A DNA stretch of 64,000 nt from Protoeuglena noctilucae (taxonomy: Eukaryota > Chlorophyta > Pedinophyceae > Marsupiomonadales > Marsupiomonadaceae), in assembly GCA_958009085.1 (NCBI GenBank), contig OY253685.1, positions 744,001-808,000 of the forward strand, given 5' to 3'. Below the pieces are notes generated by a model that made no database searches, was not told the origin of the DNA, and saw only the letters and a program-made list of their open reading frames with translations. Position numbers and translations under genes: made by a program. Positions 1 through 64,000 of the stretch are shown piece after piece. Numbering within the stretch: position 1 is the first letter of the stretch; the number at the start of each line of letters is the position of its first letter.

Positions 1-424
1 CAGCGTTGCCCTCGGGAGTGGCCGCAGCCGCGCGCTTTGACTGCACGCGCAGGACGGGAGGCATGAGGGTGAGGGAGGAACGGAGCAGCGTTGACTAATC
101 AGGTGTCGGAAGTAGGACGCAATGGAAGAGTCTGAATCAAAAGCAGGCGTGGGAAATGCGCGGACGACTGGCATGCGGGACTGGCGCGCTGCTGACCGCG
201 ACCATTCCGGACACTGCGGCGTTGTATTCGCAGAAAAGCACGTGGTCTTCCCTCGCGTGTATCCAGGAAGCAGGTCGTCGCCATCGCAGGCGCTCACGAC
301 GCATCCACATCTGCTGGTGGACTCCTGCCGCTCCCGGCGCCCCTCGATGGAAGCTGTCGGTCGAGGCGGCAACTAAATTAGCAAAGGGGCGAAGGGCCCC
401 GCGGGTGTGAAGGGCGGGGAGGCC
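1..424. other. Upstream region of the first gene; nothing recognised
   Basis: No frame here gives a recognisable protein and the open frames on both strands are overlapping shadows typical of GC-rich DNA. It probably holds the promoter and 5' UTR of the plus-strand gene that starts at 425. The window edge cuts off anything further left. Confidence 0.4.
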
Positions 425-3400
425 ATGACGGCGCTGGAGCAGACCGACATGCTGAGCAAGGTGGGCGCCTCGCGCCACCAGTGGGCCTCGGGCGTGAGGT
501 GCGCGCGCATCCTTGAGACATCCATGTGACTGCACTCTCGCAGGCACCGTCGGAATGGAAGCCCTCGGATCGGCTGCGCTTCGCCCCTTCCAAGCACTCC
601 GTGCGCTTTGCCGGTGAGCCCCGCGGGCCAGGAGGGGCATGCGGACTCTGTCATGTGGTGAAGGGACTACATAAAAGAAACAGAATGCAACGTCGACGCT
701 TCTGGCTTTCGCAGACGACGTGGCGACCTCCACGCAGTGCTACATCACTGCGCTGATGGGGTACCTGCGACTGCTCGACGAGGGCTCGCTGACGCGCAAT
801 TTGAGCAAGTCCGGGCGCAATCCTGACTGCCTCGCGTGGTCTGACAACCAGGTGCGCACATGGCGGCGTTCCACGTCCCACCCGAGGCACACCACCCCTG
901 CCGCAATCTCCTGTGCCGCAACCATCTGTGGCTCACGAGCGTTACATGCCCCTCGGCGTTCGCAGAAGTACCAGCGGTTCAGCATGCCGTGGGTCGAGGG
1001 CATCGACAACCCCATCGTGCACCGCCGGGAGCGTGCACGACCTCAGCAGCTCAAGAGCCTGACCAAGGGGACGTTCCGTAAGGCCCAGCGGGCTGCAGCG
1101 AAAGAGAAGAGCGAGCCCCGGTCTCTGAATGCCAACCACAACCTGGGGAACAGCCTGGCGGGCAGCCTGGGCGTCAGGTGACACATGCTGCAGCAGTCGA
1201 TGCGCGCGCGGGCCGTGTGCATGTGCTGGGAAGCGTTCACCTCAGCTCTCCCATCCTGTATGTCATCGCGCTACCCACGCTGCGCCCCGCAGCACGGCAG
1301 CCCTGGCGATGGAGGTGGTGTCGGAGACGTCGGGCCGCCCCCGCGACTACACACGTGACGAGGTGGCCAATCGAATTCAGCAAATCTTCGACGAGTACTC
1401 GGTCGAGGACGAGAGCAATGTGCGGGCGCCGAGGATGATGACGCTCAAGTGAGGGCGCACAGCGTATGTATCAGCGCCGCGTTGCTCCAGCTTCCGTGCA
1501 GCGTCGGTGACCCAACCTTTGCTCCGTCGGCCTCTCCAGGCGCTTCCTGAAAGCGGTCGCGGATTTGGACCTCCTGGACAACGCCTTTACGCACCTGGAC
1601 GCTTTCCTGGTCTTTGAGGAGATTCGAACCGACACCAAGAACGCCCAGGCCGGCCTTGGCTCGCGATTGGACGCCAAAGACTTCCGTATCGCCATGGTGA
1701 GGACCGTCCACTGCGCTGGTCTGCTCGGTTCATGCTGCGCCCTGCGCCCCGCAGCCGGTGATGAAAAGCAGCCCCGCGTCTGCGTTTGCGCTTGCGTCCC
1801 CGCTCGCCCCGCAGTACGGCATCGGGGACCGCAAGTACCCGCACATTCCCGAGCCCAGCGAGCGCCGCTCCAAGCTCATGGGGCAGTACCTGGCAGACTC
1901 CCGGGTGCGGTGCGTGGACAACGCGAACGACGAGCTCCTCGCGCGGCACTGCATGGAGGAGCTGGCCAAGCTCGACGGGCCCTTCAAGAAGATCTTTGCG
2001 CGCTACGCCTGCCTCGACATCTTCGACCCGCACCAGCTCGGATGGAGCCGCGTGAAGCAGGTGCGAGCTGCTTGCGCCGCTTGCGACTGCAGTCGGCTCT
2101 GCAGCGCCAGCGGCATGGCAGGACGCTTATGTGGCGGTTGGGTGAGGAGCGCATCGTGTTGTCCCACGAAGTCGCAAGCTTCCCCGCCTCTGCAGGCCCA
2201 GCGCACGCTCCCGGACGAGTCGCTGGTGCTGATGCTGACGAATTTCGACGTGGTGCCTCACTTGGTGACGCGCACCGAGGTCGAGGCTTGCGTGAAGCAG
2301 GTCCGACGGCAGGCACGCAAGCAGGGCATCCGCTTCTGCCTCACCCTCCCTGCCGTCCTCGACGTACTGGCCCAGGCGAGCAAAGCTTGGCTGTCAAAGC
2401 ATAGCGATGCTTTAACTCGTTCGCGCCCCCTGGTAACCTTACCCTCGACACCTGCGGGCGATCATGAAGCGTCGCATTCCCAAACCACACCTTGTGGCGC
2501 CTGGCCCACCGCCCCCGGCCACCGCCCCCACAGATCGCGGTGCTGGTGGAGAGTACGGCGGTGCAGCGACTGCTGGCGCCCGGGTGCACTACCAACGAGA
2601 CGCGTGCTCTCCGCATCCTCATCTCATTGGTGCCACTGGAGTTTCAGGAAGACTGCCGCAAGGCATTGGCGCAGCGGGGCAGGCTGTTCGAGCTCGATGT
2701 GGCCAGGGAGGGCATGTTCGCGCTGCCGCCCAAGCAAACGGAGGAGTTCTACTCCTCGAGGACGCTCAACCTGGACGTGAGGACAGCCCAGGGCTGATCA
2801 GCATGCAGCACCGCATCGTATGTGCAGTGGGGGCGGTGTGGCCAGTCGCGCTGACCTGCGGCTGTGTTTCTGGCGCAGAGGGCCGCGGAGGAGCAGGAGG
2901 CGCAGGAGAAGGAGTCTCGGGCGCTGTTCCACGTGCACATGAGGGCCATGGACATCGCGCGTCTCGAGGACAGGCGGGCCGAGCGGCAGATGCTCGAGTC
3001 GACATCGCGGCAGCCCGTGCGGGGCGCGGGGGTCACGTTCGGGGCGCCGCCGGGTGAGGAGGCTGTCGGGCTGCGCAGCGATCCAGCTGTGTATGTACTG
3101 ACCAGGGGCGTGCATGTCTGTGCGTGATGACGCAGAACAAGGGGGTGCTGTCGTGCGTGCAGGGTCCTTCGCGAGCCGTAGCTCGCTGGTGGATGTGGAG
3201 TCGAGCGCCCACTTCACGATGAGCAGCCTGCTGGCGCTGGACGGGGCCATGGCGGGGGGGCGAGGGGCGGGCGAGGCGTCGTGGCGGTCGCAGCACGTTC
3301 CGTCCAAGGAGGAGGCGGACAAGGAGGCGCTGGAGGCGATGCGGGAGATCCGCCAGTTCGAGCGGGCGCACATGAAACGCATGGAGAACGCCAGGAGGTG

Positions 3401-3700
3401 CGAGAAGTGCGCGTGTTCATGGAGAGATATGCGCGGTAGCTGCGACGGTGTGGCTAACTGGACCTGCACGCGCTGCCTGTGGCATGCAGGGTGCGCAAGA
3501 TATCGACCGACGCCGAGCGGGCGCGCTCGGGCGTGCTGACGCCGGACCTGACGCAGCTGGACCTGGGGCCCCAGCGCAGCTTCGGGCAGCGACACAAGTC
3601 CGAGTGGGAGAGCGCGGCGTCGCGGACGAGCCGGCGCAGCCCCAGCAAGGACGAGCTGTTCACGAGCCGTCTGGGCTCACAGGTCTCGGCCCGCGGCTAG
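425..3700 (+). CDS. Unrecognised 12-exon protein, about 707 aa
   Basis: I do not recognise this protein. Proposed exons: 425-460, 544-613, 715-851, 966-1177, 1293-1448, 1540-1696, 1815-2060, 2196-2375, 2534-2776, 2879-3119, 3163-3397, 3490-3700. Phases agree and the chain closes to 708 codons including TAG. The central part (from about 1540) looks globular and helical, for example RFLKAVADLDLLDNAF and LILISLVPLEFQED-like stretches. The last third is charged and probably coiled (an RAAEEQEAQEKESR segment, later EADKEALEAMREIRQFERAHM) and ends in a Ser/Arg-rich tail. The intron after 2375 uses a GC donor (CAG|GCGAGC). The intron 3120-3162 would be only 43 nt, so that junction is the weakest part of the model. 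The ATG at 425 is the first in frame with a clean donor 36 nt later. A ciliary or cytoskeletal role is conceivable but not shown. Confidence 0.6.
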
Positions 3701-4248
3701 GAGGTGTCGGCCCGTGGCTTGGCCCTCGTCTCGTGCCAACCGCTTCTGCGCTGCGGTGAACGACTTTGATACGGCGGTGATAGGGGTGGGTGAATTGCAG
3801 CGTTAAACTCTGAGAGGCTTAAACCTAGCGAGGACTTGCAGGGCAACGTCAACGAAGCCAGTCTTTCGCTTCCCTCGTCAGTGAATGGGCGCGGAGAGCA
3901 CGTGCATGTTTGTAGCGGCGGATGCACCGCTGATTCTACGCGAAATCGTTTGCTTCTAGCCCCCACACTCAAGGCATCCGCCTGTTCGTGGGAAATGGAC
4001 GCCGTCCAGCCCATCCTCCGTCGAGGGATGGACGCGCTCCGCCCCCTGGCGCAGGTCCTGTTCACGGGTCCGAGAACGTGGCCGATCTTCCGCGACGTGG
4101 TTTTGGTGCGGCCGCGGCCTGGCCAGGGCAGCGCGCCAACGAATGTTTGGGGCTCCCCCGCCGCGCGCCCGCGCTCCGATGAAGCGGCAGGACAAAATCG
4201 TGCATACATTAGCTACCGATGAAGCCATCTCATTCGTACTTTCAGGCG
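3701..4248. other. Intergenic/5' region before the DUF1295 gene
   Basis: This stretch separates two plus-strand genes. A frame from about 3995 starts MDAVQPILRRGMDALRPLAQ and could be a first exon or leader joined to the acceptor at 4243-4245 (ttcag), but the downstream ATG at 4249 already gives a full-length family member. I see no RNA gene here. Confidence 0.35.
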
Positions 4249-5702
4249 ATGGGGTCCGCCGCGCGCACCTTGGACTGGCGCAAGCTGCGGGCGCTCTCCA
4301 CGGGGTCTGGGGCCGGCGCCAACGTCGCCTTCGCGGTCCTCTGCATGGTCGTCTGTCTCGTGACCGGGGAGGTCTCGGGTGAGCGTCCGGCAGCCCCGGG
4401 AGGCCACGCGAGCGTCCGGCGCCAGGACGCATGCAAGCCAAGCAGTTGGACCCGCCGGGACGCCCGCTGATGCTGCGCTGCCGCCCTGTCCCTCCCCGGC
4501 GTGTGTAGCTTTCAAACGCATCTATCGTTGCTTCCATCCTCAGGCAACTTCTCGCAAGTGGACAAGCTGTGGACGATTTACCCCGTCGTCGCCTCGCTCC
4601 TCTACGCTTTCTTCACCCCCAACCCCCGCGTGCTGGCCATGACCGCCGCGATCGTCATCTGGGGTCTGCGTCTCTCCTACAACTTCCACCGGTGCGTGGA
4701 GATGGAGGTGGAATCTCTGGGGCCGGCCTCGTTGCGGTGTGGTGATGCACGCTGCTGCTGGTTGGACCACGTTTGAATGCGTCGCCTCCCGCAGCAAGGG
4801 CGGCTTCGACGGCCTCTTCCGCGGGCGCCCCTGGGAGGGTGAGGAGGACTACCGCTGGCCGGCGCTGCGCAAGTGGCCCGTCCTCAACACGCGCATCGGG
4901 TGGCTGGCCTTCGACATCGGCTTCATCTGCATCACCCAGGTGCGTTGCCACGGTACTGTATGCCCATCGCCTTTGCTTTTCTGCGGGCGCCCTTGTTTTG
5001 CCTTGGTTGTGAACGGCCCCGTGGGCTCCTCGCCCCCCCGCAGATCACGCTCCTGGCCGGGCTGGCGTTCCCGGTGGCGGCTGCGGGCATCAGCTACTCG
5101 CCGCTCACCTTCAACGACGCGCTCGTCGGCCTCCTGTGGCTCTCCTTCTTCATCGGGGAGATGGTCGCGGACAACGAGCAGTGGGACTTCCAGACCGAAA
5201 AGCACCGGAAGATCAAGAACGGCGACAAGCTCACAGGGGACTACGCGCGCGGGTTCAAGACGACGGGCCTGTTCGCGGTCTCCCGCCACCCCAACTTCTT
5301 CTGCGAGCAGGCCATGTGGGTCTGCATGGCCATCTGGGGCTTCGTGGGGACTGGGCGCCTCGAGGCGTGGTATGCCCTCCCGTGCCTGGGGCTCATGGCT
5401 TTGTTCCAGGGGTCCACGTGGTTCACCGAGACCTTATCCGCGAAGAAGTACAAGGATTACCGGTGAGGATACGATGTGGTGTGGCGTCTGCAAATGTGCT
5501 TTCATTACAAAGCGTCACAAGCGCACAGTGACTTGGGTGCGACGTGGGTGACGGCATTTGCCAGTCTGTCGGGTATAACCGCTTCCCTTTTGCGTTTCGT
5601 CGTCGCAGGGAGTACCAGCGCCGCGTGCCGATGCTGGCGCCCAACCCACTTAAGCTGGCGGCGTACCTGATCGGGGTCAAGGTGCAGGCCATGGGCAACT
5701 GA
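4249..5702 (+). CDS. DUF1295 / steroid 5-alpha-reductase-like membrane protein
   Basis: Exons 4249-4378, 4544-4691, 4795-4939, 5044-5462 and 5609-5702 give 311 residues. The protein has several hydrophobic membrane segments and the DUF1295 hallmarks: GNFSQVDKLWTIYPV near the second helix, GLRLSYNFHR, a DYRWPALRKW segment, and the C-terminal core with FQTEKHRKIKNGD, GLFAVSRHPNFFCEQ and KYKDYREYQRRVPM. In the related 5-alpha-reductase and isoprenylcysteine methyltransferase-like folds the C-terminal SRHPN..E and Y..Y.R..P motifs bind the cofactor, so an NADPH-dependent reductase in an internal membrane is likely. The substrate cannot be told. The start at 4249 directly follows an acceptor-like ttcag, so an extra upstream exon is possible. 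It ends tail to tail with the CofE-like gene, 251 bp away. Confidence 0.85.
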
Positions 5703-5953
5703 AGGCTTTGACGAGATTTGGGAAGAGGGGTGGGCTAGCGTATGGAGACGACAGGGCTTGAAAGGGCCAAGTGGGCAGGTGCAGCGCCGAGCTGTGTTTG
5801 CGCGCCGACGGCTATGCCTAGTACACTCGTCTGTTCATCGGCGGCCAGCCTGGCCCATGTGCCCTCACAAGGTAGCGGCAGTCAGGGTTCGTATGGTTTG
5901 CATATCTCAAGGCGTAGCGCAACTCGTCTCTGGCACAGCTCCATTCTGGCGCT

Positions 5954-6952
5954 TCACGCCACAGCTTGAACGGCGGCGGCGTTCCTGATGACCACGATCG
6001 GCGTTCGCTGGTCGCCGTTCCCCGCTGGGTTGGGCGCCAGTGCTCGCGCCACGGCCTCGGCATTGACCCCGGCAGAACGACCCAGGATGTCCACCTTGCC
6101 CAGGTCATTCGCATCCACCACCACCGCCTCGATCCCTGCAAGCGACGGCAGCCGCACGAACGCTCGGCGTTCATCCTGCCACGTAACCTCACGAAACACT
6201 CATCACCGTCACCCCCACACCGCCCCACCTGTTCGTTGCCGGATGGCCCGGCACAGCTCGTCACATCGTTCCGGACCCATGACGATGTACTGGTCGAACG
6301 GCGGGACGGTTCCTGCGGAGCAGAGAGCATTCTTGCCCGTCAGTCGCGCCCACCGCGCAATGTCACCTCGCCAGCGCCCCACTGCCCACGCATTGTCTTC
6401 TAGCAGCCCCACTCTCAGTCACCCGACACATCGTCGATGGTCTTGGCCTGCACCCCTGCGACGCGGTAGAACCCCCCCCGGATGCCCAGCAACCGGCAGA
6501 CGATGCCCCAGGCGATCGCCAGAAACACACGCACCGTCCCCACGCAGTCGATGAGGACTTGCAGCCCCGGGGCCGTGGCGACGCTGGACGTGGTGAAGAA
6601 GAGCCAGCAGGCCGAGCGGGCCAGCCACCCGAGCCGCACGTTGGCGGGGTGTCGGAAACGGCCCTGCATGACCGCCACCGCCGACTCTGCCAGGGCCACC
6701 ACGTCGCCAGGGCGCGCCAGTCGCGACGCGTACGTCTCTACGACCGTCACGGGGTCGTCCAGGTGGCTCAGCAGGTGCGTGCGGACCGGCAGCACGTCAC
6801 GCTCCGCGTCTGGCAGTGGCACGCTCTCGTCCACGGCAGTAGCAGGGAAGTGCGTGGGAAGCACGATTTGCTGTGACCGGGTGCTCAAGCCCCGCCGGCC
6901 GTAGGTCCCGTACTGGACGTCGACCACCAGGGCCTCCACATCCGCGAGTGCT
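5954..6952 (-). CDS. CofE-like (F420-0:gamma-glutamyl ligase domain) protein, 5' end unresolved
   Basis: Three exons are clear on the minus strand: about 6423-6952 (5' limit uncertain), 6229-6312 and 5954-6135. The spliced protein reads through VLPVRTHLLSHLDD, RPGDVVALAESAVAVMQGRF, GLQVLIDCVGTVRVF, then KTIDDVSG joined to TVPPFDQYIVMGP, and AVVVDANDLGKVDILG near the end. This is the pattern of the CofE-like proteins of cyanobacteria and photosynthetic eukaryotes. Archaeal and actinobacterial CofE adds glutamate to coenzyme F420-0. The cyanobacterial/plastid branch has no proven reaction that I know of. Both introns are phase 1 and join conserved blocks exactly. The frame stays open upstream to about 7524, so a targeting peptide or further 5' exons may lie there. 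A plastid location is an inference from the family. Confidence 0.75.
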
Positions 6953-8233
6953 TGAGGTTCGTCAGAAGTCACCCGCACTGCGACACATATGAGTGGAGCG
7001 TGCTGGTGCCAACACGACAGACACACGTGCTCATGCAATTGGATGATCTCCATGCATGCATCCAGTCTCTGCGCCGTCATCATTGCAACTGCAACCATGG
7101 TTGGCGTTGCGCGGCTGCGTGCGAGCTCACCCACCACGTCGGCGCTGGTCCTGCTCCCCGGCGTGAGGATGAAGGCACTCCAGTAGCCATCTGCGATGGG
7201 GCACTGCAGAGTGGTTCGCTGGGGTGCATTCGTGCGCAAATGCACGGGAGATCTTTGCTCGCAACACAGTTGGTGCAAAGTGAGGCCACCCTTGCCCGCT
7301 CGGACTTCCCACGCGCGCGCCGCAGTCACCCTTGCGCTGAACGCTGTCTCTCGGAGGCTCCAGGCTGTCAGACAGATCGTGACGAGGGAGGATTTCCGCC
7401 TCCACGCGGACGGCAGACACGGAGCCCTGCGAGAGTGCCCGCGCCGACACTCTCGCCGTCGGTATGAAGAGCTCCTCCTTCTTCGATAGATTCTGGAAGG
7501 TACAAGAAATCGCATGCGATTCAAGGATTCGGCATTCCTGAGCCCCCGGCGCGCCGGAGGCTTTCAAAAGACGCCAACGACAACGCGAAGGTTCTTGAAA
7601 CCCAGCCCCGCTTTGGATCTCTAATGCCGCTGAGACGACCGAGCCTGTCGACTTTTCGTACCTGGAAAAGCAATCGCCCGTCGAACCGCCAGCTGCGCTC
7701 CCCACGCTCCGACCACGACCAGGTGCCCCTCGTGCACACGATCCCGTCCCACGCGCGGAACCCGGCGGCCCTCGTGCAATTCACAAGACGACTGAGCTCC
7801 TGCGCTCCCCAAAGGCACCCATGCCCGCGGAATGTTCGCTCGTACACATCTGCATGGCACGCCTTGCAGCCACGCGGCTCCCGTCGCCGACCGAGACCCC
7901 GGAGTGCAGAAAGGTGGCGTATGGGGCGCAAGACGAATTCTGCTTCGCATCGCGGCGACGGCCCGGCCACGGATGCGCCTCTCGGGCAAGGGAACGCGGC
8001 CATCATGAGCGCTTAGGCGGACAGCAGGCGAATGAGCATCGAGCACTGCTGTACGCGCCTCTTCACGCTCGCTGGGCTCATGCAGATCATCGGCTGTGTC
8101 AGGAGACGGCTTTGTCCTGACGTATTTCTTGCAGGGTTCGCTACATCCCTTGAATTATGACTACTATCGAAGTGTGATGCGCAAAAAGGATTTATCCGAA
8201 CAAAGTCTACGCAACCATCTTGCGATCTATCAA
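6953..8233. other. Region upstream of the CofE-like gene; no firm gene
   Basis: Minus-strand frames between about 6953 and 7705 could contain 5' exons of the CofE-like gene, such as a stretch reading MVAVAMMTAQRLDACMEIIQ, but I could not find a consistent donor/acceptor set. The part from about 7700 to 8233 lies between the putative start of that gene and the stop of the giant minus-strand gene at 8234, and should hold the 3' UTR of the latter. No RNA gene or transposon signature was seen. Confidence 0.3.
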
Positions 8234-11200
8234 TCAGTGCATCGGGCTTCCGTGCGCAGAGGCGCTGCGCTCGAACCCAGGCCCGAGCGGCTGGTGCACG
8301 CTCGCGCTGTGCTGGCTCTGCACACTCAAGTCCTGCGCCGGTGCGTGAACCGGGTTCGAGACAGGTTGGGACGGGCGGGGGTAAGGGTAGTACGGCGCGG
8401 CGAGGCGGGTGGGCGGGATGCCGCCCGCACCGCCCATGCCCTGCATCCCCGGTGGGGGATACCCGCCCATGGCCTGGCCGTACGCGGCAGGTCGAGGGGC
8501 ATACCCACCCTGCGCGCCGTGGTGATATAAGGACGAGGCGCCCAGCGGGCTGGAACCGGGGATGCCCTGCCCCGCGTACCGCCCTTGGGCAAGCGTCGGT
8601 GCCCCCTGCATTTGGAAGCTCGGGCGAGAAGGGCGCCGTGGGCCGTGAATAACCACGGACCCTGGGGCACCCGCGAGGGCCATGGGCTGGTAGGCGCGTG
8701 CCCTGCAAGCATTGAGAGCGCATGGGGTGCGTGTTGAATGGCCACATCGCTGTTCGACCGTCCCACGCAAGGCACGCTGTGCTGGCCACAACTGAATAGG
8801 GTGCGTGAAAGTGCGTCACTCGCCCGATAGGACGAGGCGGCCCGCCCATTCCCGCCGGGACCATTCCAGCGGCGGTGGGGAAGGCGCTGACGGGGCCGGC
8901 ATAGGTGCCCAGCAACGACGGCGGCTGTGCTGCACCTGAGGAGGCAACAGAAGAGTTGCACTAACACTATCGACCTTACATGCTCACAAATGGTATTGCG
9001 CGCATGCACTACATTGATGAATCATCAATAAAAAAAATCACACATGTCGGTCATGTAATCCTGTACTCCTGGCCCCACCCTGTCCGCTCACCTGGGCCCT
9101 GCACGCCCTGCGCCGCGATGCCCAGCCCACCTCCCTGCCCCATCGGCAGGTTAGCCTGCGCGTGTGCATGCCCCGCGTGCGCCTGGCCCGTCGCTGCGTG
9201 CCGCCCCTCCTCTCGCACTCCCGGCACCGCTCTCTGCGCGGGCCCAGGGCTAATGCCCCGCATCCACGGCGAAGGGTCTTCAGGAGCCCCGCGGACCGAC
9301 CCCGGGCTGCCCAACCCCAGAAAGGCAGAGTCATTCCAAACATCACCCAGACCGTCAAAGAGGCTCCCCAGGCCAGAGAAGGCCGAAGTCTCCGGACCCT
9401 CCCCGTCCAGGAGCGCCGACAGGCGACGGGCCGTGGGCTGGATTGGGCCACCAGCGTTAGACACCAGCCGAGAGCCCACCGCCCCACGTGCAGAGTTCGG
9501 GTGACTGCCAGGGATCGCAGGTGACGAGGAGCCCAGGGCCAGGCGTAAGAGGTGCGGGGACTGTCGCTCCATCCGAGGCGCGTCCTGGTTGGCCCCTGCC
9601 CCCGCTGCAGACACAGACACCCCCGCTGGGCCCGCCGCCACAGTGACGCCCCCCGCGGCAGCCCCAACACCCCCCGCCGCACCGGCAGCCCCGCCTGCGC
9701 CCGCTGCGACCTCCGCTTGCGACGCGCGGACGGCCATGGCGGCGACGGCGGGGGTCGACGCGCGGCTGCCCTCTGAAGAGTGACTGGCGGCCTGGCGGCG
9801 TGCGGGGGGTGCGCGACGCACCGACCGCTGCTGCGCTCCTGTCGAGGGACCTACCATGGCCCCTCCCGACGGCCGAGGGCGGCGATGCCCTGCAGGGTCG
9901 CCAGCGGGCGTGGGTGGGCTCGAGGTGCGGTGCACCTGAGGCGACCGGGAGCCCGGCCCCGCGACATGCGACCCAGGCAGCTGCAGCTGCAGCGACGGGG
10001 GCTGGTGCCCCGCCGTCGGCTGCGATGCCAGGCCGGGAGCCGGGAAGGAGGCTCCCGCGCCCACGCCACCCATGGGCACACCCGGGGTGTAGGGCAAACC
10101 CCCGGCACCTCCCGCCATCGCCATGTAACCCATCGCATGCCCCAGTCCCAGCCCCGTGCTGGTCCCGGCCGCCCCTGCTGCGTATGCGTTGCGAGGGTCA
10201 ATGGCTGGCAGGGATCCCGGCATCCCTGGCCCCATCTGCCACCCGTACCCCGGCCAAGCGACGTTCGTCGGATAGGCAGACGCAGCTGCGAGGCCGCTCT
10301 GACCCTGGGATGCGTGGGGTTGCGATGCGTGGGGTTGCGATGCGTGAAGTTGCAAGGCGTGTGCTTGGCTCAAAGACGCGGCTGGGGCAGCGGGGCGGGG
10401 CATCGAGGCAGCGGGAGCTGCCACCGCGGCAGGCGGCGCACTCCAGGCCGCGATGTTGAGACTGGGCTTCCCCGCTGCCACCGTCTGGCCTGCTGCCACT
10501 TGTTGCGCCACACCCTGCACTGCCGCCCCCCCAAGCTGCCCTGCGATCTGCGGTGCGGCCACCTCTCGCTGCGAGCCCCCAGGGCCCGGCAGCCCCACCA
10601 CCGCCGCCCCCGGCTGCCCTCTCGGCGCCACGCCCGCGCCCCGCGTGCCAGGCAGGCGGTACGCGCTATGCATCGACACATTCTGAGAGCTCGCCCCCGT
10701 CTCCGAGGGAGTGGACGACATGCGGGGTCGCGTGGGCGCCCTTCCGTACGCCATCGATGCTAGCTCCTGCATGCCCGTCGGCATCAGCGACCCAAGCATC
10801 GTCCACACCCCCGCGCCCGCGCTCACCAACACACCCCCCGCCGACCTGCCCGCAGACCCGCCCTTGCCCCTCCCGCCCCCTTCCGCGTCCTTCGCCCCGT
10901 GCTTCTTCCTCTTGGTGCGTTTCTTGGCGATCTCGTCGAATATGGCGGCACCCTCGGGCGTCTCCCGCAGCCGCATGGGGTCCGCCGCCAGAGCGCGCAA
11001 GTAGAGCGACATCTGCTCGTTCCCGTGCCGCGCGGCGTAGTCCGCGTAGGAATGGAGCTCCGTGCTCACGCGGTTGGCGTCCTTGATCCCCTTGTAATGA
11101 CCCGACACCGTGTCGCCATCACGCTTGCGCTTTCCCGACGCGCCCCTCCCGCTGCCCTGCCCGCCCCCGATCGAAACCGATGCGCCGAAACCAGTCGCTG

Positions 11201-14200
11201 CGTGCGGCGCTGGCCCTGCCTGCGATCCGCACCCCACACCTGCCTGCGATCCGAAGCCCACGCCCGCTTGTGACCCAAACCCCACAGGCCCACCGCTCCC
11301 GCCCCCCACCGACCCTTCCCAGCCAGACCCGCCCCCAAACGCCCCACGCGCCCCGTCGTTCGCTCCCTCCCCGCTGCCACCTTGCAGCTGACCCACGCCA
11401 CCCCCCTGCACCGCTCGTGCGTAGCCCCTGTGAAAGCCCTGGGCCCCCGCTACCTGCCCCGCGCCTCCCTGCTGCGCGTGGCCCTGACTCATGTCAATGC
11501 CCCCGCTGTACGCGTCACCCCATGCGTCCCCACCGCACTCGTCGCCACCCTCATCCACCTCATCCCGACGCTCTGCTGCCGCTCCCTGCTCTGGCGGGGC
11601 CAACGATCCAGGCACAGCCATCGGCACAGGCGCTTCAGCACTCTGGTGCGCGGGTAGCGGCGTGTTTGTGCCCGGGGCCTGCCCAGTGGCAATGAGCGCA
11701 GCAGCGGGTGCGAGTGCGCCTGACGAGTTACCCTTATCAACCGCCTCTGTCCCTGCACGGTCCGCCCCGTCGCGCCCAAACACGCTGCCCGTCGCGAGCG
11801 CTGCGCGGGGCAGCGGGGGAAGGGCAGACAGGGGCGGCAGGGACGCAGGGGTCAGCTGGTGTTGCGTGTTGATTCGCGCAGTGGGGACGAGCGGTGGTGG
11901 CGCCAACGTGGCTCCAACCGGCGTCGCCTTCATGTGCGCGAGAAGACCGTCAGATGATATGGGAAGCTGCTTGGCCTCGACGTTTGCCTCGGCCACCCCG
12001 ATTGGTTGCTCTCGCTCCCTGTCACGATCGACCGCCGTCCGCCCATCTCCTTCCGTGCTGTTGGCTTGTCCCTTGAGCTCCGCAGCCATCGCACGGAACA
12101 CGGCGCGGAGCTTCCGCCGGCGCAGGAAGCGCCGCCAGGTGCGTTGGAGCGTTGCGGCGGCCTGGGTCACGAGGGCCCAAGGGGCTCCGAAGGGCGAAGG
12201 GTCGGTGGTGTTGGTGGAGAGGGGCGGAAGGCTCTGGGCCCGGTCGCGGACCTGCGAGGGAGGGACAACGGGGCTGATCAGTACCTACTCCAGTAGTGCA
12301 GTGGCTGGGCTAGGGACGGACAGGTAGGGAGACACACTGAACAATGCTAAGGGATTTGCGCTGTGACGATCAAGCATGGACGATCCATCTTAATGCTACT
12401 GAACGCAGCAATAGGAACTCGCCTGGGCAACGCGTGTCCACGGAGTGCGCTTGCGTCGGGGCGTGGCTGATGAAGGGCCACGTGATGTGGGGGTGATGTC
12501 TGCAGCATGGCTGTCTTGGGCCGGCGGCTGTTGTTGGGTCGGCGGCTGTTGAGGCCCGGTGTGTGCAGCGGCGGAATCCGGCAAATGGGGTACTGGTGTA
12601 GGCACGGGGTGCGGTGCTGACACGGGTGCTGAGGTGGGTGCAGAGACGGGCGTCGAGATGGGCGCCGACACGGGTGCGGAGACGGGTGCTGATGCGCTTG
12701 CCGGGGCCGGTGCCGAGATAGGTACCGACGCAGGCGCGGCGTCCGCAGTGGCAGGCGCAGAGGCTGGCGGCGTGCTTGGCACATGACCTGGCGTCGCATG
12801 TCCACCTGAAATGGGCAACACGGCGGGGTCTCCTGCAGCGCCACCCGCGGCCATCGAAGCTGCACTCACGGCAGGCACGCCCCCGCCTCCCTCCACCCCA
12901 GTGCCACCCACAGCCGTCGTTGCAAGCGTAGCGGCAGCTGCAACGCCCTCGCCTCCCTCCACCCCAGCAACGCCCGCCCCGTCCCCACCTCCCCGCCCCG
13001 CATACGCCACCTCATCGTCGCCGTCCATCGATGCCCCGTCCCCCTCCACCTGCGTCTCTGGCACCGACTCACTGGCAGCGTCCACCGCCAGTGGCGCCGT
13101 GTGCCCCTCCGCTCCGCTCGCCACGCCATCCACTCCGTCCACTCCCACGCCGGGTCTGTCGCTCAGCGCCGTCGCTGGCTCCCGTGCATGCGGCCCCCCT
13201 TCCCTCGCCCCATCTACCACCCCATGCATCTTGCCCGTGTCGCCCCCACCGTGCACCCCCGACCCCGCTTGGGGTTCGCGATCCAGCCCAACAACTCTCC
13301 TGAGCTCCGCGGTGAGTGAGTTGATCCCAATGGCAGCCCATAGGCGCCTCAGGAGGACGTCTAGGTCCGACTCACGCCCCTCGACACCGTCCACACTGAC
13401 ACCGTGCGCCTGACACAGGGATGCCAGAGACGGCACGGACACCAGCTTCACGGCCTCGATCAGCTGCGCTACGACGGCAGGGTCGGCGGCGGCGGCGGCC
13501 ACAGCGGGATGAGACGCGAGCCCTGGCTGCGTCTGGGCGGGTGCATTGGTGGCTATCGCATCTGTCGCGGCGACATCTGTCGTGGCGGCAGTGGCGGTTG
13601 AGGTTGGTTGGGTCGGGGTGGCAGCGGTGGGCTGCGCGTCCGTCGGAGCGGCCGAGGTGGCGGGAGCTGAGAGCTGCGGGGCTGGGCCCGGAGGTTGCGA
13701 GGCCGCGAGTTGCGGTGGCGGTCGTGCGGGGTCCTGGGCAGGGGAGGGGCCCGCGTTCGCTGGCGACTGCGATGGGGCCTGGGGAGGTGCCGTGGGTGGA
13801 AGGGAGAAGAGGGCTTGTGGTGCGGTTGCGTGTGGGCCCCTCTGTGGGGACTCGGGGGCTTGGGGCGCCAGCGCTGTGGTCAGGGCGGCCGTCAGCGGAG
13901 GGAGGGACGCTGGGGCCAGGGCGGGGGTTGGCAGGGGTAGCGATGCTTGGGTAGGGGTGGCTGTTGGCGGGGGTAGCGATGCCGAGGTCGGAATGGCTGT
14001 TGGCGGGGTAAGCGATGCTGAAATTGGGGCGGCAGTCAGGGGCGCAATTGATGCTGGGGCCAAAGCGGTCGGCAACGGTGCCGACAGCGGCATCGACACC
14101 ACGCCTGCCTGGCCCGGCAACCCCACTATCCCTGCCACCCGCGCTGCCCCTTGCAACCCCACCCCGACCGTCGGCATCCCCTGCATGACCATCTCCCAAA

Positions 14201-17100
14201 CAGCCATAGGCAACCCCTCCAGCCCCACAAGGGCTCCAACAGACGCAGCGCCCCGTCCCCGCCCCCGCCTGCCCCGCCCGCCCCTCCCTCTCCCCGTCGC
14301 CGCAGCCGCGGGCGCCGTACGCCCCGCCCCCTTCCCCCGCCCCCTGCCACGCCCCCTGCCCCTGCCCTTTGACTCCCCTCCCGCTGCTACCCCGACTAAC
14401 GGAGCTGACACCGCCACAGCCTCCGAACCTTTCGTATCCCCCAGCCCTGCACTCGCAGCGGCCCCTTGTGCAACCGTCTCGCCACCCACGCCACCTATGC
14501 TGCTACCAGCACCCGTGCCCACTGCAGCAAGGGACTTGTCAACCCCAGGAGCCAAAACTTCAGCAGTTGCCGGATCGGTGAGAAAAGAACCCCGTCGCCC
14601 GCGCCCTGGCCCAGCGGGACGCCCTCGGCCCCGTTTGGATGGCAAAGCAAGTGCCGGGTTTGAGTCCTGCCAGGGCGCCGAAGGGCGCGACGGGCCCGGA
14701 AGGGACGCGGCTGGCAAGTGAGGATCGACGGGGGCGGGAGGCTGGGCTGCTAGGGCGGGGAGAGGGAGCGAAGGCAATGACAGGGTCGGCGCAGAAAGGG
14801 CCGCAGAGTGCGAGGCGGCAGAGTGGGCGGCGGGGGCCGAAGTGGGGACCACCGGGGCGGAAAAGCTGCCTGGAAAGGCCTGGGCCAGCAATGGCGGCAG
14901 GGAAGGTGGCAGGGAAGAAGGGTGCAGGGACGACGGCAGCGATGCCGGCAGCACCAGCGGCACAGACGCGATCTGTGAGCGCGCGTCCGGTTGCGAAAAG
15001 GCCACGGCATTCTGCGCCACGGGCTGAGGGGCGACGCCGGTGCCATGGCCCGCAGGCGGGGCTTGCGGCCCTTGCAGAACGAACACCGTGCTCCCCTGGG
15101 CCGCCCCCAGCATCGCCGGGTTTGTTAGAAACAGCTGACCCGTGGTTGGGTCCCATCGCAGGCCAGCGCCCTGGAAATGAGAGTCTATAGGCAGGGACTG
15201 GGCGGCAGGGAAAGGGCCGACTGCGCTGCCGTGAGCCCTGGGGTGAAAGCCGGCCCCGCCACCGATGTCCTGACCCATAGCCTGCACCCCGCCCTGCGCC
15301 ATGACCGGCACCTGGCTCAAGCCATGACCCGGCATGTAACCCGGCATCTGGCTTTGCATATGACCGGGCACCTGACTCAGCCCAAGGCCTGGCGGCTGGC
15401 TGGGCGTCTGCGTCTGTGTTTGCGTGAATGTCTGCGCCACGCTCGCCTCCAGGGCGCCTAACGGCATGCCCCCGACCCCACGCACATCCCCCGCCGCCCC
15501 TGCAGCTACGCCCCCTCGCTCCTCATGCCCTGCCACTGCCGCGCGCCCCACTCTTCCCGTCCCTGCATCCACCCACACAAACTCTGCCCGCGTGCCCTCC
15601 CGTGACCCCTCGTGCCCCCCGCCGCTCTTCGCATCTCCACCCAGTCCCATCTCACGCGCCCCATCCCCACCATCCTCCCACCTCTCCCTCAGCAATGCCC
15701 TACCCCCACCGACAGACTGGGAACCCCCCCCGCTTGAAACGGACGCACCACCTGCCATCGCCCCACCTGCCACAGCCCCACCCATCGGCGCTGTGGGCGC
15801 TCGATGTGCAGCTGGCATGGCGGGGAGGTCAGGGAGGATTTGCTGAGGCCATGGCAGGGCACGCCCAGGCACACCGGCAGACGCATCTGAGCTGCCCCGC
15901 ACCACGCCCGCTGACTTCCCATTGCCCGGGGCGAGGCCGGCGTGGTCGTAGCTGCCGTGGTTGGCGAGGCTGGGGTCCGTTGCTGCGTAGTGGGCGTGAC
16001 GTGGGGCGTGGTCGTGACTACCTTGGTTGTTGGCAAGTCCAGGATCGCTGGCGGGGTGGTAGTTGGGGTGATCGTGCTGTGCATCGGGTGCGACGATCGC
16101 GTGTTCCGGTTCGAGTCTGTTCCTGGCGAGGATGAGCGTGATGCGGCCGAGGAGTGCAAAGATGTCGCGATCGTGCAGGCGCACGCCCACCGACGCCGCC
16201 ACGGCATGCACGCGGTCTGCCCTGTCCACGTGGCCGCTCTTGATGCCGTCCGCGATCCAACTGCGGGGTGTAAATGAGGTCAAGCGAGGGGTAAATGATC
16301 AGCGAGGGTACAGTGATCGTGGGGTGATCATGGGGTCACTCGCACTCAACTCGCACAACACCCAGCCACCCAGAAGTGACCCACCACGCAACGATGCCCA
16401 CCCAACACCATTTCCGCAACACTCACGTGAGCGTCCCCCTCTGGTCTTGCGACAGCGGCTGCCACCCGTCCCCGCTCCTCTCCTCTCGATCCACCACGCG
16501 CCCCTCCACCCCTCCCGCACGCCCCTCCGTGCCCCCGCCCCTTCCCTCCAAAGCCCCCTCCGACCCCGACATGCTCCCACCCCCAGACGTCCCGGGTTCG
16601 AATCCAGGCGCGTTCCCTACTCGTCTGTGACCCCCTCCCCGCCCCCTCAGCCCCCAACTCTGGTCGCTGCTCCCCCCGCCACGCAACCGCAACACCGCCC
16701 CGCCCGCATCGCAACATCCCCCCCTCAACACCCCAGCTTCTGCCCCGCCAGAACCAACTGCGCCATGCAAGCTCCACCCCGCAACCTCCGCTTCTCCCCA
16801 CACACCTCCATCCCTGTCGTGCGGGTCAATGCTATCGCCCTTCCCACCCCCCCGCATCGCTGCCCAAGCATCCCGCCGCCGCACACGCTTCCTCGCCACA
16901 CCATCCACGACGCCCTTTCTTTCGCTCTCCCCGAGAATCAAACCCCCGCCACGCACATCCCCAAGCACCGGCGATGGAGTGGCTGCCCCATGCTGCATGA
17001 CAGCTGCGGTAGCCACCCCAGCAGCCACCGCACGCTGCTCGTCCGCTGCAGTGGCCGCCCCGCCTCTCCCGCTGCCGCGGCGGCTCACGCTCGGCCGGCC
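8234..17100 (-). CDS. Very large low-complexity protein with IQ motif and AT-hooks, over 2,700 aa
   Basis: Minus-strand exons 16427-17100, 12423-16260, 9092-12251, 8820-8935 and 8234-8686 splice in phase into about 2,746 codons ending HGSPMH-stop. The 5' end is uncertain: the exon at 17100 follows an acceptor-like gcgcag, while the first in-frame ATG is at 16998. Most of the protein is Ala/Pro/Ser/Gly/Gln repeat sequence. Three islands stand out. One spans the 16260/16427 junction and reads GTLTWIADGIKSGHVDRAD then RDIFALLGRITLILARNR. Another holds AT-hook-like basic repeats around 14260-14640 (KRGRGRPAGPGR, GRGRGRGRGKGAG). The third is an IQ-like helix right after the third junction (AAATLQRTWRRFLRRRKLRA). 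A charged block, YADYAARHGNEQMSLYLRAL followed by KKRTKRKKHG, lies near 10.9-11.05 kb. The intron 12252-12422 has a GC donor. The AT-hooks suggest a nuclear protein. It might be continuous with the PHD gene upstream. Confidence 0.55.
10307..10350. repeat. 15-nt tandem repeat coding a short peptide unit
   Basis: Three imperfect copies of a 15-nt unit (ggttgcgatgcgtgg-like) lie in the giant minus-strand gene and encode HASQP repeated in tandem. They are in-frame coding repeats that probably vary in copy number. Confidence 0.75.
11208..11292. repeat. In-frame tandem repeat encoding GSQAG units
   Basis: Three to four imperfect copies of a roughly 24-nt unit encode VGFGSQAG on the minus strand within the giant gene. 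The unit multiple of three keeps the reading frame, which supports the coding call. Confidence 0.7.
12604..12735. repeat. SAPV/SAPI-type in-frame repeat
   Basis: About a dozen imperfect 12-nt units encode SAPVSAPI/SAPT-like repeats on the minus strand just before the GC-donor intron of the giant gene. It is a simple-sequence coding expansion. Confidence 0.7.
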
Positions 17101-17231
17101 CTGCGCAACGAGGGAGGGACTGATCGTATGACCCCTTATCCAACGCTAGCGCATGCAGATCGCACCCATCCATCACCACCACGCAGACCATCACGATCAC
17201 CAACCATCACTCTCATCAATCAATCATCATT

Positions 17232-20200
17232 CTAGCCCATCATCCCTCGCCTTCTGCTCGGGGAAGGCCCGCCCCCCTCGGTAAAAAAAGCCGCAGCGTC
17301 CGCCTCCGCCTCCGCCCCACCCTTCCCCGCCCCTGCACCGCCACCCACCGCCCCCTCCGCCCCACTCCCACCCTCGCCCTTCCCGTCCCCAGCGCTGCGC
17401 CTCTTCTTACGCCCGCCCTTACTCCCAGATGCCTCGTTCACTGCGCCGCCACCCCCAGCCCCGCCAACGCCCACGCTGCCACTCTCCCCGCCACCGCGCT
17501 TGCTCTTCGTCCCGCCCGACCTCGCTCTGCCCTTGCGCTTGCTTGCACCCGCACCCGCATCTGCGTCGCCCGCAACCCCATTCACATCCCCATCCACCTC
17601 CATCGCCCCTGCAGCCCCGTCCTCCCCTTTCGCGCTCGCACCTCCGCTGACCTTCCCATCCCCGCCTTTCTGTGCCTTGCCACGCCGGCGCCGCGGCTTG
17701 GGCGCCCCGTCTCCCTCGCCCTCTCCCTTCCCAACCCCCTCACCCTCACCGCCACCCTCGCCGCCACCCTCGCCACCTCCCTGCTTGCCCCGCTTGCCAC
17801 CCTCCCCACCGCTCTTTGCCCTCGCGCGCTTGCGGGGTGCCTTGGCATTCTCTTTCGGCTCGTCATCGCCTTCCTCGTCTCCCCCTTTCTCATCTCCCCC
17901 TTTTCCCTCCCCAGCCTTGCCAGTGCCCTTGCCCCGTCGCCGGGGCTTCGGGGTTCCGTCCGCATTCGGCGACAGCACCCGGGCCTTGCTGGGCGTGAAC
18001 TCCTGGTCACTCCCATCTGAGAGAAACGAAGGGACCAGCCGAGTTATTAGTAATAATAATAAGATTTGGAACAGCAAGCATCGACAACACAGCGATCGCC
18101 AAAGAAACATTGGCATGGAGCACAACGCAAGCCGTCACCACTGCATTAGTCTTCCCCTTCCCCCTTACCTTCCTCCCCCAGTTCCCCAAACATCTCCAAG
18201 GCCAGCGTTGCGTAGTCCACCCGGGCCCTGCGCCTTCCCACCCCCAGCCCCTCCTCCGCGGCAGCAGCCCCTTCCGGCTCCAACGTGACACCGCGGCCAC
18301 CCTCTGCGCGCGGCGACGAACCCGCTGCCCCTGCTGCCCCCTTGGCACCTCTGGCGCGGCGCTTGCCGGATTGGAACGCAGAGCCTGCCAGGTACTCTTC
18401 GACCAGCCGGTCGTGCCTCCTGCGAACGAACGAGGCACGCAATGATATGATTACTGGTCCAGTCTCTCTGATAGATGGTGGCGTCCAGGCGTCAACCGGC
18501 AGCACCACTTTCGTTCTCCCCATCATCATCACTATCACTGCAACCATCACTGTCACTCACATGAGCACCTCCCTCGTCTCCGCCCCCGGCGTCCGCAGCT
18601 CCCCGTCGCCCTCCCCCCCCGTGCCCTCGTCCCCTGACGTCAGGTCTCCCGTTTCAAACGATGCGCCGCTGCCAGAATCCCCGTCAGAGTCACCATCGCC
18701 ATCGTCGCTGCCCGTCCCGTCTCCCTCGCCCGCCACGTACTCGCTGTCGTCCTCATCGCTGCCCAGCTCGCCGAACAACAGAGCCGCGGCGCCAGACACC
18801 GCCGTGCTCTGCATCCCCGCGCCCACCACCGCACTGTGGGGGGAGACAGCACAGGCGGGGCCGGGTTGACGCAAGTTAAAGCAAATAACGATGGCGGGCA
18901 GTGAAGCTGATGCTCGGGTCATTTTAAGTCATACATTGTGATCATGACTGCCATCCCTCTCACCCCACCACTCCACATCCATCTGCCGTCACACATCCCC
19001 CCCCCCCTCCCCCCCTCCACTCACCCCGCCACCCCCGAGTCATCTGCCGTCACCGCCGGCGCCCTGGCCGCCTTCTCTGCCTTGGGATCGAAGTCCTCTC
19101 GGAAAACATCGCGCCACCCTGTGTTGGCGTCGAACTCCGTGCCATATGCCTCGTTCAAGAGGTCGAGGATCTTGTCGCGGGTGATGCAGGGGGTGCAGAA
19201 CCATTCTGTGGGAGTAGACAGGGGATGGGGTGGGGCTGGGGTGTGATGGGGATGTGTGTACAGGTGTGTGGGCCAGCGGTGGCTGGGCAGAGTAGTATCG
19301 TCCCCGGCCTCCCAGCGCTGCTTACCCTCGTCTTCGTCTTCCATCTGCTGCGCCGTGGGCGGATGCGCGTCGCAGCTGGCGTGGTAGAGCCTTCCGCACC
19401 CCGACAGGTCGCACAGAACCAGGTCACCCCCGGCCTCGTCCTTGCTCCCGCACATGGAGCACACGGCGTCGGGATGCTCAAAATCCATGCCGTCGTCGTC
19501 CCACACCGACTCGGGCTGCGGTGCGAGGCGAGAGAGGCAGATGGAGGGGTCACCGCACACGTCGCCCAACACCGACCTGCCGCTGCTGCCGACGCAGCCC
19601 GCGATCCTGCCGGTGACAATCGCGTCGCGCGATGCGTTATTAGCAGCTGCGGCGACGCGTAACCCGAGCTGCGACGCGGGCCACGCACCAGGGGCTTGTC
19701 TCCGTGGTGGTTCTCACAGTACCGAAGGGCGGCACGGATGATGGCCTTCGACCGGTGCACCTGCCTCCCCGCGCGATTCATCTCCGCTGTCTGCGGAAGA
19801 CGCAATCACAGCTGCACGGTCCGGGGCGACGCGGACGGCGCGGCATCGCGCGGCGCTGCTGTGGTGAAGTTCAGTCAGCCTTCGCTGACTGAGGCGTGCT
19901 TCCATGCCCGGGGATCGCGACGCGGCCGGCAAAGGGGCCGATCGCGGGCGCGCGCATTCGGAAAAGGGACTATTATAATGCGATTTACCCATCGCGCGCG
20001 TGACTGCGCTCGCCTGCTTGACGCGCTCGATGCCACGGCCACGGAAACCTTCGGCGGAGTAGGTGTTGAGCGCGTGCTCCTCGAGCAGCAGACGGCCAAT
20101 TTGGTTGGCCGCGCGAGTGAAAACAGCCTTGCATTCCTGCGCGCGCTCGAGGGCCAGCTCCCGGCGCCGGGAGGCGCTGCGGGGGGCAAAGAGACCAGCA

Positions 20201-20424
20201 ATGGCGACATCGAGTCAGGCACAGCTCCGCGGCACGGGCGCCCGAAGCTGGCTCGGGCGAAAACGGCTCGCGTGGCGCGCATGGTGCGCTGCCCAGCTCG
20301 CCGGAGCCCCCGCCGCTCCCCACCTCATCGGCTTGCCGGACTTCCCCTTCGGCTTGGGCGGGCGTTGCACCGGCTCTGCAGGCAGCGCGCGGCGAGGCTC
20401 GTTGCGGGGCACGCGCACCGTCAT
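17232..20424 (-). CDS. HAT3.1/PRHA-like PHD-finger protein without a visible homeodomain
   Basis: Exons 20324-20424, 19989-20176, 19689-19786, 19326-19515, 19025-19205, 18561-18833, 18169-18419 and 17232-18016 give 688 residues. The N-terminal NTYSAEGFRGRGIERVK stretch and the following QVHRSKAIIRAALRY helix match the region before the PHD finger in plant HAT3.1 proteins. A C4HC3 PHD finger spans about residues 148-199 (CSMC ... CDLSGC ... YHASC ... WFCTPC) and is followed by ILDLLNEAYGTEF, also HAT3.1-like. An acidic SDEDDSEYV region and VDYATLALEMFGE then DGSDQEFTPS correspond to the conserved LDYKKLY...SDDEDW part. In plant relatives a homeodomain follows. Here the C-terminus is a Lys/Gly/Glu-rich tail (PKPRRRGKGTGK) that stops at 17232. 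PHD fingers of this kind usually read histone H3 tails, so a nuclear chromatin role is likely. It is divergent from the CFAP65-like gene. Confidence 0.85.
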
Positions 20425-21906
20425 AGTTCGTGCCGAGAAAGGACGAATGACCCTTGCGTGAGTCGGAGGCGGGGACACAAGGCCGCATGGTGCTGCACAA
20501 GAGGCTGTGCAGACGTGGCCAAGCAGACGACAGCTCGCGTGCAGAGGGCGGGCGGCACGAAGGGACGGGTTGGGCAAGAAGCCTTGTCGGCGTGCGCACA
20601 GGAAGAGCGCTGAGCGAAACGCCAGGCAACGGCACGGACCAGGGGCTGTGCAGAACTGGGAGCTTTGAAACACCCAGCCAGGCGACGCGCCTCGAAGGGG
20701 GCCATCGCGGAAGCGCAAGGACCGAGGCGTTTCATAAAGTACGAGAAATCTGTGAAACGAGCATGAGGGCCCCAGGCTGCAGGGGCCGCCCAAATTCGCC
20801 CGGGCAATGTCGCCAGCGCGTCACCTGACTTGTCGCCCAGGAGCAGTGCCACATAGTCGCTGTCCTCATCCAGATGGCGTGAGGGAGCCTTTACATCGCC
20901 CGACCGCCCTCCGCCGAACCCTTTTTGCCTCATGGTTGGCGGGGTGCGGGACCAGCTGCCTCCCTCGGCTCTCAGAAAACGTGCCGGGACTCTAGAGGGA
21001 CATGACGCGCTGAAAGAACAAATTTTGATCAAGAGGACCGCTTGCGACGGGCTGCTAGGCGCGGGGGGGGCCGATGTCAACGCGCTCGCGACGTCTCCGC
21101 TGCCTGGATCCCAATCGCAGCGACCGACTCGGACCCTGTGACAGGCCTGCAGGCTCTTCTCAGAGCGGCAGTGGAAGCAGCAGCAGCCTTGGCCAGCGCA
21201 CAGCCAGTGTCTGACGAAGGTGCGTCAGTGCTCCAGTGTGCCCCTGGGCGTCGCTTGGCCCCGTTCCTCCCGCGGACACGGCAGTTAAGCAGGTGCTAGG
21301 CACGAACCGTGGGCGGGAGGGCACCCGCGACAGTCTGCCCGCACGCAGGTGGGCTTTAAATGTGGCGCCGAGCATACGGCCGACCTCAGCGCCCCGAGAG
21401 CCTTGTGCTTCTCGTCTGCAATCCCATACTCTCCTCGCGAGCCGCGTGCCGACGTTTGGATGCGCTCACGCCGCGCATGAGTGACAAAACACGTCCATCC
21501 TTTGCTCACCACTCAGGGCTCGATGTCTACCCGCAGGGTTCCTGTAACAGCATCTTCTCGACTTGCAGCGAGCGCGTGACTTCCTGCGCATCGATTTTAG
21601 CGGGTGAGATGAGCAATGGGCTCGGTGGGTGTCTGCAGCTCGGCTGGTAGGGCGTGGTGTGGGCGCGACCCGCGTGCATTCATTGTCATTATGACATCGT
21701 TTTACGAATAGCCACTCAAGGCATCCTTCTGAGGATCGCCGGCTGCCACTGCGCGGGGTGACATGTGCGCGCCTCTTCCGGCGCCCTGAAAATTCGCGGC
21801 TTCCTGTTCTTGCCCCAAACTTATTCAAAGCTGTTGCTTGTATCTCCCCAGGTGGCCCGAAGAGGGTAGGAGGCGCTCCCGGCGCGGGGCGCCAGGCGTG
21901 GCGGGG
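20425..21906. other. 1.5-kb divergent intergenic region between PHD gene and CFAP65-like gene
   Basis: Both neighbours are transcribed away from this stretch, so it should contain two promoters and 5' UTRs. It has several ORF-length frames but none with a recognisable domain or consistent splice pattern. I see no tRNA, inverted repeat or transposase remnant. Confidence 0.4.
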
Positions 21907-24900
21907 ATGGTTGGACCCGGACTGCTCTCCACGGCGGACCATGGCCTGCGCACAACCAAGAAGGTCCTCATCGAGAATGCTATCGAGTACACGGACACGC
22001 TTGGGTACGTCATGGGCCGCTGCGCGCTCGCCGGGCGCGGCTGGCCAGATGCGTCACCGCGGCTCAACCTCTCGCGCGCCCCCGCCGCAGTTGGAAGAAG
22101 TGGCAGCCCGGCGCCGAGCACGTCAAGCACATCCTGGTGCGCAACATCTGCCCCGATGTCATCAAAATCAAGTATGGCCTTCCTTCGACCAAATACTTCC
22201 GCATGGACTTCCCCGAACCCATCAAGCTCTCCCCCGGTGCGTCGTTTGCGCCGGCTATTTCGTGTTGCACAGCAAACGCACCTAGATGATTTATCCTTGC
22301 TTGCAAATCCACGTCCCGGTCCCCATCGCGACCGCACAAGCGCCGCGCATGTCGACCCCGACCCCTTTCCCCGCGCAGGCATGTCCGCGAGCATCCCTGT
22401 GACCTTCTGCCCCACTCGCGCGATGCCGTACCAGGACCGCGTCACGTTCCAGTGGGCGCGCGGGGAATTCACCGTGTCGCTGCGTGGCCTGATGCCCGAG
22501 GTGGACCTGGAGGTCCCGCCGCTGGTGGACTTCGGCTATTCGCCGTGCCTCGAGCGCCGCTCGCACCGCGTCTCCATCCGCAACGTCGGCCGCGCGCCCG
22601 TCGACTTCGCCTGGACCGTCCCCGCGCCCTTCGCGGTCGAGCCGGCCCAGGGGTCGGTCCCGGTAAACTCTGAAGCAGTGCTCACGTGCTCCTTCCTGCC
22701 CACCTCCGCCTCCGTCTTCACCGCCTCCGCCGTCTGCAACATCACGGGCGGGCCCTCGATCACCATGCGCATGCAGGGCATCGGCAAATACGCCTTCTTG
22801 CGCCTCGATGCCGACCGCGTCAACTTCGGAGAGGTAAGGCACGGGGGGTATGATTGAGTCATCGACAGTGCTGGCCCTGCCGCATTCCCTCGCCTCCACA
22901 ACGCCCCTCAATGCCACCGCTCACAAGCGCGACAGTCTCCTCGACGCCCCCCGCCCTCCGCCCTCCCTCGCAGGTCCTCCCCAACTCCGTCGAAGAGCGC
23001 ATCGTGACCCTGCACAACCTGTCCGCCGTCGAGGCCAAATTCGAAGTCACCGGAGATGGCGATCCCGAACAGAGCCCCTTCGCCATCGTGCCCGCCTCCG
23101 CCACCATCCCGCCCTCCTCGTCCGCGCCCCTGCGGGTGAGACAACCCCGCGCTTTAGAGAGCGACAGCTGTGCTGATCCCGGTTCATTTGTGCGCATTGC
23201 ATCTGTGCTTCCCACCTCCTCAGCACCCACCTCGCTCCCAACCACGACCCCTGACCTGCCTGCCACCTACCCACCCTCATTTGCAGGTCAGATACAGCCC
23301 CACGACTGCGGACTCTGCCATCTCTGAGGTCTTTAGCGTCGTGGCCGTGGGGGGCAACACCCTCACGCTCACCGCCAAGGGGGCGTGCGTGGGGCCGGAG
23401 GTGTCGCTCTCCACGCAAATCCTCAACTTCGGATCCGTGCAAGGTGCGTGCGGTGCCAGTGCAACTGCGAACTTCGCAGCACAACGCTTGCCTTGCAGTC
23501 AAGCGCCGGCCGCACCTGTATCCGCACCCGCACCCGCACGCGCACCCACAGCCCACCCGCGCCCCCCACCCCCGTCGCTCCCGCAGCCGGCAAGCGCGCC
23601 AAGCGCGCCTTCATGATCTACAACCGTGCCCGCGTCGACGTGGCCTTCCAGTTCACCTGCGAGGGTGCCGGGGCGTTCGAACTCGACGCCGTCCGCGGCG
23701 TCCTCCCCGCCCTGGGTTCGACCCTCGTCAACGCGACTTTCACCCCGGAGGTCCCCGCGCAGTACCGCCGCCGTGTCTTCCTCCTCGTCATGAGCGCGTC
23801 GGAGGTCACGGCGCTCGACCTCATCGGAACGTGCTTCACGGCTGACCAGCACCCCGACCCGCTGCAGGAGTGGCACCTGCACCAGCACCCGCCGGCCATC
23901 GCGCCCACGCTGCCATCACAAGCGCTGCTGACGGGCGGGGACGCCGTGGAGGCCGCCACCCCGCGCGTCAGCCGGTGGGTGGGCGACGGGGGCGGCACGT
24001 TCGCGGCACCCACACTGGGGCCCGAGGGGTCGCCGCAGAGCACCCTGGCCGCCCGGCGCGCGACGCTGGGGTCCCCGGGCCAGGAGTCCGCGATGCTGCG
24101 CGAGGCGGTGGAGATGGCGGACATGGCGAGCCTTGCCGACTCGCGCCTGGGGTCGTGGGGTCAGATGCTCGCGCAGGCGCAGAGGGAGGGGCTCAGGGCA
24201 GGCGCCGGTGCCGCACAGGCCCCCGCGGCTGTGGACCGGTCGCCGTGGCGGGAGCTCTTCTCGATGACGCAACGCACCCCGGACGGTGGGCTGTCGGTGG
24301 ACGCGGGCGCGCTGGATTTTGGGGCTTGCTCTCGCCTTCGCCTGGCGCCCAACAAGACGGTCACGGTGACCAACCACACCAAGGAGCGCCTGGTGGTGCA
24401 CTGGGCCACCACGGCTGCTGAAGCCGACGTCGACCCTAAGGGTGAGAGCTACGCTGTGGTGCCATGTTGTGCTTGCCTACAACGCGCATCCCTCCCTCGC
24501 ACGACTGACTCTCGTGTTCAAATGTAATACCTGCCGTTGTACATTGTACACTACCACATATAAAGCTGACTCCCTCCTCCGCACGACTGTTGCATTCAAC
24601 CAAACCCACCCCTCGCACCGCCCCTCCGCAGGCCGCGTGTTCCCGGTCTTCCCCAACCAGGCCGAGGTGGGTCCTTCCCAGTCGGCCCAGTTCCGCGTGT
24701 CCTTCCGGCCCAAGAGGGACAACGCCTACTACGCGGCGCAGCTCGAGTGCTTCGCGGTGCGCAAGGCCGCCACGCACAGCTCCCTCGAGACCGGGCGTGC
24801 CAGGAACGCCGAGCAGCTGGCGGCGCAGCCCGTGCCGCTGCCGTGGGCGCTGGTCGTCGACGCCGTCGGGCACACGTTCCAGGGGGCGCAGGAGTCGCTG

Positions 24901-27900
24901 CCCATGGTGGCCATGTCAGCACAGCAGGTGAGAGGCACGAGGGGTGGGGGAGTCTGCACATGTCAGCAGGAGTTGCATGAGCTGGTCTCCTGCATGGCTT
25001 TTGTAAATGTGATAACGAATAACACCGCTTACGCTGTCATGCAGCCTGACTGTTCTGCTTCAAGCCCCGCCTCACCTCATTACACCTCTCGCCTCGTCAC
25101 GCCTCTGTTCCTCTGCCCCTCCCAGGTGGAGTTCCCGGCTGGCTACGTGGGGTCCTCCAGCAGCCAAGTCGTGTCCCTCTTCAACCAGGGGGCCACCCCG
25201 GTGACCTTTGAAGCCTCCGTGACGGCCGGCGCCGACGACGCGGGCATCGACGCTCCCTTCGCCGTGTACCCCTCCTGTGGGGTGGTGCCGCCCGCGTCCC
25301 GGCAGCTCTTGGCGCTGCGGTTCTCCGCTAAGGAAGCGAGGGTCTTTGCCGGGAAGCTCAAGGTGAGCAGCAAAGCGTGGTGGTCGCCTGGTCTCAGCAG
25401 CGACGGCGATCGCTCGCCCGCAGCTGCTGTGGCGTGCATCAGTTGCTGTCACCACAGGTGCTGCGACCATAGAAGTCACCGTGCCATGTATATAATACCG
25501 ACATGCCCACATGCGCACTCGCTGACCCCATCGCACACGCTTACTCGCTGACCCCTCTGCAGGTGCTGGTCAATGGCCACGGTGCGCAGTCGGTGGCGCT
25601 GCGGGGCGTCGGGTGCCGCCCGGCGCTGCGCCTGGGCGACTCCGGGACTCTGTTCTTAAAGCCCACGTGCGCGGGGGCGTCCTCGACGTGCCTCCTGCCG
25701 TGCCGCAACCCCACGCCCGTGCCCGTGGCCTTCCAATGGGAGATCCCCGAAGCCGCCAAGTCGCTGCTGCGGGTGTCCCCGGAGGCTGGGGTCATCCCTG
25801 GGGGCGAGTCGCTCTCTGTCGAGTGGACCTTCGCCCCACGAAAAGCCAAGGCGTACTCTCTGGCCGTCCCGGTGCACATGGGACCCCCCAACGGCTCCCA
25901 CTTCGCCGCCAGCCGCGGCGTGAGCGACGTCGCGGTGCTGCGGGTCGTGGGGGAGGGCACGGCGGGCGGGGTGGCCGTGACGAGCGGACCACTTCAGGCC
26001 GGGGTGGTGCGCATCGGGGACGTGGGGAAGGTCGCCGCCACGGTCGTCAACCAGTCCCAGGGGGTCCTGCAGTTCCTGCTAGTGCCCTACCGCGTGCGAC
26101 ACGACGGGACGGAGGAGATCGAGACGTCCGGGCAACTCACGCTGCCCCAGCCTCGGGGCACCCTGGCGGCCCTCACCGAACACAAGGCAAGTGCCGTGCA
26201 GGGAGGACGATGCTAAGGGACGGTCGGGCATCTGTTATTCGATTTCCTCGAACAAAGAGTGGCAGCAAATACCGTGACACAGTACCATATCGAGAGTGCT
26301 CGATGCGCAGGTCTACCCTTGCACCATGCGCCTGGAAGTGCCCTCGCTTCACGCTTCGCCGCTTTTTCCTGACTTCCCACGATGTTTGTCCGCAGATCCC
26401 CGTGGACTTCGCCCCGCGTCGTCGCGCGCTGTTCCATTTCCGCGTCAAGGTCTTTGCGATGGGCGGGGGGAGCGCCTCCGCAGCCCCGCTTGTGCCCGAG
26501 GCGATTGATCCAGCGGACCCCACGGGCCTGGGCCTGCCCTGCGCGGCGCAGTTCGACGTCATGGGCTCTGGGCAGCACCCGATGCTCCAGATCGTGGACG
26601 TCGCCAGCAGCCTCCAGAAGAGCGTCGTGTGGGACATGTCACAGGCTGCCGAGATCAACCAGGTGAATGCGCGACTGCGGGACGGTGCGCACTTTCCATT
26701 CACTGCTCAATCTCTCTCGTTTTCCCACCACCCTGCCCCTCACTCACCCACCCCTCGCCGCCCCCACCCATCCCCTGTCACCCTGTGTTTCTCTCACCCG
26801 CCCACCCCCATCCCACCTGCCCCACCCATTCCAACCCCAGGCGTTTGGCGCGGCCATGACCATCGACGAGCTCCACCGCGTCGAGGCCCTGGCCATGGGC
26901 AAGACATCCGTCACCGACGTCATGCGGCAGCTCACGCCCATCCCGGTCGACCTCCCCTGCGGCGCGCCGGGCGCCGAGGACGCCGTGCTGCACCTCTTGC
27001 TGCGGAACGTGTCGGACTTGGACGCCGACTGGAGCATCTCCCTGCCCAACGAGACCGACCTCGACATGGAGTCATGGGTATTGCCTCGCTTCCCTCCCGA
27101 CGCCGTGGCGCAGATGGAGCACCTGTTCGAGGTGCACCCGCGGTCCGGCAAGGTCGCGCCGGGTGCCGAGCAGCAAGTCACGCTGCGCTTCCGGCACGAA
27201 GCCCCCGCCGTGCACCGCCTCCCGCTCCTCATGTACATCGCGCACGGCAAGTGCCTGTCCCTGGAGATCGTCGGCCGCACCCTGGAGCCGGACGCCGCGC
27301 TGATGGCTTCCGGCGACGTGCACCACGAGCTCGTGGCCGTCGAGGTCGGCCGCCCCGAGCCGCCCCTCCAGACCGTCACGCTCTACAACCGCGGGCCCGC
27401 ACCCGTGCAGTTCGAGCTCGACACGGCCGCTTTACAGGACCTCCGCGCCGCCTGCTGGGACTTCGAGGTGCTCAAGCTCCTGTCGCCATCCCAAGGGACC
27501 ATCCCTGCCAGGGGCCACCTGGTCACGTGGTGGAGCTTTTCGCCCCTCGAGGCCAAGGAGTACGCGGTCACTGTCCCGGTGCGCGTGGACGGGGAGCCGT
27601 CGCACAACCTGGTGGTGACGGCACGCGGCGTGGCACCCACGCACGTGCCGGGGAGATGGGACGCGATGGCGGAGGCGGAGGGGCTGATTGCGGGGCACCG
27701 ACCGCCGCCGGGGTCCCTGGGACTGCTGTCCGGCGAAGTGGACCCGTTCAGTGGGAGGGGCGCAGAGGCCGATGCGCCCATGCCCAGTGGCGATGCGGCG
27801 GGGGACACAGGGCGGTCGCGGGCGGCGGGGCCGAGCGCGGGGGCGGAGGCGAGCGCGGCGGGCTCGCCGGGGGCGGCACGGGAGCGGGAGCGGGAGCGGG

Positions 27901-30046
27901 AGTCGGGCCCTGCGGAGATGCCGCGCGCGCTTTTGCGGACGGCCACAGCGCGGCCGGGCACCAAGGACGGTCTGAGGGGCCCCGAGACGCTGGGCCTGGA
28001 CGAGCGGACGGGCGAGAACATGGGCAGCGTGGACCTGCCGCTGTTCGCACGCCTGCGTGACCGGGCATCGCACGTGGCCCTGAGCCAGGATGTGCTGGAC
28101 ATGGGCAGCGTGGCGTGCGCCGAGACGCGGTGCAGCGTGCTGGTGAGGGCGGGGGGCAGATGGTGGCGGAATGCGCGGGGGGGCTTTGACTGCGATGGCG
28201 AGCTTTGCGGGGGGCTGAGGAGGGCTGGGACGTGCAAATGCGGTCATTTGGATGGGGCACCGTTCATCGGGGTACTGATCGCACCCAACCGTCGCTCACC
28301 TCCCTTGGCGCCCGCAGCTCGTGCACAACCGCCACGCGCACCCCATTCGATTCAAGTGGGCCCTCGGGGACTACGAAAAGGCCAAGGGGCGGGACGCTGG
28401 GCACTTTGGTGAGTCCTGGACAGGCAGCGGTAGGGGTGCACGGTCAGACATGCTTGGTGCCAGGGTGCTAATCGGCGGCACTAGAAACGATGCCGCGCAT
28501 TGGCTCACTCTGCCCTGCTCTGACTCTCTCACACAGCCGCACCCCAACTCTCTCGCTCTGCCTTGCCCTAAGTGACTCTCACTCCCCCATACACCCTCTG
28601 CAGACGGGTCTCTGTCGATTGAACCCATGGAGGGCGCCCTGAAGCCCGGCGAGCGTTGCCTGGTAAAATTCGAGGTCCGAGGCGGTGGCCGCGCCGTGCT
28701 CTTCGACGGATGCGTGGTGCTGACGACTGAGGAGCAACAGGACTCGGTATCACCGCGTGACGTGGCGCGGTGGACCATGGAGCGCACCCAGGGCGGCAGG
28801 GCGGTGGCCGAGGAGGCGGCCAAGGCGCTGCGGATGAGGCCGGGAGTCACGGGTGAGCGCACGCGGCGAGTTAGGGTGCAAGCGGGGCTTGCGATGGACC
28901 GGATCGTGTTCTCAGCAGGTACTACTGAGAACTACCCATCGCCTTGGCCGCAGGGTTCGTGGCCAATGAGCTGTCTCTGGACGCCATCACTTCGGTCGAC
29001 AGCGCCAACAACGAGTTGGACCTGAATGCCATCCAAAAGCACCGGGAGCGGCAGCAGCAGCAGGCGCCACCGCCGCCCCAGGTGCGCGTCCCTTCTTCAA
29101 CGTCACAACATCGAAGGCAACGTGCTTCTATTAGTAAATGTAATTGTTGAAAACTTCGTTCTTGCAGGTCCGGCCTCTGAGAGTGATTGGGGAGGTGCAC
29201 ACGGGGGAGCCATTGCTGCCGCACCTGGCGGTCTTGCGGAGGCTGGCCGTGCGAGAGATGGAGGAGGCCAGGAGGTGAGAGAAAGGAAGAGAGAGAGGGG
29301 CTTATTGAGTGCTCATCTACATACGTCGTACGCAAGTCATGTTGGGGCTGCCACAGTCCCTGCCAAAGTGCCAGCCCTACCTACCCAATTGCCTCTAAGG
29401 TTTCATCTCTCTTTATGCTAACCCGCGTCCACTCATGCGCGTGCCTTTAACCACCCCCGCAGGTCCCTGTGGGGCGGCCGCGACCCCGAGCAGGCCACCG
29501 GTGCGGACGACGACGGAATGATGGCGTCGATCGTGGGGAGCGTGCTCGAATCCGCACTCGAGGCCCTCGCCTGCGACCCGACCGTCTTCGTCGCCGCGCT
29601 CGTCCCGCAGCCGGACATCCCCGCGCGGCAAGCCGGCCGCCGCAACGCAATGCCTGCGTCGGTGGAGGCGGGGGTGGGCGACGAGGAGGCACGGCGGGCA
29701 CTGGCGGAGGCGGAGGGTCGAGTGGTGGACTTGGAGGCGGAGATGTTCGCCGAGTACCTGCTCGAGAGCGCCATCTTCAGGTGCGGGTTGTGCAGGGATT
29801 GGAAGGGGTTAAGCATTGCACGGGGCAGTCGTGGGGTGGCACTCTGCACCACACTGCTGTGCCATATGCGCCTTAATGATATGTTCATGACCCATCCGTA
29901 CACGACATCGATATGTATGTCCCTTTCCTGGCCCCCGCAGTGTGCTGCAAGAGTCCGTGGCCCCCGCAGCGCAGAGGGCCGCTGCGCACGCCACATCCAC
30001 GTTTGAGCCATTCCGGCCATCTCTGGTGAAGCCGGGCGGTTTTTGA
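21907..30046 (+). CDS. CFAP65: CFAP65-like multi-ASH/MSP-domain cilia/flagella protein
   Basis: Seventeen exons: 21907-22004, 22091-22236, 22379-22833, 22974-23135, 23287-23443, 23587-24441, 24632-24927, 25126-25362, 25563-26186, 26396-26662, 26841-28142, 28318-28408, 28604-28852, 28954-29081, 29168-29274, 29463-29780, 29941-30046. They total 5,598 nt, exactly 1,865 codons plus stop, close to the roughly 1,900 residues of animal CFAP65 (CCDC108). The N-terminal block WKKWQPGAEHVKHILVRN, then GLPSTKYFRMDFPEPIKLSP and ASIPVTFCPTRAMPYQDRV, is the family's opening module. Many immunoglobulin-like ASH/MSP repeats follow, recognisable by ...VDFG / NVGRAPVDFAW / FAVEP..G.VP patterns. A short Gln run and helical segments (DLEAEMFAEYLLES) close the protein. 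CFAP65 works in the ciliary central apparatus or axoneme assembly. The intron after 26186 has a GC donor (AAG|GCAAGT). The alternative is another ASH-repeat protein such as a HYDIN relative, but order and length favour CFAP65. Confidence 0.82.
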
Positions 30047-30343
30047 TTTGTGACGAGCGCTGAGTTGACAAGCAGTTCGCTGTTGTATCTGTAGATTGTT
30101 TGAGATCGGTCACGAAGCGTTGAAGAGACGTCCGGCCGCCAACTAAGGGAAAGTGCCACTGGCGGCACCGTGCTAACGATCTCCCGCATGCAATCGCACA
30201 TCCCGCGACGGCTGCCCGCCTGAGGGGAATAAACAAACACTCCAAGCGGCCGCATTGCGAAAGCGGACACACGCACAACAACAAACAAGCTACGCCACGA
30301 AACGCGACAATGTCTCGGCTCTCTCCCAATCACCCAGCCGCCC

Positions 30344-33300
30344 TCACATCGCCTTCCTGCGGCTGTCGGCCCTCGCGGCCCACCGCTTGCTAGGACGCGC
30401 GTCGCTGTCGCTGGGGAGCTCCGCAGGCCCCGCGAGCGCATCAGACAGCGCCCCGGATCCCATAACATCGTGCATTCCCCTCGTCTCCATGTCCTGGGAC
30501 CCCAGGCCCTGCCCGCGGCTCGGCTCCCAGACCCCCGCCATCGCTCGCCGGGCGGCGGCGTGGAAACCCCGACCGGGCCCGCCCGCCTCCGACCCGGCCG
30601 CACTGCGAGGGGGGGCGATGGGTGACAGCAGGTCACGATATGATCATGATCCAGGCACTTGTTATGTAACATAACCCAAGACGAGACTGAGCGGATCATG
30701 ATGTGATTGATGGTACACCCACCCCCCACCCATCCCCTCTCAAGCAATCACCTGTCCGGCTCCATCACCGCCGCCGGGTCCCCGTCATCATCCACCGCCC
30801 CCCGGTCCACCCGCCGCCGGCTCAAGCTCCCCCGCAGCGCCGTGCGTATCTCATCCAGCTTCCGCGACACAGCGCCGTCGTCGCTCTCGCCGCCCTCGCC
30901 GGCCCCGGGGCTCCCGCCGCCCTCCGCGCCCCCCGCCCACCGCGCGACTCTGTCCTGCACCCTGTCCAGGCTCCTTCGACCCAGGCCGGCGTTGGGCGAC
31001 AGCGTGCTGCTGGACCCGATGCGCCGGATTGAACCCGAGCTGGACCTCTCCCCGTGCAGCAGCATGCGCCCGTCCGCCACCGATGCCACCCTGCGACGGT
31101 CCAGGGGCACACGGCCGTCCACGCTGCCCTGCGCCGCCGACCCCGCCTCGCTCGTGCGCCCCGGGCTGCCGCTGCGCATGCTCGGCAGCGTGTTGCGGCC
31201 ACTGAGGGAGTCCGCACGGTCGGGGCGGCGCGAGTTCCCACGCAACCCGCGCCGGGACGCGTCCCGCCGGCCCAAACGGTATGCCTCTTGTATGGCCATC
31301 ACGATGGAAGGGTCCGGCGCGCCCCCGTCGCCCACCCCCGCGGCCCCGGGTGACACGCTGCGCTCCCGGCTGAGCCGCCCCGTGCTGCCCGTGCCCTCTC
31401 GGGTCATCGACGAGGTCGCCAAGGGCAGCGAGGCGGAGAAGGCCCCGGTGCCAAATCCCCCGCTCGCTGTGGTGAACTCCCCAGACCCGCCTCTCCCGTT
31501 CAGGAGCGGCGAGGTGGGTTCCGTGCCTGCGTGTGCACGTGACCCCGTAGCGCCTGGGTTGATGGTCTCTCGCACGCGGGAGGCCAGGAGCTGGATGCGC
31601 ATGTCCTTGCCGCCCTGTGCCGGGAGGCTCTCTGTGGAGGCGGACAGTGGGCCCAGCCAGCCGGGGCCCGCGGAGTTGGGGGCGCTGAGGCGAAGGGACT
31701 CGGCACGGCGATAGACCTGAGGGTGAGGGTGAGGGCGAGGGTAGCAGTGAAGGTGGCTGTGAGGGTGGCAGTGAGGGTGATAACTTCGGTTGGTGTCAGC
31801 ACCCGCAGTCACACACCGTAAATATCGTCATTTACACCACTCGCCTTCATCAGCCTCTCGGAGGTCTGCCGGCTCATGTCCCGCGCCCACCCGGCCCGCC
31901 CCATGCCCTCCGACACCCTCTTGTGGGCCATGACTGGCATGGGACCTGGCGTGTCGTTGCCAGAGGTCTCCGTGCCAGACTCCTCCCCGCTGTCCATGCC
32001 ACCCATGCCGCCGTTTGGGGTTAGCACGCCCGTCGACACCGCCTCCCCTGTGCGAGGCAGGCGTGATCAAACATAGGCAAATTGGATTCACCCTAGCTGA
32101 TGACGAAGCAGCAATCGATGTCATGAAATGCTCACATCACCTGAGAACATGACATGGCCGATGCTCGCGCCCCTCACCTCTCCGTTCTCCCGACAGCACC
32201 ATCCCCAGGTGTGCGCCCCACGCCCCCCGCGCCTGCCGCGCCCCCCGCGACAGCGCAGTGACGGCGGAGACGAGGGAGGAAAGGTCCTGGGACATGGGGC
32301 CATCGGGGGCGCCGCTGTTGTCCGGGATGGCTGCGGGGCAAAGGCGAAGGCGAGCTCAGTTGGGGTATCGTCAGCGCACAAGGAATGGAGCCCGCACTGA
32401 GACAAGGGCTAGTGTGACGGTCATTGCGCACGATGCTCATCCAGCTATGTTCACCTGAGAATGGCTGGAACATGAGCTCCCTTCGGCTGACCACGCGCCC
32501 GGCTGCGCCGAACGCCGCCCTCTCGTGGCCCTCGCCGCCACTCGCGGGCGCCTCGGCCAGCGCATACAGCGCCTCGATCAAGCTCTCCATGTTCTCCTGG
32601 TGTGTGTGTAGGAGAGAGGCGTGCAGCTCGCGTGGTACTGCCTGTGCCTGTCCCAGGGCCGTCTTGACGCGCTCCAGCCGCGCGCGGACCTCTGAGGATG
32701 CCTCTGGGGGAGCAGGAGAGAGCAGGAGGGAGTAAGAGAGGTTATAAGGGAGTGGGTGAGGTGGAGCGGTGACGGAGCGAGGGAGGGACAGAGCTGAGGG
32801 GACTATGGGTGATTGGGATGGGCTGAGCGTTCACCGTACTATGCATCCCATCGCCCTTGCCCCTCCCTCACCCGTCGGCCCGAGGGCCGTCGCCAGTTTC
32901 TCCAAGTCGTCCCGCATCTCCGCCAGATCCGATGCGGCGTCCACGGCGCCCGACCCCTCCCCGCGGATGATACGCTCGGCACGCTCCGCCAGCCGCGGCA
33001 CCACCGTGCTCGCCAGACGCCGAAGCTCGTCCGGGGACGGAGAAAGCGACTGCCTCGCAGCGTCAGCATTTCCACTCCCACCCGCACCCGCAACCGCACT
33101 CCTACCCGTCCCTGCACCCCCGTTCGCACCTGCACCTGCACCCGCACTCGCGCCCGCCCCATCCGCCCACAGTCCCCCCCGCCCCTCCCCCCGCTGCGTC
33201 ACCTCCCCTTCCTCCTCACCCTCCTCCAGCAGCCCCTCCGCCCACGCAGGCCCCCGCCGCCCCTGCCGCAACGCCCCTGCCCCAGCCCCCGCGCTCCCCC

Positions 33301-36300
33301 ACACCCCCGCCCCCACATTCCCCCACTCCCCGCCACCCCCCGCCCTACCCCCCCACGACTTCCACGTCATCCCCGCCATGTCCCCCAGCATCCCGCCCTT
33401 GTCCAGCATCTGCCGCTGGCTCGAACCCCGCGCGCGCTTCAGCATATCACGTCGCGACACCCCCGCGCTACTCGCACCCGCCCCGCCCTCCATCGTGGAA
33501 CCCCCGCCCCGGCTCGTCGCGTCCAAACCCTGCGCCGCCCCCAAGCCCATCCCAGCCAGCTCCTCCTCAATCACGTTCGCCGGCACCGGCTCGCTCTTGA
33601 TGTGGACCAGCGCCTTTAGGTTGGCCACCGGCGGGGGTCGCACGAAGCCCATGGGACCCTCCGCATCCCGGGAACCCCCCGCATACAGCCCCGCATTCGA
33701 CCCCCCGTCACCCCACTCTGACCCGGACCCAGCCCCCGTGCCCGTACCAAACCCTCCCGAAGGCGCCTTGCTTGGGCCGTCCGTCGCAGTCGCAGGCGCC
33801 GTCACCCCAGCCGTCGATGCGCCGCTCGTCCGACGGATCACCGTCCCCGCGTGGCTCGCGCCGCTCTGGTCCGCGTCGCCAGTGTCGATGCCAGTGTCGC
33901 TCGCTTCGTCGACGCCATCGCGGCGGCTCGGCCCCGGCGACCGCCCCGGGCGAGGCACCGCGGCCGCCAACGCTCCCCCGCCCCCCCGCGCCACGCGCCG
34001 CAGCAGCGTGGGCGACTCGGACGCCCCAGGATCCTCTGGCATTGGGAGGTCTTGCCACGCACCCGTCTCTGCCTTCGCCTCTGCCCCCGCCGCAGCCGCC
34101 GCCCCCGAAGCCCCCTCCGCGTCCCTCTCCGCTCCCCGCTCCCCGCGTTCGTTGCCCCGCGTGCCCTTGCCCCACCGCGCCGCGTTGCCTCGGCCCACAT
34201 CCCCAGTTTCCGGCCCATCGTCACCCCGTGCCGCCATATCCACACGGTAGCGCTCCGCTGCCGCCGTGCGCAGCGCGCCGTCCCCGATGCTCCCGAAACT
34301 CCCAAACGACACGTCTCGCTCCTTCTCTCGATCCAAGGGACGCGGCAGCACGGATGATGCCGGCCCAGCACTCTCATGCACACCAGCACTCGACCTCCCA
34401 CCTTCACCCCACCTCGCACCAGCACCCGCGCCCGCCCCCCGTGTCTTCCGCGCGCCCACTTGCCCCGGCGCCGTCTTGGTGAGCCGTTCATCGTTTCCCT
34501 CCACCTCATCCTCTTCACTTGACAACACCACATCACCCCCTATCCCCGCCACACTGACACCACCCTCGCCCTCCCTGGTCGTCACCACCGTCCCATCCGC
34601 CTCAGCACCCTCAGACGCGCTGTGACGCGAGCTGTCATGCTCGCTAGGCATCACCCACCGACCCTGGGACCCCGCCTTTGCCACCCGCACCGCTTCACCA
34701 CCAGACGCGGCCGCAGGCAATGACCTCAAGCCCTCGTCTGGCTTTCCAGCCACGCCAGTATCCACCCCCTCGCCCGATGCCCTCTCCGCCATACCCACCG
34801 CAGCACTGCCTGCCTCGGCGCGCCCGGTCTCACTCACGGATGCAGCCGCGTCACCGCCAGTGGCCTCGCCAGAACCCCGCCGCGCGCCTCCGTCCGCGTG
34901 CGGCCCGCTCCCCGCCTCGCCGGCTCTCCCAGGCAACCCGCTCTCTCGGAACCGACTCCCCGCACCCGCCCCAGCGAGACTGCGCACAACGCCGCTGCCG
35001 CCACCGCTCCCCTTCCCGACCTCCCCTTCGGCAGCCAGACCCCCATTGACTTCCGACCAGTCGCTCTCCGCCATGCTGCCCTTGCGTGCCACCCCGGATG
35101 GCGCACCGACCACCGAGGGTGCCGGGCTTGCGGATGCATCGCTGCGTGCCGAAGCAACGCTGGCTGCACGGCCCCATCCGGACAGGAGGGAGCCGAACGC
35201 GGATAGGAACGTGGAGGACGGGGCGGGGTCGTGGGAGGACCCGAGGAGGCGGCGTTGGAGGGAGGAGAGGAGAGACGTGGACGAGCCTGGGGGCGTGGTA
35301 GAGCGGGGTGGGATGGGTGGTGCGGTGGGGTGGATGGGTGATGACGCGCGGAGGGTGGAGTGTCACGAAGTGTGCAGGCCAGGCTCACCGGAAACGGACG
35401 AGGGTGCTTTGGCGGGAAGGGGCTTGGCATCCAGGCGCGCCGCGGGCTTGTCCGCCACCGTCATCGATGCCGCCACTATGCGCTCAGCCGGCCCCGCCCC
35501 CGCTTCCATTCCACCCATCCTCGGTGCTGCCGCATGTCCAGCTCCCGGCTCGGACCCCGCCTCTGCCTCCGACTCAGTTTCAATGCCGTTTGCCGCCTCG
35601 CGCCCCGCCACCGCCGCCGACGCCAGCCCTGCCCCAGTCCCCGCTCTCTCCGCCCGCTGCGGACTCCCATCACCCTTATCCCCCTCTGTGAAAACCATTT
35701 TGTCCGCACCCTCCACCGCCCCGTTCGCATGCTCTCTTACAGCCCCACCCTCACCCGCAAAGTCTGCAGCACCCGCACCATCCCCGCCCCCCGCAGTCAC
35801 CCCACCCTCCGCCCCGGCCCCGGCCTGCACCCCCGCATCCCCCACTCTACGCCACCGGGGCGCTGTAATTACCCCAGGCACCCTGGCAGCACCCGCCGCC
35901 GCCCGGCCGCTGTCCACACTAGCGCGCCTGCCCCCGATACCACTCAGCACAGGGGCAGCACGCTCCACGGCACTCCCCGACCCCTCGTCCCCGCCCCTCG
36001 CACTCGCAGCCTCGCCCGGTCCCCTCGCGCTGGCCGGCGCGCGATCCCCCACAGTGACCCCATCGCCCGCCGCCCCCACACCCCGACTCAGGCTGGGCGT
36101 CTCGCTGGCAAACACGCCCTGCAGGGACCTCCGGACCTCCCGCGACCGCGCCCGGGCCAGCGCCTGAATCTTTCGAATCAAATGGACGTCCCTATCAGAG
36201 AAGTCCGTCAGGGCTGGCAACTCCCCACCGTCGCCCGTACCCGTCTGCCGTGCCGAGGCCCCAGCCTCGCTCCCCTCCTCTGCCGCCTCCCCAGCCCCCG

Positions 36301-39300
36301 CACCGCCTCGGAAAAGGCTTGCGCGAGCGCCCTGGCCCCCGGGAGCCCCCCTGGCCACCCCCGCTGTCTCCACACCACCCTGCCACGCCGCGCCCGCGCT
36401 CCCCGCCGCCCTGGCCCCGCGGGGGTCCGAGGCAGCGAAGGCAGAGGACCTCCCCGAGGACATCTTGACGCTCGCGTCCCTACTGGGCTGCCGAGAGTGC
36501 CGTATCGATGCGCCCGGTCCCGGCGTGGCGGCCAGGGAGGGGACTTGCGGCGTGGCGAGGGCCTCTGCGGCCAGGTCTGACACGAGGGCGCCCATTCCGA
36601 CGGACGACACGCTGCGGCGCGCCACGAGGTCTCCGCGGCGGGAGTTGCCGGCGGAGGGAGACCGCGAGGGGTACCGCATGCCCAGACGCATCGCCTGCAC
36701 TACAGCGTCGTAGCTGCCGGGGCCGCCCTGCTGGAGCGTCCTGAGAGACCGCGAGGCGTCGCGCGTGAGCATCGACACGCCGCCGTCCGCCTCGTGCATG
36801 CTGCTGGACAGGCTGGCGCGGGATGCCGTCACGTCCGTCCGGTCCCCCGCCCCCACGCCCTCCGCTGCCGTCCCATCCCGGGCCGCCTGAGTCGCGGCGC
36901 GCACCACGGCGAGGAATTTGCTTCCCTGCGACCGCTGGCTGTTCGTGCGGGCCAGCGCCAGGCCTGGGAAGGCGCTCGTCGACCGCGCCAGGAAGGGCAT
37001 AGGGGCGCGGGTCGTGGTGTTGTTCCACGTGGGCAGGTCCCTGCCGTCCACGTCCGGGCCCTGGGAGCCGGGGGCAGCGACGCCGTCCAGCATGTTCTGC
37101 GGAGGTGGTTGCGATTGGGATGGGTGTGCGTGGGCATCCTGGTGCAGGTGTGTTGGTGCATGTTGTTGGAGCAGTCACCACGTGGGGGGCGTTCATCGCA
37201 GCATTTCAGGCAATCGTCGTGCAGTTTCCTCACCTGCGCCATCTGCCGCATGAGCAGTCCCTGCCAGCGGTTGGGCAGCTCCGAGTCCTGGCGTTTCATG
37301 GCATCCTCGACCCGAGTCAGGACCGACTGGGGGATGCGGCGGCTGGCGGAGAGACCCCGCAGCTCCGTCATCATGTTGCGCAGAGCAGTGTCGCGGACTT
37401 GCAGCAGCATCTCCGCCATGCGGGCCTGCGGGAAGACGCAAGCGGGGTTGCGGGTAAGACAAGTAGACACGTTGTGAGCCACTCTCAGCAGCTCTCACAG
37501 GTCCTATCGACAACAACAACTATCACAAGCCCACTCAATTAGCATCGCACTCATCCAACACTTTCCCACCCCCCTCCCACTCGCCTTCTTCTCCAGCCGA
37601 TCGATCGCCTCGACGTGCTCCTTCTTCATCCGCTCAATCTCCGCCCTCAGGCCCTCCAGTTCCTTCGTCAACGCCTCCTCGCTCTTGCCGGACATGCCCT
37701 TCCCCTCGGACTTGTAGTGCAGGCGCACGAGCGTGGCCCACAGCACGTCCGCCCCAAACGCCTCCAGGTCGGGGATCGTGCCGTCCCTCATGCCGTCATT
37801 CTCCAAAAACTGTTCCAAATTTTTCATCTTGAGCCGGAACTCCTCGGAGCCCATCATCTCGGCCAAGTTACGCTTGGGCTTGTTCTTGATGGCCGCAGCA
37901 CGGACGGCGTACTTGAGGGTGTTGAGTGACTCGTCGGTGTTGACGTCGGCGCATGACACGCAGGCGATGAAGAGCGTGCGGGAGGAGCCACCCAGGCTGT
38001 CCTGGAGCACGCGGGTCAGCTTCGAGTCCCTGTGGGGGAGCAGGAGGGGCAGGGGGATGTGGGAGCGACGGTCGTGGAGAGCGCGAGCGAGGTGTCTGCA
38101 AGTCGTGTGGACCGACAGGGAGCGCCAAGGCAGCGGTCAGGCCCGAGCATGTACAACAGAGCTTGCACAGCGTTGTAGCACTCGCCGGTAAGGCACATGG
38201 GACGCTTTCTTGGAGGAGAGGGCCTCGATGACGGCCCCGAGCACCAGCAGCCCCTTGTTGATGTTGATGCCCTCCTTGGCGCGCGCCCCAGTGGCGTTGG
38301 TGCGCTTGATGCGCTCGGATCCGGCCAGGTCGACCAAGTGCAGTTTGGACTCGGTGACGGTACCCTTGAGGACCAGGCGGACGATGACGGTGAAGATCGC
38401 GTGGGAGCGCGACGAGTGCACGTTCAGGTTCGTGCTCCCCACCGTCCGCGCGCGGAGACCGTTCTCGAACGCCGCCATCATGTCGGGCAACGAGTCCGCC
38501 TGCGGGCGCGGGGCTCGCAAAACGCCGCTCCAGGTGCTATGGTCAATCAGCGGCGTGTCCGCCAACCGGCAGCCAGCCGGCTGCGACGTGGGGCCCTTGC
38601 GGCCCAGTGCACGGCCGCTCCCCGCATCCTCGCCTTCGTCTCGAGCACTCCGTGCAGCACGACGCTCCCCTGCTCCTCGCGCATCGTGATGGGGGCCCTG
38701 GGCCGGGGCCCCTCCAGCGCCACCGCCAGCAGGTCCCGGAACTCCTCGTTGTAGATCTCCACGAAGGTGCAGGAGAGCGACAGGCTGTCGAACTTGTCCG
38801 GAATCGGCTCCGCCTTGCACCTGAACAGCTCCATGACCACGCGGGGCAGGATGCCCAGGTCCTGGGGCGGCACCTCCCCGATGACCTGGCCCGTGCCCAT
38901 CGTGTACGTCTTCCCGGACCCGGACTGCCCGTACGCCAGGATCGTCGCGTTGTAGCCCTCCAGCACCGCGTCCATCATCGGCCGAACACAGTCGTCGTAC
39001 AACGCGCTCTGCTTGGACGCCGGGCCGTACACGCCGCTGAAGCTGAACTTGCGCGTCGCGCTGCGCTGCGTGACCACGACCTGCGTGTTCCCCGTCGTCG
39101 TCACCGTCATCATCGACCCGCCCTGGGCGCAGTGGGATGGGCAGATGTGGCTCGGGGCGAGGACGTCGCAGCTGTGCCGCAAGCGCGCTCGGCAGCCGTG
39201 CGACGCGGCTGAGGAACGCCCGTGCACGCTCGGGAGGGACTCACCGCGATCTCGTACTGGATGAGCGGCCTCACGCGGCAGATGACCTGCACGCGCGTGC

Positions 39301-39523
39301 CATCGTCGTCGCCCTTGAGGGGGCTGGCCCCCGGGGAGCCCTTAAAGCTGTCGTCCAGGCCCATGCCAGGAGAAGACGCTTCCATCGACGTGTCGCCGTT
39401 GGCCGTCGCCGGGGTCCCTTCGCCCACAGACGCGCGCATGCTGCCCGAGGGGCCCGGGGACCACGCCTCGCGCGGGCCGGACCGCACCGCCTCCGGCGTG
39501 GATTGTCGCGTTCGCGATGTCAT
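30344..39523 (-). CDS. N-terminal kinesin motor protein with very long low-complexity tail
   Basis: Exons (5' to 3'): 39245-39523, 38634-39122, 38186-38499, 37585-38029, 37234-37425, 35389-37096, 32872-35286, 32455-32703, 32178-32330, 31815-32047, 30752-31716, 30344-30602. They give 2,566 residues. The motor domain (about 75-440) has [11 protein letters not shown], the P-loop GQSGSGKT at about 158-165, switch I NVHSSRSH at about 282-289, switch II DLAGSE at about 313-318 and [20 protein letters not shown] coiled-coil region follows ([38 protein letters not shown]). The remaining roughly 1,900 residues are Ala/Gly/Ser-rich with scattered helical islands, the longest around 32.4-32.9 kb ([20 protein letters not shown]). 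The motor resembles kinesin-4-like plus-end motors but the family is not certain. Three introns here have GC donors; the one between PYR and DSKLTR is fixed by invariant residues. The donor at 31815 is the weakest junction. Confidence 0.85.
31717..31814. repeat. Simple GTGAGG/GGGTGA repeat inside a kinesin intron
   Basis: The intron between the kinesin exons ending at 31815 and starting at 31716 is largely made of gagggtgagggtgagggcgaggg-like short repeats on the plus strand. On the transcribed strand this is a CCCTCA-rich, pyrimidine-rich tract leading to the acceptor. Confidence 0.65.
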
Positions 39524-40582
39524 CACGCCGCCCCGAGCATCCGCCGCCGAGCCGCGCGCGCCACGCGGACGGTGCCTCGCAATGCCTCACGTAGAAAAGG
39601 CTTCACGCGCGTCTCCAGTCCTCTGGTAGCCTAGCCCCGAAGCACGCGGTATGATAAACAACAAGAGATTCTCCTGCGGCGGGGACACAGGCGTTTTATG
39701 CTTGAGAGCGCAGCCAGGGGACTTCGCATGGTCGTTGCCCTGTCTCGCGCCTGAACACCGGAGTGCACGCGACGATGAGCTTATCGCAGAGACCAGGCGC
39801 GAAAGACCTGCCAGTGCGATGGCTGAGGACGCGCTCCGCGGCAAAGGGAGGGGCGCCCAGCTTGATGTGGCAGAGCGGCAGGGAAGCAAGAAATACCGGC
39901 GCGTGCATGGGCTGAGGGCACGCGCGCATGTCCTTTCGTGTAAGACGACAAGCCCGCTGACCCCAGAACACCACCATCGCGCTCGACAAGCTCGCGCGAG
40001 GGACGTGTGCCCAGGGCTCCCCGCCAACCGTAGGGCTGCCAACAGGCTCGGCGTTAGCCCCCACATCAAAATCTGTCAAATCATTCTGTTGTTGCGGCCA
40101 CGCTCACCAGCCACTGCATGCAACTAGATGTCCGGGCCGCTTTTGCGCCTAAGGTGGAGTTCTACGCCCCTAACATGAACCTAATCCGCATACAAACAGC
40201 TCTCAGTTCCGCATGCTCTCTGTCGGCGGGGCAGGGCTCAGTTCTTTTCGGCCTTAGGGCGCCAGCCCGCGTCAGGCTGTCTTCTTTAGTGCCTGGTATC
40301 ATCAGGCGGCCCCAAAGCGCTGCTTGCGCACAAGAAGCGCGAGAAGTGGTTTCGACGCGGCCTTCACCTGCCATCGTCGCTTCCACTCATCCTGTGCGCT
40401 TAGAGTGCTTACAGTGCTGGGCCTCCCCGCCCAGGCGTTGCTCGACCATCGCGAACGTCTCATTCCTTACCAGAGGCACCTGTTGAGCCACTGAATTACG
40501 CCATCGCGTGACTACATTCGCCCTCAGGGCCACGCATCATTTCGAGACCACGCCCTCGTGCGCCTGCCGTGATACCGGCGCG
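39524..40582. other. 1.06-kb divergent intergenic region between kinesin and ABCB7-like gene
   Basis: The genes on either side are transcribed outward, so both promoters must lie here. No frame shows a known domain. Short AT-richer patches at about 39640-39690 and 40070-40200 contrast with the GC-rich coding flanks. No RNA gene was found. Confidence 0.4.
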
Positions 40583-43500
40583 ATGAAGCGCGGCGCAGTC
40601 AAGAACATGGTGTTGTGGTGTGCGAGAGTGACTCGAGATGCGTCAGAGTCGCTGCCGGCGTCGGCTCAAGCCCGGCACACGTCGCACCAGTTCGCGAGCT
40701 CAACGGGCGAGGCAGATGCGTGGAGAGGGGGGTCCTCAGCTGCCCTCCTATCGCGCTCGCTCCGATGCGATCCTTACTTTCGCATCAGGACCGCTGCGCA
40801 CGTGCGCCGTCAGTGGTGCGCTGCGGCAGTCGGCGTCCGGTCCTTTTCCAGCACCGGGCCAGCCCAGCCCCAGCAGGGATCGAACTCGGATGCGAAGAAG
40901 GGAACCCGGCCCGCGGAGTCCGTCGCGGCTGACCCCAGCGCCCTGTGGACCTCCCCCGTCGACGCGGTGGGGGAGCGTGAGATCGTGGCCACGCTGGGGC
41001 GCTACCTGTGGCCCCACGAGGACGTCACGGGCACCAAGCCGCGAGTCGTTGGGGCCCTGGGACTCCTCGTCGGGTCCAAGGTGAGAAGGTGGCAGCTGGC
41101 AGCTGCGTGACCCACACTCACAACCGTCGCAGCGGTGGCATCCTTGACTCTCCCTCAAGCGTGCGGGCGGTGCCTTTTTCGCAGTTGGTGGGCGTCGCGG
41201 TCCCGTTCCTCTTCAAGTGGGCCGTCGACTGCCTGACTGGGGTGGGCATGGCCGATGCCCCCGCCATGGTCATCGGCCTCACGCCAGTCGGACTCATGGT
41301 CGGCTACGGGCTGGCCAGGGCCGCACAGGTGACCGCAGCGCCCACGTTTGTACCGCTGGGCATTCACAGCACCTCCACCTAAGCTGTCAGAGGGCCGATG
41401 TGCATGTCGCTTGCTGCCCTGGACGCATGACGCCCCTTGTCCTCACACCCACCTGACCCGCTCGCCTATCCCTTCGCTCGCCGCAGAGCGCGCTCAACGA
41501 GGGCCGCAACGCCCTGTTCGCCGCCGTGACCCAGCGCATCATCCGCCGCGTGTCGACCGAGTCGTTCCAGCACCTCCACTCCCTTGACCTCTCCTTCCAC
41601 CTCAGCCGCCGCACGGGGATGCTATCCAAGGCCGTCGACCGTGGCACCCGCGGAATCTCTTTCCTCCTCGGTGCCATGGTCTTCAACGTGGTCCCTACCG
41701 CCTTCGAGGTCTCTCTCGTCGCCACCATCCTCGCCATCAAGGTGCGGGGCTGTGTGGAGGAGTGGGGTGCTGACGTCATGGCGAACGTGGCGCATTTCTC
41801 TCGACTCTAGACACGGTTCTCTCACTCCCGGCGCATCACAGTGCGGACCGGCATTCGCTGCGCTGACTGCCGCGACCATCGGGGGGTATACCTGGTACAC
41901 GTTCGCGCTCACATCCTGGCGCACCAAGATCCGCCGGGAGATGAACCGATTCGACAACGAGGCGTCGGCTCGATCCGTGGACTCTCTGGTCAACTACGAG
42001 ACGGTCAAGTACTTTGGCAACGAGCGGCACGAGCTGAACAGGCGCGTGGGTCATGCGGGGCAGCGGGATGCGTACTTGCTTTGACAGACGGCCTGAGACG
42101 TGGTGGGAAGGGAATATGCTAGTAGGAGCAAGATGATTGATGATAGAACACAGCTCGTGGCTCTCTGCAGGTACGATGAGTCGTTGGCGGGGTACGAGCG
42201 GGGGGCGGTCAAGACGCAGCACTCGCTGGCCCTCCTCAACTTTGGCCAGCAGGCCATCTTCACGGCGGCTGTGACGGCCGCGATGGTCGGGGTCACGGGG
42301 GGCATCCAGGCCGGCGAGCTCACAGGCGAGGCACAGCGGCACGCGATGTTGCCACGTTACGTACTCCTCCCTTCAGGCCACTCTCTTACGGGCACGAGCA
42401 TGTGCAGCTCTCCAGCCAGCACTGTGGCCTTTCGCGCGATCTGCCGAGATGCATGCCCGTGAGCGTGTCACATGCTCTCACCTGGCCATCGACCCCCGCC
42501 GTGCTCTCAGTGGGTGACTTGGTCATGGTCAACACGCTGCTCCTGCAGCTGGCCATGCCGCTGCACTTCCTCGGCACCGTGTACCGGGAAACCAAGCAGA
42601 GCCTCACCGACATGGGCCACCTGTTTGCCATATTCAAACTCAAGCCCGCCGTGCAAGGTGCCACCACGCCTCTCTGCACTCCATGCGTCCCGATTCGGGA
42701 TCGCCGCCGGTCCTCTCGCAATACTGCTAGCATTTCACGCTGCAATACGCCATGCTTAGCTTCAAGAAGGCATGCCAGCGACGCTGGCCACGGGTCGCTT
42801 TTGTGCCGCAGACGCCGCTGACGCCGTCGACCTGATTCCCTCCCCCGGAGCCCACGGTTTGTCCCTCACGCTTTGCGACGTGCATTTCGGCTACCGTTCC
42901 GACCGCCCGACGCTCCAGGGTGTTGATATTCACGTTCCTGCTGGCACCAGCTGTGCTCTGGTGGGCACGAGCGGGAGTGGCAAATCCTCTGTGCTCCGCC
43001 TCCTCTTCCGCTTCTTCGATGCCGACCAGGGAGCCGTCCTGATCGACGGGCACGACGTCAGGTGACACCTGACCGCCCCGTGCATGCGCATCATGAGACG
43101 CATGCCGCACATCACGACTCATGTCTCTGCTGTCAGGAGAGACGGCCAGGTCTTGTAACTCAGTTCACATGCCGAGTGACTAACTGCGCGCCTCTGCGAC
43201 CCACATCACGCAGGGGACTCAAAGCCGAGTCCTTCCGCCGGCGTATGGCGGTCGTGCCGCAGGACATCGTCTTGTTCAATGACACCATCTTCTATAATAT
43301 CCACTACGGCAACATGGAGGCGACGGAAGAGGACGTCTACCGCGCCGCACGGTGAGAAGCCCGCTGTGCGTCCAACACCCACACTTGCCAACCCCCGACC
43401 TACCGACCCTCCCGTGTGCGCCGACCGCCCCCACCCATCCCCATCCCGTAATCCACTGTCTCTGCGGTCGCTTAGTGAGTGGGCCCATCACGTGCATGAC

Positions 43501-44237
43501 CGTTGGCCCTCTTCCCGCGTTCCCCAGGATGGCCGACATTCACGATCGGATCCTGTCAATGCCGGACGGCTACGCGACCGTCGTGGGCGAGAGGGGCCTC
43601 AAGCTGAGCGGGGGCGAGAAGCAGCGCGTGTCTCTCGCGCGTGCCTTCTTGAAGGACCCGGATGTGCTCCTGTGCGACGAAGCGACGTCGTCGCTCGACA
43701 CGCGGACCGAGCGGTGCATCATGGATCGCCTGCTGGACCGCCCCGGGGCCGCACAACGCACCACCGTGTTTGTCGCACATCGGCTGTCGACCGCGGCCAG
43801 GTGAGGGCGGGCAGGGCGCTCACCCTGTGCATCCCAGGTGTGTCACCATGGTACTCGTGCGCTCTGCAGCACTGGACACTCGCTTGTGCCTGGACGCTTT
43901 GTGCAAAATGACAATGCCAGCGCGTCACGCACCACATTGTCCATTCGTCCCCACACCTGGCTTCCCTCCCCGCAGATGCGACCAGATCATCGTGCTGGAG
44001 AACGGGCGTGTGGCTGAGTCAGGGTCGCACTTTGAGCTGTTGGCGCGAGGGGGGCGGTACGCGGAGTTGTGGGCTAAGCAAGCGCATGTGGATGATCTCG
44101 ACTCCTTGGAAGGCGGTGGTGGCAAGGCAGCGCAGGGGAGCGGTGGGGCAGGGGCCGGGAGCAATGGTGGAACAGGGGCGGGGACCAACGGGCATGGCGA
44201 GGGCGAGGGTGCGAGTTTGGGTGAGAGGATAGCCTAG
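40583..44237 (+). CDS. ABCB7: Mitochondrial ABC half-transporter of the ATM/ABCB7 family
   Basis: Exons 40583-41080, 41185-41328, 41487-41741, 41842-42041, 42171-42325, 42511-42657, 42812-43061, 43214-43351, 43528-43800 and 43976-44237 give 773 residues. The first roughly 100 residues are Arg/Ser/Ala-rich with few acids, as in a mitochondrial presequence. The membrane domain carries family blocks [28 protein letters not shown] and [14 protein letters not shown]. The nucleotide-binding domain has Walker [10 protein letters not shown] (about 518), signature LSGGEKQ (about 621), Walker B VLLCDE (about 642) and the H-loop AHRLST (His about 680). ATM/ABCB7 exports a glutathione-linked sulphur species from the matrix that the cytosolic Fe-S assembly machinery needs. 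Introns after 42041 and 42325 have GC donors. The junctions are fixed by the family sequences HELN-RYDES and [11 protein letters not shown]. The C-terminus ends in a Gly-rich tail. Confidence 0.93.
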
Positions 44238-44543
44238 CGGTCATGGCTGCTGCGTGCTCCGAAGGGCGCGTCACTTGCGGGGGCATGTCTCGTGGCAGCT
44301 GTGGGTTGCTGTTTCAAGCGAGGGCTGTTAAATCATGTCTGTTAAAGGAAGTAGGCAAAGCAGAGGAGGCGGGACAGCGTGCAAGCGGTGCAAGCGGAGG
44401 CAGGCGTGGGTCCATGGTGGGTCGCGACAGGCACAAAACGCAGGCGGCGTGGCATCACCAAGGTGCGCGGGGAAAGGGCATGCCATCGCGAACGTGGTAG
44501 CAGGGAGGGAGGAACGAGTGGGGACGGCCATCCCGTGGCAGAC
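44238..44543. other. Convergent 3' region between ABCB7-like and Nudix genes
   Basis: The two genes end toward each other with 306 bp between stop codons. This stretch should hold both 3' UTRs. I see no third gene. Confidence 0.5.
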
Positions 44544-45523
44544 TCAGTCCGATAGGAATGCGGGCGTGAACAGGGACATGGCCAGGGCCATGCTGCAGAG
44601 GCGGGCGTCGACCTCGCAGTCCAGCTCCCGCTGCAGCGCGAGGAGCCTGTCGTAGAAACCCTGGCCGGCCGGGTTCGACCCGAGCGGGACCAAGTGCACG
44701 CGTATGAACTCCCCGTCGTCTAGATGCTGCTTCGGCGCGCAATTCCCGTCGGCGTCCCCGTCGATGTCGATTACGACCATCTGCATGTTGGCGTCGCTCA
44801 TTCCCGGGTCCGCGTAGAAGATCGGGCTCAGGTGGACCACGCGGCCGCTGCGGGAACGTCAGCACGCGGACGGTCGTGCAGGAGGAGCTTGCTGCCCATG
44901 CATGCGCGTGCGCGCGTGTCCCAACGCTCACCTGAAGCCCGTCTCCTCATGCAGCTCGCGCACCGCCGCGTCCTCCGCCTTCTCGGCCCCGTCCACAATG
45001 CCCGCGGGGAGCTCCAGGCAGACTTTCTCCAAGGGAGGGCGAAATTGCGAGACCAGCACCTGAGGAGAAGGACTTGGGTTCACTCGGGACCAGCGGTGGC
45101 TTGCCAGGACCCGCGACAGCGGCCGAGAGCGTGGAAATGGGCAAGCATGCAGGGCTGCCCCAGCGACCTGCCGCAGCCCCGCACCACGCAGTCCTCGTGG
45201 CCTTTCCGCCGAAGTCGTCCGAACACGGCGACGCCATCGACGTCCCCCCGTCGCGTGCTCCTCGAAGCGCATTCCCATTGCCGCTCCGTGCCCTTGGGGT
45301 CCACCCAGCGCAGTTTTTTCAGCTGCGATGGTGCGGTGCAAGTCATTGTCTGGCTTTTTTCGTGCTGCGCGGCAATGTGCCGGCGCAAACGCGCGTATCG
45401 GCGCTGTCCGGGCCCACGCATGCACGCATCCCGCGCCCTCGCCTGCAACCACCGGAACCCTGCGGGCGTGTGATCCTCCGTCGCCACGACTCGAGACTCC
45501 CCAGACTTCGGGGGCCCCTCCAT
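44544..45523 (-). CDS. NUDT5-like ADP-sugar pyrophosphatase (Nudix hydrolase)
   Basis: Exons 45443-45523, 45185-45322, 44932-45059 and 44544-44847 give 216 residues, the usual length for NUDT5. The N-terminus has KKLRWVDPKGTERQWECASR, which matches the substrate-binding region of ADP-ribose pyrophosphatases, followed by VLVSQFRPPLEKVCLELPAG. The Nudix box runs from Gly 93 to Phe 115: G-x5-E-x7-REL-x-EE-x-G-F with the REL and EE ligands for Mg2+ intact. The downstream PIFYADPGMSDANMQMVVID and LDDGEFIRVHLVPL segments also follow NUDT5. The enzyme splits ADP-ribose or related ADP-sugars to AMP and a sugar phosphate, clearing reactive free ADP-ribose. The first intron has a GC donor (CAG|GCGAGG at 45442). 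Its start is 489 bp from the divergent HypX-like gene. Confidence 0.88.
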
Positions 45524-46012
45524 CACGACCGGGGTCCTCGGAACGACCTGCAGCGCAAGCGAAGGGCTTCTCGAACCGGCTCCCCGAGACGCGGTATTTC
45601 CGTTTCCTGCAGAGCCTCGTTGGTATCCGACACGTGGAATGTCGCACCGGCGACGCTTCGCGCCATGAGAGCTTAGTTGCGTCAAGTCAGACCGACGAGT
45701 CACCGCTGGAACCCCGCCATGCGAGCCCCATATACTCCAAGTCTGCCAGTCATCGATCCATTTTCTTGCCCCACACCACACGCGTGCCTTCCCGGGCGCA
45801 CTCTCAGCGGCAGCAGGCTCGTTGCGAGTTGTTCGGCGCGCCTGAGGCTCCGTTGCCGCCACCCAGCGATCTATCACGATGCAGGTGATGGCTGCGAGCG
45901 CGGAGGAGCCCGCTTGTGGCTCCGGTGTCGCTCTCGAGAGCTTTGACCTACAAAGGTGGCTCTCTGCCCAGGCGGGGCACATCACCGCCCGCACCGTTTC
46001 GAGGAGCTAGAC
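45524..46012. promoter_or_regulatory. Putative bidirectional promoter region between NUDT5-like and HypX-like genes
   Basis: The two start codons face away from each other 489 bp apart, so both promoters and 5' UTRs should fit here. This is inferred from gene layout only. No specific element was identified by eye. If the HypX-like gene starts further upstream, part of this would be coding. Confidence 0.4.
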
Positions 46013-48875
46013 ATGATATCGTTTGCCACGCGGAGGGGCTGTTTGCAGCCCGACACCCAGCGATCGAACGGGCCGCGGGTCTCGGAAGTCACAGAAACAT
46101 GGCCGCAGCTCGCCGGGGCGGACCGCTTCTCGGAGTGGCTGACAATAACATTGCAATTTACCTATGAGATCTGTCCATCAAGAGGGAAGCCGGAACCGTT
46201 GACCGCTCTGCTTCTATATCTGCAGCAATCCCTGCCCTGGACGCCATCCCAGGCACTACGTCCTGCCCGATGGCATGCCACGGCATCCTCGAGATATCGA
46301 GCGCGTTTGGCCGTGGCGCGGGCCGTGTCCTTCCCCTCTCGGCGCGCCGAACCCCTCGCCCCTGCGGACGCGGTGTCCCACCCTCTGCGCGACACGGAGG
46401 GCGCCTTCCCCGTCGCCAAGCATCCAGCCAAGCGCGTCTCTTCCCTGGCTTTCACGCGCGGGCTCCGGATCCTCTTCTTCGTCGAAGCACATAACGGGAT
46501 GTCCCAGGCAAGGCGCGCACATTTGCCCTCGCGGCCAGTGTCTTTCAATCACCCTTCTTGATTTGACTCTTCTGCTTCTCCCTCCCGCAGCGCCTGAAGC
46601 TCGAGGCCGAGCGCATGGGCCACCGCGTGCACGTGGAGCTGGCCCTGTCCGCCGATTCGATGCTGCACGCCTACGACGTCTACGCACCGGACCTGGTCGT
46701 GTGTCCCATCCTCAAGCGCCCGGTCCCCGAGGCCATCTGGGAGGCCACGGCCACGCCCGTGTGGATCGTGCACCCTGGGGTGGCGGGCGACCGTGGGCCC
46801 CACAGCATCGACTGGTGCGTGACGCGCAAGGACGCACGGTGGGGCGTCACGGTCCTCGAGGCCAGCGCAGAGATGGACGCGGGGCACGTCTGGGCCACCG
46901 AGGACTTTGACGTGCCCCCCGATGCGACCAAGTCGTACATCTACCGGTGCCTCGCCGTCCCGGCCGCCGCCCGGTGCCTCGCGAGGGCACTGCGGGCGCT
47001 CGAGTCCGGCGCAAGACCCACCCCGCAGCACCCCGGCATGCCCGGCACCCTCCGCCCTTCGATGGACTCACGCCGCGACCGCTCCGTCGATTGGGCCGCG
47101 CCCGCCATCGACGTCTGCCGGGTGGTGCGCGCCTCGGACAGCGCTCCGGGGGCCCGGTGCGTCCTCGGCGCCCCCCACGCACCCGACGCAGAGTACTTCG
47201 CCTACGGGGCCATCGTGGAGTCGGCGCCTCCCGCCGGCCTCTTGGCAGCCGTGCGCCCCGGGGACCTCCTGGCCCAGCGTGACGGCGCCGTGCTGGTGGC
47301 GGCGGGGGACGGCACGGCTTTGTGGCTCTCGCATTTGCGGCGGCCCAAGGCCCCCGGGGACACCGCGCGCCACATCAAGCTCAAGGCGACGGCTGTGCTG
47401 CCGCCCGCGGTCGCTGCTTCGCTGCCCACCCTCCCGGCACCCCCCCTGCGCGTGGAGCCGTTCGGGGCCCGCCCCGCGACGTGGCAGGAGGCGTGGTACG
47501 GCGTCAGCCCGGGCGGCGCGGCGGTGGTGCGGTGGGAGGTGCAGGGCGGGGCGTTCGGCCCCTCGCAGTGCGCCGGCATCCGCGAGGCCATCACCGCGGC
47601 GGTGGCGGACCCGGACACCCAGGTGCTGGTGCTGGCGGGGTCCCCGCAGGCCTTCAGCAACGGCATCGACCTGAACGGCGTGATGGCGAGCGCAGACCCC
47701 CCCTCGGCGGCGTGGGATGCCATCACGTCCATCAACGACCTCGTACGCGACATCTTCTCGGTCTCGCGCGTGCCGGTCGTGTCGGCCCTGGCGGGCGGCG
47801 CGGGGGCGGGCGGGGTCATGACGGCGCTCGCGGCCGACGCCGTGTGGGCGCATGGCGACGTGGTGCTGAATCCCCACTACCGCACCATGGGGCTGACGGG
47901 GTCCGAGTACTGGACCTACTTCCTGCCCCGCAAGTGCGGCGTGGCCATGGCCAGCGCCCTCACAGACGCGGCGCAGGTGAGGGGTAGTTGCAGGGGCTGG
48001 TTGGAGCTGGATGGCGTGGGCATGAGAGGGAGCGCAGCGGGGCTCGCTGGGTCCCTGATGCGTGCCGTCGCGTCTCTCAGACTTTGAGCGTCTGCATGGG
48101 CGGCGTGATGCGCTGGAAACCCTTACCCTTTGCGTCGTCCTCGCAGCCGATTCTGGCACCTGATGCGGCTGCCGTCCGTTTGGTGGACGCCGTGCTGACG
48201 CCGTCCCTGCCGGGCTTCATGGAAGAGGTCGTGCGGCGGGCCGAGGCGATGGCCGCGGGGCCCGAGGGCGCAGTTGTGGTTGCCAACAAGCGCGCGGTCC
48301 GCACCCCCGCATGGCACGCGAGCGTGGAGGAGCTGCGGGAGCAGGAGCTGGTGGCCATGCGGAGGTGAGAGTGGATGGGTGCTGATATGACTCCTGGTGC
48401 GACCGTCTTGGTGTGGCCTGGCGACGGCCTGGGTCGTCTCTTGCTTCTCTGACAGCCGTCGCTCGTGCTGACTGCTGCTGTTGGGAGCATGTCACAGCTG
48501 CATGCCTACCAATCCTGTCGCGTACCGTCACCCATCATGGTTACCCTCTCTGGTGCCGTCCTTCTCAGGTGCTTCTCTTCTGCTGTGTTCCTGGAGGCCG
48601 CCGACCGCTTCGTCCACAAGCACGCCGCCGACGCCACGCCCGACCACATCAACAGCGACCTGGCTGCGAGGCTGAGGGACCTCATCGCAAGGGCCAAGGA
48701 GCGCGCATCTGTCGCAGCGTCGCACGTGCGGCCCGTGTCCGTGACCCTGTCCTCTTCGGTTGAGTCTGACTGGGAGACGGTGCCAGAGTCCGACGCCATC
48801 GCCGGGGCCTTCGCGGCCGGGGCGGCGGTGCCGGGGGCCATGGCGGGGCCCTTCGAGGCGCCGCAGGACGCCTGA
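46013..48875 (+). CDS. hypX: HypX/HoxX-like formyltransferase-crotonase fusion protein
   Basis: Exons 46013-46507, 46591-47976, 48147-48364 and 48569-48875 give 801 residues. Residues 1 to about 148 are Arg/Ala/Ser-rich and unlike bacterial HypX, possibly an organelle-targeting leader. The N10-formyl-THF transferase-like half begins at LRILFFVEAHNGMSQ and includes VVCPILKRPVPEAIW, HPGVAGDRGPHSIDW (His about 226) and EMDAGHVW. The C-terminal half is an enoyl-CoA hydratase (crotonase) fold with FSNGIDLNGVMAS, ALAGGAGAGGVMTALAAD, NPHYRTMG (Tyr about 595) and GSEYWTYFLPRKCG (Glu about 604). I believe this Tyr/Glu pair corresponds to the residues assigned as catalytic in bacterial HypX, where formyl-CoA is made and split to CO for the [NiFe]-hydrogenase active site in air. 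About 90 residues follow the usual bacterial end. The first intron has a GC donor (CAG|GCAAGG). The start ATG is the only one in frame upstream, but an extra 5' exon is possible. Confidence 0.88.
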
Positions 48876-49718
48876 GAGAGGGAAGCGACACAGAGGTGAG
48901 CTGAGGCGCCGGTGGCAAGCATGCGACGCTGGGGCTGAATTGGGCTGCAGCGCTGTGCCACTGCTGCTATGCGATGCATGGCACAGACGGCACTAAGCGG
49001 GGGGTATGGTCAACCCCACACACATGCTGCACGTGCTGTGCTTTGCTGTGCTCTGTGCTTCCCGCGTGCCATCTTGGCCATCGCTGTCCCCCATCGCAGG
49101 CCAGTCGTGTCCGGTCTCGTTCTGGTCAGGTCCATGTGCCCAGTGCAAGCACACCGAGCGACAGGTTCGACGACGGAGGGCAGCACGGTGCGCCCGTTGT
49201 TTGGCAAGGTCAGGATCAGCGTCAGACAGCGGATATGGTCATGTCCGGTCTTTTGCGCGTGCTTGAGGAGAGAGAGGACAGAAGGGGCGGGGCTGCGGCG
49301 TGCGAGCCACTCGCATGTCAGCGCCCAACCGCTCACCCAAACCCATACGGCGCCCCAGTGCCGCCGCCACGCATTCCGTCGGACCGCAGTGCAGCCCATT
49401 GGCGGTGCTATTCATGCCGATTTCACACACCAGCGCGGGGCTAGGCTAGGCTAAGTTAGGCGATGTGTAGGGTTTGAAAGTGTATGGGTGTATGTGGTAT
49501 ATCTGACCACACGGTAGAGAAAGAGGCGCGCAAGCACGCGTGCGCTGCCCCGCTCACGGCACGTCCGCTCTAAAGTGCACGAGATAAGCCAGGCTACCAG
49601 CGGTTGACAGAGAAGGGGGCCACTCACCGCCAAGCCACTGGACTTCTCATCGACGGCCAGACTGCCAGGCCCGGCCAGCCCCGCCTCGCAATCGTGTCGG
49701 CCAGCCTCGCAACCATTC
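48876..49718. other. Convergent intergenic region between HypX-like and Pelota genes
   Basis: Both flanking genes end here, 843 bp apart. No coding frame has a recognisable domain. A short direct repeat, ggctaggctaggctaagttaggc, lies at 49439-49461. I see nothing else supportable. Confidence 0.4.
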
Positions 49719-51485
49719 TCACGCCAGCTCCTCGGGAGGCGGCACCTCGGCGTCTTCCAGTTCCGGCAGCGGGAACCGCAGCACGGCCGCCAGCCCTGTA
49801 ATCCTTCCCAGCTGCTCACCCGACGGGTGGGCGGCCGACAACACGTGCACCTCGCCCCCCGACCCCTGCACTTCATCCAAGAGCGCAAGGTACCTCCGCC
49901 GCGCCGGCACCGTCCGCGCGCGCAGCACTGCGTCGGATATCAGCAGCGTCTGCACGGCGCCCATCTCCGCCGCCGCAAACACATGACCGGGGCCGTAGAA
50001 GGCCCGGGACGGGTCGCGGGACATCATGTCGAAGAATCCCTGCAAGGCGCGTGCCTCCCGGGCCGCCTTGGTGTCCGCGATGCGCTGCTGCACGGTCGGG
50101 TCCCCCATCACCTCCTTCAGCGCCGGCTTGTAGCTACTGGACGCGTGCACTGCGAGGGCCGGGTCGCGGCAGGCGCTGTCCTTTCCGAAGCAACAAGACA
50201 TGGAAGCAAAGTAAAAGCAACCAAGCAAGCGTAACTCCCGGGCCCGGAGAGGCCTACCACTGGGGCCAATGCCAGCCACCGACAGCCACCGCCACCGTGC
50301 CTTACCAGCCACGATGCGCGATCGGTTGTCCATGAGAGCGCGCTGGTTCGACCGCACGCTCTCCTCGTCGATGTACTTGCGGAGCTGGTCCTTGGTGAAC
50401 CCCGGACCCGCCAGGACCAGGCACTTGACTGCAAGCGCAGGTCACGAGGTGCGGCAGCTCAGTACAAAGCACATTGCAGTGAAGAGTCACGCAGCAAGTC
50501 TCATCTGCTCACTCTCCATGCCCTGCACCGTGTACATTTTCACCGACTGGCTTTCGTTGCTTTGCCCTCCACACCGCCAGCAACCGGCACCCGCCACCCG
50601 CACGCATGCCTCACCGACCTCCCAGTTGACGTTACGCACGATCGCCTGGTAGCACGACTCCAGGAACTTGGTGAAGGCTTTCTCGAATCCCGCCGACGCC
50701 GCGCCCGTCTTGCGCGGCAGGTTGGCCTCGATCCTCGCTTTTTGCACCGTCACGCTGCCCCCGATGAGCTGCAGCACAGCGCGCCCCTCCTCGACCATCA
50801 TGACGGCCAAGTCGGCTGAGAGCTCCGGCGACGACGCGGCCTCGAGTCGCTTGCGGTCCAGAGCGTCCCACTGGTCCTGCATTTTAGCACCAGACGTGCG
50901 AGGTCGGCTGGGCGTCGCAAGCGCCTAAGCAGAGACCGGCGCTGGGTGCAAAGCAAGAGTCTGGGTCGAGCGGGGCGGGCGTCGGGACATCAGACGTCAT
51001 CCATCTCACACCTTGTGGATGCCCAGCGTCTTGAGCATGTCGACCGTCAGCGTGTGGTGGGCGCCCAGCTTGACGGCCTCGCACTCTGTGAGGTTGGCTC
51101 CGCCGAATCGAATCTCCTCCGCCTCCATGTCGTAGTCCACCGTGTCCACTCGAATCTGAAGCCGCACCTTGACCTTCTCAGATGCCCTGGAAGCCAGCGA
51201 GAGTCACGCCATCTTACAATAACTATGTTTGTAGCCAACGCCGCGGTGGCATTCGCACGACATCGTTATCGTCGCGACGGAAAGCGCCCCAGAACGCCGC
51301 AGCACGCACCGCCCGCTCCGAATCATGCCCTCGCGGTCGTCGTGCACTTTGCGGAACGTGGTGCCCTCGACGACGTCCCCTGGTCGCACGACATTGTAAA
51401 TCTCCCAAAGATCCTCAGCCGCGTTGATGAAGACGACCACCAGGCCGGAGCCATCGGCCTCGAAGTGGCGCTTCCTGATCTGCAT
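49719..51485 (-). CDS. PELO: Pelota (Dom34) ribosome-rescue factor
   Basis: Exons 51310-51485, 51012-51186, 50615-50876, 50306-50428 and 49719-50149 give 388 residues, against about 385 in animals. The N-terminus MQIRKRHFEADGSG aligns with the Pelota start, followed by LWEIYNVVRPGDVVEGTTFR and VRLQIRVDTVDYDMEAEEIR of the Sm-like domain 1. Domain 2 has LAVMMVEEGRAVLQLIGG and VNWEVVKCLVLAGPGFTKDQ. Domain 3 has YKPALKEVMGDPTVQQRIAD and SGEQLGRITGLAAVLRFPLP. No GGQ motif is present, as expected for Pelota and unlike eRF1. Pelota with Hbs1 enters the empty A site of stalled ribosomes and starts no-go and non-stop decay. All introns are GT-AG. A small transmembrane ORF ends 12 nt before the start codon on the same strand. 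Confidence 0.95.
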
Positions 51486-51497
51486 GGCACCCGCAGC

Positions 51498-51878
51498 TCA
51501 CAGCTCGTCGCGCCCCGCGTGGTGTATGCCGTGGCCGAGGGCGTCTGGGCCCGGGAACGTGCCGTCCGCGTCCTCGTCCTCGAATATCACCACGCAGACG
51601 AGGAGCGTGAAGGCGACGAGGACGAAGAAGATGAGGGCGAAATTAAACGCCGCCCACGACTCTATCACCGACGACGGCCCCTTCTGTGATGCAGCGGCTC
51701 TCTCGTAACCGGCAGCGACCTCCTCTGTCACTCCTGCGGGCGCTCCCGGGTGCCATCGGCGTGCCACGCTGCGGAACGAGGTGCGGGGTCGCAGGGAGCG
51801 TCCCGAGCCCCCCACCTTGGCTGGACACCTCGTGCGCAAACCGTCCACTTTCTCCGTCTTCTCTGCCGCGCTGGGCAT
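51498..51878 (-). CDS. Small single-TM protein ORF directly upstream of Pelota
   Basis: This 126-codon frame is uninterrupted. It begins at ATG 51878 with a basic N-terminal half, then has one strong membrane helix (FNFALIFFVLVAFTLLVCVV) followed by an acidic turn (FEDEDADGTF) and ends GRDEL-stop. The last four residues resemble an ER-retrieval K/H/RDEL signal, though that signal acts only if the C-terminus is luminal. Its stop codon lies 12 nt upstream of the Pelota ATG on the same strand, too close for a separate promoter and 3' UTR. It could be the first cistron of a two-ORF transcript, a regulatory upstream ORF, or chance. I do not recognise the protein, and the N-terminal half may be non-coding. 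Confidence 0.45.
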   Translation of the reverse strand: MPSAAEKTEKVDGLRTRCPAKVGGSGRSLRPRTSFRSVARRWHPGAPAGVTEEVAAGYERAAASQKGPSSVIESWAAFNFALIFFVLVAFTLLVCVVIFEDEDADGTFPGPDALGHGIHHAGRDEL

Positions 51879-52208
51879 CCTGGTCCATGGGTTTCAGCCT
51901 CGCAAACGCAAAGACTGAAGCAACGACCGCGCAGATCACGCGAAAACATAGCGAATGTGGACCCGCAGACGCGTGGAACGGCGAAATCGGTGAAGCCAGC
52001 GGAAGCCAGAACTCGGTGCCCGTCCACTGGCGCCGACTGGTCGGGTGCGCAGCTGCTGACGACGTCAATTCGTCGCCTGTCGTTCGCTGCCGGTGGCCGC
52101 TTGACTCCCCAGCGAGGCCAGTGGTCTGGATCGCGTGCCAAGCAGGGTCCAGAGCTCGCCGTCAGTGGGCTCCGCCGCCGCGCGGTCCCTTGGGAGGAGA
52201 GGTGGAGG
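51879..52208. other. Divergent promoter region between the Pelota unit and the NUXM-like gene
   Basis: This 330-bp stretch lies between the start of the small TM ORF (minus) and the start of the NUXM-like gene (plus). It should carry both promoters. No gene is visible in it. Confidence 0.4.
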
Positions 52209-52797
52209 ATGGCGGGGCGGCAGATCATCGCGGAGCACCCGGTGTTCAAGCCCATCAACTCGGACCCGGAGTGGCGCGACGTCGGTGAGGGGCGCGCCCG
52301 GACGCGACTCTCGCGCGCTGCGCGCGTTGCCCTTGCAGCTGTCCCCGTCCAGCGCGTCCCGGCAGCCGGCGCGGGGCAACGCACCGCCGCTGCGCAAGCG
52401 ATGCGTGCACGCAAACCGCGCCGCGCTCAAAGCGGCGCGATGGCTGCGCTTTGCAGTGCGCGCCTTCCGGTTCGGGGACTGGATGTTGCTCCCGACGCTG
52501 GGAGCGGGGGGATGGCTGTACGGGTTCCTCCAGTCCGGCAGCTCCATGGCGTGGGGGCAGAAGTACACCTGGAGCAGCCACCCGCGCTTCATCTCCGGCA
52601 CCCGCGTCGGCGTCTTCTCGGTATTTGGAGCCTACCTCATCTCCTTTCACACGAGGTGAGATGAGCTGCCGCCCCGCGGCTGCCCAGGCCTAGGCCCGCT
52701 GTCGCGACCCTCGCCCGCACGTCCCTCGGCTTCCCCCGCCCGCAGCAAGCTCCGGCTCCAGGGGTGGCTCGATAACGGCAACGGCAAAGCCGAGTGA
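52209..52797 (+). CDS. NUXM-like small subunit of mitochondrial complex I
   Basis: Exons 52209-52284, 52457-52655 and 52746-52797 give 108 residues. The short N-terminus HPVFKPINSDPEWRDV leads into VRAFRFGDWMLLPTLGAGG, one membrane segment, then PRFISGTRVGVFSVFGAYL as a second, and ends SKLRLQGWLDNGNGKAE. This order (short DP-containing leader, R..R..D start of helix 1, second helix, then S..R..G...N tail) and length fit the NUXM / 21-kDa complex I subunit family of fungi and plants, which sits in the membrane arm. I am sure of the small two-TM protein and moderately sure of the family. It ends only 37 bp from the stop codon of YJU2 on the other strand. Confidence 0.65.
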
Positions 52798-52834
52798 CCG
52801 CTGCTTCCTAGCCAGTCTAGCTGCCACTGCCACT

Positions 52835-54373
52835 TCAATCGCTGTCTGAGCCGTAAACCCCCGCCAGCCCCGCCAGCCCCGCACCCTCGGCAGGCCCGTC
52901 CCGCTTCGGCTCGCCAAGCCCCTGCCCCGAGTTTGTCGCGCCGGCTTTGGGCGCAGCGGCGACGTGCGACGCCCCCGGCTGCGCCCCTCCGGCAGGTGCC
53001 CGGACACGAGCCTTCACACGCACCCGTGCCTTGGCCCCTGCCTGAGACGCCTCTCCCGCGAACGCCACCGCCGCTGCCGACGCACCCGCGACTCGCCGGT
53101 CGTCCGCCCCGTCGCCGTCTCCGCTGGGCCCCGCAACCGCACCCGCACCCTCGGCATCGCCGTAAGCCCCGCCCCCTTCGTCCCCCTCGCCCCCGTCATC
53201 CAGCCGCCGCACGAACGCCCTCTGCTTGTGCGCCAGCTCTTGCACCATCCTGTCCTCTTCCTCCATCTCCGTCCGCGCCCTGCGAGTGCGGGAAATTCCG
53301 ACCCGATCGGTTGGGTCTCGTAGCATGTGGGCGGCCTTGCAGGTGGCTCAGGCGCAAAGCACGTGTCACCTCTCGTCCTCCTCCGTCTTGGCGGCCTCCG
53401 TCGCGCGCGCGATGACGTCGTTGATGTCGACCTTCTGCTTCTGTGCGTTGAGCGCCCGCGCCTCGTCCAACGCCGCCAGCACGTCCATCTCGCGCTTGCT
53501 GTCCAGCGTGCGGTTCTCCAAGGCCTGCGAAAAAGCAACAGCGCTTCTTCTCTTGGCAACGCTCGTCTGCCGAAGGCGCTGTCATGGCGTGCGCAGAGGC
53601 GCATGCATCGACATCGCAGCCCAGGTGCTCACCTTCATGGCGTTCCCCTCCTCCTCCTCCTTCCTGGCGGCCTCCATGGCCGCGGCCTCCTCCTCCCGCG
53701 CTTTCCACGGCTCGTAGTGCCTCCGCATGCCCTTGTCCATGTCGTAATCGTGGTTCTGCGGGTCTGTCTTGAAGGATAGCTCCGACTTGCAGTTGGGGCA
53801 CCGGAACGAGAAGCGGAAGATCTGGATGCCCAGGTAGTTTTGCCCGATGATGTCTTCCTTCCTGCAAGCAGCACATCGCAGGGCCAGGGTTGAGAAGAGG
53901 GAAGCAAACGCGGGCGGAGCACGGGGGAGAGGTTGGGCCCGACCGTGCGCCTCACCGCATGACGAACTTGGTGCCCCGGTAGATGAAGTTCCCGCACGTG
54001 AGACAGGTGACGGACATGGGCATCATCATCGTCACCGACATGCGGTTCGTCGGGTCACGTTTGGGCTTCTGCGAGAGGGGGGGTCGCAGTCGCAGATGGG
54101 AGTCGTGCTCCGACATCACTGCCGCGCCGAAAGACGCAGGTCCAGATAACATGCTTTGCGAAGGACAAAGGCGCGGATGGAGCCCCCGCTTGGCGCTGAA
54201 AGACCAGGCAATACTTTCCGTCCTCACAGCCGGTCTAAAAGAGGGCCCCTGGCCGACTGCCCACGCAGGTGACGTCGTGCCATACACAAGCAGCTCCTCA
54301 CCTTCACGCGGGGCATGTTGTAAGGGTCGAAGTCGGGCGCGAAGTACTTGTTCAAGACCTTGCGCTCTCCCAT
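52835..54373 (-). CDS. YJU2: YJU2/CWC16 (CCDC94) splicing factor
   Basis: Exons 54302-54373, 53956-54068, 53633-53861, 53370-53524 and 52835-53279 give 337 residues. The N-terminus MGERKVLNKYFAPDFDP is diagnostic of the YJU2/CWC16 family. It is followed by MMPMSVTCLTCGNFIYRGTK and FRFSFRCPNCKSELSFKTDP, whose two CxxC pairs bind zinc, then DPQNHDYDMDKGMRRHYEPW. The coiled segment after MK reads ALENRTLDSKREMDVLAALD. YJU2 works with the Prp19-associated complex to promote the first catalytic step of splicing. The C-terminal 130 residues are Gly/Ala-rich and end in the acidic YGSDSD-stop typical of the family. Introns are GT-AG with phases agreeing throughout. Confidence 0.94.
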
Positions 54374-54768
54374 GGTCTACCGCCGTCCCCTGGGCCGGAG
54401 TGTTCCGCGGTTGTTTGCTGGTCAACTGGCGGTGACTCGGCAGTCACCCAGCGCGTTGTTCACGCGCGACGCAAGTCCAGCGCAGTGATGGAAACCCAGC
54501 GGCGACTGCTCCGGGACGATGGGCTGTGCACTTCGCGGTTTGTCTTGCGAGGTGGCAACAGAGGGCAGAATTCTACCCATGATAGCGCGGACAGCCGTTT
54601 TTGGGAGACCTTCGCGCGCTTCTCCTGCGGCTCTCTGACGTTCCTCCGGCACAATCCCAAGCCAGCGCCCTCTTCCCGCTTGAGCGCTGTGCGACGACGA
54701 GCATTGCAGGTGCGGTGTCTGGAGCTTGCGCGGATGGTCTGAGCGCGACGCTTCAGCAAGAACGGGGG
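54374..54768. promoter_or_regulatory. Divergent promoter region between YJU2 and the COA3-like gene
   Basis: The two start codons face away from each other with 395 bp between them. Promoter function is inferred from layout only. No element or small gene is recognisable. Confidence 0.4.
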
Positions 54769-55342
54769 ATGGACGCCAACAAGCCGTCCACGTCGGCGAG
54801 ACCCGCGTCTCAGGGGGTCTTTAAAACATCGCGGAAGGATTTTGAGGAGCAGGTGGTGAGAGGCAGTGCCCTAACAGAGCTGCAAGCGTCCGGGATGGCG
54901 GGGACGAGCACTCCTATGACAGCCAGCCATCCCCGGCCTCCTGCTGCAGCGACAGGGGCGCATCGGACCAAGGCGGGTTGTCAGTGGCGGTGGGATCATT
55001 GCTGCGCGTCGACTGCCGAACTGGGTGATCGGCGCGGCCGTCATGGGCGTGGCTGGTGAGGAATGCCCCTCGCAAAGCAATTCAGTGAGCTTGGCCCGCT
55101 CCCCCGCGGCCTTTCACGCTTGCCCGTCGCTGCCGCAGGTGCGACGTATTGGTACACGGTCCGGCAGCTCAGCGGGGGACCCAAATCGCTTCAGGTGCGG
55201 GCTCGTCACATGGTCCGGGCATTCAAGGGCCTGCAAGCACTTTCTTTGCCGAAACAGGGCACTGGGATCTACCTATCTGCAGGTCGAGATGAAGGAGGTA
55301 GAACAGGAACTCAAGGCCCAAGGGTTTGGGCGGAAAGACTGA
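54769..55342 (+). CDS. COA3-like small one-TM mitochondrial protein
   Basis: Exons 54769-54855 (or 54852), 54950-55055, 55139-55194 and 55283-55342 give about 102 residues. The N-terminus is soluble and basic (GVFKTSRKDFEEQ). A single membrane helix starts after IIAARRLPNWVIGAAVMG and runs into GATYWYTVRQLSGG, then a short charged helix EMKEVEQELKAQGFGRKD. A basic arm, one helix with Tyr-rich exit and a terminal Glu/Lys helix resemble COA3 (CCDC56), a cytochrome c oxidase assembly factor of the inner membrane, but the similarity is short and the name is tentative. The stop lies 61 bp from that of the convergent FHA gene. Confidence 0.6.
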
Positions 55343-55403
55343 TAGGGCGGGTCGCGGCGCGCCCCAGCGGGCCCCTGCGTCCGCCCCCCGTGGGCGCCGC
55401 GTC

Positions 55404-56644
55404 CTACATCAGCCAAGGCCACTGGATGCTCGGCACCTCGACGTGGGTGCCCAGGGGGAGTCCCACGCCCGGGCCGTGCTGTACCCTCACCACGCGGTAG
55501 CACGCCGAGGGACCAAAGCACAATGTGGATCCAGCGTGGATCTCTTGCGGCGTGTCCTGGCGCACCCTGCGTGGACGAAGCTGTGGTGTGCATTGTTGCA
55601 TCCCCGAATACCGTTGCACCGCATACTCTTGCCCCTCGTGTGCCCTCACCTCTTGCCATCGACGTACGTGCCGGCGGTGCCCGCCAGGTCGTGCACGTAG
55701 AAGGCGGACGAACGAGTCTTGCCGAAAAAGGAGCCCCTTTTGAAAAGCGGCGGATGTTCTTTCTGCGGTGACGTGATGTCATGCTCCCATGAGCCGGCCG
55801 GTCACATACCGGCCACCGTGGCAGCACCACCCGTCCTTGCTGATCCGTCACACACCTCCAGGATGACGCCCTCGACCCTCGCATGCTTCCGCGCCACCTG
55901 GTCGTCGTTCACCTCGAAGTTGACCCCCGTGCAGAGGGCCTCCTTGGCCGGGAATGCGCGGCCCACCGTGGTCGTCTGCAGCCTACCAGGGCGCTTCCTT
56001 GAGAATCAGGCCAGCAGGGCATGGACCGCCAAAGCTGGTGCACTCAGCAGGCGCTCACCTCGTCCACTGCCAGGTGACGCCCTGAGGCAAGCGCTTCAAC
56101 CAGCTCGCCCTCCGACCGGGGCTCGCTGAGCGCGTCCACCAGGTACACGTCCCCGTGCTTGAATTGCGTGGCAAACACTCTGCGACGAAGGTGGGTCGGG
56201 AAGCCTCAACGTCGGCCCAGGAGCGTGGCAAGCACTGCTAACTGTCTAACAGTAATTATGTGGGCATGTTGCCGGGCTCTGAGCTGCAGGGACCCGACGC
56301 GCGGTAAGCATGCGGCCTCCAGCCAACCATTGAAATGCGAATCGGCAGCGGCCGGGTTCGGATGTGCTTTTAGCGGCAGCTCACCGGTTCGTGATGAAGG
56401 CGACGCCGTTGCTCCACGCCTCGGACACCTCCGCGGTCCCCTCCACGCGCTTGCTATTGGTACTGACGCCATCGTCCAGAGGAAGGAACTCGTTCGCGCC
56501 GTCCCACGCCGCGCGCACGAGGGGGACGCGGACCCTAACGGTCGCCGCCTGCGCCGCCCGAGACCTGGAGCCCAACTTCCCCTGCCGCCCCCATAAGGAG
56601 GCGGTTCTTGTCACAGCACTGCCATGGTGAACAGCGTGCCGCAT
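55404..56644 (-). CDS. FHA-domain protein with altered phosphothreonine-contact residues
   Basis: Exons 56385-56644, 56059-56179, 55856-55975, 55650-55762 and 55404-55566 give 258 residues if the ATG at 56644 is the start; the frame stays open further upstream. The N-terminal half is unassigned (VRVRVPLVRAAWDGANEFLP, FKHGDVYLVDALSEPRSEGE). The C-terminal half is an FHA fold: TTTVGRAFPAKEALC, DDQVARKHARVEGVILE, YVHDLAGTAGTYVDGKRV, then STLCFGPSACYRVV. FHA domains bind phosphothreonine through Arg of GR, Ser and His of SxxH, and Asn of NG. Here GR and His are present, but the Ser is Ala (ARKH) and the Asn is Ala (AGT). The leader is Arg/Ser/Ala-rich, so a plastid or mitochondrial location is possible. 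The function is unknown. Confidence 0.8.
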
Positions 56645-56889
56645 GTTGTGCGGCGAGAAGTCCGGGCAAGACGCGCTACGGGCAACTAGGTATTGTGGCG
56701 ATGCTGTGCTACCGAACAGGGGTGCGCAGGTGCTCCTCGTCGTGCAGATTTGGCGCTCTGTCAATGCAGCCCGCGCGCTTTCAGCAAAGCCACGCCATGG
56801 GACACTCGACACTGGCGTCAGTCGTTCAACGTGGGTTTTTTGCAAAGACACTACTACCGTGCAGGGAGCGCTCTCACGGCCCTGCGTCC

Positions 56890-57905
56890 TCAGTTCACCA
56901 CCATGGACGACATCTTGTCACGGATGTTGCACGCCTTGATGACCCGGTTGTACGTCTCGCGGTCGTTGAGGTACATGAACTGCGGGCGGTACCAGCTCAG
57001 CAACGCTTTGTGGACTGCAAACCACAGCCAGACGGGAACCTCGGCAAGGACGACGCAGGGCCAGAAGCCAGATGTCAGGGGACTTTGACAGGCCCCCACT
57101 ACAATAGCAGGCCCCCTCGCACCCACCTTGAGCAGGTTCTTGCGCTTCGAGAGGATCCGCTCGAGGCCACGACGGGACGCAAAGTCCTTGGAGTGCGCCT
57201 GCGGGCGGGGAGCGTTTGGCAAGGCTTGGCCACAGCGCGTGACGGACGAGGCAGGCAGGCGGTGCTTCCAGGCCTAGCCCCGTCCCACCTGGAGGTGGCT
57301 GGTCAGCTGGACCACGCGGGCGCTGAGACGCGCGACCTGGAACTCGGGCGAGCCCGTGTCCTTCTCGTCGCGCTTGAACTCCATGGCCGTCGTGAAGTCG
57401 GCGCCCTTGCCCCGGTACCTGCGGGGGTGGAGGAGGCGGCGCGGACATGGAAATGGCGCACTGCGTCCTCGTCTTCGCGACCGTGACGTCGGCCCCGCCT
57501 GCGCCGCCCCGGAAACCCCGGCCGAGGCGGGTGGAGCGGGCCTCGGCTCCCCCGCCCTCCTCGACGGCAGCCACGCTGGCGGCCCCGACAACCGTGCGAA
57601 TGAAATGCACTTGCGGCTGCCAGCGCCACGCGGGCCGGAGGGGAGCGGCGCGGAGGCCGGCGTCGCCACCAGTCGACCCTTACTCGCGCCCCCAGGCCCG
57701 CTGGAGGTCTCCCGCGGCCGATGACGGCCGGCATGGCATTATGTGGAATCGAAACATCGGATAGCGACGTCGTGGCCCGTGCCGCGCACCTCATCTCCAC
57801 CACGACCCCCCGGGAGCGCTGGCAGACCACGCTCCGGGTCTGCGCGGGCATGGCCCGCCCCTGCGCGAAGGCAGACGACGAGGACTGCAGAGCCATCGTC
57901 GCCAT
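56890..57905 (-). CDS. rps15: Plastid ribosomal protein uS15, nucleus-encoded
   Basis: Exons 57790-57905, 57289-57418, 57127-57198 and 56890-56979 give 135 residues. The first exon encodes a transit-like leader (MATMALQSSSSAFAQGRAMP, then QTRSVVCQRSRGVVVEM). The mature part is bacterial-type uS15: DTGSPEFQVARLSARVVQLT, HSKDFASRRGLERILSKRKN, then YLNDRETYNRVIKACNIRDK. uS15 binds 16S rRNA early in small-subunit assembly. The leader, which looks chloroplast-like, points to the plastid. A mitochondrial destination is the main alternative. The first intron (57419-57789) is longer than most here. The gene is divergent from WBP11. Confidence 0.9.
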
Positions 57906-58306
57906 CCCCTCCCCCGGACCCCCAGCAGCACGAACCCACGAAGCAGACGCGCGGGGTAGAGGGACGCGACGGACAGGGCGGTGAGTGGAAGCTCGCGCGA
58001 ATATGTGAGGAAACGACGCGGCGCGCTACCAGCTGACGGCCGGGCAGGGACCCTGACGCGGGTCCAGCCCGACGGGGAACGGGCGTCACAGGTTCGCCTT
58101 GCCCGCCGTCGATTCAGTATCCGAAAGAGCCTTCAAGTTCGCATTTGTAGATATCAGACCCGCGCAGCGCTAGAGTAACCTCAATTGAGCTTGCTTGGTC
58201 ACCTTCGACGCCGCTGCCGGCCTGACAGCGGTCTTCCGGGCCCAATAGCCGGCAAGAGGCCGGCGAGTACCCCCGGGCTGTCGCCCGCCCGCGCGGAGGG
58301 GGAGGG
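57906..58306. promoter_or_regulatory. Divergent promoter region between uS15 and WBP11 genes
   Basis: The two start codons face outward with 401 bp between them. Promoters are inferred from layout. A slightly AT-richer patch lies at about 58110-58200. I see no other gene. Confidence 0.4.
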
Positions 58307-59752
58307 ATGGTGAAGGTCAAGCGCAACACGGCCTACGGTCTCAACCCGGCCGACGTGGAGCGCAAGGCGAGGGTCGCAGGCCGCGGCGACTCCCTCGTTC
58401 CCGGCGGCGATGCGCTTGGGGCATGCGACGCGCTTCGGCGTGCGATTCGGCCTGGGCGCTTGAGCCTCGCAGAAGGCCAAGCGCAAGGAGATAAAGAAGA
58501 ACCGGCAGGAGCGAGAGGACACGCGCGAGGGAAGGACGCTTGCCATGAACAATCCGGACACGCTCAAGCAGGAGCTCGACGGGCTGCTGGCCGTCGGTGA
58601 GGCCTCGCGCGCACGGGCCTGAGTTCCGTCGCCCGCTGTGGCTTGCCCCGTCACCATCCCGTGTCCGGTCCCCCCCAGATCCCTTGAAGCTCACGGAGCG
58701 AGAGCGTCTCCGCAAAAGGGTGCTCATCAAGGCGCTCGCGGAAGCTGTTCGGGAGAAGGAGCGGTGAGTGGGCGCACTTGTGCGCCCCGCTCGCAGGTCA
58801 GCTCGCAGGGGCCTGGACGGCATGCTGGGTTGCTAAAGAGGATGACCGCTGCTTCTTTACGCAGGAACAAAGTCTGGACGGACAAGGGCTACGACCCATT
58901 GACGGCGGGCCGGTCGGGGGGGGCGGGGCCTTCCTCTGCTGACGACGACGAAGATGCGGGGCCCCTGCCGCTCCCGGGCATGCCATCGCTGCCGACCGGC
59001 GCCGTGCCGCTCCCGCCGGGCCTGGCACCTCCCGGACAGCAGCCCCCCCTCCCACCCGACGATGGGGTCCCGCTGCCACCGCCGCCAGGACCTCCCCCGG
59101 GCCTGCTTCCCCCGCCCGCCACCCCGCCGCCGGCACCCAAGCTCGCGCCACCCCCGATGCCGCCCCCCGGCTTCGCCGCTGGCGCTCCCGTCATGTTTCA
59201 CGGCGCGGTCATGCAGGCCCCCCCCGCCCTGGCCGGGCCCGCTGGGGCGCAAGGCGAGGTCCCCGCCCCGTCGCATGGCCCGGCGCCGACACGCGGACCC
59301 GTCCTGTCGTCCGCGCCCACCGTGGGGCCGCGGGCACAGCACGACAAGGTGGGGGCACGCGGCGCGGTGGGTCTGCGGGTGGCCAGGCGCGCCCTGGGTC
59401 CAGCGGGCCCCACCCATTGCTCGGCCTTGGTCCGCAGAATCTGACTTCCATGGTCCCGGCGCACCTGCTGGCCAGGAGGGAGGCCAGCAAGCCGAAGCCC
59501 CGCCCCCGAGTTCTTGCGGGGTCGTCCGTCGACGCCGCCGTCCCGCGCCCGGATGCGGCGATTGGAGCGGCGCCATTGATCGAAAAGAGAGCGCCTGCGA
59601 AGGTAAGCGCCGCCCGGCGAGCGCCCGGGCGGATGACCCACCTGTCCGCGCAATTCCCAGGGCACCTGCGCGGCCTTTGCGCGCAGAACACCGTGGAGCA
59701 GGTCGAGACGCAGTACGCGGCCTTCATGGCGGAGATTGCTAAGATGGAGTAA
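58307..59752 (+). CDS. WBP11: WBP11 / ELF5-like splicing factor
   Basis: Exons 58307-58366, 58473-58596, 58679-58763, 58865-59348, 59438-59602 and 59687-59752 give 327 residues. The N-terminal Wbp11 domain reads NTAYGLNPADVERK, KAKRKEIKKNRQEREDTREG, then NNPDTLKQELDGLL and TERERLRKRVLIKALAEAVR. The middle is Pro-rich (GVPLPPPPGPPPGLLPPP), which in this family binds WW domains. The end has LTSMVPAHLLARREASKPKP and finishes VETQYAAFMAEIAKME-stop, matching the conserved terminal helix of WBP11. The family takes part in pre-mRNA splicing, and plant ELF5 affects flowering through it. The first intron has a GC donor (AAG|GCGAGG at 58367). It is shorter than animal WBP11 because the Pro-rich part is reduced. 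Confidence 0.9.
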
Positions 59753-60057
59753 TTTTTCTCTGAATTTTCCTTGCACAGATCACGCTGCGCCCCCTTCCCC
59801 GCTCTGCGTTCGAGCGTTTGCTGATTAAGGTCTGCCGGTCGCGCGAGCGGGCCCAGTGAGGTCGAACCCGGCATTGAAATGGCCACACCGACTTTCCGGC
59901 AGAAAAATTTAGAGGTCTTTGGCAAATCCAGCGGGGGCATGCGCGGGAATTGCTCGCTGCCATCTTCGTGGCCCCGCGGCGTGACGGCTGCCGGTCCCCC
60001 TGGGACGACTTGGCCCACGCGCCACACGGCGCCCCCCGTCAGCCCGGCTGCGCGGCG
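59753..60057. other. Intergenic region between WBP11 and SPX genes
   Basis: Two same-strand genes are separated by 305 bp, which must contain the 3' UTR of one and the promoter of the next. An AT-rich run (taatttttctctgaattttcc) follows the WBP11 stop. No gene was seen. Confidence 0.45.
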
Positions 60058-61990
60058 ATGAAGTTCAGCAAGCTCCTCCGGGGCTTGTTGGAGGAGAATC
60101 CGGGCATGAGCGACCTGTTCATCAGCTACAAGAAGCTCAAGAAGATCCTGAAGAAGCTTGGCCATGTGAGCTGCTGCGGCGCCGCTTCGCCCGGCAGGTC
60201 CGGCGCGCATCCCGCGGCGAGGGGGTCACGGGCATGACACGGACGACCCCGTCGCCTGGCCGAATCCTTGCCTTGCAATCCTCCGGGGGGGCGCCGGCTC
60301 GACCTCCGGCATCTCGTCTTCGCCGGGCCCCGGTTTTGCGGTTCCGCCCGGGAATTCCGCGCTCGGGCGGCTCTGAGATCGGTATCGAACAGATTTCATG
60401 CCCGCCGACGCGATCGGGGGGCCCAGGTCCCCACGCGCCGCAAATATTCCCCGCCCGCAGGACGAGAAAGCGGACCGTGTCTCGACGGCCTTGCCCGCGG
60501 GGAACGGCGCCGGCGAGGGCGCCGCCGCCCCGCCAGCACCAGTGACGAGCCCCCCGGCCGACGGTGGCGGGGAGGAGGCGCGCGCGCAGGAGGTGGGGCC
60601 GCGCGGGGACCCGTGGCAAGGATTCGGGTAGAGCCCCGCGCGCGGCGGAGAGGACCGCCTCCCCCGCGCTCTTGGCCCGCAGGGACCCTCCTCCACGCAC
60701 GCGGATGACTCGTCACGCCCAGCCCCGCATCTGACCCAGGAGGAGCGCGAATTCCTCGTCATGCTCCAGGAGGACGTCCACCGCTTCAACCAGTACTTCA
60801 TGGACAAGGAGGAGGAGCTGGTCATTCGCCTGCAGGTGAAGATAGCGCGAGGAGGCGACCGGCGGCCCGGTCGCGCTCCGGGGAGCGCCGAGGATTTCGC
60901 TCGATGGTCCGGGCAGCAAGGCGGGGCCTGAGACCCGCCATTTTGCCCATAGCGCGGCCTGCCCGGGGCCGCCTCTGCATAGATATCTGCTCGTGGTCGC
61001 TCGGCTCGTGCCGACTCTCCTGCAGCGTGGCTGTCGCTTGCTGCTTTTCCGCGGTGTGCGTGGGAGCTTGTGGGAACCTTGCCTGCCTCCTTAGCCCCTC
61101 TCCCGCGCCCCCCGCCCCGCCAGGACATCAAGGACCGCCTCAAGTCCGCGGCGTCGAACAACAGCTCCCGCGTCAAGGTGCTCCAGGAGCTGGTGACCTT
61201 CCACGGGGAGGCCGTGCAGCTGCTGCACTGGTCCGCCCTCAACTTCGCCGGGCTGTCCAAGATCCTCAAGAAGCACGACAAGATCTCGGGCATCAAGGCG
61301 AGTGGGACCGCGCCCGCCTGGGACGGCGAGGACAGGCGCAGCACACACGCGGCGGCAGGCAGGGCCACCACCGCGACCTCCCCTGTGCACTCCGCAGTTC
61401 AAAGACTTCTACCAGCTCCGCGCCCTGCGCATGCCCTTCCAGTCGACGGAGATCCTCACCAAGCTGGTGCGCACGGCCGAGGCCGAGGTGGGGCGGCACC
61501 TGGACACGACCGGGCTGGGTACGGCCGGTGCGGCGGCAGAGAGCGGGGCGGAGCGCTCTGGGTCCCTGAGCGCGGAAGGCGGCGAGGCGGCGGTCGCGGC
61601 GGCGAGGGCGCAGGGTGCGGGGTCCCTTTCGAGCGGAGAAGAGGACGAGGACCTGGCGTCGAGCGTCGGGGCGGCGCTCCTGCCCCACGAGATCACGCAG
61701 CGGACGATGAGCGCGCTCAAGATGTGGGAGGTGAGAGGTCGCCGACCGGCGGTGGGCAGGGGATGCCCTAGTGACACGGAGCGAGAGCTTTCTGTGCAAG
61801 TCCCCCCGTCACCGCCCCTCGCTGTTCGCGCCCGCAGGCCCTCCAGCACGCGAGCACCCCGTCCACCGTCGTCCCGCTCATGCGGAGGGGATCTGCGGGA
61901 TCCGCCGACTCGGAGCACTCGGGCAGCCGGGGGCCGGGCGGCGACGGGTCCGCCGAGCCGCCCGCCAAGCGCATCCGCCAGTCGACGTGA
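60058..61990 (+). CDS. SPX-domain protein (inositol pyrophosphate/phosphate sensor)
   Basis: Exons 60058-60165, 60461-60592, 60683-60835, 61124-61297, 61398-61730 and 61838-61990 give 350 residues. The N-terminus MKFSKLLRGLLEENPGMSDL followed by YKKLKKILKKL is the first SPX helix pair, whose lysines bind inositol pyrophosphates. EEREFLVMLQEDVHRFNQYF is the third helix and NFAGLSKILKKHDKISGIK the fourth, again with the Lys cluster. FYQLRALRMPFQSTEIL closes the domain. There is no EXS, MFS, RING or VTC module, so it is of the SPX-only type that in plants restrains PHR transcription factors when phosphate is sufficient. The tail is acidic then ends PPAKRIRQST, a possible nuclear signal. The second exon inserts a Pro/Ala-rich loop. 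The intron after 61297 has a GC donor (AAG|GCGAGT). Confidence 0.93.
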
Positions 61991-63413
61991 CGCGCCCGCG
62001 CGAGCGCGTCGCGGGCCAGGCCGGCACCACGCCGCCGCCCGCTCGATGGGAGCGCTGTTGGTGGCGCAGCAGGGTGCTCCAGCCCCGCTGGACCACATTT
62101 GCACCCGGGGCCGCGCGGCGACGTCTCGTGTGCCGCGCGCAACCCTGCCCCGGGTAGCCGGCGCTCCCATTTTGCCCGAAAAGGCGCAGATTCCTCCGCC
62201 TGCCACCGCTCTGGCCTGAGTCTCGCCAGGCAGCCCTCGTTTGGTCCCTCCCCTGTCCCCGTTCCCTCTCGCCCTTTGCGAGACCCCACTGCCGCGCTCG
62301 AGGAGGATTGCTAGCCACCGTCCGGCCCCCAGCACTGCCGGGCTGTCCGAATGGGGCGCGCTTGGCGTGGGGTGCCCTCGCTCGCCGCCCTGACGCAGCT
62401 GCGCCAGAATGGGCCCCAGTATCCTAGGGTATCCATACCCTCGCCGTCTCCTTGTCTTCGCGTAGCAGCCACCCATGGCGTTCCCCGCCATGGCTCCGAC
62501 TGGCACCCCCCGGTGGTGACACGAATGCAGAGGCCGCCCTGTCGCCGAGTTGAGGCTCGGCAATGTGTGCGCCTGTCGCTTCGCGGCACGCCCTCCTGCC
62601 CCGCAGCCGCCCGGTCCGCCGCCGCGTTCCGCCGATGCACCTCCCCGTTCGATTGCCCCGTTTCGCGCCCTGCAAGCCTGCGTTTGTGCCCTCACCTACC
62701 GCCCGGGGGCGCCCTTTAGCCTGTTCCGTCGCCACGACCTCGTTTCGGGACCTAATCCGACGTGCGCCCTTTCCGGTGCGTAGCTGCTAGCCTTAGGACG
62801 GAGCTGGCGGCCTCCGGGCCCCCCTGCCCGCCCCTCCCGATGGCTCTACGAGCCGCATCTTTGCACCCCTCGCGTCTCGCCCCTGGCGCCTCAGCTGGCC
62901 GGCTTGAAGTGCGGAGAGCACGATACGATCGCGACTGGAATCGCAGATGCAACCGGGAAGGCCCTAGATGGCAGAACAAGCGAGCGAGGGTGCAGCTCTG
63001 GCAGTGGACGGGAGGAACTCGACGAATCGATACTAGTACTGTGCAAGGGATCGCGAAACCCCGGAAAACAGCACGGACGTGGCAGGTGTCAACCACTGGG
63101 GACGCAGCGGGCGCTTCGGAAGGGTCGCGATGTACGGCCAACCCAGCCGACTCAGACCACGTCCCCAACGTCCCTCCTCGACACCACGCTCTCGCCCGTC
63201 CGCGGCCGCGCCGGCGACGAGCCCCCGCCGTCGTCCTGCACCACCGCTCCGGGCAACGCCCCCGCCAACGACCCTGGCCCGTCCCGTGGCCGCCCCCGCC
63301 CCTCGCCATCCCCCGCCGCCCCGCCGTTGCCGCCGCCATCGCCGCTCGCCTCGCCTCCCGCCCGCCCGCCCCTCTGGACCTTTGCCCGGCACTCGCCCCC
63401 GCCGAACGTGATG
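61991..63413. other. 3' flank of the SPX gene and low-complexity tract; no firm gene
   Basis: Long open frames occur on both strands but they are Arg/Pro/Gly-rich shadows with no recognisable motif. The minus-strand frame that enters from the right-edge gene stays open to 62752, so part of this stretch may be its last exon. No RNA gene or repeat family was recognised. Confidence 0.35.
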
Positions 63414-64000
63414 TGCTAGACATCTCCACCACGTCTCCCGGCCCAATCACGACCACCCCGCTCTCGCGGTGCTCGCGCGCAGTCGCGGTCGGGGCCTCCG
63501 ATGGCTGCGGGGAGAGTCCGAGAAGCGGGACGCGTGTGAAGTCAAGCTTCACTCATTGTGAAACCCATCCCCGTCACGCCTGCCTCCTCTGCCGCTATCC
63601 CTCACCTGTCTTGCCCTCCCTTCCCTTTCCCCCGTCCCTCCCTCCTCCCCGCCCTCCCCGCCCCCCTCGTTGGGCTTCTCCTTCACCTCCCGCACCTGCG
63701 CATATGACACGCACACGATTGCTGAATTTCAACGAACAATCATTAGCTACTGGTGAGTGGCTAGGGTCCTCATACCCTCTGCCCCTCTCGTAACCACCCC
63801 TCACCAACCCCACCCAGCCCCTCACCTCCACCGCCGCCCTCATCCACTCCCCCGCGTCATCCGTCCCCGCATGCGGCAGCACCACCCCCAGGTACAGCGG
63901 CACGTCGTCCCCATCCCCTTCACCCTCGCCCTCCCCGCCCGCCCCCTCCATCCTCTCCCTCCGTTGCTGCGACAGGATCATGTTGATCGACTCCCGGATC
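63414..64000 (-). CDS. Partial unrecognised gene running off the right edge
   Basis: Two putative minus-strand exons are visible: 63826 to beyond 64000, containing ESINMILSQQRRERME, an acidic linker and VPLYLGVVLPHAGTDD, ending at a GTGAGG donor; and from 63504 downward after a ctctccccgcag acceptor, reading PSEAPTATAREHRESGVVVI then GPGDVVEMSSTS. Phases agree (both 0). The frame then becomes Arg/Gly-rich and stays open to 62752, so the true end is uncertain. I do not recognise the protein. Confidence 0.4.

Follow-up and report, generated by a model that had tools for sequence, protein, structure and literature searches.

Bacterial HypX/HoxX, described from Aquifex aeolicus (6J0P) and Cupriavidus necator, supplies the CO with which [NiFe]-hydrogenases are matured in air. 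A review states, in the part available, that the bacterial enzyme converts 10-formyl-THF to formyl-CoA and then to CO (PMC12134894). For the Aquifex enzyme, the available portion of Muraki et al. 2019 (PMC6802093) proposes that formyl transfer depends on His74, Asp80, and Asp109, and decarbonylation on Tyr416 and Glu426. The same portion of PMC6802093 indicates that the triad Ser of 10-formyl-THF dehydrogenase, PurU, and Fmt is an Asp in HypX (Asp232 in the protein described here). What these three enzymes and our HypX have in common is a formyltransferase half with its catalytic His and Asp positions; the crotonase half fused to it sets HypX apart.

The window analysed here is a 64,000-nucleotide stretch of DNA from the green alga Protoeuglena noctilucae (contig OY253685.1, positions 744,001 to 808,000). 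Its plus strand carries a hypX gene at 46013-48875, which in the spliced model has four exons and encodes 801 amino acids with no internal stops. The features of the gene, including the residues aligned with the five catalytic positions, are as follows.

46013..46507, plus strand: exon 1 as modelled (spliced gene model)
46508..46590, plus strand: intron 1, GC-AG, 83 bp; the alignment with Aquifex HypX stays in frame across it
46591..47976, plus strand: exon 2, with the larger part of the formyltransferase half and the crotonase core; its ORF is also protein match P0001 (spliced model, Pfam, protein search)
46771..46773, plus strand: His226, aligned with Aquifex His74 (formyl transfer, a role proposed in the available part of PMC6802093)
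46789..46791, plus strand: Asp232, aligned with Aquifex Asp80
46876..46878, plus strand: Asp261, aligned with Aquifex Asp109 (proposed base)
47878..47880, plus strand: Tyr595, aligned with Aquifex Tyr416 (proposed decarbonylation)
47905..47907, plus strand: Glu604, aligned with Aquifex Glu426 (proposed decarbonylation)
47977..48146, plus strand: intron 2, GT-AG, 170 bp; the splice site restored the HypX frame
48147..48364, plus strand: exon 3, end of the crotonase half (model and Aquifex HypX alignment)
48365..48568, plus strand: intron 3, GT-AG, 204 bp (spliced model)
48569..48875, plus strand: exon 4, a CF...FVHK tail common to P0003, then a variable C-terminus and the stop (model against the P0003 sequence)

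Pfam found Formyl_trans_N (E 7.4e-7), Formyl_trans_C (9.3e-8), and ECH_1 (5.1e-20) in this order on the window protein, all above cut-off; no NCBIfam model passed its cut-off for P0001 among the matches listed. The best PDB match was Aquifex HypX 6j0p (E 7.6e-81), a single match over residues 150-703. After the HypX entries, the best single-domain enoyl-CoA hydratase reached 9.8e-14, and FDH was no better than 9.8e-14. An AlphaFold2 model was made of P0001 (490 residues, covering window residues 174-627 and, by read-through into intron 2, 36 more, without modelled residues 1-173 and exons 3-4) and had a pLDDT of 87.7 and a pTM of 0.87. In Foldseek, the first eight matches of this model were all HypX, aligned across both halves (TM by query 0.83-0.84), and the other 42 matches listed were ArnA, FDH, Fmt, and crotonase-type proteins, mostly matched through one half. 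Identity with Aquifex HypX in the structural match was 33%. Judged by these matches, the window gene encodes a HypX homologue, with the two-domain order, fold, and five catalytic residues of the bacterial enzyme. Its placement with HypX rather than with lone enoyl-CoA hydratases is given by the PDB score gap; the two trees described below (140 and 51 rows) contain HypX only. The sequence-only reading had reported both HypX halves in order with the motifs HPG..GDRGP.S.DW and NPHY...GSEYWTY, and both motifs were found again; the active-site pair, whose loss on structural alignment it had named as a refutation, is kept as Tyr595 and Glu604.

The 5′ end of the gene is less clear. HypX similarity begins at residue 150 (46460) in the PDB alignment, and modelled residues 1-99 (to 46309) are covered by neither Pfam nor PDB matches. 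Their GC3 is 0.52-0.76 compared with 0.88-0.96 in exon 2, while residues ~100-165 of exon 1 are more coding-like. The first 30 modelled residues hold four Arg/Lys and three Asp/Glu. Residues 1-99 are therefore doubtful as coding sequence, and, considering the low GC3, the lack of matches, and the leader composition, the gene may begin at a different position. The long new N-terminus claimed from the letters alone is thus weakly founded. Exon 4 is similar to the C-terminus of P0003 by sequence comparison.

The residues were followed in an alignment of 225 rows, comprising 223 search matches, Aquifex, and the window protein (whose exon 2 is also match P0001). Equivalents of His74, Asp80, Tyr416, and Glu426 were identical in 225/225 rows and that of Asp109 in 223/225. 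The Tyr-Glu spacing is 9 in the window protein, in the named eukaryotic homologues, and in many bacteria, and 10 in Aquifex. The CoA contacts are less uniform. Asn306, which contacts the CoA 3′-phosphate in Aquifex, is Gly in the window protein/P0001, P0002, and P0003, and also in eight other matches, four of them named Streptomyces. Gln15, Arg131, and Ser194 are kept in the window protein, Arg9 and Gln195 are both Ala, and Arg542 lies outside the alignment; the positions of Arg9, Arg131, and Gln195 also vary widely across the 225 rows. The YNGAM motif is altered in the sub-clade of the window protein with P0002 and P0003. Because of Asn306Gly, Gln195Ala, Arg9Ala, and the altered YNGAM motif, CoA handling may differ in this HypX. 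The changes at Asn306 and YNGAM could even indicate that the fold has been reused for a different catalysis, with formyl-CoA as donor or another acyl-CoA reaction. However, the five catalytic residues are unchanged among proteins that are only 46-53% identical, and we consider such a change of chemistry improbable.

Homologues were found well beyond the alga. The first protein search gave 933 matches and a search with a eukaryotic profile 3273, of which 120 each were listed. The named animals among the matches listed were Branchiostoma (several), Oculina, Montipora, Nematostella, Hypsibius exemplaris, and Bradysia coprophila. The matches listed also included the rotifers Rotaria and Adineta along with Didymodactylos; Chara braunii, the moss Ceratodon purpureus, and the liverwort Calypogeia fissa; and, among brown algae and the like, Ascophyllum nodosum and Chrysoparadoxa australica. 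The HypX-bearing groups are, in other words, amphioxus, corals, a tardigrade, a gnat, rotifers, a moss, a liverwort, Chara, and brown algae. The closest to the window protein among the matches listed were P0002 (49%) and P0003 (46%). A third search, for more green-algal homologues, returned these two, the window ORF, and six others, none of them closer. Since only 7988 candidates were scored in it, a sporadic distribution in green algae is a guess. No fungus appeared among the named minority of the matches listed in the three protein searches; of the fungal and algal homologues that the sequence-only reading had proposed for a phylogeny, the algal ones could be placed, on the eukaryotic side. 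One scan of viral_contigs for a viral HypX gave 34 pattern matches, none of them a relative.

The 140-row tree has a branch (SH-aLRT 100) with all 99 rows called bacterial, namely 80 GTDB loci, Aquifex, and 18 protein rows, on one side. The 41 rows on the other side consist of 21 eukaryotes by source (16 named, four from EukProt, and the window) and 20 called eukaryotic by position. The 51-row bootstrap tree gave the same eukaryotic-bacterial split with 100/100, and it was found in 200/200 bootstrap trees. The window protein groups with P0003 and P0002 (100/100) and then with Ascophyllum and P0016 (99/97), whereas the deep branches among eukaryotic HypX have weak support. As the tree is unrooted, the eukaryotic rows form a single clade only with a root on the bacterial side, and transfer between bacteria and eukaryotes may have gone either way. 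By its tree side, the window gene is a member of a eukaryotic HypX group and is not peculiar to this alga; the sequence-only reading, of a HypX homologue in a green alga, was incomplete in this respect. The proteins named "hydrogenase maturation factor HoxX(-like)" at NCBI (Branchiostoma, Oculina, Montipora, Nematostella, Bradysia, and Hypsibius) share the tree side, catalytic residues, and spacing of the window protein, and this naming looks like automatic annotation. Literature searches gave nothing on eukaryotic HypX among the matches listed, and the available part of a paper on eukaryotic hydrogenase maturation factors (PMC9161772) contains neither HypX nor HoxX.

In contrast to bacterial hypX, the window gene is nuclear, has introns, and falls on the eukaryotic side of the tree. 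The genes adjoining it are represented by exons of CFAP65, a kinesin, an eRF1/Pelota-like protein, and an ABC transporter. That its best-scoring relatives of known structure are bacterial might suggest a contaminant or an assembly chimera, which the sequence-only reading had itself named as a possible refutation of its claim to a native nuclear gene with three introns. However, the introns, the GC3, the eukaryotic neighbours, and a tree position inside the eukaryotic side speak against it, and several of the named animal and plant copies are carried on contigs of 13-53 Mb. The introns and neighbouring eukaryotic genes make contamination so unlikely that we reject it as practically negligible, and the gene is taken as native.

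FolD makes 10-formyl-THF. HypX-FolD fusions are present in Rotaria, Adineta, Ascophyllum, Chrysoparadoxa, two EukProt proteins, and several other proteins; P0012, for example, has HypX at 12-588 followed by MTHFD/FolD at 595-886, and the same domain order occurs in P0122 and P0016. A separate bacterial clade, including the Chloroflexi MAG L029, is also fused, while the window protein is without FolD. On the tree, the fusion label needs three changes among eukaryotes, so that an ancestral fusion with losses and several gains are both possible. Because FolD supplies the presumed substrate of HypX, the fusion speaks for the same substrate, 10-formyl-THF, in eukaryotes.

Many eukaryotic relatives carry basic, leader-like extensions, although a leader is not clear in the modelled N-terminus of the window protein. 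Leaders of at least 19 residues were present in 32/41 eukaryotic-side rows; in 27 of the 32, the first 30 residues contain one Asp/Glu or none. The other nine of the 41 have a short or no leader, some of them being truncated. In the 18 bacterial protein rows, the HypX core is preceded by 0-3 residues; the extensions of locus-derived bacterial ORFs do not count here, as these were read stop to stop.

A search of the algal genome gave no match for HypD, the member of HypA-F that was covered, and no match for the [NiFe]-hydrogenase large subunit, in line with the initial claim of a HypX with no known [NiFe]-hydrogenase. An [FeFe]-hydrogenase, the type that the sequence-only reading gave for green algae, was found as well: C19 of the algal genome carries an [FeFe]-hydrogenase with TSCCP, MPC, and CPGGC motifs, and HydG-like exons (single exons, below the whole-protein cut-off) lie ~2 kb from it. 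A second PF02906 locus on C10 is presumably Nar1, judging from its motifs. The presence of an [FeFe]-hydrogenase raises the possibility that HypX feeds CO to its H-cluster. HydG, however, is the known CO source for this cluster, and the adjoining HydG-like exons, though single and below the whole-protein cut-off, make such a supply unlikely. Furthermore, animals and land plants retain HypX although they are not known to have [FeFe]-type hydrogenases. Altogether, we regard this role as highly improbable.

By best NCBIfam score of single exons, the Formyl_trans_N family in this genome consists of HypX, one PurN, and one Fmt; the PurU model matched the PurN and Fmt places only, below cut-off. This makes it plausible in this alga that HypX replaces PurU, the 10-formyl-THF deformylase, and drains formyl-THF to free THF, with CO or formate as exhaust. 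Formate would arise if formyl-CoA were hydrolysed. PurU is needed for photorespiration in Arabidopsis, and in photosynthetic cells such a drain would serve the glycine decarboxylase/SHMT cycle. FolD fusions would, besides, shorten the path from methylene-THF. Against this, the drain would leave unexplained why all aligned copies retain the crotonase half and its Tyr/Glu pair, as well as the bacterial MHYT neighbours described below; animals do not photorespire; and a divergent PurU could be missed because the genome was searched exon by exon. On balance, the folate drain appears rather unlikely.

To see hypX in its bacterial settings, the best 80 of at least 576 hypX loci from a GTDB scan were kept. 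For 50 of these 80 loci, the 49 genomes concerned were searched for HypD, with a match in 36/49 and none in 13/49. In a second set, 22/398 genomes of one phylum, the centre genome included, carry HypX, and a HypD match was absent in 8/23 genomes (21 other second-set genomes and two first-set genomes). Two of those eight (G284 and G326) are small assemblies whose HypX neighbours, by eye, resemble hydrogenase-type loci, and therefore these two may only be incomplete. HypD or NiFe-large motifs were found within 9 kb in 41/80 loci, some contigs being shorter than the 9 kb flanks; the genome of L090, one of the 41, has no HypD, and the motif at this locus is likely to be coincidental. Since some bacterial HypX genomes are thus also without a HypD match, we treat hydrogenase company as a functional setting and not as a family trait.

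A protein with an MHYT domain is encoded near hypX in 8/80 loci, all eight confirmed by Pfam and spanning Bacillota, Actinomycetota, and Gammaproteobacteria.

L018, Peribacillus: MHYT-PAS-GGDEF-EAL protein, ~55 bp from hypX, consecutive on one strand
L071, Aliikangiella: MHYT near hypX, one gene between
L043, Cellvibrionaceae: MHYT tens of bp from hypX, consecutive on one strand
L036, Methylococcaceae: MHYT histidine kinase, ~1 kb from hypX
L093, Streptomyces: MHYT near hypX
L046, L056, and L078, Nocardia: MHYT near hypX

No hydrogenase motif was found at these eight loci within the locus DNA scanned, and a HypD match was absent in four of the eight genomes. The chance expectation was 0.16 (~45 MHYT genes, 43 genomes), giving a Poisson P of ~7e-12, a value that ignores kinship (three of the eight are Nocardia) and the choice of genomes. 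When the neighbours of 12 of the 13 HypD-free loci (L067 was left out) were read by eye, none was common to different genera except MHYT; the ORF calling behind this reading was crude and went wrong at several GC-rich loci. MHYT was seen in this reading at L018 and L071, and at L078 only in the separate MHYT scan. A general HypX-MHYT link was rejected, as it is absent in 72/80 loci and in the second set (22 HypX genomes, 1.5 kb flanks), where the only MHYT neighbour is in the centre genome, which is that of L071.

According to the available part of PMC11347149, the MHYT domain of CoxC senses CO through copper, and O2 competes with CO at this domain. No paper with both HypX and MHYT was found in the literature searched. 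These neighbours raise the idea that the HypX of eukaryotes and of some bacteria is a source of CO for sensing, separate from heme oxygenase. The eight loci, four of them in genomes without a HypD match, the consecutive hypX and MHYT genes of L018 and L043, and the CO response of the CoxC domain (PMC11347149, available part) are in its favour. However, competition by O2 means that other gases may be sensed (same part of PMC11347149), a gene lies between the two at L071 and ~1 kb at L036, and most loci are without the link. The algal genome, moreover, gave no MHYT match, so no CO receptor is known in the alga. A signalling purpose is thus a possibility that we hold tentatively. It and the folate drain divide the reading that we prefer and do not exclude it.

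That preferred reading, which we consider probable, is that the window HypX is an organellar, [NiFe]-hydrogenase-independent enzyme converting 10-formyl-THF to formyl-CoA and then to CO. Its direct basis is homology, domain order, catalytic residues, predicted fold, the HypD and [NiFe] results in the alga, and the side taken in the unrooted tree. From these we infer the catalysis, CO as product, the location, and the purpose of eukaryotic HypX. The formyltransferase half would move the formyl group of 10-formyl-THF onto bound CoA, formyl-CoA would swing into the crotonase half, and Tyr595/Glu604 would decarbonylate it to CO, regenerating CoA and THF. The enzyme would work inside an organelle, which in the majority of lineages is most likely the mitochondrion, and its purpose would be a CO signal and/or the release of THF from 10-formyl-THF. 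The conserved residues would also fit formyl-CoA or formate as product. Still, the bacterial route to CO appears the most economical reading, and the FolD fusions together with some bacterial MHYT neighbours point to folate-derived CO. The three roles proposed at the outset, namely a CO signal, formyl-CoA handling, and formyl-THF disposal, thus remain the right candidates.

A wider proposal is conceivable, though we lean against it as a whole: lineages from green and brown algae to corals, amphioxus, tardigrades, and mosses may share an ancestral organellar enzyme turning folate C1 units into CO, fused with FolD in several of them, as a second, heme-independent CO source, whose bacterial counterpart would be a HypX-MHYT module for CO signalling. 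The CO that animals and plants produce themselves is generally ascribed to heme oxygenase. If true, conserved HypX would give these lineages a heme-independent supply of CO linked to folate metabolism and would no longer be only the "hydrogenase factor" of its name. The named carriers Nematostella, Branchiostoma, and Ceratodon make the CO question directly testable, and with the bacterial HypX-MHYT pairs the idea of CO as an internal signal can be put to the test. Many eukaryotes may make CO from folate for a purpose other than hydrogenase assembly.

The four-exon hypX gene (46013-48875, + strand) lies among the following features of the window:

21790-28412, + strand, exons of a CFAP65-like cilia/flagella protein with several Ig_CFAP65 domains
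38137-39240, - strand, kinesin motor domain exon
43298-44237, + strand, end part of an ABC transporter gene, upstream of hypX
49719-50924, - strand, Pelota-like gene on the opposite strand, downstream of hypX (eRF1_3 domain; eRF1_2 slightly below the cut-off)

The ABC transporter presumably resembles the mitochondrial ATM/ABCB7 types. Besides HypX, an exon-by-exon search of the alga's own genome for formyltransferases gave PurN and Fmt only, and no match to the formyl-THF deformylase PurU was found there. Elsewhere in this genome, about 2 kb separates an [FeFe]-hydrogenase from HydG-like exons (contig C19, 245098-250994).

In our tree, bacterial proteins joining HypX to the methylene-THF dehydrogenase-cyclohydrolase FolD formed a clade (locus L029 and relatives P0032, P0058, P0086, P0185, and P0202) apart from the eukaryotic HypX-FolD fusions. 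Two more fusion proteins, P0192 and P0196, carry Gly in place of Asp109 (Aquifex numbering), the proposed base in formyl transfer. The stop-to-stop frames holding HypX were unusually long in L070, L081, and L117 (921, 973, and 1074 codons, respectively) and possibly represent other fusions.

Among the best 80 of at least 576 bacterial hypX loci, genes for MHYT, the domain sensing CO in CoxC, were located close to hypX in L018, L071, L043, L036, L093, L046, L056, and L078. The hypX gene and the neighboring MHYT gene may constitute a CO-making and CO-sensing pair in bacteria.
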